NCBI RefSeq assembly: GCF_013378075.1
Contig: NZ_CP051131.1
Location: forward strand, 1,364,001 to 1,428,000
DNA length: 64,000 bases
From: Parasphingopyxis algicola
Lineage (GTDB): Bacteria; Pseudomonadota; Alphaproteobacteria; Sphingomonadales; Sphingomonadaceae
Direction of reading: 5' to 3'
A program made the position numbers and the translations under genes. Positions 1 to 64,000 of this stretch are shown one piece after another (position 1 is the stretch's first letter; each line of letters begins with the position of its first letter). The notes beneath the pieces are model-generated. The model made no database searches, was not told the DNA's origin, and saw only the letters and a list, made by a program, of their open reading frames with translations.

Positions 1-372
1 GTCGATTCCGGCCAGTTCGAGCGGCACCGCGACATTTTCGAGCGCCGTCATCGTCGGCAGCAGGTGGAAGGATTGCAGCACAATGCCGATCCGGCCGCGC
101 CGGGCGCGTGCAAGTCCGTCTTCGTCCAGCGCAGTGAAATCGACACCGGCAACCTCCACCGTCCCACCGCTGGCCCGTTCGAGGCCGGACAGGATAGCCA
201 TCAAAGAGGATTTGCCCGAGCCCGACGGCCCGAGAATGGCCAGGCTTTCGCCCGACCCGATTTCGAGATCGATACCGCGCAGGATATCGACCGGCGCGGC
301 CTGGGTGCCGAGCGACAGGGTGACATCGCTGGCACGGATTGCGATAGCGGTATCGCTGTCGGTTTCTGACAT
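1..372 (-). CDS. ABC transporter ATP-binding protein, LolD/YbbA type (3' part cut off by window edge)
   Basis: Read on the minus strand from ATG at 372; 124 residues are visible and the gene runs off the window at base 1. A Walker A motif GPSGSGKSS lies at residues about 48-56 and a Q-loop (VLQSFHLLPTMTALENV) at about 97-113, which is the LolD/YbbA/MacB pattern of ATPases that power extraction of lipoproteins or export of substrates from the inner membrane. The D-loop, signature and Walker B regions are outside the window. Its start codon overlaps the start codon of tesA on the opposite strand (CATG at 370-373). The ybbA-tesA pairing is a common proteobacterial arrangement, so an YbbA-YbbP type exporter is the best guess; that is inference from context. 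Confidence 0.9.
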   Translation of the reverse strand, partial: MSETDSDTAIAIRASDVTLSLGTQAAPVDILRGIDLEIGSGESLAILGPSGSGKSSLMAILSGLERASGGTVEVAGVDFTALDEDGLARARRGRIGIVLQSFHLLPTMTALENVAVPLELAGID

Positions 373-1099
373 GTGGAAAGGACAATCCTTGACCGTGAGA
401 CTCTCCCTCTATGCCGCATTGCTGCTTGTTGTCCAACCGCTTGCCGGGTGCGCGAATGACGGTGGCAGTACGGACTCGGCCGTTGATCGAAATGTCGAAG
501 ATGAAGCGGACACGGCGACGGCGAGCCAGGCCGACTACGACCATCTGATCGTCGCGTTCGGCGACAGCCTCTACGCCGGATATGGCCTCAACCAGGACGA
601 AGGCTTTGCACCGGAGCTGGAGAACGCGCTCCGCGACAGCGGCCTGTCGGTGCGCGTCGTGAATGCCGGCGTGTCAGGCGACACGACGGCGGCGGGCCGG
701 CAGCGCCTGGCCTTCACGCTCGACGGTCTCGATGCCAAGCCGGACCTCGTCATCGTCGGTCTCGGCGGCAACGACATGCTGCGCGGGATTAGCCCGGACC
801 AGACCCGCGCCAATCTCGCCGCGATCCTCGAAGATCTCGACAGTCGGGACATCGGCGCGATGCTGACCGGCATGGTGGCGGCGCCCAATCTGGGCCAGGA
901 TTATGGGAGCGAATTCAATCCGATCTACCCCGATCTTGCCGAACAGTTCGATGTCCCGCTCTACCCCTTCTTCCTTGACGGGGTCATCCAGCAGCCCGGC
1001 CTGATGCTGCCCGACGGCATCCATCCCAATGCGAACGGTATCGATGCGATCGTCGCGCGCGTGGAGCCGCTGGTGGGGTCGGAAATCGCGCGCCGGTAA
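371..1099 (+). CDS. tesA: Arylesterase / multifunctional acyl-CoA thioesterase I, SGNH hydrolase, lipoprotein
   Basis: 242 residues from ATG 371. The N terminus is a lipoprotein signal: a hydrophobic stretch ending in LAGC, so the mature protein should be lipid-anchored facing the periplasm. The catalytic domain shows the four SGNH blocks in order: FGDSL (Ser nucleophile), NAGVSGDTT, GLGGNDML, and DGIHPN (catalytic Asp and His) near the C terminus. Members hydrolyse aryl esters, short acyl esters and acyl-CoA thioesters. A spacer rich in Asp, Glu and Ala separates the lipobox from the domain. The reading frame is open further upstream, but the lipoprotein signal fixes the start here. Divergent partner of the ABC ATPase at 1-372. 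Confidence 0.92.
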   Translation: MWKGQSLTVRLSLYAALLLVVQPLAGCANDGGSTDSAVDRNVEDEADTATASQADYDHLIVAFGDSLYAGYGLNQDEGFAPELENALRDSGLSVRVVNAGVSGDTTAAGRQRLAFTLDGLDAKPDLVIVGLGGNDMLRGISPDQTRANLAAILEDLDSRDIGAMLTGMVAAPNLGQDYGSEFNPIYPDLAEQFDVPLYPFFLDGVIQQPGLMLPDGIHPNANGIDAIVARVEPLVGSEIARR

Positions 1100-1304
1100 C
1101 CGGGAAGAATCCGCCTGCGCCGCATCCTCGGTCGCTCTTCTTCGGTTCTTCAAATGCTGCTTGGTTAAACGACATCTGGTTCTGCAGCGTCACGCCAACC
1201 AGAAACGGCGGACCCGTCCGGCAAGATGTAAAGGTAAGGCTCGCACCGTTGAAGACCCGCCGGTCCGCCCGGCCGGAAAACGGATTATCGGCAACGCGTG
1301 CAAA

Positions 1305-1328
1305 CGGCCATGCACATACGCATGGCCG
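1305..1328. terminator. Inverted repeat between convergent tesA and acyl-CoA dehydrogenase
   Basis: CGGCCATGC (1305-1313) and GCATGGCCG (1320-1328) form a perfect 9-bp stem with a 6-base loop. It lies between two convergent genes, so it may end transcripts from both sides; neither flank has a clear T run, so intrinsic termination is not certain. The rest of the 284-base gap 1100-1383 shows no gene. Confidence 0.45.
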
Positions 1329-1355
1329 CGGTCGGTCGGCGAAAAGCAGGCCTTG

Positions 1356-1402
1356 GCTGACAGCTCAGGCTGCCGCTGACAGCTCAGGCTGCCGCTGACA
1401 GC
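1356..1402. repeat. 19-bp direct tandem repeat, about 2.5 copies, across the 3' end of an acyl-CoA dehydrogenase gene
   Basis: The unit GCTGACAGCTCAGGCTGCC occurs at 1356-1374 and again without change at 1375-1393, followed by a partial unit to 1402. The last part overlaps the final codons and stop of the acyl-CoA dehydrogenase, so each full unit carries a copy of the C-terminal codons plus stop. It looks like a local slippage duplication. Confidence 0.85.
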
Positions 1403-2523
1403 GAAACATGCCGTTTCATGTGGTGGTCGACATTTCCGAATTCGGAATCGAAGATGGTCAGCCGCTTGAAATAATGGCCGATTGCGAGCTCGTCGGTCAT
1501 CCCCATGCCGCCATGGATCTGGACCGCCTCCTGCCCGATATGATGGGCCGCCTGGCCGACCCGTACCTTGGCGCTCGCGACGGCGCGTTTGCGCTCCTGC
1601 TCCTCATCGTCGAGCCTGAGCGTCGCGAGATACGTCATGGAGACCGATTGCTCATACTCCATGAACATGTCGACCATGCGATGCTGCAGCACCTGGAAGC
1701 TGCCGATTGCGGCGCCGAACTGCTTGCGCTGGCGCGAATATTCGACCGTCATGTCATGCGCGACCTTCATCGCGCCGCAGGCTTCGGCGCATTGCGCCGC
1801 GATCGCTTCGTCAACGACGCGTTCAATCAAAGGCAGGGCTGTGCCCTCCTCTCCGATCAAGGAATCGGCCGGCACCGCGACATTCTCGAAATAGACTTCC
1901 GATGCCCGCCGGCCGTCGACGGTCGGATAGTCGCGCGTCGTCACGCCATCGGCATCCTTGGGCACGTTGAAGACGGAAATACCCTCCCGGTCGCGCCGGT
2001 CGCCGCTCGTCCGGGCCGTCACTATCAGGTGCGATGCCCAGGGCGCACCGATCACGACCGCCTTGTGCCCGCTGAGGAGATAGCCATCCCCATTGCGCTT
2101 GGCCGTCGTTTCGAGATCGGCGAGATCGTAGCGGCCGCGCGGTTCGGCATAGGCGAAGGCGAAAACCCGGCTGCCGTCGATAATGCCGGCGAGATGGTCT
2201 GCCTTCTGCGCGTCGCTGCCCGCATGTTTGAGAAAACCGCCGGCACAGACGACGGTTGACACGAACGGCTCGACGACCAGGCCTTTTCCGAACTCCTCCA
2301 TCACGATCAGCGAATCGACCGCGCTGCCGCCAAACCCGCCGTCCGCCTCGGAGAAAGGCATGCCGAGCAGCCCGAGCTCGGCAAGCTGCGCCCAGATTTC
2401 CGGGCGCCAGCCGCTTTCGCTTTCCACAACCGAGCGGCGCGTATCGAAATCATATTGCTCGCGCACCAGCCGGGCGAGGCTGTCGCGTACCATTCCCTGT
2501 TCTTCGGTGAAGTTGAAATCCAC
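1384..2523 (-). CDS. Acyl-CoA dehydrogenase family protein, probable beta-type partner subunit
   Basis: 379 residues from a GTG start at 2523, chosen because GTG GAT TTC AAC gives the family N terminus (M/V)DFNFTEEQ and a GGGAGA ribosome site sits six bases before it; the frame stays open upstream but that part overlaps the next gene. Acyl-CoA dehydrogenase fold with a mid-domain and C-terminal helical domain (QIHGGMGMTDE, then a divergent FDSEFGNVDHH end). The usual YEG(T/S) with catalytic Glu near the C terminus is absent. It lies 23 bases after a second acyl-CoA dehydrogenase in the same orientation, so the two are probably co-transcribed and may form a heteromer that oxidises acyl-CoA, perhaps of a steroid-like or branched substrate; substrate is not readable. 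Confidence 0.9.
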   Translation of the reverse strand: MDFNFTEEQGMVRDSLARLVREQYDFDTRRSVVESESGWRPEIWAQLAELGLLGMPFSEADGGFGGSAVDSLIVMEEFGKGLVVEPFVSTVVCAGGFLKHAGSDAQKADHLAGIIDGSRVFAFAYAEPRGRYDLADLETTAKRNGDGYLLSGHKAVVIGAPWASHLIVTARTSGDRRDREGISVFNVPKDADGVTTRDYPTVDGRRASEVYFENVAVPADSLIGEEGTALPLIERVVDEAIAAQCAEACGAMKVAHDMTVEYSRQRKQFGAAIGSFQVLQHRMVDMFMEYEQSVSMTYLATLRLDDEEQERKRAVASAKVRVGQAAHHIGQEAVQIHGGMGMTDELAIGHYFKRLTIFDSEFGNVDHHMKRHVSLSAAA

Positions 2524-2546
2524 AAATGCTCTCCCGGGGCTCCGGC

Positions 2547-3743
2547 CTAAAGGCCGAGAATCATTTTCGTGATGATGTTGCGCTGAATCTCGTTCGACCC
2601 GCCATAGATCGAGGTTTTCCGCATGTTGAAATAGGTCGCCGCCGAGTGCTGCGCATAGTCCGGTCCGATCGGATATTCGTTCGAACCGGCATCCGCGACG
2701 GCGCGGTAATAGGGCGTGCCGTAATGGCCGACGGCCTCGAGCGTGAGCTCGGTCAGCCGTTGCTGGATTTCGGTGCCCTTGATCTTGAGGATCGAGCTTT
2801 CCGGACCCGGCCCGCGTCCGGCCTGTTCGCCGGCCAAGGTCCTGAGCTCGGTAATCTCGAGCGCGGCCAGATCGATTTCGAGCTGGCTGACCTTGCGGGC
2901 GAAATCGAAATCGCTGATCAGCGGTTCGCCGTCCAGCGTCTCGGTCTTCGCGATCTCGCGCAACTGTTCCACGCCCCGCTTCGACCGCGCGACGCCAGCG
3001 ATCCCGGATCGCTCGTGCGCGAGCAGGAATTTGGCGTAGGTCCAACCCTTATTCTCTTCGCCGACAAGATTGTCGACCGGCACTCGGACGTCAGTCAGCC
3101 AAGTCTCGTTGACCTCGTAGCCGCCGTCAATCAGCTTGATCGGCCGGACCTCGATGCCCGGCGTCTTCATGTCGACAAGGATGAAGCTGATGCCTTCTTG
3201 CGGGCGCGCGGCATCGGGATCGGTCCGGCACAGAAAAAAGCCCCAATCGGCATATTGCGCCAGGGTCGTCCACGTCTTCTGGCCGTTGATCACGTAATGA
3301 TCGCCGTCGCGCACGGCGGTCGTCTTGAGCGACGCCAGGTCCGAACCGGCGCCGGGCTCCGAATAGCCCTGGCACCACCACACGTCGCCGCTGCGGATGC
3401 CGGGCAGATGCTGTTCCTTCAGCGCGTCGCTGCCGAAGCTGTAAATGACCGGGGCGACCATCGACACGCCGAACGGCAGTGGCATGATCGCGTTGACCCG
3501 CGCATTCTCCTCCGACCAGATATAGCGCTGCGTCGGCGTCCAGCCCGCGCCGCCATATTCGACCGGCCAGGCGGGAACCGACCACCCCTTCTCGCCGAGA
3601 ATCTTGTGCCAGGCGAGCATGTCCTCGCGACCGAGGTCCTCGCGCAATCCGATATTGCGGAGATGGTCGGGATAATTCTCTTCGATGAAGGCGCGCACTT
3701 CGTCGCGAAACGCCAGCTCTTCGGGGCTGAATTCCAGATTCAT
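2547..3743 (-). CDS. Acyl-CoA dehydrogenase
   Basis: 398 residues from ATG 3743 with AGGAGA upstream (MNLEFSPEELAFRDEVRAF is the normal family start). FAD-binding signatures are visible: WCQGYSEPGAGSDLASL in the mid domain and a C-terminal YGGSNEIQRNII. The residue before GG is Gly-flanked rather than Glu (YGG instead of YEG), so if this enzyme has a catalytic Glu it must be at the alternative mid-protein position used by isovaleryl-CoA-type enzymes. The first gene of a two-gene unit with the acyl-CoA dehydrogenase at 1384-2523. Role: flavin-linked alpha,beta-dehydrogenation of an acyl-CoA, electrons going to ETF. Confidence 0.93.
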   Translation of the reverse strand: MNLEFSPEELAFRDEVRAFIEENYPDHLRNIGLREDLGREDMLAWHKILGEKGWSVPAWPVEYGGAGWTPTQRYIWSEENARVNAIMPLPFGVSMVAPVIYSFGSDALKEQHLPGIRSGDVWWCQGYSEPGAGSDLASLKTTAVRDGDHYVINGQKTWTTLAQYADWGFFLCRTDPDAARPQEGISFILVDMKTPGIEVRPIKLIDGGYEVNETWLTDVRVPVDNLVGEENKGWTYAKFLLAHERSGIAGVARSKRGVEQLREIAKTETLDGEPLISDFDFARKVSQLEIDLAALEITELRTLAGEQAGRGPGPESSILKIKGTEIQQRLTELTLEAVGHYGTPYYRAVADAGSNEYPIGPDYAQHSAATYFNMRKTSIYGGSNEIQRNIITKMILGL

Positions 3744-3956
3744 CGGGCAGCTCTCCTCGCTTTGAAACCGAACCGTTGCAGGAAACAACCTACTCACTGA
3801 CGTGGGAAGACCGGGACAGTCAAGCCGATACAGGATATTCGGACGTCATTTGGCGGTTCGTTCCACTGCCATATCGTCTCTTCATATAGCGGGTTCGGAC
3901 GAGGAAAGCCCCGAACCGGTTTGACGATCGGGGGACGACCGCTATTCTCGCTGTAC

Positions 3957-5267
3957 ATGGTATTTACCGAACATCCTCTGCGGCGCGGACTCGTCCGTGA
4001 AATGCATATGCGCCGGTTCGCGGCTGTTCCGGCACCCTGCGAAATCGTTCAGATGGTCTGGGTGATCAGCGAGGAGCAGCGGGCGCAGGAGGATCGCATG
4101 CTGCGCTCCGCGCCCGACGGGATGGATTTCGCGATCGATGCCGAATCGCGCCACGTCAGCTCATCCACCAATTCCGGATCCCTGTTCATCTGGGAACAGC
4201 ACACCGAGGCGTCGACAATCACGGCAATCATCGAGCCGCAAGCGCGGACCGGCCAGCAGAGGCTCGTCGACTGGATGGAGAACTGGCCCGGTGGGGTCGT
4301 GCGCGCGACACGGATATTTGTCGAACCGAGCGAAACGGATGCCGAACGCAAACTGGACGATATGGCGTTCTCGCGGGACGATCTCGTGTCCTGCCACATC
4401 AACGAGAGCGTCCGGCTCTGGTCCGATTTCGAACTTCACGAAGGCTATGGCCGGACGCTTATAGCCGCGGGAACGGCACCGCCGCGCGACCTCGGACGGA
4501 TCGTCCAAAGGCTGCAGGAACTCGGCAATTATCGAAACATGGCGCTGCTTGGCTTCCCGCTCGTGCGGGAATATGGGCCGCGGCTGGACCGGCTCGAGCG
4601 CCAGCTCGCCGAATATGCGCAAACTCTCGACGACGAAGTGGATAGTGATGACGAAGCTTTGCTCGACCGGTTAACCCGCCTCTCGTCCGAAATGGCTGTG
4701 ATCCGGGTCGAGACAGGCTTCCGGCTGGGCGCGACGCGCGCCTATGCCGATATCGCCGCAGATCGGCTGGAAAAGCTCGGTATACAGCCCATCAAGGGCT
4801 TTCAAAGCCTGACCGATTTCACCGAACGGCGGCTGCTTCCGGCGGTGCGGACATGCGAATCGTTCGAGGCGCGGCTCAATGGTCTGTCCGAACGCGCCGA
4901 TGGTGTGATCGCGCTGCTCAACACGCGGATCGATACGCGGATCAAGGCCCAGAACCGCGATCTGCTGTCTTCGATGGAGAGCAGTCTCGGCATTCAGTTG
5001 CGGCTCCAGCACTTGATCGAGGGCCTCTCGGTAATCGCGGCGACCTATTATGCGGTCGGACTGGTCGCCTATCTGATGAAGGGTGCGGACGCTTTCGGCG
5101 ATGGCTTCGGCGCCGATTTCGCCGTCGCGCTGCTCGTCTTTCCCGTCATGCTCGCCATTTACCTCTTCGTCCGCCACCAGCGCGTGCGGATATTGAAGAC
5201 GAGGGACAACAACAATTCGCGTGCCAATCGAGGCACGCGTGAAACCAAGCGCGCCGAGAAGCGTTGA
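3957..5267 (+). CDS. DUF3422 family membrane-anchored protein
   Basis: 436 residues from ATG 3957; a TTG at 3921 with AGGAAAG further upstream is an alternative start. The N terminus has the DUF3422 hallmark HPLRRGLVREMHMR. The middle is charged and probably coiled-coil (repeated RLDRLERQLAEYAQTLDDE-like and RLEKL segments), and the last 100 residues contain two hydrophobic segments (VIAATYYAVGLVAYLM and FAVALLVFPVMLAIYLFV) followed by a basic tail, so the protein should be anchored in the inner membrane by its C terminus. Function of the family is unknown. It stands alone, divergent from the acyl-CoA dehydrogenases; the 213-base gap before it shows no strong promoter. Confidence 0.85.
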   Translation: MVFTEHPLRRGLVREMHMRRFAAVPAPCEIVQMVWVISEEQRAQEDRMLRSAPDGMDFAIDAESRHVSSSTNSGSLFIWEQHTEASTITAIIEPQARTGQQRLVDWMENWPGGVVRATRIFVEPSETDAERKLDDMAFSRDDLVSCHINESVRLWSDFELHEGYGRTLIAAGTAPPRDLGRIVQRLQELGNYRNMALLGFPLVREYGPRLDRLERQLAEYAQTLDDEVDSDDEALLDRLTRLSSEMAVIRVETGFRLGATRAYADIAADRLEKLGIQPIKGFQSLTDFTERRLLPAVRTCESFEARLNGLSERADGVIALLNTRIDTRIKAQNRDLLSSMESSLGIQLRLQHLIEGLSVIAATYYAVGLVAYLMKGADAFGDGFGADFAVALLVFPVMLAIYLFVRHQRVRILKTRDNNNSRANRGTRETKRAEKR

Positions 5268-5325
5268 GCTTGACAGAAAATGTTCCTAAACCCCTGTTTG
5301 AGTGTCTTCGGAAAAAGGAAGCGAT

Positions 5326-5835
5326 ATGAGGAAAATGCACAATTTACTCGGCGCGGTAGCAGCAATGGGCCTTGTCGCCACAGCAGCCTGTTCCGGAGGC
5401 AGCGAGGGACCGCCGCCGTCGGCCGACAGCGAAGAGGCCGATGCAGCGGCTGAAGAAGCCGAAGCGCCCGATGCGCCTACGCCCGATTCGACGGATACGC
5501 TCGACGGTACGGTGTTTGCCGATTTCACCGGGGACACGACGGCCGGCGAGGCGGTGTTCGCCCAATGCCGGACCTGCCATGTGGTCGATCCGGGCGTGAA
5601 CCGCACCGGCCCGTCGTTGCACAATATCGTCGGCCGGGAAGCCGGTCAGGTCGAAGGCTTCAACTATACCGATGCCAATGCGAACAGCGGCATCACCTGG
5701 ACGCCTGAAAAACTGTTCCAATATCTCGAAAATCCGCATCGGGTGATTCCGGGTACGCGGATGGCCTTTGCCGGCCTGTCCGAAGCGCAGGACCGGGCGG
5801 ACCTTATCGCCTTCCTGCAAACGCACAGCGAATAG
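5326..5835 (+). CDS. Lipoprotein class I c-type cytochrome (cytochrome c2-like)
   Basis: 169 residues from ATG 5326 with AAGGAAG upstream. An N-terminal lipoprotein signal ends in ATAAC, followed by about 45 residues rich in Glu, Ala and Pro that act as a flexible tether. The heme motif is CRTCH, with the distal Met in GTRMAFAG near the C terminus, the fold being that of cytochrome c2 / mitochondrial-type cytochrome c. It should be a membrane-tethered periplasmic electron carrier, probably returning electrons from the bc1 complex to the tetraheme PufC or to an oxidase. It lies tail-to-tail with hemA at the edge of the photosynthesis cluster and shares its terminator. A TTGACA at 5270-5275 is a possible -35 element. 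Confidence 0.92.
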   Translation: MRKMHNLLGAVAAMGLVATAACSGGSEGPPPSADSEEADAAAEEAEAPDAPTPDSTDTLDGTVFADFTGDTTAGEAVFAQCRTCHVVDPGVNRTGPSLHNIVGREAGQVEGFNYTDANANSGITWTPEKLFQYLENPHRVIPGTRMAFAGLSEAQDRADLIAFLQTHSE

Positions 5836-5853
5836 CTAACGCCGCAAGTAAAC

Positions 5854-5890
5854 AGGCCCGCCACCGGTAGATGCCGATGGCGGGCCTTTC
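5854..5890. terminator. Bidirectional intrinsic terminator between cytochrome c and hemA
   Basis: AGGCCCGCCA (5854-5863) and TGGCGGGCCT (5878-5887) form a 10-bp perfect stem with a 14-base loop, followed by TTTC on the plus strand and, on the minus strand, GTTTACTTG. It closes both the cytochrome gene and the long bchF-to-hemA operon. Confidence 0.85.
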
Positions 5891-5895
5891 TTGCG

Positions 5896-7116
5896 TCAGG
5901 CGGCCACCGCCCGGCGCGCCAGTTCGCATTCCGACCAGATTTCCGTCAGCGCTTCGATCAGCTTGTCGATATCGGCGTCGCTGTGGACCGGCGATGGCGT
6001 AATCCGCAGCCGCTCGGTGCCCTTGGGCACGGTCGGATAGTTGATCGGCTGCACATAGATGCCGTGATTGTCCATCAGCCAGTCGCTGATCCGCTTGCAC
6101 TTGTGCGGATCGCCGACCATTACCGGGATGATATGGCTCGGATTGTCGAGATGCGGAATCCCGAGGCAGTTGAGCTTGTGCCGAACCTTGGCGACCCGCT
6201 CCTGATGACGCTGGCGTTCGAAAGGGCTGTCTTTCAGATGCTTGATGCTCGCACAGGCGCCCGCCGCCAATGCCGGCGGCAGCGCGGTCGTGAAAATGAA
6301 GCCCGACGCGAAGCTGCGGACGAAATCGCAGAGCGCCGCCGAGGCCGCGATATAGCCGCCCATCACGCCGAACGCCTTGCCGAGCGTCCCCTCGATCACC
6401 GTGATCCGGTCCATCAGCCCTTCGCGTTCGGCGATGCCGCCGCCGCGCGGACCGTAGAGCCCCACCGCATGGACCTCGTCGATATAGCTCATCGCGCCAT
6501 GGGCTTCGCAAACATCGAGAATCTCGGCGATCGGCGCGATATCGCCGTCCATCGAATAGACGCTCTCGAACGCGACGAGCTTGGGCCGGGCGGGGTCGAT
6601 AGCGGCCAGCTTGCGATCGAGATCCTCCGGCGAATTATGCTCCCAGATGTGTTTTTCGGCCTTGCTGTGACGGATGCCTTCGATCATCGAGGCATGGTTG
6701 CCGGCATCGGACAGCACGGCGCAGCCGGGGAGCCGCGACGCCAGCGTGCCGAGTGCCGCCCAGTTCGAGACATAGCCCGAGGTGAACAGCAGCGCGGATT
6801 CCTTGTGATGCAGATCGGCCAGCTCCTTTTCGAGCAGCACATGATGATGGTTGGTGCCGGAGATATTGCGCGTGCCCCCTGCCCCGGCGCCGCACTGATC
6901 GAGCGTCGCATGCATCGCGTCAATCACCACGGGATGCTGGCCCATGCCGAGATAGTCGTTCGAGCACCAGACGGTCACATCGGTCGTCTCGTCGTCGACA
7001 TAGCGGGTGGCATGCGGGAAGGCGCCGGCATGGCGTTCGATCTCGGTGAAGATACGGTAACGGCCTTCGTCGCGAACCCCGTCGAGCTCATCCTTGAAAT
7101 ATTGTTCATAGTCCAT
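5896..7116 (-). CDS. hemA: 5-aminolevulinate synthase
   Basis: 406 residues from ATG 7116 with AAGGGGAG upstream. This is the C4 (Shemin) pathway enzyme that condenses glycine and succinyl-CoA to 5-aminolevulinate, the first committed precursor of heme and bacteriochlorophyll. The alpha-oxoamine synthase signature is clear: [19 protein letters not shown], the pyridoxal-phosphate-binding Lys in [12 protein letters not shown], and a normal family length. It is the last gene of the bchF-...-puhE-hemA operon, 14 bases after puhE, so precursor supply is transcriptionally tied to bacteriochlorophyll synthesis. The frame continues upstream into puhE but without a start signal that fits. Confidence 0.97.
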
Positions 7117-7130
7117 TGCAGACGCTCCCC

Positions 7131-7916
7131 TTAGATCTTCACTCTCTTGCCACGACCGGGCAGCGCCCAGCCCCACAGCGCGCCGTCGCGAAACGGCAGC
7201 GCCAAAAACAGATGTTCCAATGTTCCGAGTATCGCGAGCCCGAAAACGAGGCTCATACTGACCGCCGCGAAACTGTCCGCCGGCGCGGCGAATGCGCGCA
7301 GGCCCAGCCAGATGGCAAGCGCGCTGGTCGCCGCGAGCGCCAGCGCGAGCCAGGGCCGGAAACGGCGCGGCCCGAAATAGCTTTTCAGATAGCCAAGATG
7401 CGGCGGCAGAAGATCGACGCTCATATTCGGCACGCCGGCAAAAATGTTGAGCTTGGTGCTGAGCCGCATCACGAGCAGCAGGGCGAAGGCGATCGCTCCG
7501 GTCTGGTTGGGCGCGCCCCAGCTGAGGCCAACAAGAATGAGCGCCGTCACGACCAGCGCGATCTCGTGATAGATCAGGACATTGGCCGCATGGACGAAGC
7601 GCCGCCAGCCCGTCGCGTCCTCCGGACACGGACCGCGCCGCGGACCGGCCACGGCGCCCATCAGGAAACTCATCTCGTGCCATGCCCAGACCAGCAAGGC
7701 CCCGAGCAGCGCGACATAGGCCGCAGCGATGGTCGCAAACCGGGCGCTCACGACGATCGCGCCGAGCCCGACCATGCCGCCGAGCGCCGCCAGGGTCAGG
7801 CTGCGCGCAAAGGTCTCGCGCGGCCGGTTGTCGAGCCAGGCGACGAGCCCCGTGCTCACGAACCAGATCACCAGGGTCGCGAGCAGCGGCAGGATATGGC
7901 CGTAAAGGCTCACCAT
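7131..7916 (-). CDS. puhE: Photosynthetic complex assembly protein PuhE
   Basis: 261 residues from ATG 7916, which overlaps the acsF stop by seven bases, indicating translational coupling. Six to seven hydrophobic segments fill nearly the whole length (for example [18 protein letters not shown] and [18 protein letters not shown]), so it is a polytopic inner-membrane protein. Family members (DUF3623) occur only in photosynthesis clusters of proteobacteria and, in Rhodobacter, influence assembly of the reaction centre-LH1 core; the molecular activity is not known. Position between acsF and hemA is the one typical of aerobic phototroph clusters. Confidence 0.93.
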
Positions 7917-8974
7917 GCCGGCTGGAGCCTGATCGTGGACGGCAGCGCATTCCGCTTGGCGGGGAGACAATAGACCCGCGCGAGGGCGGCGCCGGCGGCC
8001 ATCATATGGCCGAGCCGCTTGACCGATCCGATGACACCGCCCTGCTCCTTGGCCGCCTGCATCCCGCGCGCGGCGCGCAGCAGCCGGTCCATGCCGCGAC
8101 GAAAGCGCGGATCGTCGGTATTGAGTTCGACCGGGAAGACCTGACGGCTGATCTGCGTGCATTTTTCGAAGACCGCATAGTCATAGTCGGTCGGATCGAC
8201 GCCGAGCGCCTTGTGGAAGACTGGCCGGCCATGATCGCGGACATACATGGTCGCATAGACGGACAGCAGGAAGAAACGGATCCAGAGCTTGTTCGCGCCT
8301 TTCAGCAGCTTCGGATCGGCGCGCAGCAGCATCGCGAAGGCTTCGCCATGCCGGAACTCGTCATTGCACCATTCCTCGAACCAGTTGAAAATCGGATGGA
8401 AGCGGAGCTCGGGATGCTTGGCCAGCTGACGGTAGATCGTGATGTAGCGCGCGTACCCGATCTTCTCCGACAGATAGACGGCGTAGAAGATGAATTTCGG
8501 TTTGAAGAAGGTGTATTTCTTGGCCTTGGTCAGGAAGCTCAGATCGACGCCGATCCCGGCGTCCTTCAGCGTATCGTTGATGAAACCCGCATGGCGGCTT
8601 TCATCGCGCGCGAGCAGCTTGAACAGCTGTTTGACGTCCGGATTCTTCGTCCGCTTGGCGATCTCGGCGTAGAGAATGCAGCCGGAAAATTCCGAGGTCA
8701 GCGAGCTGACGAGAAAATCGATGAATTCGGCGCGCAGTTCCGGCTCCAGGCTCTCGATGATCCCGTCGAATTCCTCCGTGCGCTTGAAATGCCGCTTGTT
8801 GGGATCGCTGACCATTTCGGCGATCAACTCGTCCCATTCCTCGCGGACCAGCGAAACGTCGATCCTGTCGAGCGCGTCGAAATCGGTCGTGTAGAAGCGG
8901 GGGCTGAGCACCGTCTCCTGCTTCGCGATCTCCATCACATCGGCAATGGGTTCCACTTTCGCGTGCGCGTTCAT
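7910..8974 (-). CDS. acsF: Mg-protoporphyrin IX monomethyl ester (oxidative) cyclase, aerobic
   Basis: 354 residues from ATG 8974, the start overlapping the stop of orf98 as ATGA. AcsF is the oxygen-dependent diiron enzyme that closes ring E, turning Mg-protoporphyrin monomethyl ester into protochlorophyllide. Iron-ligand motifs are visible: [22 protein letters not shown], and DEFRHGEAF, all of the E/D-xx-H carboxylate type. Length matches the proteobacterial AcsF family. The anaerobic counterpart bchE is not in this window, which fits an organism that makes pigment only with oxygen. Confidence 0.97.
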
Positions 8975-9267
8975 CGCAACCTCCTCGGGGTAAAACTGAC
9001 TTCATAAAGTTCGGCAAGATCGAAATAGCTGGCGAACCTGATCCAGGCGCGGGCCAGCGGCCTGGCGCGTTCGACCGTTGCCGTGCGCTCGAACACGGCG
9101 CTGCCGCCAAACGGAATGCTGATCGGATCGCCATGAACGCGCACCCTGTCGCCCGGCCCGATCGGCACATCGCCGTCCAGCTCGACATGGGCGTGGAAAT
9201 ACTCCTCGCTCTGCTCGACTTCGATCCGGCAGCCGGTGTCGAAGGAATGGCTGTGCAGCAGACCCAT
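8971..9267 (-). CDS. Uncharacterised 98-residue protein between puhC and acsF
   Basis: 98 residues from ATG 9267; its start touches the puhC stop (TGATG) and its stop overlaps the acsF start (ATGA), so it is certainly translated within the operon. No membrane segment or signal peptide; the sequence alternates acidic strands ([35 protein letters not shown]) and a helical C terminus ([22 protein letters not shown]). The middle reads like a small beta-barrel. Small open frames are found at this position in other aerobic phototroph clusters, so a role with AcsF or in core-complex assembly is plausible but unproven. I do not recognise a named family. Confidence 0.85.
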
Positions 9268-9740
9268 CAGGCGCCTCCACTTTCGAACAGTTGCATAAAG
9301 GTCCGCCGGTTGTCAGGACCGAAGGCACCGAGTTCGATCACCCGGCCGGTCGCGCTGTCGGTCAGCGACAAGGAACCGTCCTGCCACAGAGACAGAGCGA
9401 AGGGCGGTTGCTGACCGAACCCGTTCATCCGGCGCTCGCGTGCCAGTCCGCGCATGACGCCGCGAATGAATCCGCCGCCTTCGTCTCCATAAGTGGCGAT
9501 CCGTTCCCCGGTCACGGCATCCTCGATCCGCACCGATCCGTCCGCCCGGTCGAGAAAGCGCAAGCTACGTTCCGAGACGAGCGCGACATCCGCCGCCGTT
9601 CGTTCGGCCACCGGAGACGCCGCCTGCGGAATGAAACCCAGCCGGGTCGCCGCGGTCAGCGCCAGCGCCAGCGCGATCAGCACCGCCGCCATGACGAGCG
9701 CGCCCTTGGGGACCGTGGGATCGTCATGCGCCAGGCTCAT
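9267..9740 (-). CDS. puhC: Photosynthetic complex assembly protein PuhC
   Basis: 157 residues from ATG 9740; overlaps the puhB stop by four bases. One N-terminal membrane segment (GALVMAAVLIALALALTAA, residues about 13-31) is followed by a periplasmic domain with the family pattern SLRFLDRADGSVRIEDAVTGE, GFIRGVMRGLARERR and PFALSLWQDGSLSLTDSATGR. PuhC is needed in Rhodobacter for reorganisation of the reaction centre-LH1 core complex. Length and operon position (puhA-puhB-puhC) agree with the family. Confidence 0.94.
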   Translation of the reverse strand: MSLAHDDPTVPKGALVMAAVLIALALALTAATRLGFIPQAASPVAERTAADVALVSERSLRFLDRADGSVRIEDAVTGERIATYGDEGGGFIRGVMRGLARERRMNGFGQQPPFALSLWQDGSLSLTDSATGRVIELGAFGPDNRRTFMQLFESGGA

Positions 9741-10357
9741 GCGGCGATCTCCTGCACGCCCGCGGGAACGGCTGCATCGCTCCGCTCCTCTGCCGGTCGT
9801 TCGATCTCGACGACGGCTGCAGACGCGCGGGCCAATTTGGCGGCAACGGCTTCGACATCGGGCAGCGCGCGGAGCATCGGCCGGGCGTCGGCGAACTTCC
9901 AGGGCCGGGCATGCGGCCAGAGCATCGCATAGCCGAGCCGGTGCGGGCCCTTCAGGGTCAGCGCGATATCGCCATGGCCGCCGCCGCGCTGGCTGAGGTC
10001 GGCGGACTCGATCAGCTGCAGCGGCAGGTTGATGCACTTGTTGAGTGCCACGCCAATGCGCAGGACGACGCGCCGGTTGGTGATCGTGTAAACCGTCGTC
10101 CGGGCGACGAGCCAGGCCAGCAGCATGAGCAGGCCGATCGCGAACAGCCCGGCAACCGCGGTCGCGACCGCGCCGCCGACGCTGCCGCTCGCAATCCCCA
10201 GGGCGGCGAGGAAAACAAAATAGACGCCGACGAGCCGGGTGCGGAAGGCCGTGCGCGCGAACACGAGCCAGTCGGGCGCGCCCTGCCAGATGATCTCCTC
10301 GCCTTCCGGCAGATAGCCCGGCAGGCCCCTTATCGGTTCATGGTCATATTCGCTCAT
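9737..10357 (-). CDS. puhB: Photosynthetic complex assembly protein PuhB
   Basis: 206 residues from ATG 10357; overlaps the puhA stop (ATGA). The N terminus EPIRGLPGYLPEGEEIIWQG is the PuhB signature. Two to three hydrophobic segments lie between residues about 35 and 90 (VGVYFVFLAALGIASG and AGLFAIGLLMLLAWLVA), followed by a PH-like domain (TTVYTITNRRVVLRIGVAL). PuhB assists early assembly of the reaction centre in Rhodobacter. Located directly after puhA as in all known clusters. Confidence 0.95.
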   Translation of the reverse strand: MSEYDHEPIRGLPGYLPEGEEIIWQGAPDWLVFARTAFRTRLVGVYFVFLAALGIASGSVGGAVATAVAGLFAIGLLMLLAWLVARTTVYTITNRRVVLRIGVALNKCINLPLQLIESADLSQRGGGHGDIALTLKGPHRLGYAMLWPHARPWKFADARPMLRALPDVEAVAAKLARASAAVVEIERPAEERSDAAVPAGVQEIAA

Positions 10358-11136
10358 ACGATCGGCTCCTGCCGTTCAGGCGTGGCGTAGAGATAGCCGC
10401 CGCCGAAATAGGCCGCGACACGCTCTTCTTCGTAACGGGTGATCTCGCCGGGCGTCCCAAGCTGCGGCGCTGCTGCGAACTGGTCGGCGTTGAGCGCATC
10501 GATATGCACTTCGCCTTTCTTGCCCTTGACGATGCTCATCGGCATCGGCGCCAGAACCTTCGGCCCGGCGGTCGTGGCGATTTCGAGATAGCGGATGACA
10601 TGCTCGGCGCGATCGACCCAGAGATCGCTCACCGCGCCGGCGACCTCGCCGTCCGCACCTTTGACGATCATACCGCGCGGATCGGCATCTTCCTTCGCGA
10701 CCGTAATGCCCGATTCGGTGCCCATCGGTACGATGCGGGGACGGCCTTCGGCGTCGAGATCCGGCCAGCGGGACCGTTCGGCCCAGGCCGCCGGACCGAT
10801 TCCGTCCGCCAGCGGATTGCCGGTCGGCGCGTAAGGCGCGCCTCCGGCCCGGAAGATCCGCTTCGCGGCAATATCGACCGGTTCTCGGCCCTCGGTCCGC
10901 GGAAGGGGCGCATCCACCGTTCCCTTGCCATGCGGCAGGTGGAAGGTCTTGGTCGACGCGGTATGCAACGGGCCGCCGACCGTTTCGACCCGCCCGGACA
11001 GTTCGTCCTCGAGCGGATAGCCCTCGCGCCGATCCTCGCGCCGCAGATAAAAGACCAATGCGATGAAGAAGAGCACAAAGGCGTAGAACATGAGTTCCGC
11101 CACATCGATCGTTCCTACCAAATTACCGTCTGTCAT
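10354..11136 (-). CDS. puhA: Photosynthetic reaction centre H subunit
   Basis: 260 residues from ATG 11136. A single N-terminal membrane helix (LMFYAFVLFFIALVFYLRRE, about residues 15-34) is followed by the cytoplasmic PRC-barrel domain with FHLPHGKGTVDAP, VPMGTESGITVAKEDADPRG, and VSDLWVDRAEHVIRYLEI. The H subunit caps the L-M core on the cytoplasmic side and shapes proton delivery to the secondary quinone. It lies 14 bases after lhaA in the same operon. Confidence 0.98.
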   Translation of the reverse strand: MTDGNLVGTIDVAELMFYAFVLFFIALVFYLRREDRREGYPLEDELSGRVETVGGPLHTASTKTFHLPHGKGTVDAPLPRTEGREPVDIAAKRIFRAGGAPYAPTGNPLADGIGPAAWAERSRWPDLDAEGRPRIVPMGTESGITVAKEDADPRGMIVKGADGEVAGAVSDLWVDRAEHVIRYLEIATTAGPKVLAPMPMSIVKGKKGEVHIDALNADQFAAAPQLGTPGEITRYEEERVAAYFGGGYLYATPERQEPIV

Positions 11137-11150
11137 CGGTCTTTCCTCGC

Positions 11151-12571
11151 TCAGGTTGGAAATTCACTCAGTCCGAACTGCTTCGGCGCGCCGGGCGATA
11201 CGCCCTGGCGGCTGCCGGCCAGCGGACCGAGCACGATAAGCATGCACAACAACAAGCCGATTTCGATGCAGTAGACGATGCCATAGCCGGTCGCGCGGCC
11301 CGCCAGGGTCGAGCCCAGCGCATCGGCGAGGGCAAGGCTCGTGACTATGTCTCTGATAACGCCGCCCAGAGCGATACCGAGGCCCGCCGCCGAAGCCTGG
11401 ACCGCGCCCCAGGCGCCCAATGCCAGCCCGGTCGTTTCTTCGCGGGCGAGCGCCATCGCGGCGATCAGCGTTCCGACCGAGAACAACCCCACGCCAAAGC
11501 CGATCGCGCTCGCGCCGATATACAGCAGCCCGGCCGACCCCAGCGGCGCGGCGAAAATCACCAGCAGAAATGCTCCAATACCGGCTACCCCGCCCATGCC
11601 GGCGATCCGGAGTGGATCGGCGCCGTGGCCCAGCCAGCGTCCCGAAAGCGCAAAGCCGATCAACGTTCCAAGCGCCCACACCCCGGTCAAACCGGTCGTC
11701 GCGCCCACCGAAAGGCCCAGAATTTCGCCGCCATAGGGTTCGAGCAGCGCGTCCTGCATGCTGAACGCCGCCGCGCCGAAGCCGATGGCAAGCAGCAGCC
11801 GCTTCGTCCGCCCGACACCGACAAAGGCGTGCCAGACATCGGTGAAGACGGGACGATGACGATCGGGCGCCGTCGCCGCCTTGTCGCGCGCCTCCTGTTT
11901 CCAGAGCGCGGCGATATTGAGCAGCACGGTCAGAACCGCGGCGCCCTGGATGACCTGGACAAGCAGGGTCGCCGAGAAATCGGCAAGCAGCGTGCCGATC
12001 ACCAGCGCGCTCAGCATCATCCCGACGAGCAGCATGACATAGAGCAGCGCAACGACGCGCGGGCGGCTCTCTTCGGGCGCAAGATCCGTTGCAAGGGCAA
12101 GACCCGCCGTTTGCGTGATATGCATGCCGGCACCGGTCAGCAGGAAGGCGAGCGCACTCGCCGACACGCCGATCGCGAAATCTTCCGGCCGCGACAGCAG
12201 CAACAGGGCGAAGGGCATGATTGCCAGCCCGCCGAACTGCAGCATCGTACCGCCCCAGATATAGGGCACCCGCCGCCAGCCGAGCAGCGAGCGATGGGTG
12301 TCCGACTTGTGCCCGATCAGCGCGCGGAACGGCGCGATCAGCAAGGGCAGTGCAATCAACAGGGCGATGATCCAGGTCGGCACGCCGAGTTCGACGACCA
12401 TGACGCGGTTGAGCGTTCCGTTGAGCAGCACGACCGCCATGCCGACGCTGACCTGGAACAGCGCAAGCCGGAGCAGTCGGCCCAGCGGCAACTCCTTCGT
12501 TGCCGCATCGGCGAACGGGAGGAAGCGCGCTCCGAGCGACGCCCAAAATTGGGTCGAGGCAGGCAAGCGGT

Positions 12572-12575
<4 letters not shown>
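11151..12575 (-). CDS. lhaA: LH1 assembly protein LhaA, PucC/BCD family
   Basis: 474 residues from ATG 12575; start overlaps the bchM stop (ATGA). Twelve or so hydrophobic segments with major-facilitator-like motifs (LNGTLNRVMVVELGVP, GHKSDTHRSLLGWRRVPYIW, AGMHITQTAGLALATDL) mark the bacteriochlorophyll-delivery (BCD) family. LhaA is needed for normal LH1 antenna assembly, probably by handing bacteriochlorophyll to the antenna polypeptides. Position upstream of puhA is canonical. A second family member lies at 24744-26054. Confidence 0.95.
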
Positions 12576-17855
<5,280 letters not shown>

Positions 17856-17866
<11 letters not shown>

Positions 17867-19394
17867 AATGCGCCTTCGCGTCATACAGGGTTTCGAGATC
17901 GATCGTCGCCCGGCCCTGCTCGCTGGCGAACAGTTCGGTGTTGCGACGCGCCTTGCCGCGGACGAAGAAGGGAATCTTCTTCAGCTCGCGCTCGGCGTCT
18001 TCGGCCCAGGCGATAGCGGTCGCCGCCGGCGCCTCGTCATTCGATGCGGCGGGCGGTGCCGCATGTCCAGGCCCGAGATGCGAGGCCCCTGCCCCGTCAT
18101 TGAACTCGAAATCGTCGCGGAACATCGTCAGCAGATGCTCCTCAAGGCCCATCACCAGCGGATGGACCCAGCTGTCGAAGAGCACGTTCGCGCCTTCGAA
18201 ACCCATTTGCGGGCTGTGACGGGCCGGGAAATCCTGGACATGGACCGGCGCGGAAATCACGGCACAGGGCACGCCGAGCCGCTTGGCAATATGGCGCTCC
18301 ATCTGCGTGCCCAAAACCAGTTCGGGCTGGGCCTCGGCGATCGCCTCTTCGACCGCAAGATGATCGTCGGTAATCAGCGGTTCGATATCGTAGAGCTTTG
18401 CGGCGGCGCGAACCTCGCGCGCGAATTCGCGATTGTAACAGCCGAGCCCGCACACCTGGAAGCCGAGTTCCTCGCTCGCGACGCGAGCGGCGGCGACGGC
18501 GTGGGTCGCGTCGCCGAAGATGAAAACGCGCTTGCCGGTGAGATAGGTGGAATCGATCGAGCGGCTCCACCAGGGCATGCGCGATCCATCCTCGGCCATG
18601 GCCAGTGCCGGATCGACACCGGCGATCTCGGCAGCCTCGGCGATGAATTCGCGCGTCGCGTTGACCCCGATGGGAACGGTGCGGACGATCGGCTGCTTGA
18701 AGGTCCGTTCGAGCCAGCGCGCGGCCTCGTCGCCGATTTCGGGATAGAGCAGGATGTTGAAGTCCGCCGCGCCGATCGTTGCCATATCGGCCGGCGACGC
18801 GCCCATCGGGGCGACAATGTGAACGTCGATACCCAGCGTTTCAAGCAGCCGTTCGACTTCGAGCACATCGTCGCGATGGCGGAAGCCCAACGCCGCGGGC
18901 CCCAGCAGGTTGGCGCAGGGCCGGCGGCCCTCTTTGGCAGGAGGCGTGGCGTCCTGATCGGCGAGCCGGCGGACGATCTGGTAGAAGGTTTCCGACGCGC
19001 CCCAATTTTCCTTGCGCTGGTAGCTGGGCAGTTCGAGCGGGACGACCGGGACCGGCAGGTCCATCGCCTCGGCGAGGCCGGCGGGATCGTCCTGGATGAG
19101 TTCGGCCGTGCAGGACGCGCCGACCAGCATCGCACCGGGGCGGAAGCGATCATAGGCATCGCGCGCGGCGGACTGGAACAGCGTCGCCGTATCCGATCCC
19201 AAATCGCGGGCCTGGAACGTCGTATAGGTCACCGGCGGCCGCTTGTTCCGCCGTTCGATCATCGTGAAGAGCAGATCCGCATAGGTATCGCCCTGCGGCG
19301 CATGCAAAACGTAATGCACGTCCTCCATACCCGTCGCGACCCGCATCGCCCCCACATGGGGCGGTCCTTCATAGGTCCAGACGGAGAGTTGCAT
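17856..19394 (-). CDS. bchB: Dark-operative protochlorophyllide reductase subunit B
   Basis: 512 residues from ATG 19394, two bases after the bchN stop. With BchN it forms the catalytic NifDK-like tetramer. Asp36 (APQGDTYAD), the unusual non-Cys ligand of the NB cluster in this family, is conserved, as is [13 protein letters not shown] variable, Ala/Pro-rich linker (about residues 420-450) leads to a C-terminal protochlorophyllide-reductase-type domain ([12 protein letters not shown]). The operon order bchF-N-B-H-L-M is the canonical one. Confidence 0.97.
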
Positions 19395-19396
19395 CG

Positions 19397-21262
<1,866 letters not shown>

Positions 21263-21276
21263 TCAAACCATGGATG

Positions 21277-21294
21277 TGTCAACATTAGTTGACG
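21277..21294. promoter_or_regulatory. PpsR/CrtJ operator 1 in the bchF-aerR divergent promoter
   Basis: TGTCAACATTAGTTGACG fits TGT-N12-ACA at 17 of the key positions except the last base (ACG); its core GTCAAC-ATTA-GTTGAC is a perfect palindrome. On the minus strand the left half reads TTGACA, followed 18 bases later by TAGTTT, a plausible -35/-10 pair for bchF, so bound PpsR would block the polymerase. Confidence 0.75.
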
Positions 21295-21310
21295 TCTAGT
21301 TTGGTTGACA
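21293..21310. promoter_or_regulatory. PpsR/CrtJ operator 2 in the bchF-aerR divergent promoter
   Basis: CGTCTAGTTTGGTTGACA is a half-degenerate TGT-N12-ACA site whose right half (GTTGACA) matches and whose left half is weak. It overlaps operator 1 by two bases, centre-to-centre spacing 16 bases. The TTGACA at 21305-21310 could be the -35 of aerR on the plus strand. PpsR is known to bind paired sites. Confidence 0.6.
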
Positions 21311-21436
21311 GATGGCGATTTGCCTGCGTACATAAATGTGGATAGCTTTCGAGGTGGAGACATTAGAGTCGTAAAGCGAAAATGGCCGTCCTCCGAGTTG
21401 GGTATGACAGTAACCCACCAGACCGGGAGAGTCTGA

Positions 21437-22324
21437 ATGGCATCCTTGATCCGCGAGAGTTCGACGAAACCACGACCATCCACACGGCTTGAAGAAAGCG
21501 CCAGAAACCGAGCCAGAAAACGCAAGACCAACGGCGCAACGACACCTCAGTCCCCCGAACGACTCAATAGTCTGATCGAAAGAGAAATCATTCCGCGGCT
21601 GGTCGCCGCCCATTCGATTCCCGGAAGCACCGAAAATTTCGAACCCGTTTCCCAAGAGGAAATCGATCGCTTCGCGCCGCTACCGGTCAGGCTCGAAGCC
21701 GATGAGCTACTGACCGAGGTCGAAGTCTTCCTGAGCCGGGGCGTCCCGGCGGAAATCATCTTCGTCGAACTGCTCGCTCCCTCGGCCCGCAAGCTCGGAG
21801 AGCTTTGGGAAGAGGACAGCGTCGATTTCACCGAGGTGACGATGGGGTTGTGGCGGCTTCAGGAGGTCATGCGCGAAATCGCGTCCAGGACGCCGAGCAT
21901 CGCCGGTCGCCTGTTTTCGCCGCGATCCGTTCTCTTTGCCCCCATGCCCGGCGAGCAGCACAGTTTCGGTACGGTCATGGTCGAAGAATGCTTCTCACGC
22001 GCCGGCTGGGATACCGAACTGGTCGTCAACGGGGACCGGTCCGCGCTCGCGGACCGAATTGCCGAACAGATTTTCGACCTGGTCGGATTGACGATCAGCT
22101 GCGACTGCCATATCGGACCGCTTCCGAAACTAATTCAATCTCTCCGTAGCGTTTCCAAGAATTCTGATATTCGGATCATGATCGGGGGACGCGTGCCGAA
22201 CGAATATCCGGGCCTTGCCGATACGGTGGGCGCGGACGGGACGGCATCGAACGCCCGCACAGCTATAGAGGTCGCTGACGAACTGGTTGCCGATTTTGCG
22301 CCAAAAGGAGCGCTTTCCGGCTGA
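21437..22324 (+). CDS. aerR: PpaA/AerR-type antirepressor with B12-binding-like (SCHIC) domain
   Basis: 295 residues from ATG 21437 with GGGAGAG five bases upstream. A basic, disordered N terminus (RNRARKRKT) is followed by a helical cap (RLEADELLTEVEVFLSRG, LLAPSARKLGELWEEDSVDFTEVTMG) and a Rossmann-like cobalamin-binding domain with PMPGEQHSFGTVMVEE and the C-terminal IGGRVPNEYPGLADTVGADGTA. In Rhodobacter AerR/PpaA senses light or redox state through bound cobalamin or heme and relieves repression by PpsR/CrtJ. It overlaps the ppsR leader region and is directly upstream of ppsR, the conserved arrangement. Confidence 0.93.
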   Translation: MASLIRESSTKPRPSTRLEESARNRARKRKTNGATTPQSPERLNSLIEREIIPRLVAAHSIPGSTENFEPVSQEEIDRFAPLPVRLEADELLTEVEVFLSRGVPAEIIFVELLAPSARKLGELWEEDSVDFTEVTMGLWRLQEVMREIASRTPSIAGRLFSPRSVLFAPMPGEQHSFGTVMVEECFSRAGWDTELVVNGDRSALADRIAEQIFDLVGLTISCDCHIGPLPKLIQSLRSVSKNSDIRIMIGGRVPNEYPGLADTVGADGTASNARTAIEVADELVADFAPKGALSG

Positions 22325-22340
22325 CCGAAGGGAAGGTCCG

Positions 22341-23768
22341 GTGTTGAATCCGAAGGATGCACTCGAAGACAAGCAAGCCTTTATGAAGCCAGACACGATC
22401 ATCCGGTCGCTGGACAGCGACGCCGCCGCCAAACTCGCCATGGCCGCGGGCGACATTGCGATCATCCTCGACAAGAATGGCAAGATTGTCGACGCTTCGG
22501 GCAGCGTCAGCGCATTTCCCGGACTGGGAAACTGGATCGGCCGCAAATGGATTGGCACCGTAACCGTCGAAAGCAAGCCCAAGATCGAGGAAATGCTGGA
22601 GGCGTGCCGGAACGGCGAGCCGCAGCGCTGGCGCCAGGTCAATCACATGTCGGACGGAAGCGATATACCGGTCCGCTATTTCGTGATCCCCCTTTCCGAC
22701 AAGGGCCGCATGCTCGCCCTTGGTCGCGACATGCGCGATTCAGCGGCGCTGCAGCAGCGCCTGCTTCAGGCCCAGCAGTCTCTGGAACGCGACTATATGC
22801 GGCTCCGCCAGGCCGAATCGCGCTATCGCCTGCTGTTCGAAATGACGCCGGATCCGATCCTGATCGTCGAAACCGCGTCAGGCCGGGTCCGCGAAGCGAA
22901 CACCGCGGCGCACGACCTTGTCTCGGCGAAGCCCGGGAGCCTGATCGGCAAGACGTTGTCGGGTCTCTTCGAAAAAGGCGCGCGTGATACTTTGACCCGT
23001 TATCTGGGGTCGGCAATCACCACCGTCTCGCCGTCGCCTGTGTCTCTGCGGCTGGCCGGTTCCGGCACTGAAACGGATCTCTCGGCGACCGGCTTCAGGC
23101 AGGATGGTACATTGTTCATGCTCGTCCGGCTGTCGGCCGCCGACACATCGATCGATAGCAGGGTGGGCGGTGCACCCGTGTTCGATATCCTCAACCGGAT
23201 GCCGGATGCATTCGTGGTTGCCGACAAGGATATGAATATCGTAGCGGCAAACGCTGCCTTTCTGGAAATGGCCGGCGCCGCATCGCTCGATCAGTTGCGC
23301 AGCCAGGCCCTGGACGATTATCTCGGCCGGCCCGGCGTCGATCTCGACCTCATTCGCACCCAGTTGGCCAAACATGGCGTCGCCCGCAATGTCGGAACGG
23401 TTATGCGGCCCGGCGGCGGGACGGACGAGGAAGAAGTCGAAGTGTCGGCGGTTCAGACCACTGACGACGGCGAGCATTACGGTTTCAGCATCCGGATGGT
23501 CGGACGCCGCCTGCGGGATATATCCCAGGTTCCGCAGAATCTGCCGCGCTCGGTAGAGCAGTTGACCGAATTGGTGGGCCGCACGTCGCTCAAGGAAATC
23601 GTGCGCGAGAGTACCGATCTGATCGAACGCCTGTGCATCGAGGCCGCGCTCATCCACACCTCCGACAATCGGGCATCCGCTGCCGAAATTCTCGGCCTGA
23701 GCCGGCAAAGCCTCTATTCCAAGCTCCACCGTTACGGCTTGGGCAATCTCGTTTCGCAAAACGAGTAA
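22341..23768 (+). CDS. ppsR: Transcriptional regulator PpsR/CrtJ, repressor of photosynthesis genes
   Basis: 475 residues from GTG 22341, chosen for the GGGAAGG site five bases upstream; the frame is also open inside aerR. An N-terminal PAS-like domain (IAIILDKNGKIVDASGSV), a glutamine-rich linker helix (LQQRLLQAQQSLERDYMRLRQ), two further PAS domains (YRLLFEMTPDPILIVE and FDILNRMPDAFVVADKDMN) and a C-terminal Fis-type helix-turn-helix (SAAEILGLSRQSLYSKLHRYGL) follow in the CrtJ order. A Cys in RLCIEAAL just before the helix-turn-helix probably corresponds to the redox-active Cys of CrtJ/PpsR (inference). It binds TGT-N12-ACA; six such sites are in this window. Confidence 0.96.
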   Translation: MLNPKDALEDKQAFMKPDTIIRSLDSDAAAKLAMAAGDIAIILDKNGKIVDASGSVSAFPGLGNWIGRKWIGTVTVESKPKIEEMLEACRNGEPQRWRQVNHMSDGSDIPVRYFVIPLSDKGRMLALGRDMRDSAALQQRLLQAQQSLERDYMRLRQAESRYRLLFEMTPDPILIVETASGRVREANTAAHDLVSAKPGSLIGKTLSGLFEKGARDTLTRYLGSAITTVSPSPVSLRLAGSGTETDLSATGFRQDGTLFMLVRLSAADTSIDSRVGGAPVFDILNRMPDAFVVADKDMNIVAANAAFLEMAGAASLDQLRSQALDDYLGRPGVDLDLIRTQLAKHGVARNVGTVMRPGGGTDEEEVEVSAVQTTDDGEHYGFSIRMVGRRLRDISQVPQNLPRSVEQLTELVGRTSLKEIVRESTDLIERLCIEAALIHTSDNRASAAEILGLSRQSLYSKLHRYGLGNLVSQNE

Positions 23769-23794
23769 CGCAGGGCGGTAAGCGCCCCTTCAAC

Positions 23795-23812
23795 TGTCAA
23801 AACAAGTTGACG
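23795..23812. promoter_or_regulatory. PpsR/CrtJ operator overlapping the bchG promoter
   Basis: TGTCAAAACAAGTTGACG has the same form as operator 1 upstream of bchF (TGT-CAA...GTTGACG). The right end supplies a -35 TTGACG (23807-23812); 17 bases later TAGCCT (23830-23835) can serve as -10, which would place the transcript start at or within a base or two of the bchG ATG at 23842. Confidence 0.72.
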
Positions 23813-23841
23813 CTATTCGCCGTCAGGCATAGCCTGTTTCC

Positions 23842-24744
23842 ATGTCCCGTCTGGCCGCTTCGACGACAACCGCGCCGCCCCCGGCGCCGGCGGACATACT
23901 CGAGCTGCTCAAGCCGATCACATGGTTCCCGCCGATGTGGGCCTTTATGTGCGGCGTCGTTTCCTCGGGCGCGCCGATCGCCGATCGCTGGTTTTTCCTC
24001 GTTGCGGGTATTGCCCTGACCGGGCCATTGGTCTGTGGCACGAGTCAGGCCGTCAACGACTGGTTCGATCGTCACGTCGACGCCATCAACGAACCGGACC
24101 GGCCGATCCCGTCCGGTCGTGTTGCCGGCCGTTGGGGGCTGTGGATAGCCATCGCCGGAACCGTCCTGTCGATGCTCGTCGCGATCGCCGCCGGCCTATG
24201 GGTGTTCGTGGCAACCTGTGTCGGCCTCGCCTGCGCCTGGGCCTATAGCGCTCCGCCCTTCCGGCTGAAAACGAGCGGGTGGACGGGACCGGCCGTGGTC
24301 GCGCTCAGCTATGAGGGGCTGGCATGGTTCACCGGCGCCGCCGTCATGATCGGCGCGCTGCCGGGTCTTGAGATCCTGCTCATCCTCGGGCTCTACAGCC
24401 TTGGTGCCCATGGCATCATGACCCTGAACGATTTCAAGGCGGTCGAAGGCGATCGCGAGATGGGCCTCCGCTCCCTGCCCGTGACGATGGGCGTCGATCG
24501 CGCGGCACGGTTCGCCTGTACCGTCATGGCGGCGCCGCAACTGGTGGTGATCGGCCTGCTCTTTTTCTGGGGTCACTGGATTTCAGCCGGGGCCGTCGCG
24601 TTGCTGTTGCTGGCGCAGATCGCACTGATGCCGCGCCTGCTTGCCGACCCCAAACGCCACACGCCCTGGTACAGCGCGACCGGCGTCACGCTGTACGTGC
24701 TCGGTATGCTGGCCGCCGCCCTGGGGCTGGGAGGGCATATCTGA
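23842..24744 (+). CDS. bchG: Bacteriochlorophyll synthase (bacteriochlorophyllide a esterifying enzyme)
   Basis: 300 residues from ATG 23842. UbiA-type prenyltransferase with about eight to nine membrane segments; the aspartate-rich motif NDWFDRHVDAINEPDRPIPS and the second motif NDFKAVEGDREMG are those of chlorophyll synthases. It attaches geranylgeranyl (or phytyl) diphosphate to bacteriochlorophyllide a. There is no Shine-Dalgarno before the start, and the predicted promoter would give a leaderless message. The stop overlaps the start of the next gene (TGATG). Confidence 0.97.
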   Translation: MSRLAASTTTAPPPAPADILELLKPITWFPPMWAFMCGVVSSGAPIADRWFFLVAGIALTGPLVCGTSQAVNDWFDRHVDAINEPDRPIPSGRVAGRWGLWIAIAGTVLSMLVAIAAGLWVFVATCVGLACAWAYSAPPFRLKTSGWTGPAVVALSYEGLAWFTGAAVMIGALPGLEILLILGLYSLGAHGIMTLNDFKAVEGDREMGLRSLPVTMGVDRAARFACTVMAAPQLVVIGLLFFWGHWISAGAVALLLLAQIALMPRLLADPKRHTPWYSATGVTLYVLGMLAAALGLGGHI

Positions 24745-26054
24745 TGGCCGGTTTCGGTTGGGTCTCGATCGTGAGACTGGGGCTGGTCCAGGCTGCGATC
24801 GGCGCGATCGTGATGCTCGCCACGTCCCTCCTCAATCGCGTGATGGTCGTCGAATATGCATTACCGGCCGCGATCCCGGCCGGTCTGGTCGCCTGGCACT
24901 ATGCGGTTCAGCTATCCCGGCCGCTATGGGGCTATGGCTCGGACCGGGGCAATCGCCGGACACCCTGGATCGTCGGCGGGATGGGGGTGCTGGCGCTCGG
25001 GGCGCTGATCGCGATCGATGCGACGGTGGTCATGGCAGGCTCGCCGGTTGTCGGCGGGCTGCTCGCGGTCTTCGCCTTCACCCTGATCGGTGCGGGCGTC
25101 GGCGCCGCCGGCACGTCACTGCTCGCGTTGCTGGCGTCCGGCGTCGCGCCCGGCCGCCGGGCTGCCGCTGCCGCCGTCACCTGGATCATGATGGTTGCCG
25201 GCATCGTGGTCGCGGCGGGAACGGCCGGATCGCTGCTCGACCCCTTTTCCGAACAGCGGCTGGCGATCGTCGGCAGTGCGGTCGCCCTGGCCGCGTTCCT
25301 GCTCTCGCTCATCGCGCTTGCCGGTGTGGAGAAGAAGGCCCTGGCGCGGACGCCGGAACCGATATCGCAAGAGGAGAGGACGGCCAGCTTCGGCGATGCG
25401 CTGCGCGAAATATTGGCCGATCTCGAGGCGCGGCGTTTTACGATCTTCGTGTTCGTGTCGATGCTCGCCTACAGCATGCAGGATCTGATCCTCGAACCCT
25501 TTGCGGGCCTCGTCTTCGCGATGACGCCCGGTGAATCGACCCAACTTTCCGGCATGCAGCATGGTGGCGTATTGCTCGGCATGATCGTCGCCGGCCTCGG
25601 CGGCAGTGCCTTCGCGGGACGCAAGCCCATCGATCTGCGCCGCTGGATCGTCGGCGGCTGCCTGGGCTCGGCAGCCGCGCTCGCCGGCCTCGCAATCGCA
25701 GCAACCACCGGCGGTGACTGGCCGCTCGAGGCCAATGTTTTCCTGCTCGGCTTCGCCAATGGCGTATTCGCCGTCGCGGCGATCGGCGCGATGATGGGAC
25801 TCGCGGGCGCCGGAACACGTGCCAAGGAGGGCATGCGCATGGGTGTCTGGGGCGCGTCCCAGGCAATCGCTTTCGGCCTTGGCGGGCTGGCCGGCGCGAT
25901 CGGCGTCGACATCGCCCGATCGGCGATCGGCGTCGACGGCTCGGCTTTCCAGCTGATCTTTGCAATCGAGGCCGGGCTATTCGTCCTCGCCGCGATGATG
26001 GCCGTCCAGGCGACGGCGGCGCGCAAGACCCCACTCGGCATGGCCAAGACATGA
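24744..26054 (+). CDS. Second BCD-family (PucC-like) carrier between bchG and bchP
   Basis: 436 residues from ATG 24744, overlapping the bchG stop. About twelve hydrophobic segments with BCD motifs: LATSLLNRVMVVEYALPAAI, YGSDRGNRRTPWIVGG, and YSMQDLILEPFAGLVFAM. It is a paralogue of LhaA at 11151-12575. An open frame of this family in bchG-orf-bchP is conserved in purple bacteria (ORF428 in Rhodobacter capsulatus, sometimes called bch2); a role in bacteriochlorophyll or precursor delivery is assumed but not shown. Confidence 0.93.
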   Translation: MAGFGWVSIVRLGLVQAAIGAIVMLATSLLNRVMVVEYALPAAIPAGLVAWHYAVQLSRPLWGYGSDRGNRRTPWIVGGMGVLALGALIAIDATVVMAGSPVVGGLLAVFAFTLIGAGVGAAGTSLLALLASGVAPGRRAAAAAVTWIMMVAGIVVAAGTAGSLLDPFSEQRLAIVGSAVALAAFLLSLIALAGVEKKALARTPEPISQEERTASFGDALREILADLEARRFTIFVFVSMLAYSMQDLILEPFAGLVFAMTPGESTQLSGMQHGGVLLGMIVAGLGGSAFAGRKPIDLRRWIVGGCLGSAAALAGLAIAATTGGDWPLEANVFLLGFANGVFAVAAIGAMMGLAGAGTRAKEGMRMGVWGASQAIAFGLGGLAGAIGVDIARSAIGVDGSAFQLIFAIEAGLFVLAAMMAVQATAARKTPLGMAKT

Positions 26055-27247
26055 CTTTCCCGGCCGAATTCGATGCGGTGGTCGTCGGTGGCGGGCCCTC
26101 CGGCGCAACCGCGGCAACCGACCTCGCCAAGGCCGGACGCAAGGTCATGCTGCTCGATCGGGCGGGCCGGATCAAACCCTGTGGCGGTGCCGTCCCGCCG
26201 AAACTGCTCGAGGAGTTCGATATTCCGCACAGCATTCTCGTCGGCAAGGCCAGCGCGGCGAGAATGATCGCACCGTCCGGCCGGTCGGTCGATATGCCGG
26301 TCGGCGACGGGTTCGTCGGCATGGTTGATCGGGACGTGTTCGACGAATGGCTGCGCGAACGGGCGGCGGCGACGGGCGCGACGCGCGTCACCGGCACCTT
26401 CGACCATATCGACCGTGACGAGGATGGTGTGGCGATCGTTTGCTATCGCGAAAAGCGCGGCGGCGAGCTCAAACGCGTTCGCAGCCGTGCCGTGATCGGC
26501 GCCGACGGGGCCCGCTCCAAGGTTGCGCAGCAAAATCTGGACGGCGCGGAACGCGTGCCGTGCGTTTTCGCCTATCATGAAGTGATCGAATCGCCGCCCG
26601 GCACACCGGAAGGTTTCGACGGCAAGCGCTGCGACGTCTTCTATCAGGGCAAGCTGTCACCCGATTTTTACGCCTGGATATTCCCGCATGGCGAAACGGC
26701 GAGCGTTGGCGTGGGCAGTGCGAACAAGGGTTTTTCGCTGCGCAGCGCGGTCAAGGACATGCGCGAGAATAGCGGGCTGACCGACTGCCGAACGATCCGA
26801 GAGGAGGGCGCGCCGATCCCGCTCAAACCCCTTAAACGCTGGGACAATGGCAGGGATCTCGTCGTCGCCGGCGATGCGGCAGGCGTGGTCGCGCCAGCGT
26901 CCGGCGAGGGCATCTATTACGCGATGACCTGCGGCCGGCTGGCCGCCGATGCCGTCGACGCCTTTCTGGAAAGCGGCGATGCCAAGGCGCTGAAACAGGC
27001 CCGCAAGCAATTCATGCGCGCCCATGGCCGCGTTTTCTGGATTCTCGGGATTATGCAATATTTCTGGTACAGCAGCGACAAGCGGCGGGAACGGTTCGTC
27101 AAAATCTGTGCGGATCCCGACGTCCAGCATCTGACCTGGGAGGCCTATATGAACAAGAAGCTGGTTCGCGCGAAACCGGCCGCGCACGTCCGGATATTCT
27201 TCAAGGATCTCGGCCATCTGCTCGGCCTGGGCAAGGTCGAACGGTGA
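26051..27247 (+). CDS. bchP: Geranylgeranyl diphosphate / geranylgeranyl-bacteriochlorophyll reductase
   Basis: 398 residues from ATG 26051 (ATGA overlap with the preceding stop). FAD-binding motif VVVGGGPSGATAATDLAKAG at the N terminus, AVIGADGARSKVAQ in the middle and VVAGDAAGVVAPASGEGIYYAM near residue 280 mark the geranylgeranyl reductase family. It reduces the geranylgeranyl tail of bacteriochlorophyll to phytyl in three steps. Part of the bchG-orf-bchP-tspO-orf85 run with every junction overlapping or within a few bases. Confidence 0.97.
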   Translation: MTFPAEFDAVVVGGGPSGATAATDLAKAGRKVMLLDRAGRIKPCGGAVPPKLLEEFDIPHSILVGKASAARMIAPSGRSVDMPVGDGFVGMVDRDVFDEWLRERAAATGATRVTGTFDHIDRDEDGVAIVCYREKRGGELKRVRSRAVIGADGARSKVAQQNLDGAERVPCVFAYHEVIESPPGTPEGFDGKRCDVFYQGKLSPDFYAWIFPHGETASVGVGSANKGFSLRSAVKDMRENSGLTDCRTIREEGAPIPLKPLKRWDNGRDLVVAGDAAGVVAPASGEGIYYAMTCGRLAADAVDAFLESGDAKALKQARKQFMRAHGRVFWILGIMQYFWYSSDKRRERFVKICADPDVQHLTWEAYMNKKLVRAKPAAHVRIFFKDLGHLLGLGKVER

Positions 27248-27726
27248 GCCGCGCCTGGATCCCGCCGATCCTGGTAGCGGCGGTTGCGGCAGCCTTGGTC
27301 GCGTTTCTGGGCGCGACGATTACCGATCTCGACGGTTGGTACCGCACCCTCGAACAGCCCGCTTGGGCCCCGCCCGGCTATATGTACGGCATGGCCTGGA
27401 CGGCGATCTATGCCCTGGTAGCGCTGGCCGCCGTGACTGCATGGCGCAACACGCCGACGACCCAGGCATCGGACATGCTGATCGGGCTGTTCGCGCTCAA
27501 CGGATTTCTCAACATCCTTTGGAGCCTGCTTTTCTTCCGCGCACAACGGCCGGACTGGGCGCTGATCGAACTGATCGCGCTGTGGATCTCGATCGCGGTA
27601 CTGATCGCCGTTTGCGGCCGCTATTCGAAGATCGCAGCCCTGTTGCTGCTCCCCTATCTCGCATGGGTGACGTTCGCCGGCGCGCTCAACTGGGAAGTGG
27701 TCCAGCTGAACACTCCGTTCGGCTAG
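27244..27726 (+). CDS. tspO: Tryptophan-rich sensory protein (TspO/MBR family)
   Basis: 160 residues from GTG 27244, overlapping the bchP stop by four bases (GTGA). Five membrane segments and the family signature WYRTLEQPAWAPPGYMYGMAWTAIYALVALAA and ILWSLLFFRAQRPDWALIE. TspO in Rhodobacter sphaeroides is an outer-membrane porphyrin-binding protein that lowers photosynthesis gene expression in oxygen, acting through the PpsR antirepressor. Its place directly behind bchP fits a role in tetrapyrrole traffic or signalling. Confidence 0.94.
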   Translation: MSRAWIPPILVAAVAAALVAFLGATITDLDGWYRTLEQPAWAPPGYMYGMAWTAIYALVALAAVTAWRNTPTTQASDMLIGLFALNGFLNILWSLLFFRAQRPDWALIELIALWISIAVLIAVCGRYSKIAALLLLPYLAWVTFAGALNWEVVQLNTPFG

Positions 27727-27730
27727 CCGC

Positions 27731-27988
27731 GTGAACGCCCTGTTCGCCAGCGGCCACGCCGCCGATATCATACTCGCCATCCTGGCCATCGAGGCGATCT
27801 GGCTCGCGATCGGAGGCCGGGCGCTGCCGGATATCGCCGGGACGCTGCTGCCGGCCGTGCTGATCGTGCTGGGATTGCGCGCTGCACTCATCGGCGCGGA
27901 TTGGGCGTGGATCGCCCTTCCCCTGGCCGCAGCACTACCGGTTCATCTCTGGGACCTCGTCCGCCGCGGCATGTTGCGGCGGTCATGA
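27731..27988 (+). CDS. Small membrane protein behind tspO, function unknown
   Basis: 85 residues from GTG 27731, four bases after the tspO stop. Nearly all of it is hydrophobic, with three predicted membrane segments (ADIILAILAIEAIWLAIG, ALPDIAGTLLPAVLIVLGLRAALIG, WAWIALPLAAALPVHLWDLV) and a basic C terminus. Last gene of the plus-strand run, converging on pufC. Small open frames of this type follow tspO or bchP in other alphaproteobacterial photosynthesis clusters, but I do not recognise a named family. Confidence 0.8.
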   Translation: MNALFASGHAADIILAILAIEAIWLAIGGRALPDIAGTLLPAVLIVLGLRAALIGADWAWIALPLAAALPVHLWDLVRRGMLRRS

Positions 27989-28016
27989 GCGTGGCCGCCG
28001 CGCCCGGTCGCCCGAC

Positions 28017-29108
28017 CTACTCGGCCGAAGCGACCTCTTCACCCGCCATCGTGTCTTCATCCTCGGTTGGCGGCGCTGCCGGGGCCGCTGTCACCGTATC
28101 GAAGCTGAGCGCGGGGTAATCGGCGATCATGCTCGCGCCGCCCATCGGCCGGGGCTGACCCTGATGACAGGTCGTGCAATTGACCTTGTACGGATCCCCT
28201 TCCGGCCCGAGCCGATTGGCCGGGAACTGGCCGGTCAGCGGCGTGATATAGGCCTGGTTGATATTGCGCACCATGCGAATGCCGAACCAGGCCGTTGACC
28301 GCGCTTCGGTGCTCACCTGCCACTCGCGGAAGCTCTGCGTATTGTGGCAATAGGTGCAGTTGACGCCCATCGCCTGGGACAGATGCATCATCAGACCATA
28401 GGTCGTTTCGGTTTCCATGGTCGTCAACATGTTGTCCATCGTCGGGTGCATCTGCGACGACGCGACCCGGATCTCGTCGCCGCCCTCGCCGGTGAAATAT
28501 TGGGCGAACACGCCGGTCGGAAGCGATGAATAGCCGACGCTCGGATCGGGCGCATTCTGCCCGTTGAGATTGCCCGCCCTTACGCGCCCGGCGCTCGACG
28601 GATTCGTCCAGACATGTTCGGGCACGGCATTACCGCGATGGCAGGTCCAGCAGGTTACGCCGGTCTGCTGCACATGGTTCGACCAGTCGGCATTGATCGT
28701 CTGCGTCATCTGGATCATCCGCCGGGACACATTCTTGGTATAGATTTCGTCGGACGCGAGATTGGCCGGGTTATGGCAATAGTTGCAGCCTGCCCGCGCC
28801 GGATCGTCGACATCCTCTGGCACGACCCATTCGGTGATCGCGGCCATCAGATAGTCAAATTCCTCGACGCTGACATCGCCTAGCACCTGCACATTGTCAT
28901 AGACTTCGCCGGCGGTCTGACCACTCGGTTCAGGCAGGTCGTATGGCGGGGCCGGAACCTCGTCCGCGGCCGGGCCGCTGACCAGATCGATCTCCGCCAT
29001 CGCGGTTCCGCGATGGCCGGTCTGCGTGACTTCCTTGCGGCCCAGTTCGCAGCCGCCGAGCAGCAGCGGCACCAATGCCAGTGACAGAAGAGGAAGGGAT
29101 TTCATCAT
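28017..29108 (-). CDS. pufC: Photosynthetic reaction centre tetraheme cytochrome c subunit
   Basis: 363 residues from ATG 29108 (a second ATG follows at once); the start overlaps the pufM stop. The signal peptide ends in a lipobox (LLGGC), so the subunit is lipid-anchored in the periplasm. Four heme motifs are present in order: CNYCH, CWTCH, CTYCH and CTTCH, with preceding Met-containing helices ([41 protein letters not shown]) that give axial ligands. It reduces the oxidised special pair. The C-terminal tail is Ala/Pro/Glu-rich. Last gene of the bchCXYZ-puf operon. Confidence 0.98.
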
Positions 29109-30079
29109 GATCCTGCGCTCCCCATTGCAGATGGATCGACGACGCCGGTATCGGGATAGGCGGGCGCGTATCCATGCTGCTGTGCCCAGAGATACCAGTT
29201 GTCGACCACGGTGCCGGTTAGGAGGATGCCGATCCCGCCCGTAAGCGTCGTCAGCACCGCGAACCACCAGGCCCAGCGATGGATCGATTCCATCGTCGCG
29301 TTGAAGCCCATCGTCCAGCGCCAGAACAGGGCGGCCCTTTCGGACGCCGTGCCGCGATCGGTGATCTGCTCGAGTTCGCGTTCGCCGCCATAGCGCCCGA
29401 CGGCGAGGATCGTCGCGCCATGCATCGCGAACAGCAGCACCGAGCCGTAGAGGAAGACGATCGAGAGACAGTGGAACGGGTTGTAGAAGAGATTGCCGTA
29501 GCGGATGGAAAAGGCCGCGGTCCAATCGAGATGTGGGAAGATACCGAACGGCACGGCCTCGGCCCAGCTGCCCATGAAAAACGGCCGGATGAAGCCGAGG
29601 ACGAGGAACAGCCAGATCGCGCTGAGAAACGCCCAGGACACGTGCAGGCCCATGCCGAGCGCCTTGGCGCGGGTGTAGGTGCGGACCCACCAGAGGAGCA
29701 GCGACGCGGTGAGGCAGAAGCCGGCGATGATCCACCAACCGCCTTCGCCCAGAGGCACGAACGGGCTGAAGCCATATTCGGGAGCCGGCGGCTCGAGCGC
29801 CAGCCAGAAAAGCTGGCGGACGAACTGGACCGGATCCCAGCCGACCGAGGCCAGCATGTTGAGGCCGACAATCTCGAACCAGAGAAAGCCGAACACCAGC
29901 GAGGCGACGCCGGCCCAGCCGAGATAGACGGGGCCGATCTGCGCCTGGCCGATCTTGCCGAGCCAATAATTGAATCCGGTTTCCGCTATTCGGCGTTCGC
30001 TGCCGGCGGGCAGCGGGACGCCCATTTCGGGAGCGGTCCTGAGCTGGACCTGGGTGAAGATGTTTTGATAGCGGGCCAT
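29105..30079 (-). CDS. pufM: Photosynthetic reaction centre M subunit
   Basis: 324 residues from ATG 30079. Five membrane helices with the purple-bacterial pattern; [20 protein letters not shown] and [17 protein letters not shown] include the iron-ligand His region, and the [11 protein letters not shown] stretch supplies the Glu ligand of the non-heme iron. Binds special-pair bacteriochlorophyll and the primary quinone with PufL. Thirteen bases after pufL; stop overlaps pufC. Confidence 0.98.
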
Positions 30080-30092
30080 CGTTTAATCTCCT

Positions 30093-30917
30093 TCAGGACC
30101 AGATCGGGAGGTTGAGCCACCAGGTCCACCATTCGGGCCAGCCGCGCGTCCACATCGGCCCCGATATGATGATGCACACCGCGCTCCAGAAACCCGCGTT
30201 GAGCGCGAGCAACAGGCCGAGCCGGTGAATGCCCAGCGTGCCGATCGAATAGCCGATCAGATCGCGGAAGAATGTGTCCTCATATTCGGGCGTCTTGACC
30301 TCTTCGCCCTTCCCCGGGTTGACCGCCGACAGGATCAGCGACCCGTGGAGCGCCAGCGCGAATGTCGTGGTGAAGAAGAAGGACACCGCGATCATGTGCG
30401 CGGGATTGTAGTGGAAGTGCAGATATTGATAGCCGGTGTTCGAGACCCAGTCCAAATGGCTGAAGATGCCATAGGGAAAGCCATGGCCCCATGCGCCGAG
30501 CAGCAGCGGCCGGATGACCACCAGCGATACATAGGCGAAAATCGCCACGCCGAACGCGAAGGGCACATGATAGCCGATGCCGAGCTTTCGGCAGATCTCG
30601 ACCTCTCGCAGCGCCCAGGACACGAAGGCTCCGATCGCGCAGAAGGTGATGATCTGCCAGAAACCTCCCTCGTTCAGCGGCGCTAACGCCAGGCCGTAAC
30701 TCAGATCGGGCGGCTCGATCGATATCAGCCACGGGTTCCAGGTCGCGCCCTGCGATGCGTCGTAGAAAATCAGCGCTGTTCCGAGCACCGAGAATATCGC
30801 GGTCATCACTCCGAAAAAGCCGACATAAAAGGGGCCGACCCAGAAATCGAACAGATCGCCGCCGATCAGCGTGCCCCCTCGCACCCGATATTTCCGTTCG
30901 AAACTCAACAGCGCCAT
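30093..30917 (-). CDS. pufL: Photosynthetic reaction centre L subunit
   Basis: 274 residues from ATG 30917. Family start [36 protein letters not shown]; helix D carries [22 protein letters not shown] with special-pair and accessory pigment His ligands. Normal length. Preceded by a 103-base gap after pufA that contains a very GC-rich hairpin, as in other puf operons where it protects the antenna message. Confidence 0.98.
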
Positions 30918-30981
30918 GGCACTATCCTCCGCCCGCCATGATGACGGGTCTCGTGGTTCTATCGTTCAAACCGCGGGAGGC

Positions 30982-31013
30982 GCGCGGCGCGCACGCCGCG
31001 CCCTCTCGCAGAG
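30982..31013 (-). ncRNA. pufA-pufL intercistronic mRNA hairpin
   Basis: GCGCGGCG (30982-30989) and CGCCGCGC (30994-31001) make an 8-bp perfect GC stem with a 4-base loop, extendable outward with a bulge (GGGAGGC against GCCCTCTC), and a second small hairpin CTC-TCGC-GAG lies at 31003-31013. In Rhodobacter a hairpin at this place slows 3'-5' decay of pufBA mRNA so that antenna exceeds reaction centre; the same role is inferred. Confidence 0.6.
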
Positions 31014-31020
31014 GCTTGGA

Positions 31021-31203
31021 TCAGGTGACGGCGACGGTTTCCGCAGCCGCCGTTTCGGCCGCTTCGGCCGCTCCGCCTTCGATCCAGTTATATTTGTCGG
31101 TGCTCAGCAGGATGAAGTGAATGATCAGTGCAAGCACGAACAGGAACACGAACAGCGCGACCAGCGCCCTGCGCGGATCGAAGATTAACCAGATTCTCCA
31201 CAT
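31021..31203 (-). CDS. pufA: Light-harvesting LH1 alpha polypeptide
   Basis: 60 residues from ATG 31203. Antenna alpha pattern: [17 protein letters not shown] at the cytoplasmic face, one membrane helix, and the bacteriochlorophyll-ligating His in [11 protein letters not shown]. The C terminus is a low-complexity Ala/Glu tail ([17 protein letters not shown]). Follows pufB by 44 bases. Confidence 0.97.
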
Positions 31204-31247
31204 TGTAGTTCTCCGTATTTAGGAAATGCGTTCCGTTTGCGCGGGGC

Positions 31248-31412
31248 TTAGAACCAAGGGTTCCACATCCAGACGAGCAGATGCGCGATCAGCGCAATGA
31301 TCGTGAAGACGATGAAATTACCCACGAAAATCTTGTGGAATTCCTTCGCTTCCTCGGGCGTCAGATAGGTCGACGGCCCAAAGCGATCGTCATGGGGTGT
31401 TGGATCAGTCAT
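31248..31412 (-). CDS. pufB: Light-harvesting LH1 beta polypeptide
   Basis: 54 residues, read directly from the minus strand from ATG 31412 to TAA at 31248. The sequence begins MTDPTPHDDRFGPSTYLTPE and ends in a membrane helix FIVFTIIALIAHLLVWMWNP, with the bacteriochlorophyll ligand in ALIAH and the usual aromatic C-terminal WMWNPWF. A GGAGATGGAA stretch precedes the start. First of the puf genes; no pufQ precedes it. Confidence 0.96.
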   Translation of the reverse strand: MTDPTPHDDRFGPSTYLTPEEAKEFHKIFVGNFIVFTIIALIAHLLVWMWNPWF

Positions 31413-31446
31413 ATTTCCATCTCCAAAATGGCCTCTTCAAGTGCGA

Positions 31447-31494
31447 GAGACGGCGCGCGTCTCCCGGCGGTATTCCCGCGATATCCCGCGGGAA
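31447..31494 (-). other. Two hairpins between bchZ and pufB
   Basis: GAGACG-GCGCG-CGTCTC (31447-31463) and TTCCCGCG-ATATCC-CGCGGGAA (31473-31494) are adjacent perfect inverted repeats in the 124-base gap where Rhodobacter carries pufQ. No coding frame fits pufQ here. They may be RNA-processing or stability elements at the 5' end of the puf message, or partly terminate the bchCXYZ transcript. Confidence 0.5.
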
Positions 31495-31536
31495 TTTCGG
31501 GACCCGGCGGCGGCCGGGCGGATGTCTGGACGGCGC

Positions 31537-32982
31537 TCATGCGCCCTGTCCTTCAAGCAAGGCGTCCGCCAGCCTGTCGGCGGTGACGCGGGATTCTCCG
31601 GCACGGCGCGCGGCGCGCTCAGCAGCATCGCGCAGTCGCTTCGCGGCTGAGATACGCACAAGCACGGGCTGGGCCTCTACGAGCGCGTCGAGCTTGCCCT
31701 TGGCGTCGATGTCCCAGGCCAGCTCTTCATGGCTGCGCGCGGGCGTGGCCTCGGTTTCGTCGAGCTGGGTCGAAAGCGGCAGAATATGGAAGAGCGCGTC
31801 GAACAGCGCGTTGCAGACTTCCTGGACGAGATAGGTCGCGCCCGAATAACCCATGAACGGCGTGCCGGTATGGCGGCGGATGGCAGCGCCTGGGAAGCTG
31901 GCCGGAATATAGACGCCCCGCGCGCCGCATTCGGCCATGTACATGCGCTCGTTATAGCTGCCGAACACTACCAGCGGCGGGTTGCCATGAATCGCCTCGC
32001 GCACCGCCTGGTTGTCGGGCTTCACGCCGGCGCTGCGCGAAAAGGAAAAGGCGCAGGGCAATCCCATATCCTCTTCGAGGAAATGGCGGACGCCGCGCGC
32101 ATAGGTTTCGTTGGCAACGATGCCGAAATTGGCCGTGCCGAAGAAGTCCTGGGTGACCGAACGCCAGAGATCCCAGAGCGGCTTGATCGTCGTATGCTTT
32201 TCGCGCTCGATGAACGGCTCCGGATCGAGCCCAGTCTGCGCGCCGAGCTCGCGCAGGAATTTGGTGGTGGAGGACAGTCCGACCGGCGCCTGCAGATAGG
32301 GCCGCTCGAGCAGTTCGCACAGATTGCGGCCGAACTCGCGATACATGCAGACGTTTAAAGACGCATTGGCCAGCTGCCGGATGTCGGCGAGATGGCTGCC
32401 GAGCGGGAAGACCATGTTGACCTCCGCCCCGATGCCCTCGATCAGCCGGCGGATCTCGGCGAGATCCGATGGCATGTTGAACATCCCGTAGGACGGACCG
32501 ATGATATTGACCTTGGGCTTCTCGCCCTCTTTCAGCTTTTTCGGCTTCGGCATCTTATTGGGGCCGAACTCGGTCCAGAGCCAGGACAGGGCCCGGTCTT
32601 CGGACTGCCATTGATCCTCGTCGATCGTGCGCGGCAGGAAGCGTTTGATGTTGGTGCCCTCGGGCGTGACACCGCCGCCGATCATTTCGGCGATCGAGCC
32701 GGTCACGACCACCGCCGGAAGATCGGGATCGAGCGTCTTCCAGGCGCGCTTCATCGCGCCTTCGGTGCCGGTCTTGCCCAGTTCTTCCTCACCCAGTCCG
32801 GTGACGACGATCGGAAGCTCGTGCGGTGGCAGGCCGTCGGTATAGTGGAGGACCGAGGTTACCGGCAGATTCTCGCAGCCCACCGGGCCGTCGATAATCA
32901 CCTGCAATCCCTTGATCGCGGTAAAGGCGTAGACCGCGCCCCAATAGCCACCCGCCCGATCGTGATCGAGAATGAGCGTCAT
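31537..32982 (-). CDS. bchZ: Chlorophyllide a reductase subunit Z
   Basis: 481 residues from ATG 32982; overlaps the bchY stop (ATGA). NifK-like catalytic subunit: [22 protein letters not shown] at the start with cluster-binding Cys, [13 protein letters not shown], and [22 protein letters not shown] near the C terminus. With BchX and BchY it reduces ring B of chlorophyllide a (C7=C8), the step that makes a bacteriochlorin. Normal length. Confidence 0.97.
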
Positions 32983-34514
32983 GAACCCACCGCCTCGGCT
33001 GCCTTTGCGGCAGCCGCGTTTTGCGCGGCATATTTCTGCTTGAATTTGGGCCGGTCGGTCGGCGTGTCTTCCCAGATACCCGCGCTGTGGCCTTGCCCCA
33101 CCCCCTCAAAAAATTCTTCCATCCGGTCGAAGCGCGCCTTGTTGGCAAGCGCTGCATTGACGACTTGCGCCAGGCTCCCCGCTCCCGCCGGCCCCATCAG
33201 CGGCCGTGCCGAGATCAGATTGGTGAAATAGAGGGCGGGTATCGCCTTCGCCTTTGCATGCTGGACGACGGGCGTGGTGCCGATGGCGAGATCGGGCCCA
33301 TGCTCCTCAACCGCCGTGATATCCTCTTCGAGGTTCGCGCGGTAGTTGACCGTCACCCCCTTGGCTTCGAGCCATTCGCGGTCCGGCTCCGACCAGCGAG
33401 TTCTGGGGCAAGCAGTGCCGACATAGGGGACGTCGGCGCCGCTCTCGATCAACAACCGCGCGACCAGTAATTCGGATCCTTCATAGCCTGAAACGGTAAT
33501 GCGTCCCTTGATCGGCATGGCCCCGAGCGCGCCCTCGATCGCCGGGAGCATCGCATTTTTCGCCGCATCGACCTTGGCCTGGGCAACGCCGCACGCTTCG
33601 CCGATCGCATCGAGCCAGGCCGCAGTCCCGTCGCGCCCGACCGGGGCTGAGCCGACGATTGAGCGCCCGGCCGCATCGAACTCGCGAATACTGGCGGTGT
33701 AAAAGGGATGGATTGCCGCAACCGCCGCACAATCGAGCGCCGAATAGAGTTCGCGCCATTCGCGCGTCGGGACGACCGGGCCGGCCGCAAGGCCAAGGGG
33801 CTCGAGCATCTGCCCGATGCCGACCGGGTCAGCGGGGAACATCTCGCCAAGGAGAGTCACCGTCGGCCGGTCTGGTCGTTCCTTCGGCGCGGCGACGGGG
33901 CCCTGCTCGGCCTCGCCGCGCGCATAGGCGAGCATCGCGCCCGCCAGGACGTCCTTGGCTTCGGCATGGGTCGGTACGCCGAAACCCGGAACGTCGATCC
34001 CGATGATCCGCACCCCGTTGATCTCGTCGGGAAGCAGGCGGAGCGGCACGCCGCTCGCCGTCGGCACGCACAGGTTGGTGACGACGATCGTGTCATATTG
34101 CTGCGGATCGGCGAGTCCCTCGACCGCCTCCTTGATATCCTCGAACAGCTTGCCGGTGACGAGCGTTTCCGAATTGAAAGGCACATAGCCGACCGTCCGT
34201 CGCGCGCCGTAGAAATGCGAGGTGAAGGTCAGTCCGTAGACGCAGCAGGCGCTACCGGAGAGCACCGTTGCCGTGCGCCGCATCCTGAGGCCCACGCGCA
34301 AACTGCCAAAGGCCGGGCACATGGATTGCGGCTGATCGTGCGGGCCGGTCGGATAGTCTTGCGCATAGCGATCGAGTATATCGCTCTTGCCCGCCTTCTT
34401 CGCCGCATCGCGCATCGTCTCCGCGCCACCGTGACAGCCGCTCTGCGCATCCGCTTCCGGCTCGATATCGAGCCGGTCGGGCGCGCGCACGACATCGGTG
34501 GCGAGATCGGTCAT
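32979..34514 (-). CDS. bchY: Chlorophyllide a reductase subunit Y
   Basis: 511 residues from ATG 34514, three bases after bchX. NifD-like subunit; Cys-containing motifs [31 protein letters not shown] and [20 protein letters not shown] near the N terminus are those of BchY and bind the catalytic 4Fe-4S cluster with BchZ. Length is in the family range. A short C-terminal Ala-rich tail. Confidence 0.97.
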
Positions 34515-34517
34515 CCG

Positions 34518-35501
34518 CTACACCTCATCGTAGATTACCTCGAGCGAGGGCTTGGGCTCGTAGCTGCCACCGCGCATATCGGCCTGGCTGGCAGGCACGA
34601 GCTGGATATCGCCGCCGGTTTCGTCGGCACTGAAGAGATTGAGCAAACCGTCCTGATCCAGCGGCGCCGGCTGTTGCGGCGGTGCCTTGGCCACATTTTC
34701 GGCCAGCTCTTCAAAGAGCCCGCCCCATTGGCTGTCGGGCTTGCCGATGATCTGGTAGTTGGCCGATTTCCGACGAATATCCTCGTCGGCCGGGATCGCC
34801 GTGAGCACCGGAATATCGACGGCATCGGCGAAAGCCTGCGCTTCGCCCGTACCGTCATCCTTGTTGATGATCATGCCAGCGACGCCGACATTGCCGCCCA
34901 TCTTGCGGAAATATTCGACAGCCTTGCAGACATTGTTGGCGACGTAGAGTGACTGAAGGTCGTTCGAGCCGACGACGATCACCTTCTGGCACATGTCGCG
35001 CGCGATCGGCAGGCCGAAGCCGCCGCACACGACGTCGCCGAGGAAATCGAGCAGGACGTAATCGAAGCCCCAGTCATGGAAGCCCAATTTCTCCATCAGC
35101 TCGAAGCCGTGGATGATGCCGCGCCCGCCGCAGCCGCGGCCGACCTCGGGCCCGCCCAGCTCCATCGCGAACACGCCGTCGCGCTGGAAGCAGACATCCT
35201 CGATCGCGACTTCCTCGCCCGCGAGCTTCTTCTTCGCGGATGTCTCGATGATCGTCGGGCAGCTCTTGCCGCCGAAGAGCAGGCTGGTCGTATCCGATTT
35301 CGGATCGCAGCCGATCAGCAGCACGCGCTTGCCCTGCTGCGCCATCATGTAGGAGAGGTTGGAGAGCGCGAAGCTCTTGCCCGATCCGCCCTTGCCGTAG
35401 ATCGCGATGATCTGCGTTTCCTTGGTGACCTCGCCGCTATGGACGGGATCGGGCTCGATCGCCGCCTCCTGCCGCAGGGCTTCGGTGTCGAGCATCGTCA
35501 T
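34518..35501 (-). CDS. bchX: Chlorophyllide a reductase iron protein BchX
   Basis: 327 residues from ATG 35501; overlaps the bchC stop (ATGA). Nitrogenase-iron-protein-like ATPase: P-loop YGKGGSGKSFALSNLSYMM, cluster Cys in GRGCGGRGI and [12 protein letters not shown]. Delivers ATP-gated electrons to BchYZ. It is distinguished from BchL by the GSGKSF P-loop and the CQKVIVVGSNDLQSLYVANNVC segment. Confidence 0.97.
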   Translation of the reverse strand: MTMLDTEALRQEAAIEPDPVHSGEVTKETQIIAIYGKGGSGKSFALSNLSYMMAQQGKRVLLIGCDPKSDTTSLLFGGKSCPTIIETSAKKKLAGEEVAIEDVCFQRDGVFAMELGGPEVGRGCGGRGIIHGFELMEKLGFHDWGFDYVLLDFLGDVVCGGFGLPIARDMCQKVIVVGSNDLQSLYVANNVCKAVEYFRKMGGNVGVAGMIINKDDGTGEAQAFADAVDIPVLTAIPADEDIRRKSANYQIIGKPDSQWGGLFEELAENVAKAPPQQPAPLDQDGLLNLFSADETGGDIQLVPASQADMRGGSYEPKPSLEVIYDEV

Positions 35502-36433
35502 GCGCAGTCGCTCCAATCCAATACCATCTTGAGGCAGTCCGGGTCGTCAAAGGCGGCGGGATAGGCCTCGAGCGCCTCGCCGGCCGGCCGCACGTCGGTG
35601 ATCAAGCCATCGAGCGCCAGCGCATCCGATTCGATCATCGCGCGCGTCGCGGCGAGGTCGTCGGGCCGCCACTCGGCGGCGATCCGCAGTCGGGCTTCGC
35701 GCTGAAAGGCCAACGGGAAAGCGAATGACAGCGGCTGATGATAGAAGCCGGCAAGCACGATCTCGCCGCCATGGACGAGCCGGGCGATCAACCCGTCGAG
35801 GCCCGACGCATCGCCGCTGACATCGTAAATCGCATTATAGTCGGCCCGCTCGTCATCGCCGGGATGAACGACTTCATAACCGCGCGCGCCATCCTGCCGG
35901 TCGCGATTGATATCCCACACGACTGGCGCGGGCGCGCCTGAGGCAACCGTCAAGCGCGCTAGCAATCGGCCCAGTACGCCATGCCCGACGATCAGTTCCG
36001 GCGGCTCGCCGCCCGTCAGGGCGTGGAGCGCCGTTGCGGCCAGCGCGAAAAGCACGCCGTCCCGGCCCAGCGACTCGGAGACCGGCATTGCACGGGCGGC
36101 TGGGATAACGACACGGCGCGCCGAACCGCCGAACAATCCGCGCGCGTCCTTGTAGCAACTCGCACCCGGCACGAAGACCCATTCGCCAATCCGCGACTGC
36201 GCTTCCGCGCCCGCTTCGACGATACGGCCGACCGATTCGTAGCCCGGCACCAGCGGATAGCCCATGCCCGGAAAACTCGGCATGTCGCCGGTCCAGAGGA
36301 GCTTTTCAGTGCCGGTGCTGACACCGCTCCAGTGAATTTCGACGAGAACGTCGGAGGCGCCGATCGGCTCTAACGCGAGTGTGCGGAGGGAGAGCTTTTT
36401 CGGCTCTTCGAGTATGACCGCCAGTGCGTCCAT
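35498..36433 (-). CDS. bchC: Bacteriochlorophyllide a dehydrogenase (3-hydroxyethyl oxidising)
   Basis: 311 residues from ATG 36433 with GAGAGG just upstream; a GTG at 36445 is possible but lacks a site. Medium-chain dehydrogenase fold without the catalytic zinc Cys set: MDALAVILEEPKKLSLRTLA, HWSGVSTGTEKLLWTGDMP, and GYESVGRIVEAG are BchC signatures. It oxidises the 3-hydroxyethyl group to acetyl. First gene of bchCXYZ-pufBALMC; two PpsR operators lie 67-110 bases upstream. Confidence 0.96.
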   Translation of the reverse strand: MDALAVILEEPKKLSLRTLALEPIGASDVLVEIHWSGVSTGTEKLLWTGDMPSFPGMGYPLVPGYESVGRIVEAGAEAQSRIGEWVFVPGASCYKDARGLFGGSARRVVIPAARAMPVSESLGRDGVLFALAATALHALTGGEPPELIVGHGVLGRLLARLTVASGAPAPVVWDINRDRQDGARGYEVVHPGDDERADYNAIYDVSGDASGLDGLIARLVHGGEIVLAGFYHQPLSFAFPLAFQREARLRIAAEWRPDDLAATRAMIESDALALDGLITDVRPAGEALEAYPAAFDDPDCLKMVLDWSDCA

Positions 36434-36499
36434 ACGACCTCTCACCCCTTGCTTGGACCGTGCGACCGGTCTTGCGTTTCGTGAACACGCTTACTCGAT

Positions 36500-36517
36500 T
36501 GTCACATTAACTCGACA
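36500..36517. promoter_or_regulatory. PpsR/CrtJ operator proximal to bchC
   Basis: TGTCACATTAACTCGACA is a perfect TGT-N12-ACA site. It covers the probable -10 region of the bchC promoter (minus strand). Paired with the next site, centre spacing 26 bases. Confidence 0.8.
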
Positions 36518-36525
36518 GTTTAGTA

Positions 36526-36543
36526 TGTCAATCTAACCTTACA
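36526..36543. promoter_or_regulatory. PpsR/CrtJ operator distal to bchC, with embedded -35
   Basis: TGTCAATCTAACCTTACA is a perfect TGT-N12-ACA site. On the minus strand its left end reads TTGACA, a consensus -35 for bchC, with TAATGT 16 bases further on as a possible -10 overlapping the proximal operator. Confidence 0.8.
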
Positions 36544-36552
36544 CATTATGCG

Positions 36553-37704
36553 TCAGGCCGCCGCGACAATGATCCGCGCGATCAGGGGTTGGCGGGTCCG
36601 CACCAGCCGCCAGGAGGAAAAACCCGCATCGGAGAGCATCGCGCCGATTTCTTCGGGCCGTCGCGGACGGCCCGAGCGCATGGCCCATAGGTAGAGCCCG
36701 AAATAGGCGTCGCCCATCGCCTCCGCGCCCGGCGTGCCGGCCATGGGCTCTGCGATCAGCAAAGTGCCGCCGGGCGGCAGCGCGGCGCGGATCGATGCCA
36801 GCAACCGCGCGACGGCGTCATCGTCATGGTCATGCAGGATTCTGACGAGCGTGACGATGTCGTAATCGGTCGGCAGCGGATCGGAGGTAAAGTCTCCGGG
36901 ATGGAACGCGGTTCGCGCCGCATGGCCCGCGGCACCCAGTCTCAGGCGAGCGCGCTCGGCCACGGCCGGGAGATCGAACAGGCCGAGCGCAAGCTCGGGC
37001 GCAGCCTCGGCGAGTGCGCCGAGAAAAGCGCCGTCTCCGCCCCCGATATCGAGCAGTCTTTCATACTGCGAGAAGCGGTAGCCGGTCAGTATCTGCTCGG
37101 CGACCATCGGCTGGGACGCGGCCATCAGGGCCGAATAGGGTGAAACGGCTTCGGCATCCGCGTGCGCCGCATCGGGCGAGCCCGCATAGGACCAGTAGCG
37201 GGAAAGCGCGCCGTCTTCCGCCCGATCCTTTCGGAGTAACCCAAGCGGGTCGACGAGATCCGTATAGAGGAGATGGTGATGCCGGATCATCGCGATCGCT
37301 CCGGCGTTGCCCGACAAGGCCGCGCCTTCGGCGCCGAGCGCCCACCAGCCGTCTCCCAGCGGTTCGGCAAGCTTCAGCGACGCCGCGGCGCGCAACAATC
37401 GTTCCGTTGCCTCCAGCGAGAGGCCGACATGGCTCGTGATGTCTGTTTTCGTTCGCGGGCCCGCCGTCATCAGATCAAGCAGCCCGCTTTCGACAAAGGC
37501 ATAGAGCGTCTGCGAATAGGCGAAACCGGCGACCAGATCGAACAATCGCGCCGCACGACGCCGGGCTATCGGACGGCTCAGGGGAAAGGCCGCTGCGCGT
37601 CGCTGAAAGACCGGACTGGAGAGAATTCGGTTCCGGCAGGCCGTCCAGCGCGCCCGAAAACCGCGGGGCTCGCGCAGTCCGGACAGAGAGTCTGACGGTT
37701 CCAT
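36553..37704 (-). CDS. crtF: Demethylspheroidene / hydroxyneurosporene O-methyltransferase
   Basis: 383 residues from ATG 37704; an upstream in-frame start at 37737 would put the PpsR palindrome in the coding region and is rejected. O-methyltransferase with an N-terminal dimerisation helix bundle (RAARLFDLVAGFAYSQTLYAFVESGLLDLM) and a SAM site LLDIGGGDGAFLGALAE; catalytic-region RILHDHDDDAV follows. It methylates the C1-hydroxyl in the spheroidene pathway. Upstream of bchC in the same direction and divergent from crtD. Confidence 0.94.
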   Translation of the reverse strand: MEPSDSLSGLREPRGFRARWTACRNRILSSPVFQRRAAAFPLSRPIARRRAARLFDLVAGFAYSQTLYAFVESGLLDLMTAGPRTKTDITSHVGLSLEATERLLRAAASLKLAEPLGDGWWALGAEGAALSGNAGAIAMIRHHHLLYTDLVDPLGLLRKDRAEDGALSRYWSYAGSPDAAHADAEAVSPYSALMAASQPMVAEQILTGYRFSQYERLLDIGGGDGAFLGALAEAAPELALGLFDLPAVAERARLRLGAAGHAARTAFHPGDFTSDPLPTDYDIVTLVRILHDHDDDAVARLLASIRAALPPGGTLLIAEPMAGTPGAEAMGDAYFGLYLWAMRSGRPRRPEEIGAMLSDAGFSSWRLVRTRQPLIARIIVAAA

Positions 37705-37705
37705 A

Positions 37706-37723
37706 TGTCCAAATGATTGGACA
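37706..37723. promoter_or_regulatory. PpsR/CrtJ operator between crtF and crtD
   Basis: TGTCCAAATGATTGGACA is a perfect TGT-N12-ACA site and a perfect palindrome (TGTCCAA-ATGA-TTGGACA... with a 4-base centre). It ends one base before the crtF ATG and 40 bases before the crtD start, so one bound repressor could silence both. Confidence 0.85.
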
Positions 37724-37763
37724 GATGCTATGTCCACGTCAATCGGCTTGTAAGGAGAGCAGG

Positions 37764-39323
37764 TTGCCGGACGGGCGTATAGCGATCATCGGCGCGGGCA
37801 TCGGCGGGCTCGTGAGCGCCGCATTGCTCGCCGCCCGCGGCCAGGCCGTCACCGTTATCGAAAAGGAACAGACGCCCGGCGGCAAGGTGCGGCGCGTGAA
37901 TGTCGACGGCGCCGAAATCGACGGCGGGCCGACCGTCTTCACCCTGCGGGACGTGTTCGACGAAATTTTCGACTCGGCGGGCGCAAGCCTCGACGATCAT
38001 GTCACCATGCGGCGCGCGGATATTCTCGCCCGCCACGCCTGGGGGCCCGACGAGCGGCTCGATCTGTTCGCCGATCCGGTGCAGAGCGAAGCGGCGATCG
38101 GCGAATTTGCCGGCGCACGGGCGGCTCGCGGTTTCCGGACGTTCAGTGCCGAGGCCAGGCGGATTTACGATTTGCTCGATGCCTCGTTCCTGCGCGCCAG
38201 CAAAACCTGGCCGCCCGGCCTGATGCAGCGGATCGGGTTGTGGCGGATCGGCGCGCTGATCGCGCTGCGGCCCTATGAGAGCCTGTGGCAGGTGCTGGGC
38301 GAGCATTTCCGCGGTCCGCGCCTGCAGCAGCTGTTCGGGCGCTATTCGACCTATTGCGGCTCCTCGCCGTTTCAGACTCCCGCGACATTGATGTTGATCG
38401 CCCATGTGGAATCGCAAGGCGTCTGGCTGGTCGACGGAGGGATCAGCGCGCTGGCCGAAGCGCTCGCGACCGTCGCCCGGAAAAATGGGGCGGTGTTCCG
38501 CTATGGCGAGACGGCACAGGAGATCGCGATCGAAAACAACCGCGCGGCCGGTGTGCGGCTGGCCAGTGGCGAGCATATCGCCGCCGAAACGGTGATCGCG
38601 AATGCAGACCCGGCCGCGATCGCCCATGGCCGGTTCGGCGAAACGGCCAGCCATGCGGTTCGCAAAACGCCGGCGCGCAGCCGTTCCCTGTCGGCTTTCA
38701 CATGGCTCGCCCATGCGCGGACCAGCGGCTTCCCGCTCGTCCGCCATAATGTCTTCTTCTCGCCCGACTATCGGCAAGAGTTTCGCGACATCAACCGGGG
38801 CGGTCTGCCAAGCGATCCCAGCGTCTACATTTGCGGGCAGGATCGCGACGCCTCGGACGCCCCATGTCCCGAAGGCCGCGAGCGCCTGCAGATCATCGTC
38901 AATGCGCCGGCCAATGGCGACACTCATGAATATACCCAGATGGAGAAAGACGGATGCGCCACGCATATGATGGAGAGCCTGGCCCGATGCGGTCTGGAGC
39001 TGGAGCGGCCGCTGCCGCACGAGCTGGCGACGCCCAACGAATTCGAGGCGCTGTTCCCGTCGACGGGTGGAGCCCTTTATGGACAGGCCTCGCACGGATG
39101 GGCGGCCTCCTTCCTCCGGCAGAGCGCGCGGACGCGGATCCCTGGGCTCTACTGCGCCGGGGGAAGCACCCATCCGGGGGCCGGGGTGCCGATGGCCGCC
39201 TTGTCCGGGCGGCTGGCGGCCGAGACACTGATGCAAGACCGCGCTTCGACCGCCTCGTCCCGCCGCAGGGCTATGGCTGGTGGTATGTCGACGCGATCAG
39301 CGACGACGGCCTCTTCGGGCTGA
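37764..39323 (+). CDS. crtD: Methoxyneurosporene / hydroxyneurosporene 3,4-desaturase
   Basis: 519 residues from TTG 37764, chosen because AAGGAG lies six bases upstream and the next residues give the FAD motif IAIIGAGIGGLVSAALLAAR at once. CrtI-type phytoene desaturase family, with GGPTVFTLRDVFDEIF, YCGSSPFQTPATLMLIAHVE and the C-terminal GLYCAGGSTHPGAGVPMAAL. It adds a double bond at C3-C4 in spheroidene synthesis. The C-terminal 35 residues after MQDRAST are Ser/Ala/Arg-rich and overlap the crtC reading frame by more than 200 bases. Confidence 0.94.
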   Translation: MPDGRIAIIGAGIGGLVSAALLAARGQAVTVIEKEQTPGGKVRRVNVDGAEIDGGPTVFTLRDVFDEIFDSAGASLDDHVTMRRADILARHAWGPDERLDLFADPVQSEAAIGEFAGARAARGFRTFSAEARRIYDLLDASFLRASKTWPPGLMQRIGLWRIGALIALRPYESLWQVLGEHFRGPRLQQLFGRYSTYCGSSPFQTPATLMLIAHVESQGVWLVDGGISALAEALATVARKNGAVFRYGETAQEIAIENNRAAGVRLASGEHIAAETVIANADPAAIAHGRFGETASHAVRKTPARSRSLSAFTWLAHARTSGFPLVRHNVFFSPDYRQEFRDINRGGLPSDPSVYICGQDRDASDAPCPEGRERLQIIVNAPANGDTHEYTQMEKDGCATHMMESLARCGLELERPLPHELATPNEFEALFPSTGGALYGQASHGWAASFLRQSARTRIPGLYCAGGSTHPGAGVPMAALSGRLAAETLMQDRASTASSRRRAMAGGMSTRSATTASSG

Positions 39324-40165
39324 CCACCATCGGCTTTATCGGCAGCGTCTTCTCCCCCTATTACAAGAAAAGCGGCCGCGGCAATCCCCACGATCATGCG
39401 TGCCTCAACGTCGCACTGTACGGCCCGCGCGGCGCGCGCTGGACGATGACCGAACGGCCGAGCGAAAATGTCGAAACGAGCGCCGACGATTTTGCCATCG
39501 GCGCGAGCGCGATGCGCTGGACCGGCGACGGACTGGTCATCGATATCGAGGAGCGCGATATCCGGCTCGGTGTGCCTTGGCGGCGGGGAGTGCGCGGTCA
39601 GGTGAAAGTCTATCCCGAAATGCTGAACGGAACCGCCTTCGCGCTCGACCCGATGGGCAAGCATATCTGGCATGCGATCGCGCCGCGCGCGCAGATCGAG
39701 GTGGAGATGGAGCGGCCCGATATCAGCTGGCGCGGCAGCGGCTATCTCGATTCCAACAGGGGCGCGGAGTCCCTCGAAGACGGGTTTCGCGACTGGCACT
39801 GGTCGCGCGCGCATCTCGGGCGCGAAGTCGCAGTGATGTATGAAGGCCGGCGGCGCGACGGATCGACTTTCGCCAGCGCCTTGCGCTTTGATGCTGCGGG
39901 CGTCCCGCAAGATGCCGAACTGCCGATGGTGGCGCCGCTGCCCAACACATGGTGGCAGATGAAGCGGAAAAGTCGCGCCGATCGCGGCCATGCAGGTGTG
40001 ATCAGGACCTGGGAGGATTCGCCCTTCTACGCACGCTCGACGCTGGCGACGCGTCTCTATGGAGAGCCGGTTACGGCCGTGCAGGAAAGCCTATCGCTCG
40101 ACCGGTTCCGTTCGCCCGTCGTCCAGTGGATGCTCCCCTACAAGATGCCCCGTCGCCGCCTCTGA
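39098..40165 (+). CDS. crtC: Hydroxyneurosporene synthase (carotenoid 1,2-hydratase)
   Basis: The CrtC domain starts at FDRLVPPQGYGWWYVDAISD (about 39243) and runs through IGFIGSVFSPYYKK, PHDHACLNVALYGPRGARW, and GYLDSNRGAESLEDGFRDWHWSR to RRL at 40165. CrtC hydrates the C1-C2 double bond of neurosporene-type carotenoids. The start is unclear: the nearest in-frame ATG/GTG/TTG is ATG 39098, giving 355 residues but a 226-base overlap with crtD and a 48-residue non-family leader; no start codon of the usual kinds lies closer. A CTG at 39152, or re-initiation or frameshifting from crtD, are alternatives. Confidence 0.88.
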   Translation: MGGLLPPAERADADPWALLRRGKHPSGGRGADGRLVRAAGGRDTDARPRFDRLVPPQGYGWWYVDAISDDGLFGLTTIGFIGSVFSPYYKKSGRGNPHDHACLNVALYGPRGARWTMTERPSENVETSADDFAIGASAMRWTGDGLVIDIEERDIRLGVPWRRGVRGQVKVYPEMLNGTAFALDPMGKHIWHAIAPRAQIEVEMERPDISWRGSGYLDSNRGAESLEDGFRDWHWSRAHLGREVAVMYEGRRRDGSTFASALRFDAAGVPQDAELPMVAPLPNTWWQMKRKSRADRGHAGVIRTWEDSPFYARSTLATRLYGEPVTAVQESLSLDRFRSPVVQWMLPYKMPRRRL

Positions 40166-40291
40166 TTCCTTGCGCGCGGCCTCTTGCTTGTCCTTCCTGA
40201 TCTCGCGGTTGACCGACCAGAGCTGCCACAAGGCGAGGCCCAGCACGACCGAATAGGTAAAGGCGATTTCAATCCAGCCGAAATTTTCCAA
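40091..40291 (-). CDS. Small single-span membrane protein downstream of bchO
   Basis: 66 residues from ATG 40291, five bases after the bchO stop, antisense to the last 75 bases of crtC. One membrane helix (IEIAFTYSVVLGLALWQLW, residues 7-25) and a highly charged cytoplasmic tail (NREIRKDKQEAARKESEAA). The layout resembles small membrane-anchored assembly factors such as CcmD, but I see no real homology. Position at the end of bchI-D-O and good codon use favour a real gene; a similar small gene follows bchO in other aerobic phototroph clusters. Confidence 0.72.
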   Translation of the reverse strand: MENFGWIEIAFTYSVVLGLALWQLWSVNREIRKDKQEAARKESEAATGHLVGEHPLDDGRTEPVER

Positions 40292-40296
40292 AATGC

Positions 40297-41202
40297 CTAC
40301 CCCGCTCCCGTATCGACGACGTTCCCTATAGCATGATCCGCCGCGAACCGCCGAACCAGCGCCGCGGCGAGGTCCGGACGCTCCTCATGCGCGAGATGGC
40401 CGAGCCCGTCGAGCATCTCGATTTCGGCATCGGAAATCAACGCGGCCGCCTCGCGCATCGCCGAAGGCGGTACGGCCGTATCCCGCGTCCCGTGCGCGAG
40501 CAAAATCGGTGCCGATACCTCCGGTAGCCGCCGTTTCAGCGTCTCGAGATCCCAATTGGCCATCATTCCGATCGCCCCGTCGACATGGCCCGATCGGCCG
40601 AGGAGCCTGGTATAGTCCCGCACGCCATCGCCATCGATCCGCGATCCCGTCGAGCGGGCGAGGAAACGCTCGACCTCACCCGAGCGGCGCGCAACCCCGG
40701 CGAAGATCCGTGGCGCAAAGGGATTGACGAACAGCATTTTCGCCATCGCGGGAAAGAGCTTCGCCGCAAGTCCGGGAAAGGGAAGCAGGGCTGGATTGAA
40801 GGCGACGATCGGCCCGTCCGCAGCCCTGTCGAGGCTCAACTGTATCGCAATCGCGGCACCAGCCGAATGCCCGACCGTCATCGCCGGTTCGGCGTCGAGC
40901 GCGTCGAGCAGCTCCTTTAGCGCACCCGCAACGGCCGGCAGCGAGACCCCGCTTCGAGGGCGCCCGCTCGTGAAGCCGTGGCCCGGCAAATCCGGCGCGA
41001 CGACTGAAAAATGTTCGGCGAGTAGCGGCGCGAGCGCGCGCCAGCTATGCGTCGCCGCGCCCGTGCCGTGGAGCATCAGCAATAACGGCCCTGTACCCAT
41101 CGTCTGGACATGCCAGCGCAGCCCGGCCGCCTCGACGAATCGGCTGGCCTCGCGATTGGGCCAGTCGCGGCCGTCCGTCTCCCAGTGCGGCGGCGTGGTC
41201 AT
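40297..41202 (-). CDS. bchO: Putative magnesium chelatase accessory protein BchO, alpha/beta hydrolase
   Basis: 301 residues from ATG 41202, overlapping the bchD stop (ATGA). Alpha/beta hydrolase with oxyanion segment LLMLHGTGAATHSWRAL, VVAPDLPGHGFTSG, nucleophile elbow VGHSAGAAIAIQL, a late acid region ILLAHGTRDTAVP and catalytic His in DGLGHLAHEE. The family is restricted to photosynthesis clusters next to bchID; its substrate is unknown. Confidence 0.94.
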   Translation of the reverse strand: MTTPPHWETDGRDWPNREASRFVEAAGLRWHVQTMGTGPLLLMLHGTGAATHSWRALAPLLAEHFSVVAPDLPGHGFTSGRPRSGVSLPAVAGALKELLDALDAEPAMTVGHSAGAAIAIQLSLDRAADGPIVAFNPALLPFPGLAAKLFPAMAKMLFVNPFAPRIFAGVARRSGEVERFLARSTGSRIDGDGVRDYTRLLGRSGHVDGAIGMMANWDLETLKRRLPEVSAPILLAHGTRDTAVPPSAMREAAALISDAEIEMLDGLGHLAHEERPDLAAALVRRFAADHAIGNVVDTGAG

Positions 41203-42947
41203 GCCGGAACGGCCCGGTCCTGCAGCGCGTCGACCGCGCCATGGAGCGCAGCGGCATCGGCACGCGGCAGCGGCAGATAATCCATACGCAGCGCCGCGGC
41301 GAGTTCGGTCGCCTCGGGCTGTGCGCGCGGCGAGATATCGACGACGACGCCCGCCATCCCCGTCACAGCGATCCGTTTGGCCGCCGCTTCGCTATCCTCG
41401 CGCGCCTGTTTCCGGCCCGGCTTTCCATCGCGCCCGACATTGGCCTTGCCATCGGTGAGTGTCACGAGAAACGGCGTCCGCCCCCGGGTTTCGACGAGCG
41501 CGCCGAGCGCGCCGGCCATGTCGAGTCCGGCCGCAAGCGGCGTACCGCCGCCGCCCGGAAGTTCGGCCAGCGCGCGCCGCGCCCGGGTCAGCGACCGCGT
41601 CGGCGGCAGCAACAGCTCCGCACCTTCCCCCCGAAACGCGATCAGCGCGACCTGCGCGCGCTTGACATAAGCCTGGGCCAGCATCAGCTCGATCGCTCCC
41701 TTGGCCTCGGCGAGCCGCGCGAGCGCCGAGGAACCAGAGGCATCGACCGCAAAAATAGTCACGGTGCCCGACCGTTCCTCGAACCGTCGGATACGAAGAT
41801 CCGGGCGGCGGATGCGAATGCGGCGCGGGGCATTCTCGCCTTCCTCTTCGCGGCGCAGCGTTTGCCAGGGCGCCGCAGCACGCAGCGTGTCGATCAGAGC
41901 CAGCCGCGAACCGCCCCCGGGCATGCCGGGCCGCGCGGCAAGCGGCCGGCCGCGCAATTGCGATTTGCGTCGCTTGCCCGCTCCGCCGCCGCGCGACGCC
42001 CCGCGCTGCACGCCGTCTCCGATCCGGTTCAATATGTCCGGCGGCACCGACGCTGCCGCCGCGGCCAGCACCATATCCTCCAGCGAGGGCAAATCTTCGC
42101 CCGCATCCTGATCATGGGCCTCGCTCTCCTGCGGCTCGCGCGGTGTTTCCTGTTCCGCCTGCTCGGGCGCGTCAACAGCCGGAATCCGTGTCGCACGCGG
42201 TGCCAGGACAAGGCGCGCCGCCACGATGATATCCTCCTCTTCGACGGTCTTCCGCGCATCGAGTGCCGCACTCGCTCGCGCCGCCCGTACGGCAAAGAGC
42301 AAAGCCCGGGCCGAGCCCACGCCAAGCGCCGTCGCCGTTCCGGCCAAGGCGCGCAACGCGTCCGCATCGGGTTCCGCGACCTGGGCCGGACCGATTGCCG
42401 TCTTCCGGCGCACCTGCGGAAAATCGAGCGAGGCGATGCCGGTCAGATCGCAATGAAAGGCGACGCGTTCGGTCAATGCGGAGGGCGGCCTTTCCTCCTC
42501 ACCGCAGCCATCATCGAGCAGCACCAGCCCGATCGCCGCCTGCATCGTTCCGGCGACCCCGTCGCGCTCCACCTGCACGGCGTGCCAGTCGAGCACCTGA
42601 CCGATCCGACCGGCAATCGCCTCGGGCAAACGCTCGGCCATCGGCGCTATCACGACGCCACCATCGGCTTCGGCGAGCAGGCCTTTCTGGAGCACCGCCC
42701 TGCCGGCGCCCAAGCTCGCCGAAATATTGAGCGCGCCGAGCAGCCGGCCGTCATCGATTGTGGCGGGCATGCGCCGCAGCGGCATGTTATCCGGGAGGCC
42801 CGCTTTCAGCTGGTCTACCAGTGCATCGCGCACGGGTCCCGCGCCGCGCAGCCAGAGGCCGCCAAGGCCGTGAGGGTCCAGTGCGAAGAGCCGGGCCGCC
42901 GTCAGCGCATCGGCAAGAGGATCATGGGCAGGCTCTGGCCCGCTCAC
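41199..42947 (-). CDS. bchD: Magnesium chelatase subunit D
   Basis: 582 residues from GTG 42947, overlapping the bchI stop (GTGA). An N-terminal degenerate AAA+ domain without Walker A, an acidic and Pro-rich linker (APEQAEQETPREPQESEAHD), a basic Gly/Arg-rich segment, and a C-terminal von Willebrand A domain with MIDAS FAVDASGSSALAR and VTLTDGKANVGRDG. BchD forms the double ring with BchI that drives Mg insertion on BchH. Length is normal. Confidence 0.96.
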   Translation of the reverse strand: MSGPEPAHDPLADALTAARLFALDPHGLGGLWLRGAGPVRDALVDQLKAGLPDNMPLRRMPATIDDGRLLGALNISASLGAGRAVLQKGLLAEADGGVVIAPMAERLPEAIAGRIGQVLDWHAVQVERDGVAGTMQAAIGLVLLDDGCGEEERPPSALTERVAFHCDLTGIASLDFPQVRRKTAIGPAQVAEPDADALRALAGTATALGVGSARALLFAVRAARASAALDARKTVEEEDIIVAARLVLAPRATRIPAVDAPEQAEQETPREPQESEAHDQDAGEDLPSLEDMVLAAAAASVPPDILNRIGDGVQRGASRGGGAGKRRKSQLRGRPLAARPGMPGGGSRLALIDTLRAAAPWQTLRREEEGENAPRRIRIRRPDLRIRRFEERSGTVTIFAVDASGSSALARLAEAKGAIELMLAQAYVKRAQVALIAFRGEGAELLLPPTRSLTRARRALAELPGGGGTPLAAGLDMAGALGALVETRGRTPFLVTLTDGKANVGRDGKPGRKQAREDSEAAAKRIAVTGMAGVVVDISPRAQPEATELAAALRMDYLPLPRADAAALHGAVDALQDRAVPA

Positions 42948-43945
42948 CCGAACAGCTCGGCGATCGCCCGGTCGATCCGCGCCGTCGACCCTGTTTCGTC
43001 GAGTACGTCGCGGCGCAACCGGTGCCGCAACGCCATCGGCGCCACCGCGATCAGCTGCTCGCGCGCTACTTTCTTCTTTCCCTCGAGCGCCGCCAGAGCC
43101 TTGGACGCACGCATCAGGGTCAATTCGCCACGCAACCCGTCCGCACCAACCGCCACGCACAGTTCGGCGGAATCGGAAAGCACCGCCTCGGGTACGACGA
43201 TCGTGTCGAGCGCCTTCTGCCCGCGCGCGATCTGACGCAGAATCTTCGCGTCGGCCTTTTTCCACTCTTCGGCAAACGTCTCCGGATCCCGCTCCTGCGC
43301 ATCGCAGCGGCGCATGATCTCGATCCGCTGTTCGATATCGTCCGGCGTCTTCACCTCGACCGACAGGCCGAACCGGTCGAGCAGCTGAGGCCGGAGTTCG
43401 CCTTCCTCCGGATTGCCGCTGCCAATCAGCACAAAGCGCGCCGGATGGCGGACCGAAAGCCCCTCCCGCTCGACGAGATTTTCGCCCGAAGCTGCAACGT
43501 CGAGCAACAGATCGACCAGATGATCCTCGAGCAGGTTGATCTCGTCGATATAGAGGAAACCGCGATGCGCACGGGCGAGGAGGCCCGGCTCGAACGCCTT
43601 TTCGCCCCTGCCGAGCGCGCGTTCGAGGTCGAGTGCGCCGACCACCCGGTCCTCGGTCGCGCCGAGCGGCAGGTCGACAAAGGGCACGGGCACGCGCCGG
43701 ACGCGCTTGCCAATCGGTTCCTCGGGATAATTCTCGCGCGCGTCGGGATCGCAGTTGAAGCGAGTCCCTTCGATAACGCGCATCGGTGGCAGGAGCGCCG
43801 ACAGCGCGCGCGCGGCCGTCGACTTGCCGGTCCCGCGATCGCCGAACACCATCACCCCGCCGATCCTGGCGTCGACGGCCGCGATCAGCAGCGCCCGTTT
43901 CATCTCGTCCTGGCCAACGATCGCGGAAAAGGGAAAAGCGGTCAT
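42944..43945 (-). CDS. bchI: Magnesium chelatase ATPase subunit I
   Basis: 333 residues from ATG 43945. AAA+ ATPase: Walker A VMVFGDRGTGKSTAARAL, Walker B GFLYIDEINLLEDHLVD, sensor 1 FVLIGSGNPEEGELRPQLLDRFG. Motor of Mg-chelatase. First gene of bchI-D-O-orf66; no PpsR site or FNR box is visible in the 122 bases upstream of it. Confidence 0.97.
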   Translation of the reverse strand: MTAFPFSAIVGQDEMKRALLIAAVDARIGGVMVFGDRGTGKSTAARALSALLPPMRVIEGTRFNCDPDARENYPEEPIGKRVRRVPVPFVDLPLGATEDRVVGALDLERALGRGEKAFEPGLLARAHRGFLYIDEINLLEDHLVDLLLDVAASGENLVEREGLSVRHPARFVLIGSGNPEEGELRPQLLDRFGLSVEVKTPDDIEQRIEIMRRCDAQERDPETFAEEWKKADAKILRQIARGQKALDTIVVPEAVLSDSAELCVAVGADGLRGELTLMRASKALAALEGKKKVAREQLIAVAPMALRHRLRRDVLDETGSTARIDRAIAELFG

Positions 43946-44040
43946 GGGACAGGATTACCACTTCAGCCCGACGCGGCAAGTGATCCGCGCGACGTGAATT
44001 CACGCGAACGGGTGTCCGACGCGTTGCGCCGATAAGGACA

Positions 44041-44060
44041 GGCGGCCCCGAAGGACCGCC
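44041..44060 (-). terminator. UUCG-capped hairpin downstream of the SpoIIAA-like gene
   Basis: On the minus strand GGCGGTCC-TTCG-GGGCCGCC forms an 8-bp stem (one G-U pair) with a stable UUCG tetraloop, seven bases after the stop of the gene at 44068-44847. No U run follows, so it may be a terminator or a 3'-end stabiliser. Confidence 0.6.
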
Positions 44061-44067
44061 CGATTGG

Positions 44068-44847
44068 CTATGCCGCGATAAGACGTTCCGACTGCGGTTC
44101 GGCTTCGAGCCAGGCCCAAGCGTCCGCTTCCTCTTCGCTTTCGAAGCAACGAACCTCGACCCGGAACATCGGATCGAGTGCCTGGATCATCGTCTGCATC
44201 CAGCGGGGCGCACCGACGACCGCATAACGATCCAGCGTGCGGATCATGTCGCGCTTCATCGCCCAGAAATCCTCATCCATCAGGCCCGCCGGCGCGAGAC
44301 CGCGATAGCTTTTGATCCGCCCCAGCAGCCGTTTCGGCTGCCCATGTTCGAGCCGGTCGTTGAAATGCTCGGCAACGGCGTCGAGCTCGTCGGCCGAAAT
44401 CTTTCCGTTGAGTTCGAAACCGAGCACATCCGGACTGTCGGTTTCGATGATCTTGAAGGATGGCCGGTGCGGCAACTCCTCCTTGCCTTCGACCCAGGCC
44501 AGCGCTTGGTCGCGTTCGTCCATCGTATAGGTCTCGTAGGCGATGCCGGGCAGCAGGGCGCTTTCGATCCGCGTTGCCCAGCGGATCCATCTCGTGTCGC
44601 TGACAACCGCGACCCGCCCGAACCGATCCAACTTGCCGACCATCTGCCAGCCCCGCGCCATCTGCTGACCGAAGCCTTCCGTATCGAAACCTTCATAGTC
44701 GCCGATTTCGAAGAAGAGATGAGTCTTTTCGTTCGCGTCGATCGCGGCTTCGATCCGATCGAACATCTCTTCCATCTCGGCCTTGGAAATATGGCCGCCC
44801 ATTTTCGCGGCGATCACATCGTCGGCGCTCGGCAGGAATTCCAGCAT
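44068..44847 (-). CDS. Tandem SpoIIAA-like (STAS-related) two-domain protein
   Basis: 259 residues from ATG 44847, preceded by GGAGGTTGAG; the upstream in-frame ATG at 44859 lies on top of that ribosome site. Two copies of the SpoIIAA-like fold: residues about 1-120 (VIAAKMGGHISKAEMEEMFDRIEAAID, WQMVGKLDRFGRVAVVSDTRW) and about 125-250 (DVLGFELNGKISADELDAVAEHFND, RTLDRYAVVGAPRWMQTMI). Single-domain relatives are small cytoplasmic or membrane-associated proteins of unclear role, often stress-linked. Divergent from the alcohol dehydrogenase at 45003, with an FNR/FixK-type box between them. Confidence 0.85.
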   Translation of the reverse strand: MLEFLPSADDVIAAKMGGHISKAEMEEMFDRIEAAIDANEKTHLFFEIGDYEGFDTEGFGQQMARGWQMVGKLDRFGRVAVVSDTRWIRWATRIESALLPGIAYETYTMDERDQALAWVEGKEELPHRPSFKIIETDSPDVLGFELNGKISADELDAVAEHFNDRLEHGQPKRLLGRIKSYRGLAPAGLMDEDFWAMKRDMIRTLDRYAVVGAPRWMQTMIQALDPMFRVEVRCFESEEEADAWAWLEAEPQSERLIAA

Positions 44848-44915
44848 CTCAACCTCCATCTCGGATTCTCGTTCGGCTAATGTTGACGACGGTATCGCAC
44901 TGCCCCGCTGGCGAC

Positions 44916-44929
44916 TTGATCCAGCGCAA
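44916..44929. promoter_or_regulatory. FNR/FixK-type box between SpoIIAA-like gene and alcohol dehydrogenase
   Basis: TTGATCCAGCGCAA matches TTGAT-N4-ATCAA at eight of ten positions. Possible -10 elements at class II spacing: TACCGT (minus, 21 bases away) towards the SpoIIAA-like gene and TGGTAT (plus, 23 bases) towards the dehydrogenase. Same form as the box at 49148. Confidence 0.55.
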
Positions 44930-45002
44930 TTTGGCCTGTGCCGGATGCGCTGTGGTATCCGTCCACATGCTATGATCGATGCCTTCGAAGGGAGCGAAAT
45001 CG

Positions 45003-45992
45003 ATGGCGAGAATGCACGCTATGCAGCTGGATGCCCCGGATCGCGGGCTGCATATGATCGAACGGCCGATGCCCGTCCCGCAGGGTACCGAGCTGCTGAT
45101 CGAGATCGGCGCCTGTGGTGTATGCCGGACCGACATTCACGTCGTCGATGGCGACATTCACGGCACCCTGCCGATCGTACCCGGCCACGAGATCGTCGGG
45201 AGGGTCGCTGCCCTCGGGCCCGAAGCGAACGGCTTCGAGCTCGGCGATCGGGTCGGCGTTCCCTGGCTCGGACGGACCTGCGGCCGCTGCCGCTACTGCC
45301 GGGCGGAGCAGGAAAATCTCTGCGACGAGCCCATATTCACCGGTTTTTCGCGCGACGGCGGCTTTGCGAGCCATGTGGTCGCCGATGCGCGTTTTTGTTT
45401 AGCGATACCGGACATATTCGACGATGCCCACGCAGCCCCTTTGCTCTGTGCGGGCCTGATCGGATTCCGGTCGCTGAGGATGGCGGGGGATGGCCGGGAG
45501 ATCGGTCTTTACGGTTTCGGCGCGGCGGCGCATATCGTGGCCCAGGTCGCGATCTGGCAGGGCCGAAACGTCTACGCCTTCACGCGCCCGGGGGATGAGA
45601 AAGGCCAAAAATTCGCGCGATCGCTCGGATGTATCTGGGCGGGATCTTCGGATGAGGCGCCACCGACGGAGCTGGACGCGGCGATCATCTTCGCACCAGT
45701 CGGTGCGCTCGTCCCGGCGGCTTTGCGCGCGGTGCGCAAGGGCGGCCGGGTAATCTGCGCCGGCATCCATATGAGCGACATTCCGGCCTTTCCCTACGCC
45801 GATCTCTGGGAAGAGCGTTCGATCCGGTCGGTCGCCAATCTGACCCGCGAGGACGGCACCGCCTTTCTCGATATCGCCGCCAAGGTCCCGATCCAAACCC
45901 ATGTGACCGTGCTACCGTTGGGCGACGCCAATATCGCGCTCGATCGGCTGCGCGCCGGGGAAGTGGATGGCGCGGTCGTGCTCTGCCCGTAG
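45003..45992 (+). CDS. Zinc-dependent alcohol dehydrogenase family protein
   Basis: 329 residues from ATG 45003, AAGGGAG nine bases upstream. Medium-chain dehydrogenase: catalytic zinc region CGVCRTDIHVVDGDI and GHEIVGRV, structural zinc Cys cluster CGRCRYCRAEQENLC, cofactor-binding GLYGFGAAAHIVAQVA. A Tyr replaces part of the usual motif in the family to which it belongs (single-zinc-lobe YjgB/AdhA-like enzymes reducing or oxidising small alcohols with NAD(P)). Likely a low-oxygen or stress gene given the FNR/FixK-type box at 44916. Confidence 0.9.
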   Translation: MARMHAMQLDAPDRGLHMIERPMPVPQGTELLIEIGACGVCRTDIHVVDGDIHGTLPIVPGHEIVGRVAALGPEANGFELGDRVGVPWLGRTCGRCRYCRAEQENLCDEPIFTGFSRDGGFASHVVADARFCLAIPDIFDDAHAAPLLCAGLIGFRSLRMAGDGREIGLYGFGAAAHIVAQVAIWQGRNVYAFTRPGDEKGQKFARSLGCIWAGSSDEAPPTELDAAIIFAPVGALVPAALRAVRKGGRVICAGIHMSDIPAFPYADLWEERSIRSVANLTREDGTAFLDIAAKVPIQTHVTVLPLGDANIALDRLRAGEVDGAVVLCP

Positions 45993-46020
45993 CGCGATCC
46001 GGCCCCGGGGGGACGAGCGC

Positions 46021-46623
46021 CTATACCTTGTCGGCGTAGATGAGCCGGCCGGGGCCAAGCCGATCGAGCACCTGCGCGATATCGGCATGCGAAAAGGCAA
46101 AACAGCCCTCGCTGCGCCCGAGCTTGCCCTGCTCCTGCACAACTTCCGGATTGGCATACCAGGCCGAGTGGATGACGATGGCGCGCGCCTCGGCATTGCT
46201 GTTTTCCGGATCGAGGCCCGCGAGCCGGCGGGACGGGCCGTGGCTGCCCGAATAGGCCCGGCCGGTCAGATACGCTCCGGACGACGTGGCCGCCGACCCC
46301 GGAACGTTGGAAAAGCGCTGGAGCCAACCGCTATGGGACGGATCCGATCCCCGGCCATGGGTGACCAGCAGGCGCTCGGCACGTCCGCTCGCAAGATCGA
46401 TAATCGAAAAGCGCGGCAGGCGCGACGGCGCGTTGAAATCGGCGACGCCGATCAGGTCGCGATGGACGATCGCGTCTTGGTGGCGTTGCAGCGCGGCGAG
46501 TGCCCGCTGCAACAGGTCTCCGTTCGGCGCGGCCGGCGTGACCGGGGCGGTTGCCGCCGCCGGGATGCTTGCCGCAAGCGCGCCGCCCGCTACCATAAAG
46601 TGTCTGCGCGAAATTCTGACCAT
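46021..46623 (-). CDS. Murein L,D-transpeptidase catalytic-domain protein (YkuD_2 type), Tat-like signal
   Basis: 200 residues from ATG 46623 (GTG 46632 also possible). The N terminus RISRRHFMVAGGALAASIPAAA is a twin-arginine-like signal peptide. The domain shows FNAPSRLPRFSIIDLASG, VIHSAWYANPEVVQEQGKLGRSEGCFAF with the conserved Ser-x-Gly-Cys, the nucleophile Cys of L,D-transpeptidases, and DRLGPGRLIYADKV at the end. Cell-wall cross-linking or lipoprotein attachment in the periplasm is the likely role. Divergent from a second L,D-transpeptidase at 46738. Confidence 0.88.
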   Translation of the reverse strand: MVRISRRHFMVAGGALAASIPAAATAPVTPAAPNGDLLQRALAALQRHQDAIVHRDLIGVADFNAPSRLPRFSIIDLASGRAERLLVTHGRGSDPSHSGWLQRFSNVPGSAATSSGAYLTGRAYSGSHGPSRRLAGLDPENSNAEARAIVIHSAWYANPEVVQEQGKLGRSEGCFAFSHADIAQVLDRLGPGRLIYADKV

Positions 46624-46737
46624 CGAAAACACTCACTCCAAACAACGATAAACGGCGAATATCTTTATCGTCCGACCGCCTGCCTATAGGTAGAAGCCCG
46701 TATTTGCCGCATAGGCGGCTTGGCGGAGACAGTTCGC

Positions 46738-47652
46738 ATGAAAATGCTCCTTTCCGCGCTGTTCGGACTATCGCTCGGCCTCGCCGCGCCGGCCTTCGCA
46801 CAGGAGGAATTGACCGAAATCCCGCTGGCCGACATTCCGACGGAAACGGCGACAATGCCCGATCATCCCTATCCTGTCGCGCTGCGGGAAGCCCATGCCG
46901 CGGAGACCGACCTCGCGCGGCGCGCGACGCTCGCCGCGAATCTGGAACGCTGGCGGCGGATGCCGGCATCGCTCGGGCCACGCTATCTGATCGTCAACGC
47001 CGCCGCCTTCGAAGTCACTCTTTGGGAAGGTCGGCGGGAAATGGGCCGGTGGCGCGTGATCGTGGGTACGCCGCGCACACCCACCCCGATTTTCCAGGCG
47101 GAAGTTTCGGGCGTGATCTTCAATCCGTGGTGGGAAATTCCTGCCAGTATCGCGGCCGAAGGTATCGCATCGATGGTCCGCAACCGGCCGGCCGCGGCCC
47201 GACAGCGCGGCTATGTCTATCAAAACGGCCGCTATCGCCAGCGCCCCGGCCCCGGCAACGCACTCGGCCTGATGAAGCTGGTCATGCCCAACCCATATAG
47301 CGTTTTCCTGCACGACACGTCGAACCGCACATTGTTCGAGCGGGACGTTCGTGCGCTCAGCCATGGCTGTGTCCGGGTGGGCGATGCGATAGGTTTCGCG
47401 ACGGAGCTGTTGGCCGCACGGCCGGGCTGGAACCGGGCGCGCACCGACGAAATTGTCGCTTCCGGGCAGACGATGCGTATCGATCTGCCCGAGCCCATCC
47501 CCGTCTATATCGGCTATTTCACGGCAGAACCGGCCGAAGACGGGACGATCCGCTATTTTACGGACATTTATAACCGCGACCGGCGATCGGCCCAGCTCAG
47601 TTCGATCGAGACGGATGTGGACGGAGAAGATCCGCGCTGCCGCGTCTCATAG
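46738..47652 (+). CDS. L,D-transpeptidase (YkuD/ErfK family), secreted
   Basis: 304 residues from ATG 46738 with GGCGGAG upstream. A Sec signal peptide (MKMLLSALFGLSLGLAAPAFA) precedes a helical region and the YkuD domain: LIVNAAAFEVTLWEGRREM, GVIFNPWWEIPASI, LHDTSNRTLFERDVRALSHGCVRV with the catalytic His and Cys. It would form 3-3 cross-links in peptidoglycan. Followed by a long inverted repeat at 47658-47718. Confidence 0.93.
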   Translation: MKMLLSALFGLSLGLAAPAFAQEELTEIPLADIPTETATMPDHPYPVALREAHAAETDLARRATLAANLERWRRMPASLGPRYLIVNAAAFEVTLWEGRREMGRWRVIVGTPRTPTPIFQAEVSGVIFNPWWEIPASIAAEGIASMVRNRPAAARQRGYVYQNGRYRQRPGPGNALGLMKLVMPNPYSVFLHDTSNRTLFERDVRALSHGCVRVGDAIGFATELLAARPGWNRARTDEIVASGQTMRIDLPEPIPVYIGYFTAEPAEDGTIRYFTDIYNRDRRSAQLSSIETDVDGEDPRCRVS

Positions 47653-47654
47653 GC

Positions 47655-47805
47655 GAAGGGCCTGCGGCTTGACCGAATCTCATTCCGCTGGGGATTCGAT
47701 TCAGCCGTCCGCAGGCCCCCACCTGTCGAGTCATCGCCGAATGGCATCGCTCTGCTATGCTTGCGCATGGGAAGAACGGGGTAGCCTTCGACTCGTCTTC
47801 AGGCA
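47655..47805 (-). ncRNA. Candidate FNR/FixK-activated small RNA (no protein-coding assignment)
   Basis: The FNR/FixK box at 47839-47852 lies between two convergent genes, so neither is its target in the usual sense. Reading the minus strand, 21 bases after the box comes GATAAT (47817-47812), which is the spacing of a class II FNR promoter; transcription would start near 47805, run about 150 bases, and end with the bipartite hairpin at 47718-47658. A 66-codon open frame from ATG 47768 exists but has no ribosome site and runs antisense into the transpeptidase gene. By layout this resembles FNR-dependent regulatory RNAs such as FnrS; it is a prediction only. Confidence 0.4.
47658..47718. terminator. 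Long bipartite hairpin between convergent transcription units
   Basis: GGGCCTGCGG (47658-47667) pairs with CCGCAGGCCC (47709-47718); inside it CGAATC (47674-47679) pairs with GATTCG (47693-47698). It follows the L,D-transpeptidase stop by five bases and would also form the 3' end of the minus-strand RNA proposed at 47655-47805. No clear T run on either side. Confidence 0.6.
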
Positions 47806-47838
47806 GCTCTCATTATCGGGCTGGAGCGAACCGCCCAA

Positions 47839-47852
47839 TTGACTCGGATCAA
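47839..47852 (-). promoter_or_regulatory. FNR/FixK-type box, orphan between convergent genes
   Basis: TTGACTCGGATCAA on the plus strand (TTGATCCGAGTCAA on the minus) matches TTGAT-N4-ATCAA at nine of ten positions. The well-placed GATAAT is on the minus strand only; no -10-like element is seen at the matching distance on the plus strand. Confidence 0.65.
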
Positions 47853-47890
47853 GCCTCAGAAAGTTTTTCGCGGTCAACGATCAGCATAGC

Positions 47891-48322
47891 TCAGGTCGAT
47901 GGCCAAAGCGCCCGGATATCGCGTGGCAAGCCGCTCTTGATATCATCCACCTCGCCCGGCGAAAGGCGCGCATCCAGCAATGTGAAAACCGCACGGACCG
48001 CCGCCTCTGGATCGGCATTCGGGTCGGTATCGAAGGCGGATTCCACGGCGGCGATAAATTCGGCCGCGTGCTTGTAGTCCGTTTGCGGACTGGAAGGCCG
48101 CCAACCCTCATAATAGATGCCGCGCACCAGGATCGGCAGCTGCGCGGCGACGTGCACCGCTTCGTTCACCTGCAGCCGATCGCGCAACGTGTGCAAGGCC
48201 GATCTCAGCAACCGGTACGCCCGCTTCTTGTCGTCCCAGTCGAGCATCTTCATCAGCTCGTCGAGCCAGATATTGGCGTCCTGAATGGCCTTGTCGAATA
48301 TTCGCAAACCCAGCGCACTCAT
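47891..48322 (-). CDS. DUF2267 domain protein
   Basis: 143 residues from ATG 48322. The family pattern IQDANIWLDELMKMLDWDDKKRAYRLLRSALHTLRDRLQVNEAVHVAAQLPILVRGIYYEGWRPS is complete and typical; the C-terminal half (FTLLDARLSPGEVDDIKSGLPRDIRALWP) is the second half of the DUF2267 repeat. Function unknown; family members occur in stress or low-oxygen regulons (general knowledge). It follows the DUF4136 lipoprotein by 41 bases and is probably in the same transcript. Confidence 0.88.
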   Translation of the reverse strand: MSALGLRIFDKAIQDANIWLDELMKMLDWDDKKRAYRLLRSALHTLRDRLQVNEAVHVAAQLPILVRGIYYEGWRPSSPQTDYKHAAEFIAAVESAFDTDPNADPEAAVRAVFTLLDARLSPGEVDDIKSGLPRDIRALWPST

Positions 48323-48363
48323 GGCTGATCTCCTCTGATTGTTGGGCCTTGCCGAAGCACGGT

Positions 48364-49056
48364 TCAGCCGAAGGCCGGACAGGCACCGACCGCGGGCCGG
48401 CCGACCTCGGTCGGCACCGGCGACGCATCCAGCGCGTCTTCCTCGATAAAGATCGTCTTCCACTGGCCGCTTTCGCCCGGGAAATTGTCGAACATCGCCG
48501 CGACGAGATACGGCATGATCTCGTTCAAATGGCTGTTGATGCCGATGCTCTTCGTCCGGCCCTCGAACAGCGGTTCGGATTGCGGTTGGCCGGCCGACCG
48601 GATGTCCATCCGCAGCTCGCGCACATATTGCGCGACAGTCGATACGACCGGCGGCTCCCAGCAGCGATAGCCGTACCATTGCGGGTTGAACGGCTCTCCA
48701 CTTCGATAATAGTAACGGTAGGAGCAGCGCGGCCAGGACGAGATGATCCGCGGCGCGCCCTCGTGGATCGAATAATCGATCTCTGCGATGAGCGAAGCGT
48801 CCCCGGCATCCGCGACGGGCGTATAGCCGGCATTGGCCAGCCGTTCCGCCAGCATCGTCCGATAACCGGCAAATTCGAGGCTGGATTGCGCTCGCGGATC
48901 AACGGCGACGACCGCCACCGTCTCGCCGGTGGGCGGCGGCAGACGATGGAGCCGGTACACGTCGCAGGAAACACCGGGTGTGCACGCCGAAACAACAAGG
49001 GCGGCCATGACGGCGATGACGGCGGCGCGGACGGACGACAGCGAATGATTCATCAT
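48364..49056 (-). CDS. DUF4136 lipoprotein
   Basis: 230 residues from ATG 49056 (a second ATG follows at 49053). Lipoprotein signal AVIAVMAALVVSAC, then a DUF4136-like domain with HRLPPPTGETVAVVAVDPRAQSSLEFAGYRTMLAERLANAGYTPV and AEIDYSIHEGAPRI. Cys residues in PRCSYRYYYR and YGYRCWEPP may form a disulfide. No ribosome site precedes the start, and the predicted start of transcription from the box at 49090 falls at or next to the ATG, so a leaderless message is possible. Confidence 0.82.
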   Translation of the reverse strand: MMNHSLSSVRAAVIAVMAALVVSACTPGVSCDVYRLHRLPPPTGETVAVVAVDPRAQSSLEFAGYRTMLAERLANAGYTPVADAGDASLIAEIDYSIHEGAPRIISSWPRCSYRYYYRSGEPFNPQWYGYRCWEPPVVSTVAQYVRELRMDIRSAGQPQSEPLFEGRTKSIGINSHLNEIMPYLVAAMFDNFPGESGQWKTIFIEEDALDASPVPTEVGRPAVGACPAFG

Positions 49057-49089
49057 GAACTAATGATGCCGCCATTCGAGCGAGTCGAA

Positions 49090-49103
49090 TTGCGTTCGAT
49101 CAA
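49090..49103 (-). promoter_or_regulatory. FNR/FixK-type box for the DUF4136-DUF2267 unit
   Basis: TTGCGTTCGATCAA (TTGATCGAACGCAA on the minus strand) matches the consensus at eight of ten positions. It is 34 bases before the lipoprotein ATG on the minus strand, with ATCATT at -10 distance. Confidence 0.5.
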
Positions 49104-49147
49104 GTTACGACGACGGGAGCTCGCCGACGCGGATTTGAATCGCGCAA

Positions 49148-49161
49148 TTGATTTTGCGCAA
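49148..49161 (+). promoter_or_regulatory. FNR/FixK-type box for the alcohol dehydrogenase at 49237
   Basis: TTGATTTTGCGCAA matches at eight of ten positions; 22 bases further CAGTAT (49184-49189) is at the -10 position, giving a class II promoter with about 40 bases of leader before the gene. Confidence 0.55.
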
Positions 49162-49236
49162 TTCGCCAAGCCGGAAAAGCCGTCAGTATGTGGACATGAT
49201 GTTCGGTTTTGTTTTGCGTAGTTCGGAGGGGGAGAC

Positions 49237-50298
49237 ATGACGATGGGGATGATGAAGGCCGCTATTTTCGTGGAGCCGGGCCGGATCGTGATCGACGACA
49301 AGCCGGTTCCTGACATCGGTCCGACCGAGGCTCTGATCAAAATCACCACGACGACGATCTGCGGCACGGACGTCCATATCCTGAAGGGCGAATATCCGGT
49401 CGAGCCGGGTCTGACGGTCGGCCACGAACCGGTCGGCATCATCGCGGCGCTGGGTTCGGCGGTTAACGGGTTTCGCGAGGGCGAGCGGGTGATCGCCGGT
49501 GCGATCACGCCATGCGGCCAGTGTTTCTCCTGCCTCGACGGGCACCTCGCCCAATGCCGCGGCGAAGCGATCGGCGGCTGGCGGTTCGGCAACACTATCG
49601 ATGGCGCGCAAGCCGAATATCTCCTCGTTCCCGATGCCGCCGCCAACTTGACACGCGTCCCCGAGCATCTGAGCGACGAACAGGTGCTGATGTGCCCGGA
49701 CATCATGTCGACGGGTTTTTCCGGTGCCGAAAGCGGCGGAATCCGGATCGGCGATACGGTGGCGATCTTCGCGCAGGGCCCGATCGGCCTGTGCGCGACG
49801 GCCGGCGCGAAACTGTGCGGCGCGACGCGGATCATAACGGTGGAAACTGTCCCCGAACGGATCGCCATGTCCAAGGCGATGGGCGCCGATATCGTCATCG
49901 ATTTCAACGCCGAAGATCCGGTCGACCGGATCATGGAGCTGACCCAGGAACGGGGAGTCGATGTCGCGATCGAGGCGCTGGGAACGCAAGAGACTTTCGA
50001 GGCCTGTCTGCGCGTCGCGAAGCCGGGCGGTACGGTATCGAGCCTTGGCGTCTATTCGGGGAAACTGTCGCTGCCCGTCGACGCGTTCGCGGCCGGGCTC
50101 GGCGATCATCATATCGTCACGACATTGTGCCCAGGCGGCAAGGAACGGATGCGGCGGCTTATCGAGGTCGTCGCTTCGGGCCGGGTCGATCTCAAACCCT
50201 TGGTCACCCACCGATTCGACCTGGAAGATATCGAGGCGGCCTACGACCTGTTCGCGCATCAGCGCGACGGCGTCTTGAAGATCGCCGTCACGCCCTAG
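49237..50298 (+). CDS. Zinc-dependent alcohol dehydrogenase (NAD-dependent, TDH/SDH-like)
   Basis: 353 residues from ATG 49237 with a strong GGAGGGGG site. Catalytic zinc motif TTICGTDVHILKGEYPVEPGLTVGHEPVG, structural zinc region CGQCFSCLDGHLAQCRG, where the usual fourth Cys spacing is shortened, cofactor motif VAIFAQGPIGLCATAGAKL. Family members oxidise secondary or short-chain alcohols, and such enzymes are often induced in low oxygen. Preceded by the FNR/FixK-type box at 49148 and convergent with fixK. Confidence 0.9.
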   Translation: MTMGMMKAAIFVEPGRIVIDDKPVPDIGPTEALIKITTTTICGTDVHILKGEYPVEPGLTVGHEPVGIIAALGSAVNGFREGERVIAGAITPCGQCFSCLDGHLAQCRGEAIGGWRFGNTIDGAQAEYLLVPDAAANLTRVPEHLSDEQVLMCPDIMSTGFSGAESGGIRIGDTVAIFAQGPIGLCATAGAKLCGATRIITVETVPERIAMSKAMGADIVIDFNAEDPVDRIMELTQERGVDVAIEALGTQETFEACLRVAKPGGTVSSLGVYSGKLSLPVDAFAAGLGDHHIVTTLCPGGKERMRRLIEVVASGRVDLKPLVTHRFDLEDIEAAYDLFAHQRDGVLKIAVTP

Positions 50299-50939
50299 TG
50301 CGAAGCGAGGCTCAGTATCCGGCCTGGGTCGACGATGCGGATGCAATCGTGTTTTTCGATCCGGACGGCCCCGATTTCCTTCAGTTTCCGGAAAGCCCGA
50401 CACACGGTTTCGGGGGTCAGAGCGAGATAGGCCGCGATATCGGTCTGCGGCATCGGCAACACCGTTTCGTCGCCATGACCGAGCCGTGCGCAAACATCGG
50501 CGAGAAATGAGCACATGCGCGCGAGCGCGCCTTGCCGGCCGAGCAGCAGGCTGCGCATATAGCTCGCTTCCAGTTCGGGACGGACCGTACCGAAAAGCGT
50601 ATCGTTGAAATCCGGCGTACAGCGCAATTCTTCGGTCCAGCATTCGACGGCCTGGGTCGAATAGCGAACTTCTGTAACCGCTTCGGCAGTGTACCGGCAG
50701 CGTCCGCCGAGCGGCACGCCGATCACATCGCCGGGAAAGAAAAAGCCGGTGACCTGCCGTTCGCCCTCCGACGAAAAATTGACGCTGCGGATTATTCCCG
50801 TCTCGATCCGGAACAGTTGCCGCGCCTCATCGCCTTCCCAGAACAAAGCCTGTCCGGGCGATATGTGAACGGACAATGCCCTGCGGCCGGCAGGCTCCGG
50901 ATGAAATGGTATGACATTTTCCGCGAATTCCGGTTCCAT
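50295..50939 (-). CDS. fixK: Crp/FNR-family transcription regulator, FixK type
   Basis: 214 residues from ATG 50939 with GGGAGGA five bases upstream. Cyclic-nucleotide-type sensor fold (GQALFWEGDEARQLFRIETGIIRSV, QVTGFFFPGDVIGVP) and C-terminal HTH with recognition helix LTPETVCRAFRKLKEIGAV; the E..xR pattern matches FNR/FixK readers of TTGAT-N4-ATCAA. It lacks the N-terminal Cys cluster that holds the oxygen-labile 4Fe-4S of FNR, so oxygen control should come from FixL-FixJ, encoded next to it. Cys occurs inside the HTH, a possible redox handle. Probable master of the boxes listed between 44.9 and 63.4 kb. Confidence 0.88.
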   Translation of the reverse strand: MEPEFAENVIPFHPEPAGRRALSVHISPGQALFWEGDEARQLFRIETGIIRSVNFSSEGERQVTGFFFPGDVIGVPLGGRCRYTAEAVTEVRYSTQAVECWTEELRCTPDFNDTLFGTVRPELEASYMRSLLLGRQGALARMCSFLADVCARLGHGDETVLPMPQTDIAAYLALTPETVCRAFRKLKEIGAVRIEKHDCIRIVDPGRILSLASH

Positions 50940-51059
50940 GGTGTCCTCCCGAAGGTCCAAGTCGAACCAGTGCAATGTGCGGCTCGCGGGCCCGGTCGGG
51001 GAGTCGTGGCTTATACCTATGGCGCGCCGAAATCCGCCCCTCAGAGTACGGATAATGCG

Positions 51060-51671
51060 CTATGCGCCGTTGTGGATGCCGAGCCGCATCGCCATGCGAA
51101 CGATATCGGCCAGGTTTTTCGCCTCCATCTTCGTCATCACCCGCGCGCGATGTATCTCCACGGTCCTCGGGCTGCACCCCAGATTATAAGCGATGACCTT
51201 GTTCGGCTGGCCGGTCACCAACTCGCGGAAGACATCCTTCTCACGTGGCGTCAGCGTATCCATCCGGGCGGCGAGTTCCGCGCGTTCGGTCGATTTCGCG
51301 CGCCCGGCTTCGCGTTGAGCAACGGCCTTTTCCACGGCTTCCATCAGTCGGGCATCAAGAAACGGCTTTTCGAGGAAATCGGCCGCGCCTTTCTGGATCG
51401 CCGAAACTGCAAGATCGACATCGCCATGCCCCGTCATCATGATGACCGGCAAGGCCGGGTCGCGGCGCTGGAGCTGTTCCAGGAGATCCATGCCGTCATG
51501 CTTGGGCATCCGGATATCGAGCAGGACGCAATCCGCTTTGCGCAGATCCGCATCGGCAATGAATGTCTCCGCATCGTCATGCGTTTCGATCGCATAACCG
51601 GCCAGCTTGAGCCGGCCGCCGAGTGCATCGAGGATCGCCGGATCGTCGTCGACGAGAATAATCGCGGCCAT
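51060..51671 (-). CDS. fixJ: Two-component response regulator FixJ
   Basis: 203 residues from ATG 51671, two bases after the fixL stop. Receiver domain with acidic pocket VDDD (8-10), phospho-acceptor Asp52 (LLDIRMPKHDG), Thr/Lys switch (MMTGHGD, FLEKPF), then a LuxR-type helix-turn-helix (LTPREKDVFRELVTGQPNKVIAYNLGCSPRTVEIHRARVMTKM) typical of FixJ. Phosphorylated FixJ is expected to activate fixK, which lies 120 bases downstream in the same direction. Confidence 0.94.
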   Translation of the reverse strand: MAAIILVDDDPAILDALGGRLKLAGYAIETHDDAETFIADADLRKADCVLLDIRMPKHDGMDLLEQLQRRDPALPVIMMTGHGDVDLAVSAIQKGAADFLEKPFLDARLMEAVEKAVAQREAGRAKSTERAELAARMDTLTPREKDVFRELVTGQPNKVIAYNLGCSPRTVEIHRARVMTKMEAKNLADIVRMAMRLGIHNGA

Positions 51672-51673
51672 CC

Positions 51674-52807
51674 CTAATCCTCGGTCGAAGCGGGAATGGC
51701 GAAACAGAGACGGGCACCGTTCGCCTGGCGGTCCTCGGCCCAGATCGTGCCGCCATGCGCGGTGACGATCGACCGGCAGATGGCAAGGCCTATGCCCAGC
51801 CCGTCGCTATTGCCGCTGACGAACCGGTCGAAAAGGTCGTCGCGCAGCTTGGGATCGATGCCGGTGCCGGTATCCTCGACGCATATCTGGACATGCGTAT
51901 CCCGGTGCGGCTTGGCGGATATCCGGATAAGCGGCACTTCGGCATTGCCCAGCGCTTCCACGGCGTTGCGCAGGAGATTGTGCAGCACCTGCTGGATCTG
52001 CACCGGTTCCACGCGGACCGCCGGAAGATCTTCGGGGATATCCAGTTCGATGGCGATCCGCTTCTTTTCGCTTTCCAGGAGCGAGAGATCGACGGCTTCG
52101 CGGATCAATGGTTCAAGCTCGCAACGCGTCTTCTCACCGCCCGTGAAGCGGACGAACCGTCTGAGCGACCGTATGATATCGCCGGTGCGTTCGGTCTGCC
52201 GGTTCGCCTTTTCGATAAACTCCTGCGCGGACGCAATGTCGGGATCTTTCTCCGAAAGCTGGTGGCTGGCGGCACTCAGATACTGGTTGATGGCCGCAAG
52301 CGGCTGGTTGATCTCGTGCGCCAGCCCAGTCGCCAGCTCGCCCATGGATGCGACGCGTGCCATATGCTGCATCGCCGTTCGCATTTCCTCTTCGCGTACC
52401 TTCGCCCGTTCTTCCTCGGTCAGGTCGTGCAGCAACCCCACGAACAAAGGCTCCCCACCGTCCCAGACTTCGGCAACTCTCAGAAATACGGGAAAGAGCG
52501 AGCCGTCCTTGCGCCGGGCTTCGACTCTTCGGCCGACACCGATGATATGCGGCTCGTGTGTTTTCACATAGCGGGCGATATAGGCATCATGGCGGTCATG
52601 ATGTGGCGAGGGCATCATGACGTTCACATTTGCACCGATCAATTCGTCGCCCGAATAACCGAACATCGTCGAAGCGACGGCGCCGATCGACTGGATGATG
52701 CCGTGCCGGTCGATCGTCACGATCATGTCCGGCGACATAGACAAAAGCGCGTTCAGCAGCAGGTCCCGCCGGGCAAGCTCCGTATCCGGTTGTTTGGGTG
52801 CATTCAT
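51674..52807 (-). CDS. fixL: Oxygen-sensing heme PAS histidine kinase FixL
   Basis: 377 residues from ATG 52807 with GGGAG seven bases upstream; no membrane segment, so the kinase is cytoplasmic. A single PAS domain carries, by alignment from memory with Bradyrhizobium FixL, the proximal heme ligand His73 (DRHDAYIARY), Arg79, distal-pocket His87 and Arg93 (EPHIIGVGRR), i.e. His200, Arg206, His214 and Arg220 of that protein. Phosphoacceptor His164 sits in GELATGLAHEINQPLAAIN, followed by a HATPase domain (NLLRNAVEAL, DTGTGIDPKLRDDLFDRF, DGLGIGLAICRSIV). Oxygen bound to the heme should switch the kinase off. Confidence 0.94.
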   Translation of the reverse strand: MNAPKQPDTELARRDLLLNALLSMSPDMIVTIDRHGIIQSIGAVASTMFGYSGDELIGANVNVMMPSPHHDRHDAYIARYVKTHEPHIIGVGRRVEARRKDGSLFPVFLRVAEVWDGGEPLFVGLLHDLTEEERAKVREEEMRTAMQHMARVASMGELATGLAHEINQPLAAINQYLSAASHQLSEKDPDIASAQEFIEKANRQTERTGDIIRSLRRFVRFTGGEKTRCELEPLIREAVDLSLLESEKKRIAIELDIPEDLPAVRVEPVQIQQVLHNLLRNAVEALGNAEVPLIRISAKPHRDTHVQICVEDTGTGIDPKLRDDLFDRFVSGNSDGLGIGLAICRSIVTAHGGTIWAEDRQANGARLCFAIPASTED

Positions 52808-52899
52808 TACTGACTCCCAGGAGCTGCACATCGCATGACGGGCGGATCCCACGCAAGCGATCTGCACGATCCCGTTTGGCTGGATCATCGTTTGCGCGG

Positions 52900-52913
52900 T
52901 TGACCCCGATCAA
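52900..52913 (+). promoter_or_regulatory. FNR/FixK-type box between fixL and hsp20
   Basis: TTGACCCCGATCAA matches at nine of ten positions. On the plus strand GAATAT (52936-52941) is exactly 22 bases away at the -10 position for hsp20. A matching -10 towards fixL is not evident, but the box is also within 100 bases of its start, so feedback on fixL is possible. Confidence 0.7.
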
Positions 52914-53030
52914 TTCGCGAATCGCGGCGCGGAGCGAATATGGATTGTCCGGTCGGACTTGCGAACCTCGGCCCCGGGAAGCGCCGACGTGTCAAATCCG
53001 ACCGACACGACCATTCGAAGGAGGCTCAAC

Positions 53031-53495
53031 ATGACCGATGGATCGCCCGTTCCCGCTTTGCGAGGCCGCCATGGTCTCCAGCTACATCCGTTCCGCAGAT
53101 TGCAGGACCAGGTCGACCGGCTGTTCGACGATTTCGGCGGCCTGTCGTTTGCGTCCGACGACCTTTCGATGAAGCCGAAAATCGACCTCAAGGAAACCGA
53201 TACCGGCTTCGAACTGACCGCCGAGATGCCCGGCGTGACCAGGGACGAAGTCGATCTTCGCGTGACCGAGGACAGTGTGACGCTACGCGCGGAGAAGAAA
53301 AGTACGCGCGAAGAGAAGGAAGACGATTATCAGATGGTCGAACGCCGTTTCGGCACCTTCCAGCGCGCCATGCGATTGCCGACCCAGGTCGATCCCGACC
53401 AGGTATCGGCGGAATTCAACGACGGCGTACTCAAGGTGACCCTGCCCAAGGCGGCTAACGCCGAACCGGATTCGCGCAAGGTCGAAATCGGATAA
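53031..53495 (+). CDS. Small heat shock protein, Hsp20/alpha-crystallin family
   Basis: 154 residues from ATG 53031 with AAGGAGG. Alpha-crystallin domain: PKIDLKETDTGFELTAEMPGVTRDEVDLRVTEDSVTLRAEKK, then FGTFQRAMRLPTQVDPDQVSAEFNDGVLKVTLPKA with the closing G-x-L motif. The N terminus has the Hsp20 pattern HPFRRLQDQVDRLFDDFGG. A chaperone for unfolded proteins. Own promoter with an FNR/FixK box at 52900 and own terminator. Confidence 0.95.
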   Translation: MTDGSPVPALRGRHGLQLHPFRRLQDQVDRLFDDFGGLSFASDDLSMKPKIDLKETDTGFELTAEMPGVTRDEVDLRVTEDSVTLRAEKKSTREEKEDDYQMVERRFGTFQRAMRLPTQVDPDQVSAEFNDGVLKVTLPKAANAEPDSRKVEIG

Positions 53496-53544
53496 CGAGA
53501 TCGGGCACCGCCATACCCTTTGCGTGGCGGGAACCCCGATGGGC

Positions 53545-53605
53545 GACGGCAGCCGATCCCTGCGCATCAAGCGACCCGGATGCGCCCGGCTGCCGTCCCC
53601 TTTTT
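53545..53605 (+). terminator. Intrinsic terminator of hsp20
   Basis: GACGGCAGCCG (53545-53555) pairs with CGGCTGCCGTC (53587-53597); an inner stem GCGCATC / GATGCGC (53562-53568 / 53579-53585) extends it; CCC and a run of five T (53601-53605) follow. Confidence 0.88.
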
Positions 53606-53619
53606 CCGGCTTTCGAAAG

Positions 53620-53633
53620 TTGACGCGGATCAA
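53620..53633 (+). promoter_or_regulatory. FNR/FixK-type box for the persulfide dioxygenase-SQR operon
   Basis: TTGACGCGGATCAA matches at nine of ten positions; CACTAT (53656-53661) is 22 bases downstream at the -10 position. The gene begins at 53742. Confidence 0.7.
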
Positions 53634-53741
53634 TGACGCAGCATCATCGGCCAGCCACTATGGCCGCACTCAACTGACAGGCGTATAGATCTGAATTGCC
53701 CGGCAGAATTGGCCGCGCATCATTGTAACCAGGAGGCCCGA

Positions 53742-54695
53742 TTGACCACCGCAACCGTTGAAAAGCAGCAAGACGACACAGTATTGCAAAAGGCCCGGTC
53801 GATCGTCGAAGCCGCCGGTGAGGATGAGAAGGCCCGGCCGTCCGTCCGCTGCTTCTTCGACGAGCCCACCTTCACTGCCAGCTATGTCATCCACGATCCC
53901 ACGACGATGAAGGCCGCGATCATCGACTCGGTACTCGATTATGACGCGCCGTCGGGTCGTACTTCGCACGCCTCGGCGGACGAAATCATCGCCTATGTGA
54001 AGGATCAGGATCTCGAGATCGAATGGCTGCTCGAAACCCATGCCCATGCCGACCACCTGTCCGCAGCGCCCTATCTCCAGGAAAAGCTTGGCGGAGCGAT
54101 CGCGATCGGCCGCGAGATCCTGACGGTCCAGAATGTGTTTGGCGCGCTGTTCAACACCGGTCCCGATTTCGCGCAGGACGGATCGCAATTCGACCGGTTG
54201 TTCGACGATGGCAACCGCATCCAGCTCGGCGAGATCCAGGGTGTCGTGATGCACGTACCCGGCCATACGCCGGCCGACCTAGCCTATGTTATCGGCGATG
54301 CGGCCTTTATCGGCGACACGCTGTTCATGCCCGATTACGGCACGGCGCGCGCCGATTTTCCGGGCGGCGACGCGCCTACACTCTACCGTTCGATCCGGCG
54401 ACTCCTGTCGCTACCGGCCGAAACCCGATTGTTTCTATGCCACGATTACAAGGCGCCGGGCCGCGACCAATTCGCCTGGGAAACAACGGTCGCCGACGAG
54501 CGCGACCATAACATCCACGTGCACAACGGCGTGTCGGAAGAAGAATTCGTCGCCATGCGTACGGCGCGGGACGCGACGCTCGCCATGCCGACGCTGATCC
54601 TGCCCTCGATACAGGTCAACATGCGCGGCGGGCATTTCCCCGAACCCGAAGATAACGGCACGCGCTATCTCAAAATCCCGCTGGACGCGGTCTGA
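53742..54695 (+). CDS. Metallo-beta-lactamase-fold persulfide dioxygenase (ETHE1/BLH type)
   Basis: 317 residues from TTG 53742 with AGGAGG five bases upstream. Metal-binding HAHADHLSAAPYL (HxHxDH) motif, second ligand in VPGHTPADLAYVIGD, and third in FLCHDYKAPGR; CFFDEPTFTASYVIHDP and VNMRGGHFPEPEDNG are the BLH pattern. Members oxidise glutathione persulfide to sulfite. The operon with PmpAB and SQR supports a role downstream of sulfide oxidation. Controlled by the box at 53620. Confidence 0.92.
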   Translation: MTTATVEKQQDDTVLQKARSIVEAAGEDEKARPSVRCFFDEPTFTASYVIHDPTTMKAAIIDSVLDYDAPSGRTSHASADEIIAYVKDQDLEIEWLLETHAHADHLSAAPYLQEKLGGAIAIGREILTVQNVFGALFNTGPDFAQDGSQFDRLFDDGNRIQLGEIQGVVMHVPGHTPADLAYVIGDAAFIGDTLFMPDYGTARADFPGGDAPTLYRSIRRLLSLPAETRLFLCHDYKAPGRDQFAWETTVADERDHNIHVHNGVSEEEFVAMRTARDATLAMPTLILPSIQVNMRGGHFPEPEDNGTRYLKIPLDAV

Positions 54696-54697
54696 CG

Positions 54698-55135
54698 ATG
54701 ATTCCCGACTATGCCATGCCCGTTCAAGGCCTGATCGGCGGCCTGATGATCGGCGTGGCAGCCGCAGTCATGCTGCTCGGACTGGGGCGGATCGCCGGGG
54801 TCAGCGGGTTGTTGGCGCGGATGATGCGGATCTCGGACAGCGGGCCACCGCTGGTGCTGGCGGGAATGTTCACCGTCGGCCTGCCGCTCGGCGCATTCAT
54901 CGTTTCGCTGCTCTCCGGGCCGGTCGAGACGCGCTATCCCGAATCCGCCGTCATCCTGATCGTCGGCGGGCTCGTCGTCGGGTTCGGTACGCGCCTCGGC
55001 AGCGGCTGCACGAGCGGCCATGGCGTGTGCGGGCTGTCCCGCCTCTCGAAACGCTCGGTGGTTGCAACGCTGTGCTTCATGGGTGCGGGTTTCGCCACGG
55101 TGGCCATCATGAACGGCCTGGGACTGGGCTGGTGA
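54698..55135 (+). CDS. YeeE/YedE-family sulfur permease, first half (PmpA-like)
   Basis: 145 residues from ATG 54698, two bases after the preceding stop. Four to five hydrophobic segments and the family Cys motif GSGCTSGHGVCGLSRLSKRS. YeeE/YedE (PmpA/PmpB) proteins carry sulfur compounds across the membrane and are commonly placed with persulfide dioxygenase and SQR. The stop overlaps the next start (GTGA), so the two halves are made together. Confidence 0.9.
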   Translation: MIPDYAMPVQGLIGGLMIGVAAAVMLLGLGRIAGVSGLLARMMRISDSGPPLVLAGMFTVGLPLGAFIVSLLSGPVETRYPESAVILIVGGLVVGFGTRLGSGCTSGHGVCGLSRLSKRSVVATLCFMGAGFATVAIMNGLGLGW

Positions 55136-55581
55136 TCCGCATGGCGATCCTGGCGCTCGGATCGGGCGCGCTGTTCGGCGCGGGGCTGGCGATATCGGGC
55201 ATGGCCGATCCGACCCGGGTGCGCGATTTCCTCGACCTGTTCGGTCGCTGGGACCCGACCCTCGCCTTCGTCATGGCCGGCGCGATCCTGCCCATGGCGA
55301 TTGCCTGGCAGATTCAGCGCCGTCTTCTATCCCCTTTGGCATCCTCGGAATTCAATGTCCCTTCTACGGCGAAGATCGACGGCAAGCTGGTTAGCGGATC
55401 GCTGCTGTTCGGCGTCGGGTGGGGCATTGCCGGTCTGTGCCCGGGTCCCGCCATTGCCGGCCTCGCGCTCCGGCCGTCCGAAGCGCTGATCTTCGTCGTG
55501 GCGATGATCGTCGGGATGATGGTCTATCGCAGCCTGAGCCGACCGGCATTTGTAGAAACGCTGGCCACTGAAAAGGGGTGA
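55132..55581 (+). CDS. YeeE/YedE-family sulfur permease, second half (PmpB-like, DUF6691)
   Basis: 149 residues from GTG 55132 overlapping the previous stop; the alternative ATG is at 55141. Signature GALFGAGLAISGMADPTRVRDFLDLFGRWDPTLAFVMAGA and GVGWGIAGLCPGPAIAGLA. Four to five membrane segments. Partner of the protein at 54698. Confidence 0.9.
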   Translation: MIRMAILALGSGALFGAGLAISGMADPTRVRDFLDLFGRWDPTLAFVMAGAILPMAIAWQIQRRLLSPLASSEFNVPSTAKIDGKLVSGSLLFGVGWGIAGLCPGPAIAGLALRPSEALIFVVAMIVGMMVYRSLSRPAFVETLATEKG

Positions 55582-55585
55582 AGCC

Positions 55586-56905
55586 ATGGACGCCAAGGAT
55601 CTCTCGCCCCGTCCCGCCCGTGCCGGCAATTCCGCGACACAACGCCATGACATATTGATCGTCGGCGGCGGATCGGCCGGGATAGCGGTCGCCGCCTCCC
55701 TGCTGCAGCGCGACGAGAGCCTGTCGATCACCATCGTCGAGCCGCGCGAAACGCATTATTACCAGCCCGGCTGGACCATGGTCGGCGGCGGCATCTTCGA
55801 TCGCAGTCAGACGCACCGGCCGATGGCGAGCGTCATCCCGAAAGGCGTCCGCTGGATCCGCGCCCGCGTGGCGCAATTCGCGCCGGACCGCGATGCGATC
55901 CTTCTCGAGGACGGAACGCAGCTCTCCTACGGCGTGCTGATCGTCGCGGCCGGCATCAAGCTCGACTGGGAGCAGATCGACGGCCTCCCCGACGCGCTCG
56001 GCAGGAGCTGCGTCACCTCCAACTACACATTCGAAACCGCGCCCTATACTTGGCAACTGGTCCAGTCCCTCGAGGAAGGCGTCGCGCTGTTCAGCCAGCC
56101 GCCGATGCCGATCAAATGCGCAGGCGCCCCGCAAAAGGTGATGTATCTGGCGTGCGACCATTGGCGGCACTGGGGACGGCTGCCGAAGATCGATGTCGCC
56201 TTTCACACGAGCACACCCGCCCTGTTCGGGGTCGCCGACTATGTCCCCGCGCTGCAGAGCTATGTCGACAAATACGGTATCGAGCTGCGGCTGGAATCGC
56301 GCCTGATCGCCGTGGACAGCGCGACCCAACGCGCGACGTTCGCCGGAGCCGATGGCGAGGTCACCCGCGATTTCGATATGCTGCATGTAACGCCGCCCCA
56401 AGTAGCGCCGGATTTCATCGCCGACAGCCCGCTTGCGGCGGAAAACGGGTTCGTCGAGGTCGACGACGAAACGCTCCGCCATCCGCGTTACGGCAACGTC
56501 TTTGCATTGGGCGATGTCTGCTCGGCGCCCAACGCCAAAACCGCCGCGGCGGTCCGCAAACAGGCTCCGGTCGTCGCCTGGAACATCCTCGCTATGCTCA
56601 GCGGGACGGGCCGTCACGCCGCCTATGACGGCTATGGCTCCTGCCCGCTGACGGTGGAGCGCGGCAAGATTGTGCTCGCCGAATTCGGCTATGGCGGCGA
56701 GTTGCAGCCGACCTTCCCGCATTGGCTGATCGATCCGACCCGCCCGTCCCGGCTCGCCTGGCATCTTAAGGCGTCGCTGCTTCCCTGGGTCTATTGGAAC
56801 GGAATGCTGCGCGGGCATGAATGGCTGGCCGGACCGAAAATCCTGCCGGGCGCAATGGAGCCGCCGCAGACGGATACCGCCCAAACCCAATCCGTAACCG
56901 GTTGA
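55586..56905 (+). CDS. sqr: Sulfide:quinone oxidoreductase (type II, SQRDL-like)
   Basis: 439 residues from ATG 55586. FAD motif DILIVGGGSAGIAVAASLLQRD, HYYQPGWTMVGGG, and the two Cys that in the human enzyme form the active trisulfide, here in MPIKCAGAPQKVMYLACDHW and YGSCPLTVERGK. The C terminus WVYWNGMLRGHEW is amphipathic for membrane binding. It oxidises sulfide with electrons going to quinone, feeding the sulfane sulfur to persulfide dioxygenase. Located in the same operon. Confidence 0.95.
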   Translation: MDAKDLSPRPARAGNSATQRHDILIVGGGSAGIAVAASLLQRDESLSITIVEPRETHYYQPGWTMVGGGIFDRSQTHRPMASVIPKGVRWIRARVAQFAPDRDAILLEDGTQLSYGVLIVAAGIKLDWEQIDGLPDALGRSCVTSNYTFETAPYTWQLVQSLEEGVALFSQPPMPIKCAGAPQKVMYLACDHWRHWGRLPKIDVAFHTSTPALFGVADYVPALQSYVDKYGIELRLESRLIAVDSATQRATFAGADGEVTRDFDMLHVTPPQVAPDFIADSPLAAENGFVEVDDETLRHPRYGNVFALGDVCSAPNAKTAAAVRKQAPVVAWNILAMLSGTGRHAAYDGYGSCPLTVERGKIVLAEFGYGGELQPTFPHWLIDPTRPSRLAWHLKASLLPWVYWNGMLRGHEWLAGPKILPGAMEPPQTDTAQTQSVTG

Positions 56906-56925
56906 ACAGGAACTCCGCCCGCCTG

Positions 56926-58695
56926 ATGCGATTGTCCCGCTATTTTCCGATCCTCGACTGGGGCCGGCACTATACGGGCTCGACGCTGACCAGCGATCTG
57001 GTGGCGGCGATCATCGTCACCATAATGCTGATCCCGCAAAGCCTCGCCTATGCGATGCTGGCCGGGCTGCCACCGGTCGTGGGGCTCTACGCATCCATCC
57101 TGCCGCTCATCGCCTATGCGCTGTTCGGGACGAGCCGGACCTTGGCCGTCGGCCCGGTCGCCGTCGTCTCGTTGATGACCGCGGCGGCCGCTGGAACGGT
57201 CGCTGCGGCGGGATCGGCCGACTATATCGCCGCCGCGCTGATCCTCGCCACTCTGTCGGGACTCATATTGCTCGTGATGGGCCTCATGCGGCTCGGTTTT
57301 CTCGCAAACCTGCTGTCGCACCCCGTGGTATCGGGCTTCATCACCGCAAGCGGCATCATCATCGCGACCAGCCAATTGAAGCACATACTCGGCATCGAGG
57401 CGAGCGGGCACGCCATGCCCGAGCTGCTCTCCGGGCTCTGGGCCAATATCGCCGATATCAACGGACCGACCCTGGCGATCGGCGTCGCGTCGCTGCTCTT
57501 TCTCTTTTGGGTCAGGAAGGGCCTCAAGCCGCTGCTGATCCGGATCGGGCTGGCGCCGCGCCCGGCTGATCTGCTGGCCAAGGCCGGACCGGTCTTCGCC
57601 GTCGTCGCAACCATAGTCGCCGTCATCCTGCTCGGGCTGGAAGAAAGGGGCGTCAGCACGGTCGGCGTCATTCCCTCTGGATTGCCGCCGATCGGCGCGC
57701 CGCTTTTCGATGCCGAGCTCTGGCTGGAGCTCGCCATCCCGGCCCTGCTGATCAGCATCATCGGGTTCGTGGAATCGGTTTCGATCGCCCAAACGCTCGC
57801 CGCCAAACGCCGGCAACGCATTGCGCCCGATCAGGAGCTTGTCGGCCTCGGCGCCGCCAATATCGCGGCCGGCTTTTCGGGCGGCTATCCGGTGACCGGC
57901 GGATTTGCTCGCTCGGTCGTCAATTTCGATGCCGGCGCGGAAACGCCGGCGGCTGGCGCCTTCACGGCGGTCGGCATAGCCGTTGCGGCGCTGATGCTGA
58001 CCCCGCTGCTCCAGACGCTGCCTGTCGCGACGCTGGCGGCGACGATCATCGTCGCCGTGCTGAGCCTCGTCGACCTTCGGACGCCTCTCGTCACGTGGCG
58101 CTATTCCAAGGCCGATTTCGCAGCGATGGCGATCACGATCGCGGGGACCTTGCTGTTGGGCGTCGAGACCGGCGTGATCGCCGGGGTTGCGCTCAGCCTG
58201 GCCCTCTTTCTGTGGCGCTCGTCGCGGCCGCATGCGGCGGTCATCGGCCGGGTTCCGAATACCGAGCATTTTCGCAATGTCGAACGGCATACCGTCATTA
58301 TCCTTCCGCATGTGCTGATGATCCGGGTGGATGAAAGCCTCACCTATCTCAACGCGCGCTGGCTCGAGGAATATGTGCTCGAACAGGTGGCCGACCATCC
58401 CGAACTCAAGCATCTCGTGCTGATGTGCTCGGCGGTTAACGAGATCGATGCGTCGGCACTCGAAAGCCTGGAGGCGATCAATCACCGGCTGGCGGACGCG
58501 AATGTCGAATTTCACCTGTCCGAGGTGAAGGGGCCCGTGATGGATCGTCTCCAGGCCTCCCACTTTCTCGATACGCTGACAGGCGACATTTTCCTGTCGC
58601 AGAACCGGGCGTTCGCCGAACTGGCGAAGCGCACCGGGAGCGCCGATATTCGGAAACCCGAATTGGATCCCTACGGGCCGCGCGGCCTGATATAG
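56926..58695 (+). CDS. SulP-family anion transporter with STAS domain
   Basis: 589 residues from ATG 56926; a TTG at 56902 is possible. Ten to twelve membrane segments with SulP motifs (DLVAAIIVTIMLIPQSLAYAMLAGLPPVVGLYASILP; GFVESVSIAQTLAAKRRQRI; TGGFARSVVNFDAGAETPAAG) and a C-terminal STAS domain (LIMIRVDESLTYLNARWLEEYVL, EIDASALESLEAINHRLADANV). Likely carries sulfate or sulfite, fitting export of the oxidation products of the SQR pathway. 20 bases after sqr. Confidence 0.93.
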   Translation: MRLSRYFPILDWGRHYTGSTLTSDLVAAIIVTIMLIPQSLAYAMLAGLPPVVGLYASILPLIAYALFGTSRTLAVGPVAVVSLMTAAAAGTVAAAGSADYIAAALILATLSGLILLVMGLMRLGFLANLLSHPVVSGFITASGIIIATSQLKHILGIEASGHAMPELLSGLWANIADINGPTLAIGVASLLFLFWVRKGLKPLLIRIGLAPRPADLLAKAGPVFAVVATIVAVILLGLEERGVSTVGVIPSGLPPIGAPLFDAELWLELAIPALLISIIGFVESVSIAQTLAAKRRQRIAPDQELVGLGAANIAAGFSGGYPVTGGFARSVVNFDAGAETPAAGAFTAVGIAVAALMLTPLLQTLPVATLAATIIVAVLSLVDLRTPLVTWRYSKADFAAMAITIAGTLLLGVETGVIAGVALSLALFLWRSSRPHAAVIGRVPNTEHFRNVERHTVIILPHVLMIRVDESLTYLNARWLEEYVLEQVADHPELKHLVLMCSAVNEIDASALESLEAINHRLADANVEFHLSEVKGPVMDRLQASHFLDTLTGDIFLSQNRAFAELAKRTGSADIRKPELDPYGPRGLI

Positions 58696-58715
58696 CGGTG
58701 TTCGGGAGGGGCGCG

Positions 58716-59447
58716 ATGAAACTCGAACACAGCCACGATCCGGCGGCGATCTCGGCGCGCCTGGCGGACGGCTCGAAACCCTCTTATGTCCGCGATTTCG
58801 TCTATGGCGGTATCGACGGGGCGATCACCACCTTTGCGATCGTCGCCGGCGTGGTCGGGGCAGCGCTCTCCGCCAATATCATCCTCATTCTCGGTCTCGC
58901 CAACCTGCTGGCGGACGGGTTTTCGATGGCGGCCAGCAATTACAGCGGGACCAAGACGGTCATCGACAATGTCGAGCGGGTCCGCGAGATCGAAGCCCGG
59001 CACATCCGCGTCGATCCGGACGGCGAGCGCGAAGAGGTCCGGCAGATCCTGGCGCGTAACGGGCTATCGGAATCGACGCTCGACCAGGCCGTTCAGTCGG
59101 TGACCGCCGATCGGCAGCGATGGATCGACTTCATGGTGACCGAGGAATATGGCCTCGCCGCGACCAATCCGTCCCCGCTGCGCTCTGGTCTCGCTACCTT
59201 TTCGGCCTTTGCGATCTGCGGCGCCGTTCCTTTGCTGCCCTTTCTCGCCGGTGACGCGAATGCACTCACCGTGTCGATCGTCATGACCGCCATCGTCTTT
59301 TTCGCGATCGGCGCCGCCAAGAGCCGCTGGGCGCTTACCGCCTGGTGGCGATCGGGTCTGGAAACGCTGTTCATCGGTGGCACTGCGGCAGCCCTAGCCT
59401 ATGCCACCGGCTATCTGTTGCGCACGATCTGGGATGTCAGCGTCTGA
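58716..59447 (+). CDS. VIT1/CCC1-family iron/manganese transporter
   Basis: 243 residues from ATG 58716 with GGAGGGG upstream. Signature YGGIDGAITTFAIVAGVVGA, LGLANLLADGFSMAASNYSGTK, and a C-terminal pair of membrane segments. Five membrane segments in total with a charged cytoplasmic loop (REIEARHIRVDPDGEREEV) like the metal-binding loop of VIT1. It moves Fe2+ or Mn2+ out of the cytoplasm. Last gene of the plus-strand run from the persulfide dioxygenase. Confidence 0.9.
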   Translation: MKLEHSHDPAAISARLADGSKPSYVRDFVYGGIDGAITTFAIVAGVVGAALSANIILILGLANLLADGFSMAASNYSGTKTVIDNVERVREIEARHIRVDPDGEREEVRQILARNGLSESTLDQAVQSVTADRQRWIDFMVTEEYGLAATNPSPLRSGLATFSAFAICGAVPLLPFLAGDANALTVSIVMTAIVFFAIGAAKSRWALTAWWRSGLETLFIGGTAAALAYATGYLLRTIWDVSV

Positions 59448-59495
59448 ACTGCGATATTGACGGTGGTTGGCGCACTCCCAAGCCTGTCGGCACAT

Positions 59496-59509
59496 TTGAC
59501 GCACATCAA
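59496..59509 (+). promoter_or_regulatory. FNR/FixK-type box for the GCS2 ligase-M14 pair
   Basis: TTGACGCACATCAA matches at nine of ten positions and lies 138 bases before the TTG start. A clear -10 is not visible at the exact distance (TACGGA is the nearest). The leader holds the hairpin at 59574-59611. Confidence 0.62.
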
Positions 59510-59573
59510 ACTGGTTAGCAGTATTTCGCGATACGGAGACAATCGGAGAGGCTTCGTGCATCCGTCTCTCCGC

Positions 59574-59611
59574 GCGGGCGCCCGATTTCGGTGATACGAG
59601 GTCGCGCCCGC
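59574..59611 (+). other. GC-rich hairpin in the leader of the GCS2 ligase gene
   Basis: GCGGGCGC (59574-59581) and GCGCCCGC (59604-59611) form an 8-bp perfect stem with a 22-base loop, between the FNR/FixK box and the gene start 37 bases further on. Could be an attenuation or stability element; no known riboswitch was recognised. Confidence 0.4.
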
Positions 59612-59647
59612 GGGCATCGGATGTACCGTTTCTAGGGGACGCGAAAA

Positions 59648-61078
59648 TTGGGCCAGGATATTGCACGATCGCGGTTCGAGCAAAACGACCATGCAGAGTT
59701 CCGGGCACGGCTCCGAAACGAGACGAAGACGCTGAAGCGCTGGTTCGAGGAAAAACGGTTCGAACGGTCCGATACGTTCACGACGGGCCTCGAGCTCGAA
59801 GCCTGGTTGGTCGACGAGAATTTCCTCCCCACGCCGAGCAGCAACGAATTCATCGCCACGGCGAACGACCCGCATGTCGTCCATGAACTTTCGAAGTTCA
59901 ATTTCGAACTCAATGCCGATCCCCACGGTCTGACGGACCGATGCTTCGCCACGATGCGCAACGATCTCGACAGCTTATGGCGGCGCTGCACGCATGCGGC
60001 GGAGACCCTGCGGCAGCAGCCATTGGCGATCGGTATCCTGCCGACCGTGCGCGACGAGATGCTCCAGCCGGCCTGGATGTCCGATCTCAACCGGTACAAG
60101 GCGCTCAACGACGAGCTGTTCCGCGCCCGCCAGGAGGAGCCGTTTCATATCGAGATCAGCGGCCAGGACGAACTCGATTACCGTTGCGATCATATCATGC
60201 TGGAGGCGGCCTGCACCTCGCTCCAGGCTCATCTCCAGATCAACCAGGACGACGCCGTCCGGTTCTACAATGCATCGCTCGTCGCGGCTGCGCCGTTGAT
60301 CGCCGCGACGGCGAACTCTCCATTCCTCTATGGCAAGTCGCTATGGGCCGAGACCCGGATTCCGGCGTTCGAACAGGCGACGAAGGTTCATGGCTTTCTG
60401 GATCTCCATGGCCGGCAGGTTCTGCGGGTCACGTTGGGCATGGGCTATCTGCGGCAATCATTTATCGAGCTTTTTCTCGAAAATCTGAGCTATCCGACGC
60501 TGCTTCCCATCGTCAGCGAGGACGGCGATCGCTTTCGCAATCTGCGCCTCCAGAACGGCACGATATGGCGCTGGGTCAGGCCGATCATCGGGTTCGACGG
60601 CGCCGGCACGCCGCATCTGCGGATCGAACATCGGGTCATGCCATCCGGGCCCACGATCGCCGACACGATCGCCAATCTCATGCTGTGCTTCGGCCTGATG
60701 ATCGATCTCGGCCGTGCGGAAACGCCGCCGGAAACGGAAACCGGGTTCGAGGATTGCCGCGCGAATTTCTACGCCTGCGCCAGGGACGGGCTGAATGCGC
60801 GGATATGCTGGGCCGGAAAGACCCATGATGTCCGGGCCCTGCTGCTCGAAAAGCTGCTGCCCGACGCCAAGCGCGCGCTCGCCCGGGAAGGCGTGGATAC
60901 GGCCGATCTCGACTATTATTTCGACGAAATCTTGCAGGCGCGCATAGCGTCCGGCCTCATCGGCGCGGAATGGCAGCGCCGTTATTATTCCGGGAATGGC
61001 CGGAACTTCCAGGCGCTGACCGAACGCTATGCCGAATTGCAAGGCGGCGGTACGCCCGTCCATAGCTGGCCCCTATGA
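59648..61078 (+). CDS. GCS2-family carboxylate-amine ligase
   Basis: 476 residues from TTG 59648 with GGGGA upstream. The glutamine-synthetase-like ATP fold of the GCS2 family is visible: FTTGLELEAWLVDENFLP, NADPHGLTD (instead of the ELNPHQ of GshA), HIEISGQDELDYRCDHIMLEAACTSLQAHLQ, and TPHLRIEHRVMPSGPTIAD. Family members couple an amine to a carboxylate of glutamate or a related acid using ATP; plant-type gamma-glutamylcysteine ligase and ergothioneine or peptide-tail ligases are examples. Substrate here is unknown. The stop overlaps the M14 deacylase start (ATGA), implying both act on the same compound. Confidence 0.85.
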   Translation: MGQDIARSRFEQNDHAEFRARLRNETKTLKRWFEEKRFERSDTFTTGLELEAWLVDENFLPTPSSNEFIATANDPHVVHELSKFNFELNADPHGLTDRCFATMRNDLDSLWRRCTHAAETLRQQPLAIGILPTVRDEMLQPAWMSDLNRYKALNDELFRARQEEPFHIEISGQDELDYRCDHIMLEAACTSLQAHLQINQDDAVRFYNASLVAAAPLIAATANSPFLYGKSLWAETRIPAFEQATKVHGFLDLHGRQVLRVTLGMGYLRQSFIELFLENLSYPTLLPIVSEDGDRFRNLRLQNGTIWRWVRPIIGFDGAGTPHLRIEHRVMPSGPTIADTIANLMLCFGLMIDLGRAETPPETETGFEDCRANFYACARDGLNARICWAGKTHDVRALLLEKLLPDAKRALAREGVDTADLDYYFDEILQARIASGLIGAEWQRRYYSGNGRNFQALTERYAELQGGGTPVHSWPL

Positions 61079-62085
61079 CCCAGCAAGATGCGGTGATCCG
61101 GCTCGATCGCCTGAACCAGTTTCCGGCCGGCCTCACCGATATCGGACCACGGGAGATTGCAACGGTTCTCCCAAATCCGGCGCTGATCATGATTCCCGGC
61201 GAGCGCGAAGATCCGCTGTTCGTGTCGACGGTTCTCCATGGCAACGAGACGACGAGCTTTTTCGTCCTTCGCGAACTTGCCCGCAAATATGGTGCGACGC
61301 CGCCGCCGAGAAGCCTGATGATTTTCGTCGGCAACGTTCGGGCGATGGCGGCGGACGCCCGCTACCTTCCCGACCAGCACGATTTCAATCGTATCTGGGC
61401 GGACGGAGACAGCCCGTTTCACCATCTCGTGCGCCAGGTCGCCGAGGCCGCCCGCGAACAGGATCCGTTCGCAAGCATCGACATTCACAACAATACCGGC
61501 ACCAATCCCTATTATGGCTGCGTCAACGCGCTCCGGCCCGCCGACCTGCACCTGGCGGCAGCGTTCGCCCCGGTCGGCGTTTTCTACCGGAATCCGTCGA
61601 CAACCCAGTCCGTCGCCTTTTCGCAATTCTGTCCGGCGGTCACGATCGAATGCGGGAAAAGCGGCGATGAAGCGGGTATCGCGAAAGCGCTGTGGCTGAT
61701 CGACCATGTTGCAGCTCTCGAGCATTTTCCCGACCATGCGCCGCCGGACGAGGCTGTCCGGCTCTACCAGACGGTCGGCTCGGTCGTCGTCGATCCGGCC
61801 AGCAGCATTGCGTTCGGCGACAGCGGCGCCGACCTGGCGTTGCGACCGGATCTCGAGGCAATGAATTTTTCGGACCTCGAAGCCGGAACCTATTGGGCGA
61901 CGGCCCGTGAGCCGGCGCGCGCGTTGCGCGTGATCGGCGAACATGGGGATGACCTGACCGATCAGTTTTTTGTCGCCGACGGCGGGCGGATATCTCTCAA
62001 ACGCGCTGCGACGCCCGCGATGATTACAAGCGACGAGAGCGTCATCCGTCAGGATTGTCTCGGATATCTGATGGCGCCGCTCTGA
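61075..62085 (+). CDS. Succinylglutamate desuccinylase/aspartoacylase-like M14 deacylase
   Basis: 336 residues from ATG 61075. Zinc-binding motifs of M14 carboxypeptidase-like deacylases: STVLHGNETTSFFVLREL (H..E), FASIDIHNNTGTNPYYG (H), and late ECGKSGDEAG with the catalytic-region Glu. Members hydrolyse N-acyl amino acids or short amide conjugates. Coupled to the GCS2 ligase, so the pair may make and trim a small conjugate; function is inferred from linkage only. Confidence 0.85.
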   Translation: MTQQDAVIRLDRLNQFPAGLTDIGPREIATVLPNPALIMIPGEREDPLFVSTVLHGNETTSFFVLRELARKYGATPPPRSLMIFVGNVRAMAADARYLPDQHDFNRIWADGDSPFHHLVRQVAEAAREQDPFASIDIHNNTGTNPYYGCVNALRPADLHLAAAFAPVGVFYRNPSTTQSVAFSQFCPAVTIECGKSGDEAGIAKALWLIDHVAALEHFPDHAPPDEAVRLYQTVGSVVVDPASSIAFGDSGADLALRPDLEAMNFSDLEAGTYWATAREPARALRVIGEHGDDLTDQFFVADGGRISLKRAATPAMITSDESVIRQDCLGYLMAPL

Positions 62086-62086
62086 T

Positions 62087-62100
62087 TTGTCCTGGATCAA
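62087..62100 (+). promoter_or_regulatory. FNR/FixK-type box for the YdcH-family gene
   Basis: TTGTCCTGGATCAA matches at eight of ten positions, with TACAGT (62122-62127) 21 bases downstream at -10. The gene starts at 62192. Confidence 0.58.
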
Positions 62101-62191
62101 AATTCCCGGCATCGATCGCGCTACAGTCGTCGAACCGACCGGGTTTCGGTCGCATGGTCGAATACGCAACAGGCTGAGGAGATAAGAGACT

Positions 62192-62437
62192 ATGTCACAT
62201 GTACCGCACGAACTGGCGGAGGAATTTCCGGACCATGTCGATCGGCTTCACGACCTCAAGGTCGGCAATGCCCATTTCGCGAAGCTGGCCGACGAATACC
62301 ACACGATCAACCGCGAGATTCACCGGATCGAAAGCGGTGTCGAGCCGGGAACCGACGAGCGCACCACGGTGCTGCGCAAACAGCGGCTCGAGTTGAAAGA
62401 CGAGATCGCGGCGATGATATTCGAAACCGCCCGGTAG
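62192..62437 (+). CDS. YdcH family protein (DUF465)
   Basis: 81 residues from ATG 62192 with GAGGAGATAAGAG upstream. A single helical hairpin: LAEEFPDHVDRLHDLKVGNAHFAKLADEYHTINREIHRIESG then EERTTVLRKQRLELKDEIAAMI, complete for the family, whose function is unknown. Its own promoter with an FNR/FixK-type box. Convergent with the cupin gene at 62466. Confidence 0.88.
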   Translation: MSHVPHELAEEFPDHVDRLHDLKVGNAHFAKLADEYHTINREIHRIESGVEPGTDERTTVLRKQRLELKDEIAAMIFETAR

Positions 62438-62465
62438 CCATCGGCCAATTGCCGCAGACCGCCGA

Positions 62466-63323
62466 TCAGTATGCGGCCGGCGGCGCCCATTCGGTATCGG
62501 CCAGATACGCCAGTTTGTCGGGAAGGACCGGCGCATAGGGCGCATCGTACCGGAAAGGCGCCTGCTCGTCCGTCCATTGATTGACATGCCGTCCACCGAC
62601 GAAGCGGATCAGGGACACGCATCCCCAGCGCGCGCCGAATGGGCCGTGAGCAATGCCCGGCGGCCGCCAGAAATAGGCGCCGGGATACATGGTACCGAAC
62701 GGGCCGGTCAGCGACCCGGCGATCAGATACGCCTCTTCCACCACCGGATGCATTTCCTGCGGTCCTTCCCCGGTCGGCGGTGCGCTTTGCGGCAGGATGA
62801 GCGACAGGAAGGTGCGCTCGCCGGTAACGGGATCGGTGCGCAGATTCTTGCGCGAAATGCCCAGATGCCGAAGATTGGGATCGTTCAGGGTCATGTCCCA
62901 CTCCATCGCGGCCGCATCGATATGTGGAATGGCGCGGGATGCATCCTCTTCGGCCAGTTCGCCCTTGTCGGGCATCAGCGTCGGTTCGCGATCGTAAAAG
63001 GCCAGCAGGGCGCAGCCGTCCGGCGCGCTCATCGAGCGGCGCGTCCACCCGGCCGGCAGATAGGCATAACTATCGGCCGGATAGACATGATCGTCCATAT
63101 GCAGTGCGCCTTCGAGCACGTAGAATTCTTCGCTCGCGGCGATATGCTCGGGCCCTTCGCGCGACCAGCCCGCCGGATAGCGTATCAGCGCCGTACAGGC
63201 GCCATCGGCGGGATCCCGGCTCAACATCTTGTATTCGGCGTCCGGCCTGGCGAGCCCCGCGCCGATCCGCCGCCAGGGCAGCATCTGGGCCTGGACGAAT
63301 TCGATATGATCGCGCGTCAGCAT
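62466..63323 (-). CDS. Double cupin protein, DUF4437 type
   Basis: 285 residues from ATG 63323, preceded by GGGAGGG. Two cupin half-domains: GPEHIAASEEFYVLEGALHMDD with PADSYAYLPAGW, and the second GEGPQEMHPVVEEAYLIAGS with YPGAYFWRPPGIAHGPFGA. The His and Glu residues in both are those that bind a metal in cupins. Members of DUF4437 have no established reaction. A near-consensus FNR/FixK-type box sits 63 bases upstream on the minus strand. Confidence 0.85.
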   Translation of the reverse strand: MLTRDHIEFVQAQMLPWRRIGAGLARPDAEYKMLSRDPADGACTALIRYPAGWSREGPEHIAASEEFYVLEGALHMDDHVYPADSYAYLPAGWTRRSMSAPDGCALLAFYDREPTLMPDKGELAEEDASRAIPHIDAAAMEWDMTLNDPNLRHLGISRKNLRTDPVTGERTFLSLILPQSAPPTGEGPQEMHPVVEEAYLIAGSLTGPFGTMYPGAYFWRPPGIAHGPFGARWGCVSLIRFVGGRHVNQWTDEQAPFRYDAPYAPVLPDKLAYLADTEWAPPAAY

Positions 63324-63385
63324 GGAACGCCCTCCCGATGGCATTGCAAGACGGACAATCCATAGATCCGCCGCCGGCCGCTGCT

Positions 63386-63399
63386 TTGATCTATCTCAA
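63386..63399 (-). promoter_or_regulatory. FNR/FixK-type box upstream of the DUF4437 cupin
   Basis: TTGAGATAGATCAA read on the minus strand (plus: TTGATCTATCTCAA) matches at nine of ten positions. TATGGA on the minus strand lies 21 bases downstream as a possible -10. Confidence 0.55.
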
Positions 63400-63427
63400 C
63401 GGCCTCTCCCGAGCCTGGCGTGCCGGA

Positions 63428-64000
63428 TCAGTCCGAAGCGGCCTCTTTCAGGTCCCGGTAAAGGCGTCGGGTTCGATCGGGTATCACCAACTCGGCGCCC
63501 GTGCCGTTCCGTTGCGCCGTCCTGAGCGACGCTTCGAAGAACCGCTCATCCGACCGCGCAGGATCGAGCCCGAGCCGTTCGCAGATCGCGGCCAGGCGAT
63601 CGAGATAGCGATCGGAGTCCGTATCGAAATCGACCAACGGAAACCGTTCGCGCCGCCAGAGCGCGAACAGCCGTTCGTTGTAGTGATGCCAGAGATCGAC
63701 GAACGCGCCCGAAGTGCCAAACTCCGGATTGCGCTTCAGCAACGACCGGGCGACGGCGACAGGGCTGCGAACGGTTCCCACGAATTCGGCGTCGGGAAGC
63801 GCAGCACGCCAACCGTCGAGCAGCAGCAATAAGCGGGGATCCTTGAGCCCCCAAGGGCTTCTGCCCCGATAGTCGGCTATGATTGCGTCACGCCGGGCCC
63901 GATGATCCGCCTGCCACTCCATCCGCGGCGGCGGGCGGTGCCAGGCACCTCCGTTCGATGTGAGAATCTCCTCATTGAGCAACATGACTTTCTTGTTTTC
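63428..64000 (-). CDS. Sulfotransferase-family protein, N-terminal part beyond the window
   Basis: 190 residues are visible to the stop at 63428; the reading frame continues past base 64000, so the start and P-loop-like PAPS-binding motif are not visible. The seen part has WGLKDPRLLLLLDGWRAALPDAEFVGTVRSPVAVARSLLKRN, which matches the PSB' loop and 3'-phosphate region of bacterial sulfotransferases, and a C-terminal AICERLGLDPARSDERFFEASLRT. Catalytic activity cannot be judged. Confidence 0.7.
   Translation of the reverse strand, partial: ENKKVMLLNEEILTSNGGAWHRPPPRMEWQADHRARRDAIIADYRGRSPWGLKDPRLLLLLDGWRAALPDAEFVGTVRSPVAVARSLLKRNPEFGTSGAFVDLWHHYNERLFALWRRERFPLVDFDTDSDRYLDRLAAICERLGLDPARSDERFFEASLRTAQRNGTGAELVIPDRTRRLYRDLKEAASD

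Follow-up and report, generated by a model that had tools for sequence, protein, structure and literature searches.

A candidate FixK-activated noncoding RNA of Sphingomonadales with a conserved fold and an FNR/FixK box at a fixed distance

A predicted noncoding RNA of approximately 150 nt is found on the minus strand at positions 47655–47804 of the 64,000-nt stretch of DNA analyzed here (termed the window). It probably belongs to a new RNA family, and would be transcribed from its own promoter and activated by FixK. The RNA, its fold, an FNR/FixK box and the position of this box are supported by sequence comparisons. A preliminary description of the same DNA had proposed a minus-strand noncoding RNA of this length with an FNR/FixK box, and had suggested a covariance search of related genomes. 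This search detects conservation: covariance models find 12 loci in 11 genomes of Sphingomonadales, the fold and 3′ hairpin are kept in the relatives, and the box is present in seven of the 12 loci.

The FNR/FixK box TTGACTCGGATCAA is located at positions 47839–47852 (no strand assigned) and matches TTGAY-N4-RTCAA at all ten informative positions. As had been described, it is flanked by the 3′ ends of a YkuD L,D-transpeptidase gene (46720–47652, plus strand) and a DUF2267 protein gene (47891–48322, minus strand). The RNA itself had been placed between two convergent genes; only ykuD is on the strand opposite to the RNA, and DUF2267 is an upstream neighbor on the RNA's own strand. The center of the box is 41.5 bases 5′ of the first base of the closing helix P1 (position 47804, the assumed start). 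A minus-strand −10-like element, GATAAT, is situated 21 bases downstream of the box at 47817–47812, where the preliminary description had it. The same slot in three related loci, compared by eye, displays CATTAT (L002), TATCGA (L003) and CATAAA (L007).

In the window there are four perfect TTGAY-N4-RTCAA sites compared with 0.13 expected, and none of 100 shuffled sequences reaches four (the shuffle maximum is three). Across all 3.67 Mb of the genome the pattern occurs at 24 places, as opposed to one for the reversed control pattern, and four of the 24 are within the window. The three additional sites are at 52900–52913, 53620–53633 and 59496–59509, the first of which adjoins a fixL-like gene; this part of the window resembles a low-oxygen regulon island. 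Ten open frames beside boxes were examined, nine elsewhere in the genome (several of the stretches inspected overlap) and one in the window. Eight show a Pfam match, i.e. to universal stress protein, CBS, nitroreductase, Crp/Fnr, MFS, DUF736, alginate export-like and glutamate-cysteine ligase-like families. Near 347.3 kb of the genome (L016/L017), two FNR boxes approximately 100 bp apart are flanked by a Crp/Fnr gene on one side and an MFS transporter gene on the other.

The predicted RNA is delimited by a covariance model match at 47655–47804, the window sequence itself being in the training set of that model, and by a blastn match at 47655–47806 to a genome of the same genus (G007). Its P1 helix is formed by GCCUG (47800–47804) and CAGGU (47721–47725), all positions being on the minus strand. 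P1 encloses an internal loop with GAG on the 5′ side (RNA nt 11–13, 47792–47794) and AUGA on the 3′ side (nt 71–74, 47731–47734), and an inner hairpin, AUGC-GCAA-GCAU, with a GNRA tetraloop (47757–47768). A terminator-like hairpin follows at 47656–47720; its U tract is weak in the window and strong in L007 (GAUUUUUUU). A bipartite hairpin had been noted about 90 bases after the predicted start, and its onset is indeed approximately 85 nt in. The 157-nt strand 47806–47650 has a folding energy of −71.2 kcal/mol (z = −3.48), and none of 200 shuffled sequences is as stable.

Relatives were initially sought with the 238-bp intergenic DNA by blastn in 60 genomes, four of which matched, the window's own genome (G000) included. 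The match in G007 (L002) covers only window positions 47806–47655, a block that opens at the predicted start and closes with the hairpin. G001 (L003) shows a partial match to the intergenic DNA, and has a Crp/Fnr gene rather than DUF2267 upstream on the strand of the RNA. The fourth match (L004 in G029, E = 0.0086) was taken as chance and is outside the counts for the 12 loci. A covariance model of the window, L002 and L003 sequences (R1), which represents the RNA only and leaves out the promoter, matched four of 397 genomes of the family, namely the three it was trained on and G399 (L007, E = 1.1e-4 per one genome; model E-values are from a shortened calibration). L007 is located between formate dehydrogenase-like and formate/nitrite transporter genes; the spacing between its box, TTGATCGTGATCAA, and the RNA is unchanged, and its terminator hairpin is followed by GAUUUUUUU. 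Within the window's own genus, R1 matches at E values up to 1 occur in four of ten genomes, and three are convincing.

A pattern made from these four loci (the box, GAGTYG and CGATGA) finds the same four again, as expected, and no others among the 397 genomes; the reversed control gives none. A tighter pattern run over approximately 85,000 species genomes gave 33 matches, of which only those in G007, G001 and G399 score clearly with R1. The other 30 are without a clear R1 score and are left out of the counts. More distant loci, which the tighter pattern would not have recovered, were found with two later models, R2 (built on four sequences) and R3 (built on eight). R2 matched four of 396 genomes of the order, i.e. 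G000, G223 (L065), G450 (L066) and G054 (L067), and within the genus of G399 only G399 itself among 32 genomes. R3 matched eight of 346 genomes of the order, the new ones being G463 (L072), G485 (L073), G074 (L074) and G196 (L075). By genus, R3 matched two of three genomes in that of G054, two of 19 in that of G463 and one of 41 in that of G074; among 284 genomes of the class there were two matches, both to loci already known.

The RNA family thus appears patchy and, as sampled, confined to Sphingomonadales. The patchiness counts against the explanation we prefer, with four of 397 family genomes, eight of 346 order genomes and few genomes within the same genera showing the RNA; so do the weak U tract of the window and the five of the 12 loci that have no box. 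The absences in the large model runs are soft because the filters were strict and few candidates were scored per genome. L066, from a different family of Sphingomonadales, has two tandem copies without an FNR box (1501–1671 and 1836–2001; termed L066a and L066b). A possible second, divergent copy is at L073:1326–1441 (plus strand), on the opposite strand and aimed at the first; it is left out of the counts. A DUF4136-like gene adjoins it, and one is also near the RNA in the window. Also excluded were L008, which is a GC-rich repeat, reverse-strand echoes of the hairpin, and a match at window positions 43810–43916 (E = 0.1). A scan with Rfam covariance models gave nothing at gathering score in the window, and nothing up to E = 1 in window positions 47600–47900, L002, L003, L007, L065, L066 and L067. 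Because of this result the RNA is not assigned to FnrS or to another Rfam family.

Folded separately by energy, the 12 sequences display one plan: the closing helix P1, an internal loop, an inner hairpin and a 3′ terminator-like hairpin. In L074 the inner part is much shortened, and in L003 there are only three uninterrupted P1 pairs at the very end. P1 forms in all 12 loci from differing sequences, e.g. GCCUG/CAGGU, GCAAG/CUUGC, GUCAGAUG/CAUUUGGC, GCAUGAUG/CAUCAUGU and CUGAUUGG/CCAAUCAG. Compared with 200 shuffles each, fold stability gives z values of −4.96 for L007, −3.06 for L002 and −2.84 for L003, the last with two shuffles as stable. In the four-sequence alignment 90.4% of cells are paired, and 13 of 39 pairs have changes on both sides versus 4.7 in shuffled alignments (0 of 500 reach this) and at most seven when the structure is slid; further pair types number 24 versus 17.1 (1 of 500). 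In the eight-sequence alignment, with 25 core pairs, 91.9% are paired. Pairs with changes on both sides number 12 versus 7.2 (1 of 500 shuffles), and cells with such changes 29 versus 11.5 (0 of 500) and at most eight when slid. A less clear measure for the eight sequences is that of further pair types, 27 versus 24.1, which 43 of 500 shuffles reach, and helix 2 is 81% paired. All of these covariation figures are favored by the drawing of the structures from folds of the same sequences, and by the relatedness of the sequences.

The internal loop is the least variable part of the RNA. GAG begins at nt 11 in 11 of the 12 loci and at nt 10 in one, and AUGA is opposite at the matching place in 11 loci (AAGA in L073). 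The models know these letters, thus part of the loop conservation reflects how the loci were selected. The tetraloop of the inner hairpin is GCAA in G007 and G001, GAAA in G399, and of non-GNRA type in the remaining loci. A kink-turn reading of the internal loop was considered by eye and dropped.

The window has a photosynthesis gene cluster at 6–40 kb (5896–39323), beside the fixLJK-like island, with acsF, puhA/C/E, bchM/L/H/N/G/P/Z/Y/X/C, ppsR, pufL, pufC and crtD. Pigment genes had been suggested as possible targets of the RNA, and this is unsupported. An ungapped pairing scan of 45 window gene starts, with the RNA and 12 resampled RNAs, showed nothing beyond resampled RNA; each start was the first start codon of an open frame, and some are surely wrong, since the hemA and pufC frames extend far upstream of their family match. 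The best score, −5.1 kcal/mol for 12 bp over the listed start of a B12-binding protein gene, is matched or beaten by 29% of the null scores. This gene (21437–22324) is just upstream of ppsR and is one that we take, by its position, to be AerR/PpaA-like; its 12-bp match to the RNA is within chance. A second ungapped scan, in which 20 resampled RNAs were set against 65 candidate starts from 19 pigment genes, likewise gave nothing beyond resampled RNA, and bch, puf, puh and crt starts were covered by the two scans: the lowest number in the second of null RNAs scoring at or below the real RNA was five of 20 (bchZ). On average the real RNA pairs more weakly than the resampled ones (−1.8 versus −4.2 kcal/mol in the first scan, −2.4 versus −5.6 in the second), the resampled RNAs being less folded and thus an easy null to lose against. 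No match to BchH, BchX, PufL, PpsR or CrtD turned up in the flanking DNA examined at the RNA loci of other genomes (51 kb in G007, 57.6 kb in G001, 40 kb in G399, 16–18 kb in G463, G485, G074, G196 and G223, and 3 kb in G450 and G054).

The weak predicted pairing with window genes does not favor a simple antisense action. The RNA may instead be real and FixK-driven but serve as a sponge or scaffold that binds a protein or ligand by its two-sided internal loop; this differs from the explanation we prefer only in the last step, and we consider it possible but rather unlikely. The near constancy of GAG and AUGA within helices that drift with compensation points to such binding, as does the poor pairing. 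However, a pairing seed would account for the conserved loop equally well, the loop's conservation comes in part from the models that picked the loci, and pairing was scanned against window genes only. The wider proposal, held just as tentatively, is of a new Sphingomonadales RNA family with a constant GAG/AUGA loop whose spacing from the 5′ end is fixed by covarying helices, with protein or ligand binding more than antisense pairing as its function, and with an exchangeable promoter that is FixK-boxed or box-free by lineage.

The relation between the box and the RNA is close. With +1 taken as the first P1 base, the box center is at −41.5 in the window (with GATAAT in place), L002, L003 and L007, and at −40.5 in L072, L073 and L074. 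The box matches at nine of ten informative positions in L003 and at all ten in the other six boxed loci; it is absent from the remaining five (L065, L066a, L066b, L067 and L075). Nine of the 12 loci were found with models of the RNA only, and in four of these nine a box is no more than two bases from this spot. When the DNA upstream of the nine loci was resampled 20,000 times with a Markov model, one box appeared in 208 resamples, two in one, and never more. L072 and L073 are near relatives, thus the support from the box amounts to about three lineages beside the window's own genus. The assumed start would place the box at the class II activator position, −41.5 or −40.5. The Fnr box consensus given for Sphingopyxis granuli TFA is TTGAc/t-N4-g/aTCAA, and most of the boxes of regulated operons reported there are at −41.5, with one-base shifts (PMC7713065).

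The box could regulate a neighboring gene and not the RNA. In L007, L072, L073 and L074 a divergent gene (formate dehydrogenase-like, FtsH-like twice, and Crp/Fnr) has its start codon 144–249 bp from the box, which might serve this gene too. Against this, the distance between box and RNA is constant within one base in all seven boxed loci whereas that to the divergent start codon varies, and no divergent gene shares the box in the window, L002 or L003. We therefore regard regulation of the neighbor in place of the RNA as quite improbable. It is a little less probable still that the RNA arises by processing from the 3′ end of the upstream DUF2267 mRNA. The end of DUF2267, on the same strand, is 38 bp before the box in the window and 37 bp in G007, but in G001 the RNA has no such gene next to it, none was found in the flanks of L007 and L072–L074, and the RNA is preceded by a box and a −10-like site.

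In L007, L072, L073 and L074 the box and RNA occur together beside differing genes, which speaks for the explanation we prefer. Another reading takes the RNA as a cis-acting antisense transcript against ykuD that is made by read-through; the end of the RNA adjoins the ykuD stop codon in the window and L002 and is 66 nt away in L003, and the window terminator is weak. No ykuD match is present in the flanks of L007, L072, L073 and L074, however, and we give this reading the same low credence as that of a DUF2267 mRNA end. Very little probability attaches to the view that the hairpin is merely a shared transcription terminator with no separate RNA: it adjoins the ykuD stop codon in the window and L002, but the 85 nt ahead of it are conserved with covarying helices, and the unit is also found beside other genes.

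The preliminary description had seen no ribosome site and no credible coding frame, and both points stand for the five window frames and in the comparison of the 12 loci. The five frames of 28–66 codons that start inside the window RNA have none of the five Shine-Dalgarno-like 4-mers checked upstream of them, and a by-eye comparison of the 12 loci shows no reading frame preserved in both sequence and length. Short frames close to the 5′ end (such as 22 aa in L002 and 26–28 aa in L066a, L066b and L067) would be candidates for a small protein, but the window has no start codon for that frame and its frame, length and sequence are not kept, and a coding function is the least probable of the readings considered.

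The box had been called an orphan. This is not the case, as fixK-, fixJ- and fixL-like genes begin 2.4 kb from it on the minus strand. The three are a FixK-like Crp/Fnr regulator (50295–50975, best NCBIfam match FixK), a FixJ-like response regulator (51060–51671; 236.9 bits, cut-off 255) and a FixL-like PAS sensor kinase (51674–52888; 345 bits, cut-off 850); they are termed "-like" because each best match is under the cut-off of its family. No N-terminal cysteine cluster is present in the first 90 residues of the FixK-like protein or near the N-terminus of L016:722–1456, and by this test neither is of the oxygen-sensing FNR type. N-terminal cysteines are said to separate FnrN from FixK, which is without them (PMC7713065). 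The FixK-like protein is the likely activator of the RNA. Homologues of the regulators were sought by tblastn (E up to 1e-8) in the stretches around the RNA loci. All three are present in G007 (72–76% identity) and G001 (40–52%). G399 has a FixK-like sequence at 42%, approximately 15 kb from the RNA, and G074 has one at 39% that adjoins the RNA. The matches in G463 (all three) and G485 (FixJ and FixL) are at only 26–28% and may merely reflect wide regulator families. G196, which is box-free, has FixJ and FixL at 40%. None of the three was found in the G223 stretch or within 3 kb of the RNA in G450 and G054.

The explanation we prefer is as follows; in it transcription of the RNA, its start site, FixK as its activator and its oxygen dependence are presumed. 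At low oxygen the FixL–FixJ pair would raise FixK, which would bind the box centered at −41.5 and recruit RNA polymerase to the adjacent −10 element by class II activation. Transcription would stop at the long GC-rich hairpin. The product would have a domain closed by P1, with the GAG/AUGA internal loop and inner hairpin, and a terminator-like hairpin after it. Most likely the RNA would act in trans and reset low-oxygen expression in the manner of FnrS and PcrZ, pairing with mRNAs being a guess. If correct, an RNA layer would be added to oxygen control beside the photosynthesis cluster and the FixLJ–FixK-like system. The box-free members would offer a natural comparison of one RNA placed under FixK control or released from it. 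The candidate is directly testable, as its promoter and fold have been predicted and 12 loci and a set of covariance models are at hand.

FnrS is a standalone sRNA with a terminator hairpin. It is activated by FNR in E. coli at low oxygen (PMC8139620). The candidate is similar in that it is predicted to be under an FNR/FixK box and to stand alone with a terminator-like hairpin. Unlike FnrS, it has a long domain closed by P1 and a FixK-like local regulator, and displays no Rfam match. PcrZ of Rhodobacter sphaeroides, a phototrophic alphaproteobacterium, is a low-oxygen sRNA with a PrrA site and perhaps indirect control by FnrL, and it represses photosynthesis genes (PMC8139620). The candidate would likewise be a low-oxygen sRNA, beside a photosynthesis cluster; in contrast to PcrZ, it has an FNR/FixK box at what is predicted to be the class II position, and its ungapped scans, made with uncurated start codons, show no pigment target. 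The RNA would thus follow the same logic as FnrS and PcrZ, yet apparently is not a member of a known RNA family.

In the literature searched, with subscription journals mostly outside it, no sRNA driven by FixK or FNR is reported for sphingomonads. The terms "sRNA", "small RNA" and "ncRNA" are absent from the main text of the Sphingopyxis granuli TFA report, and "non-coding" appears twice, both times in its reference list (PMC7713065). The class II Fnr promoters of this organism have centers at −41.5, −42.5 and −40.5 in most of the operons tabled there (PMC7713065). The box consensus and, on the assumed start, the centering are common to the candidate, but the tabled units are protein operons. 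The hypoxia regulon of Caulobacter consists of FixL, FixJ, FixK and genes with FixK sites, and the FixK-activated genes named in that account are protein genes (PMC3751524). FixL-, FixJ- and FixK-like genes and FNR/FixK boxes are seen here too, with the difference that the unit next to the box is a predicted RNA and not a protein gene.
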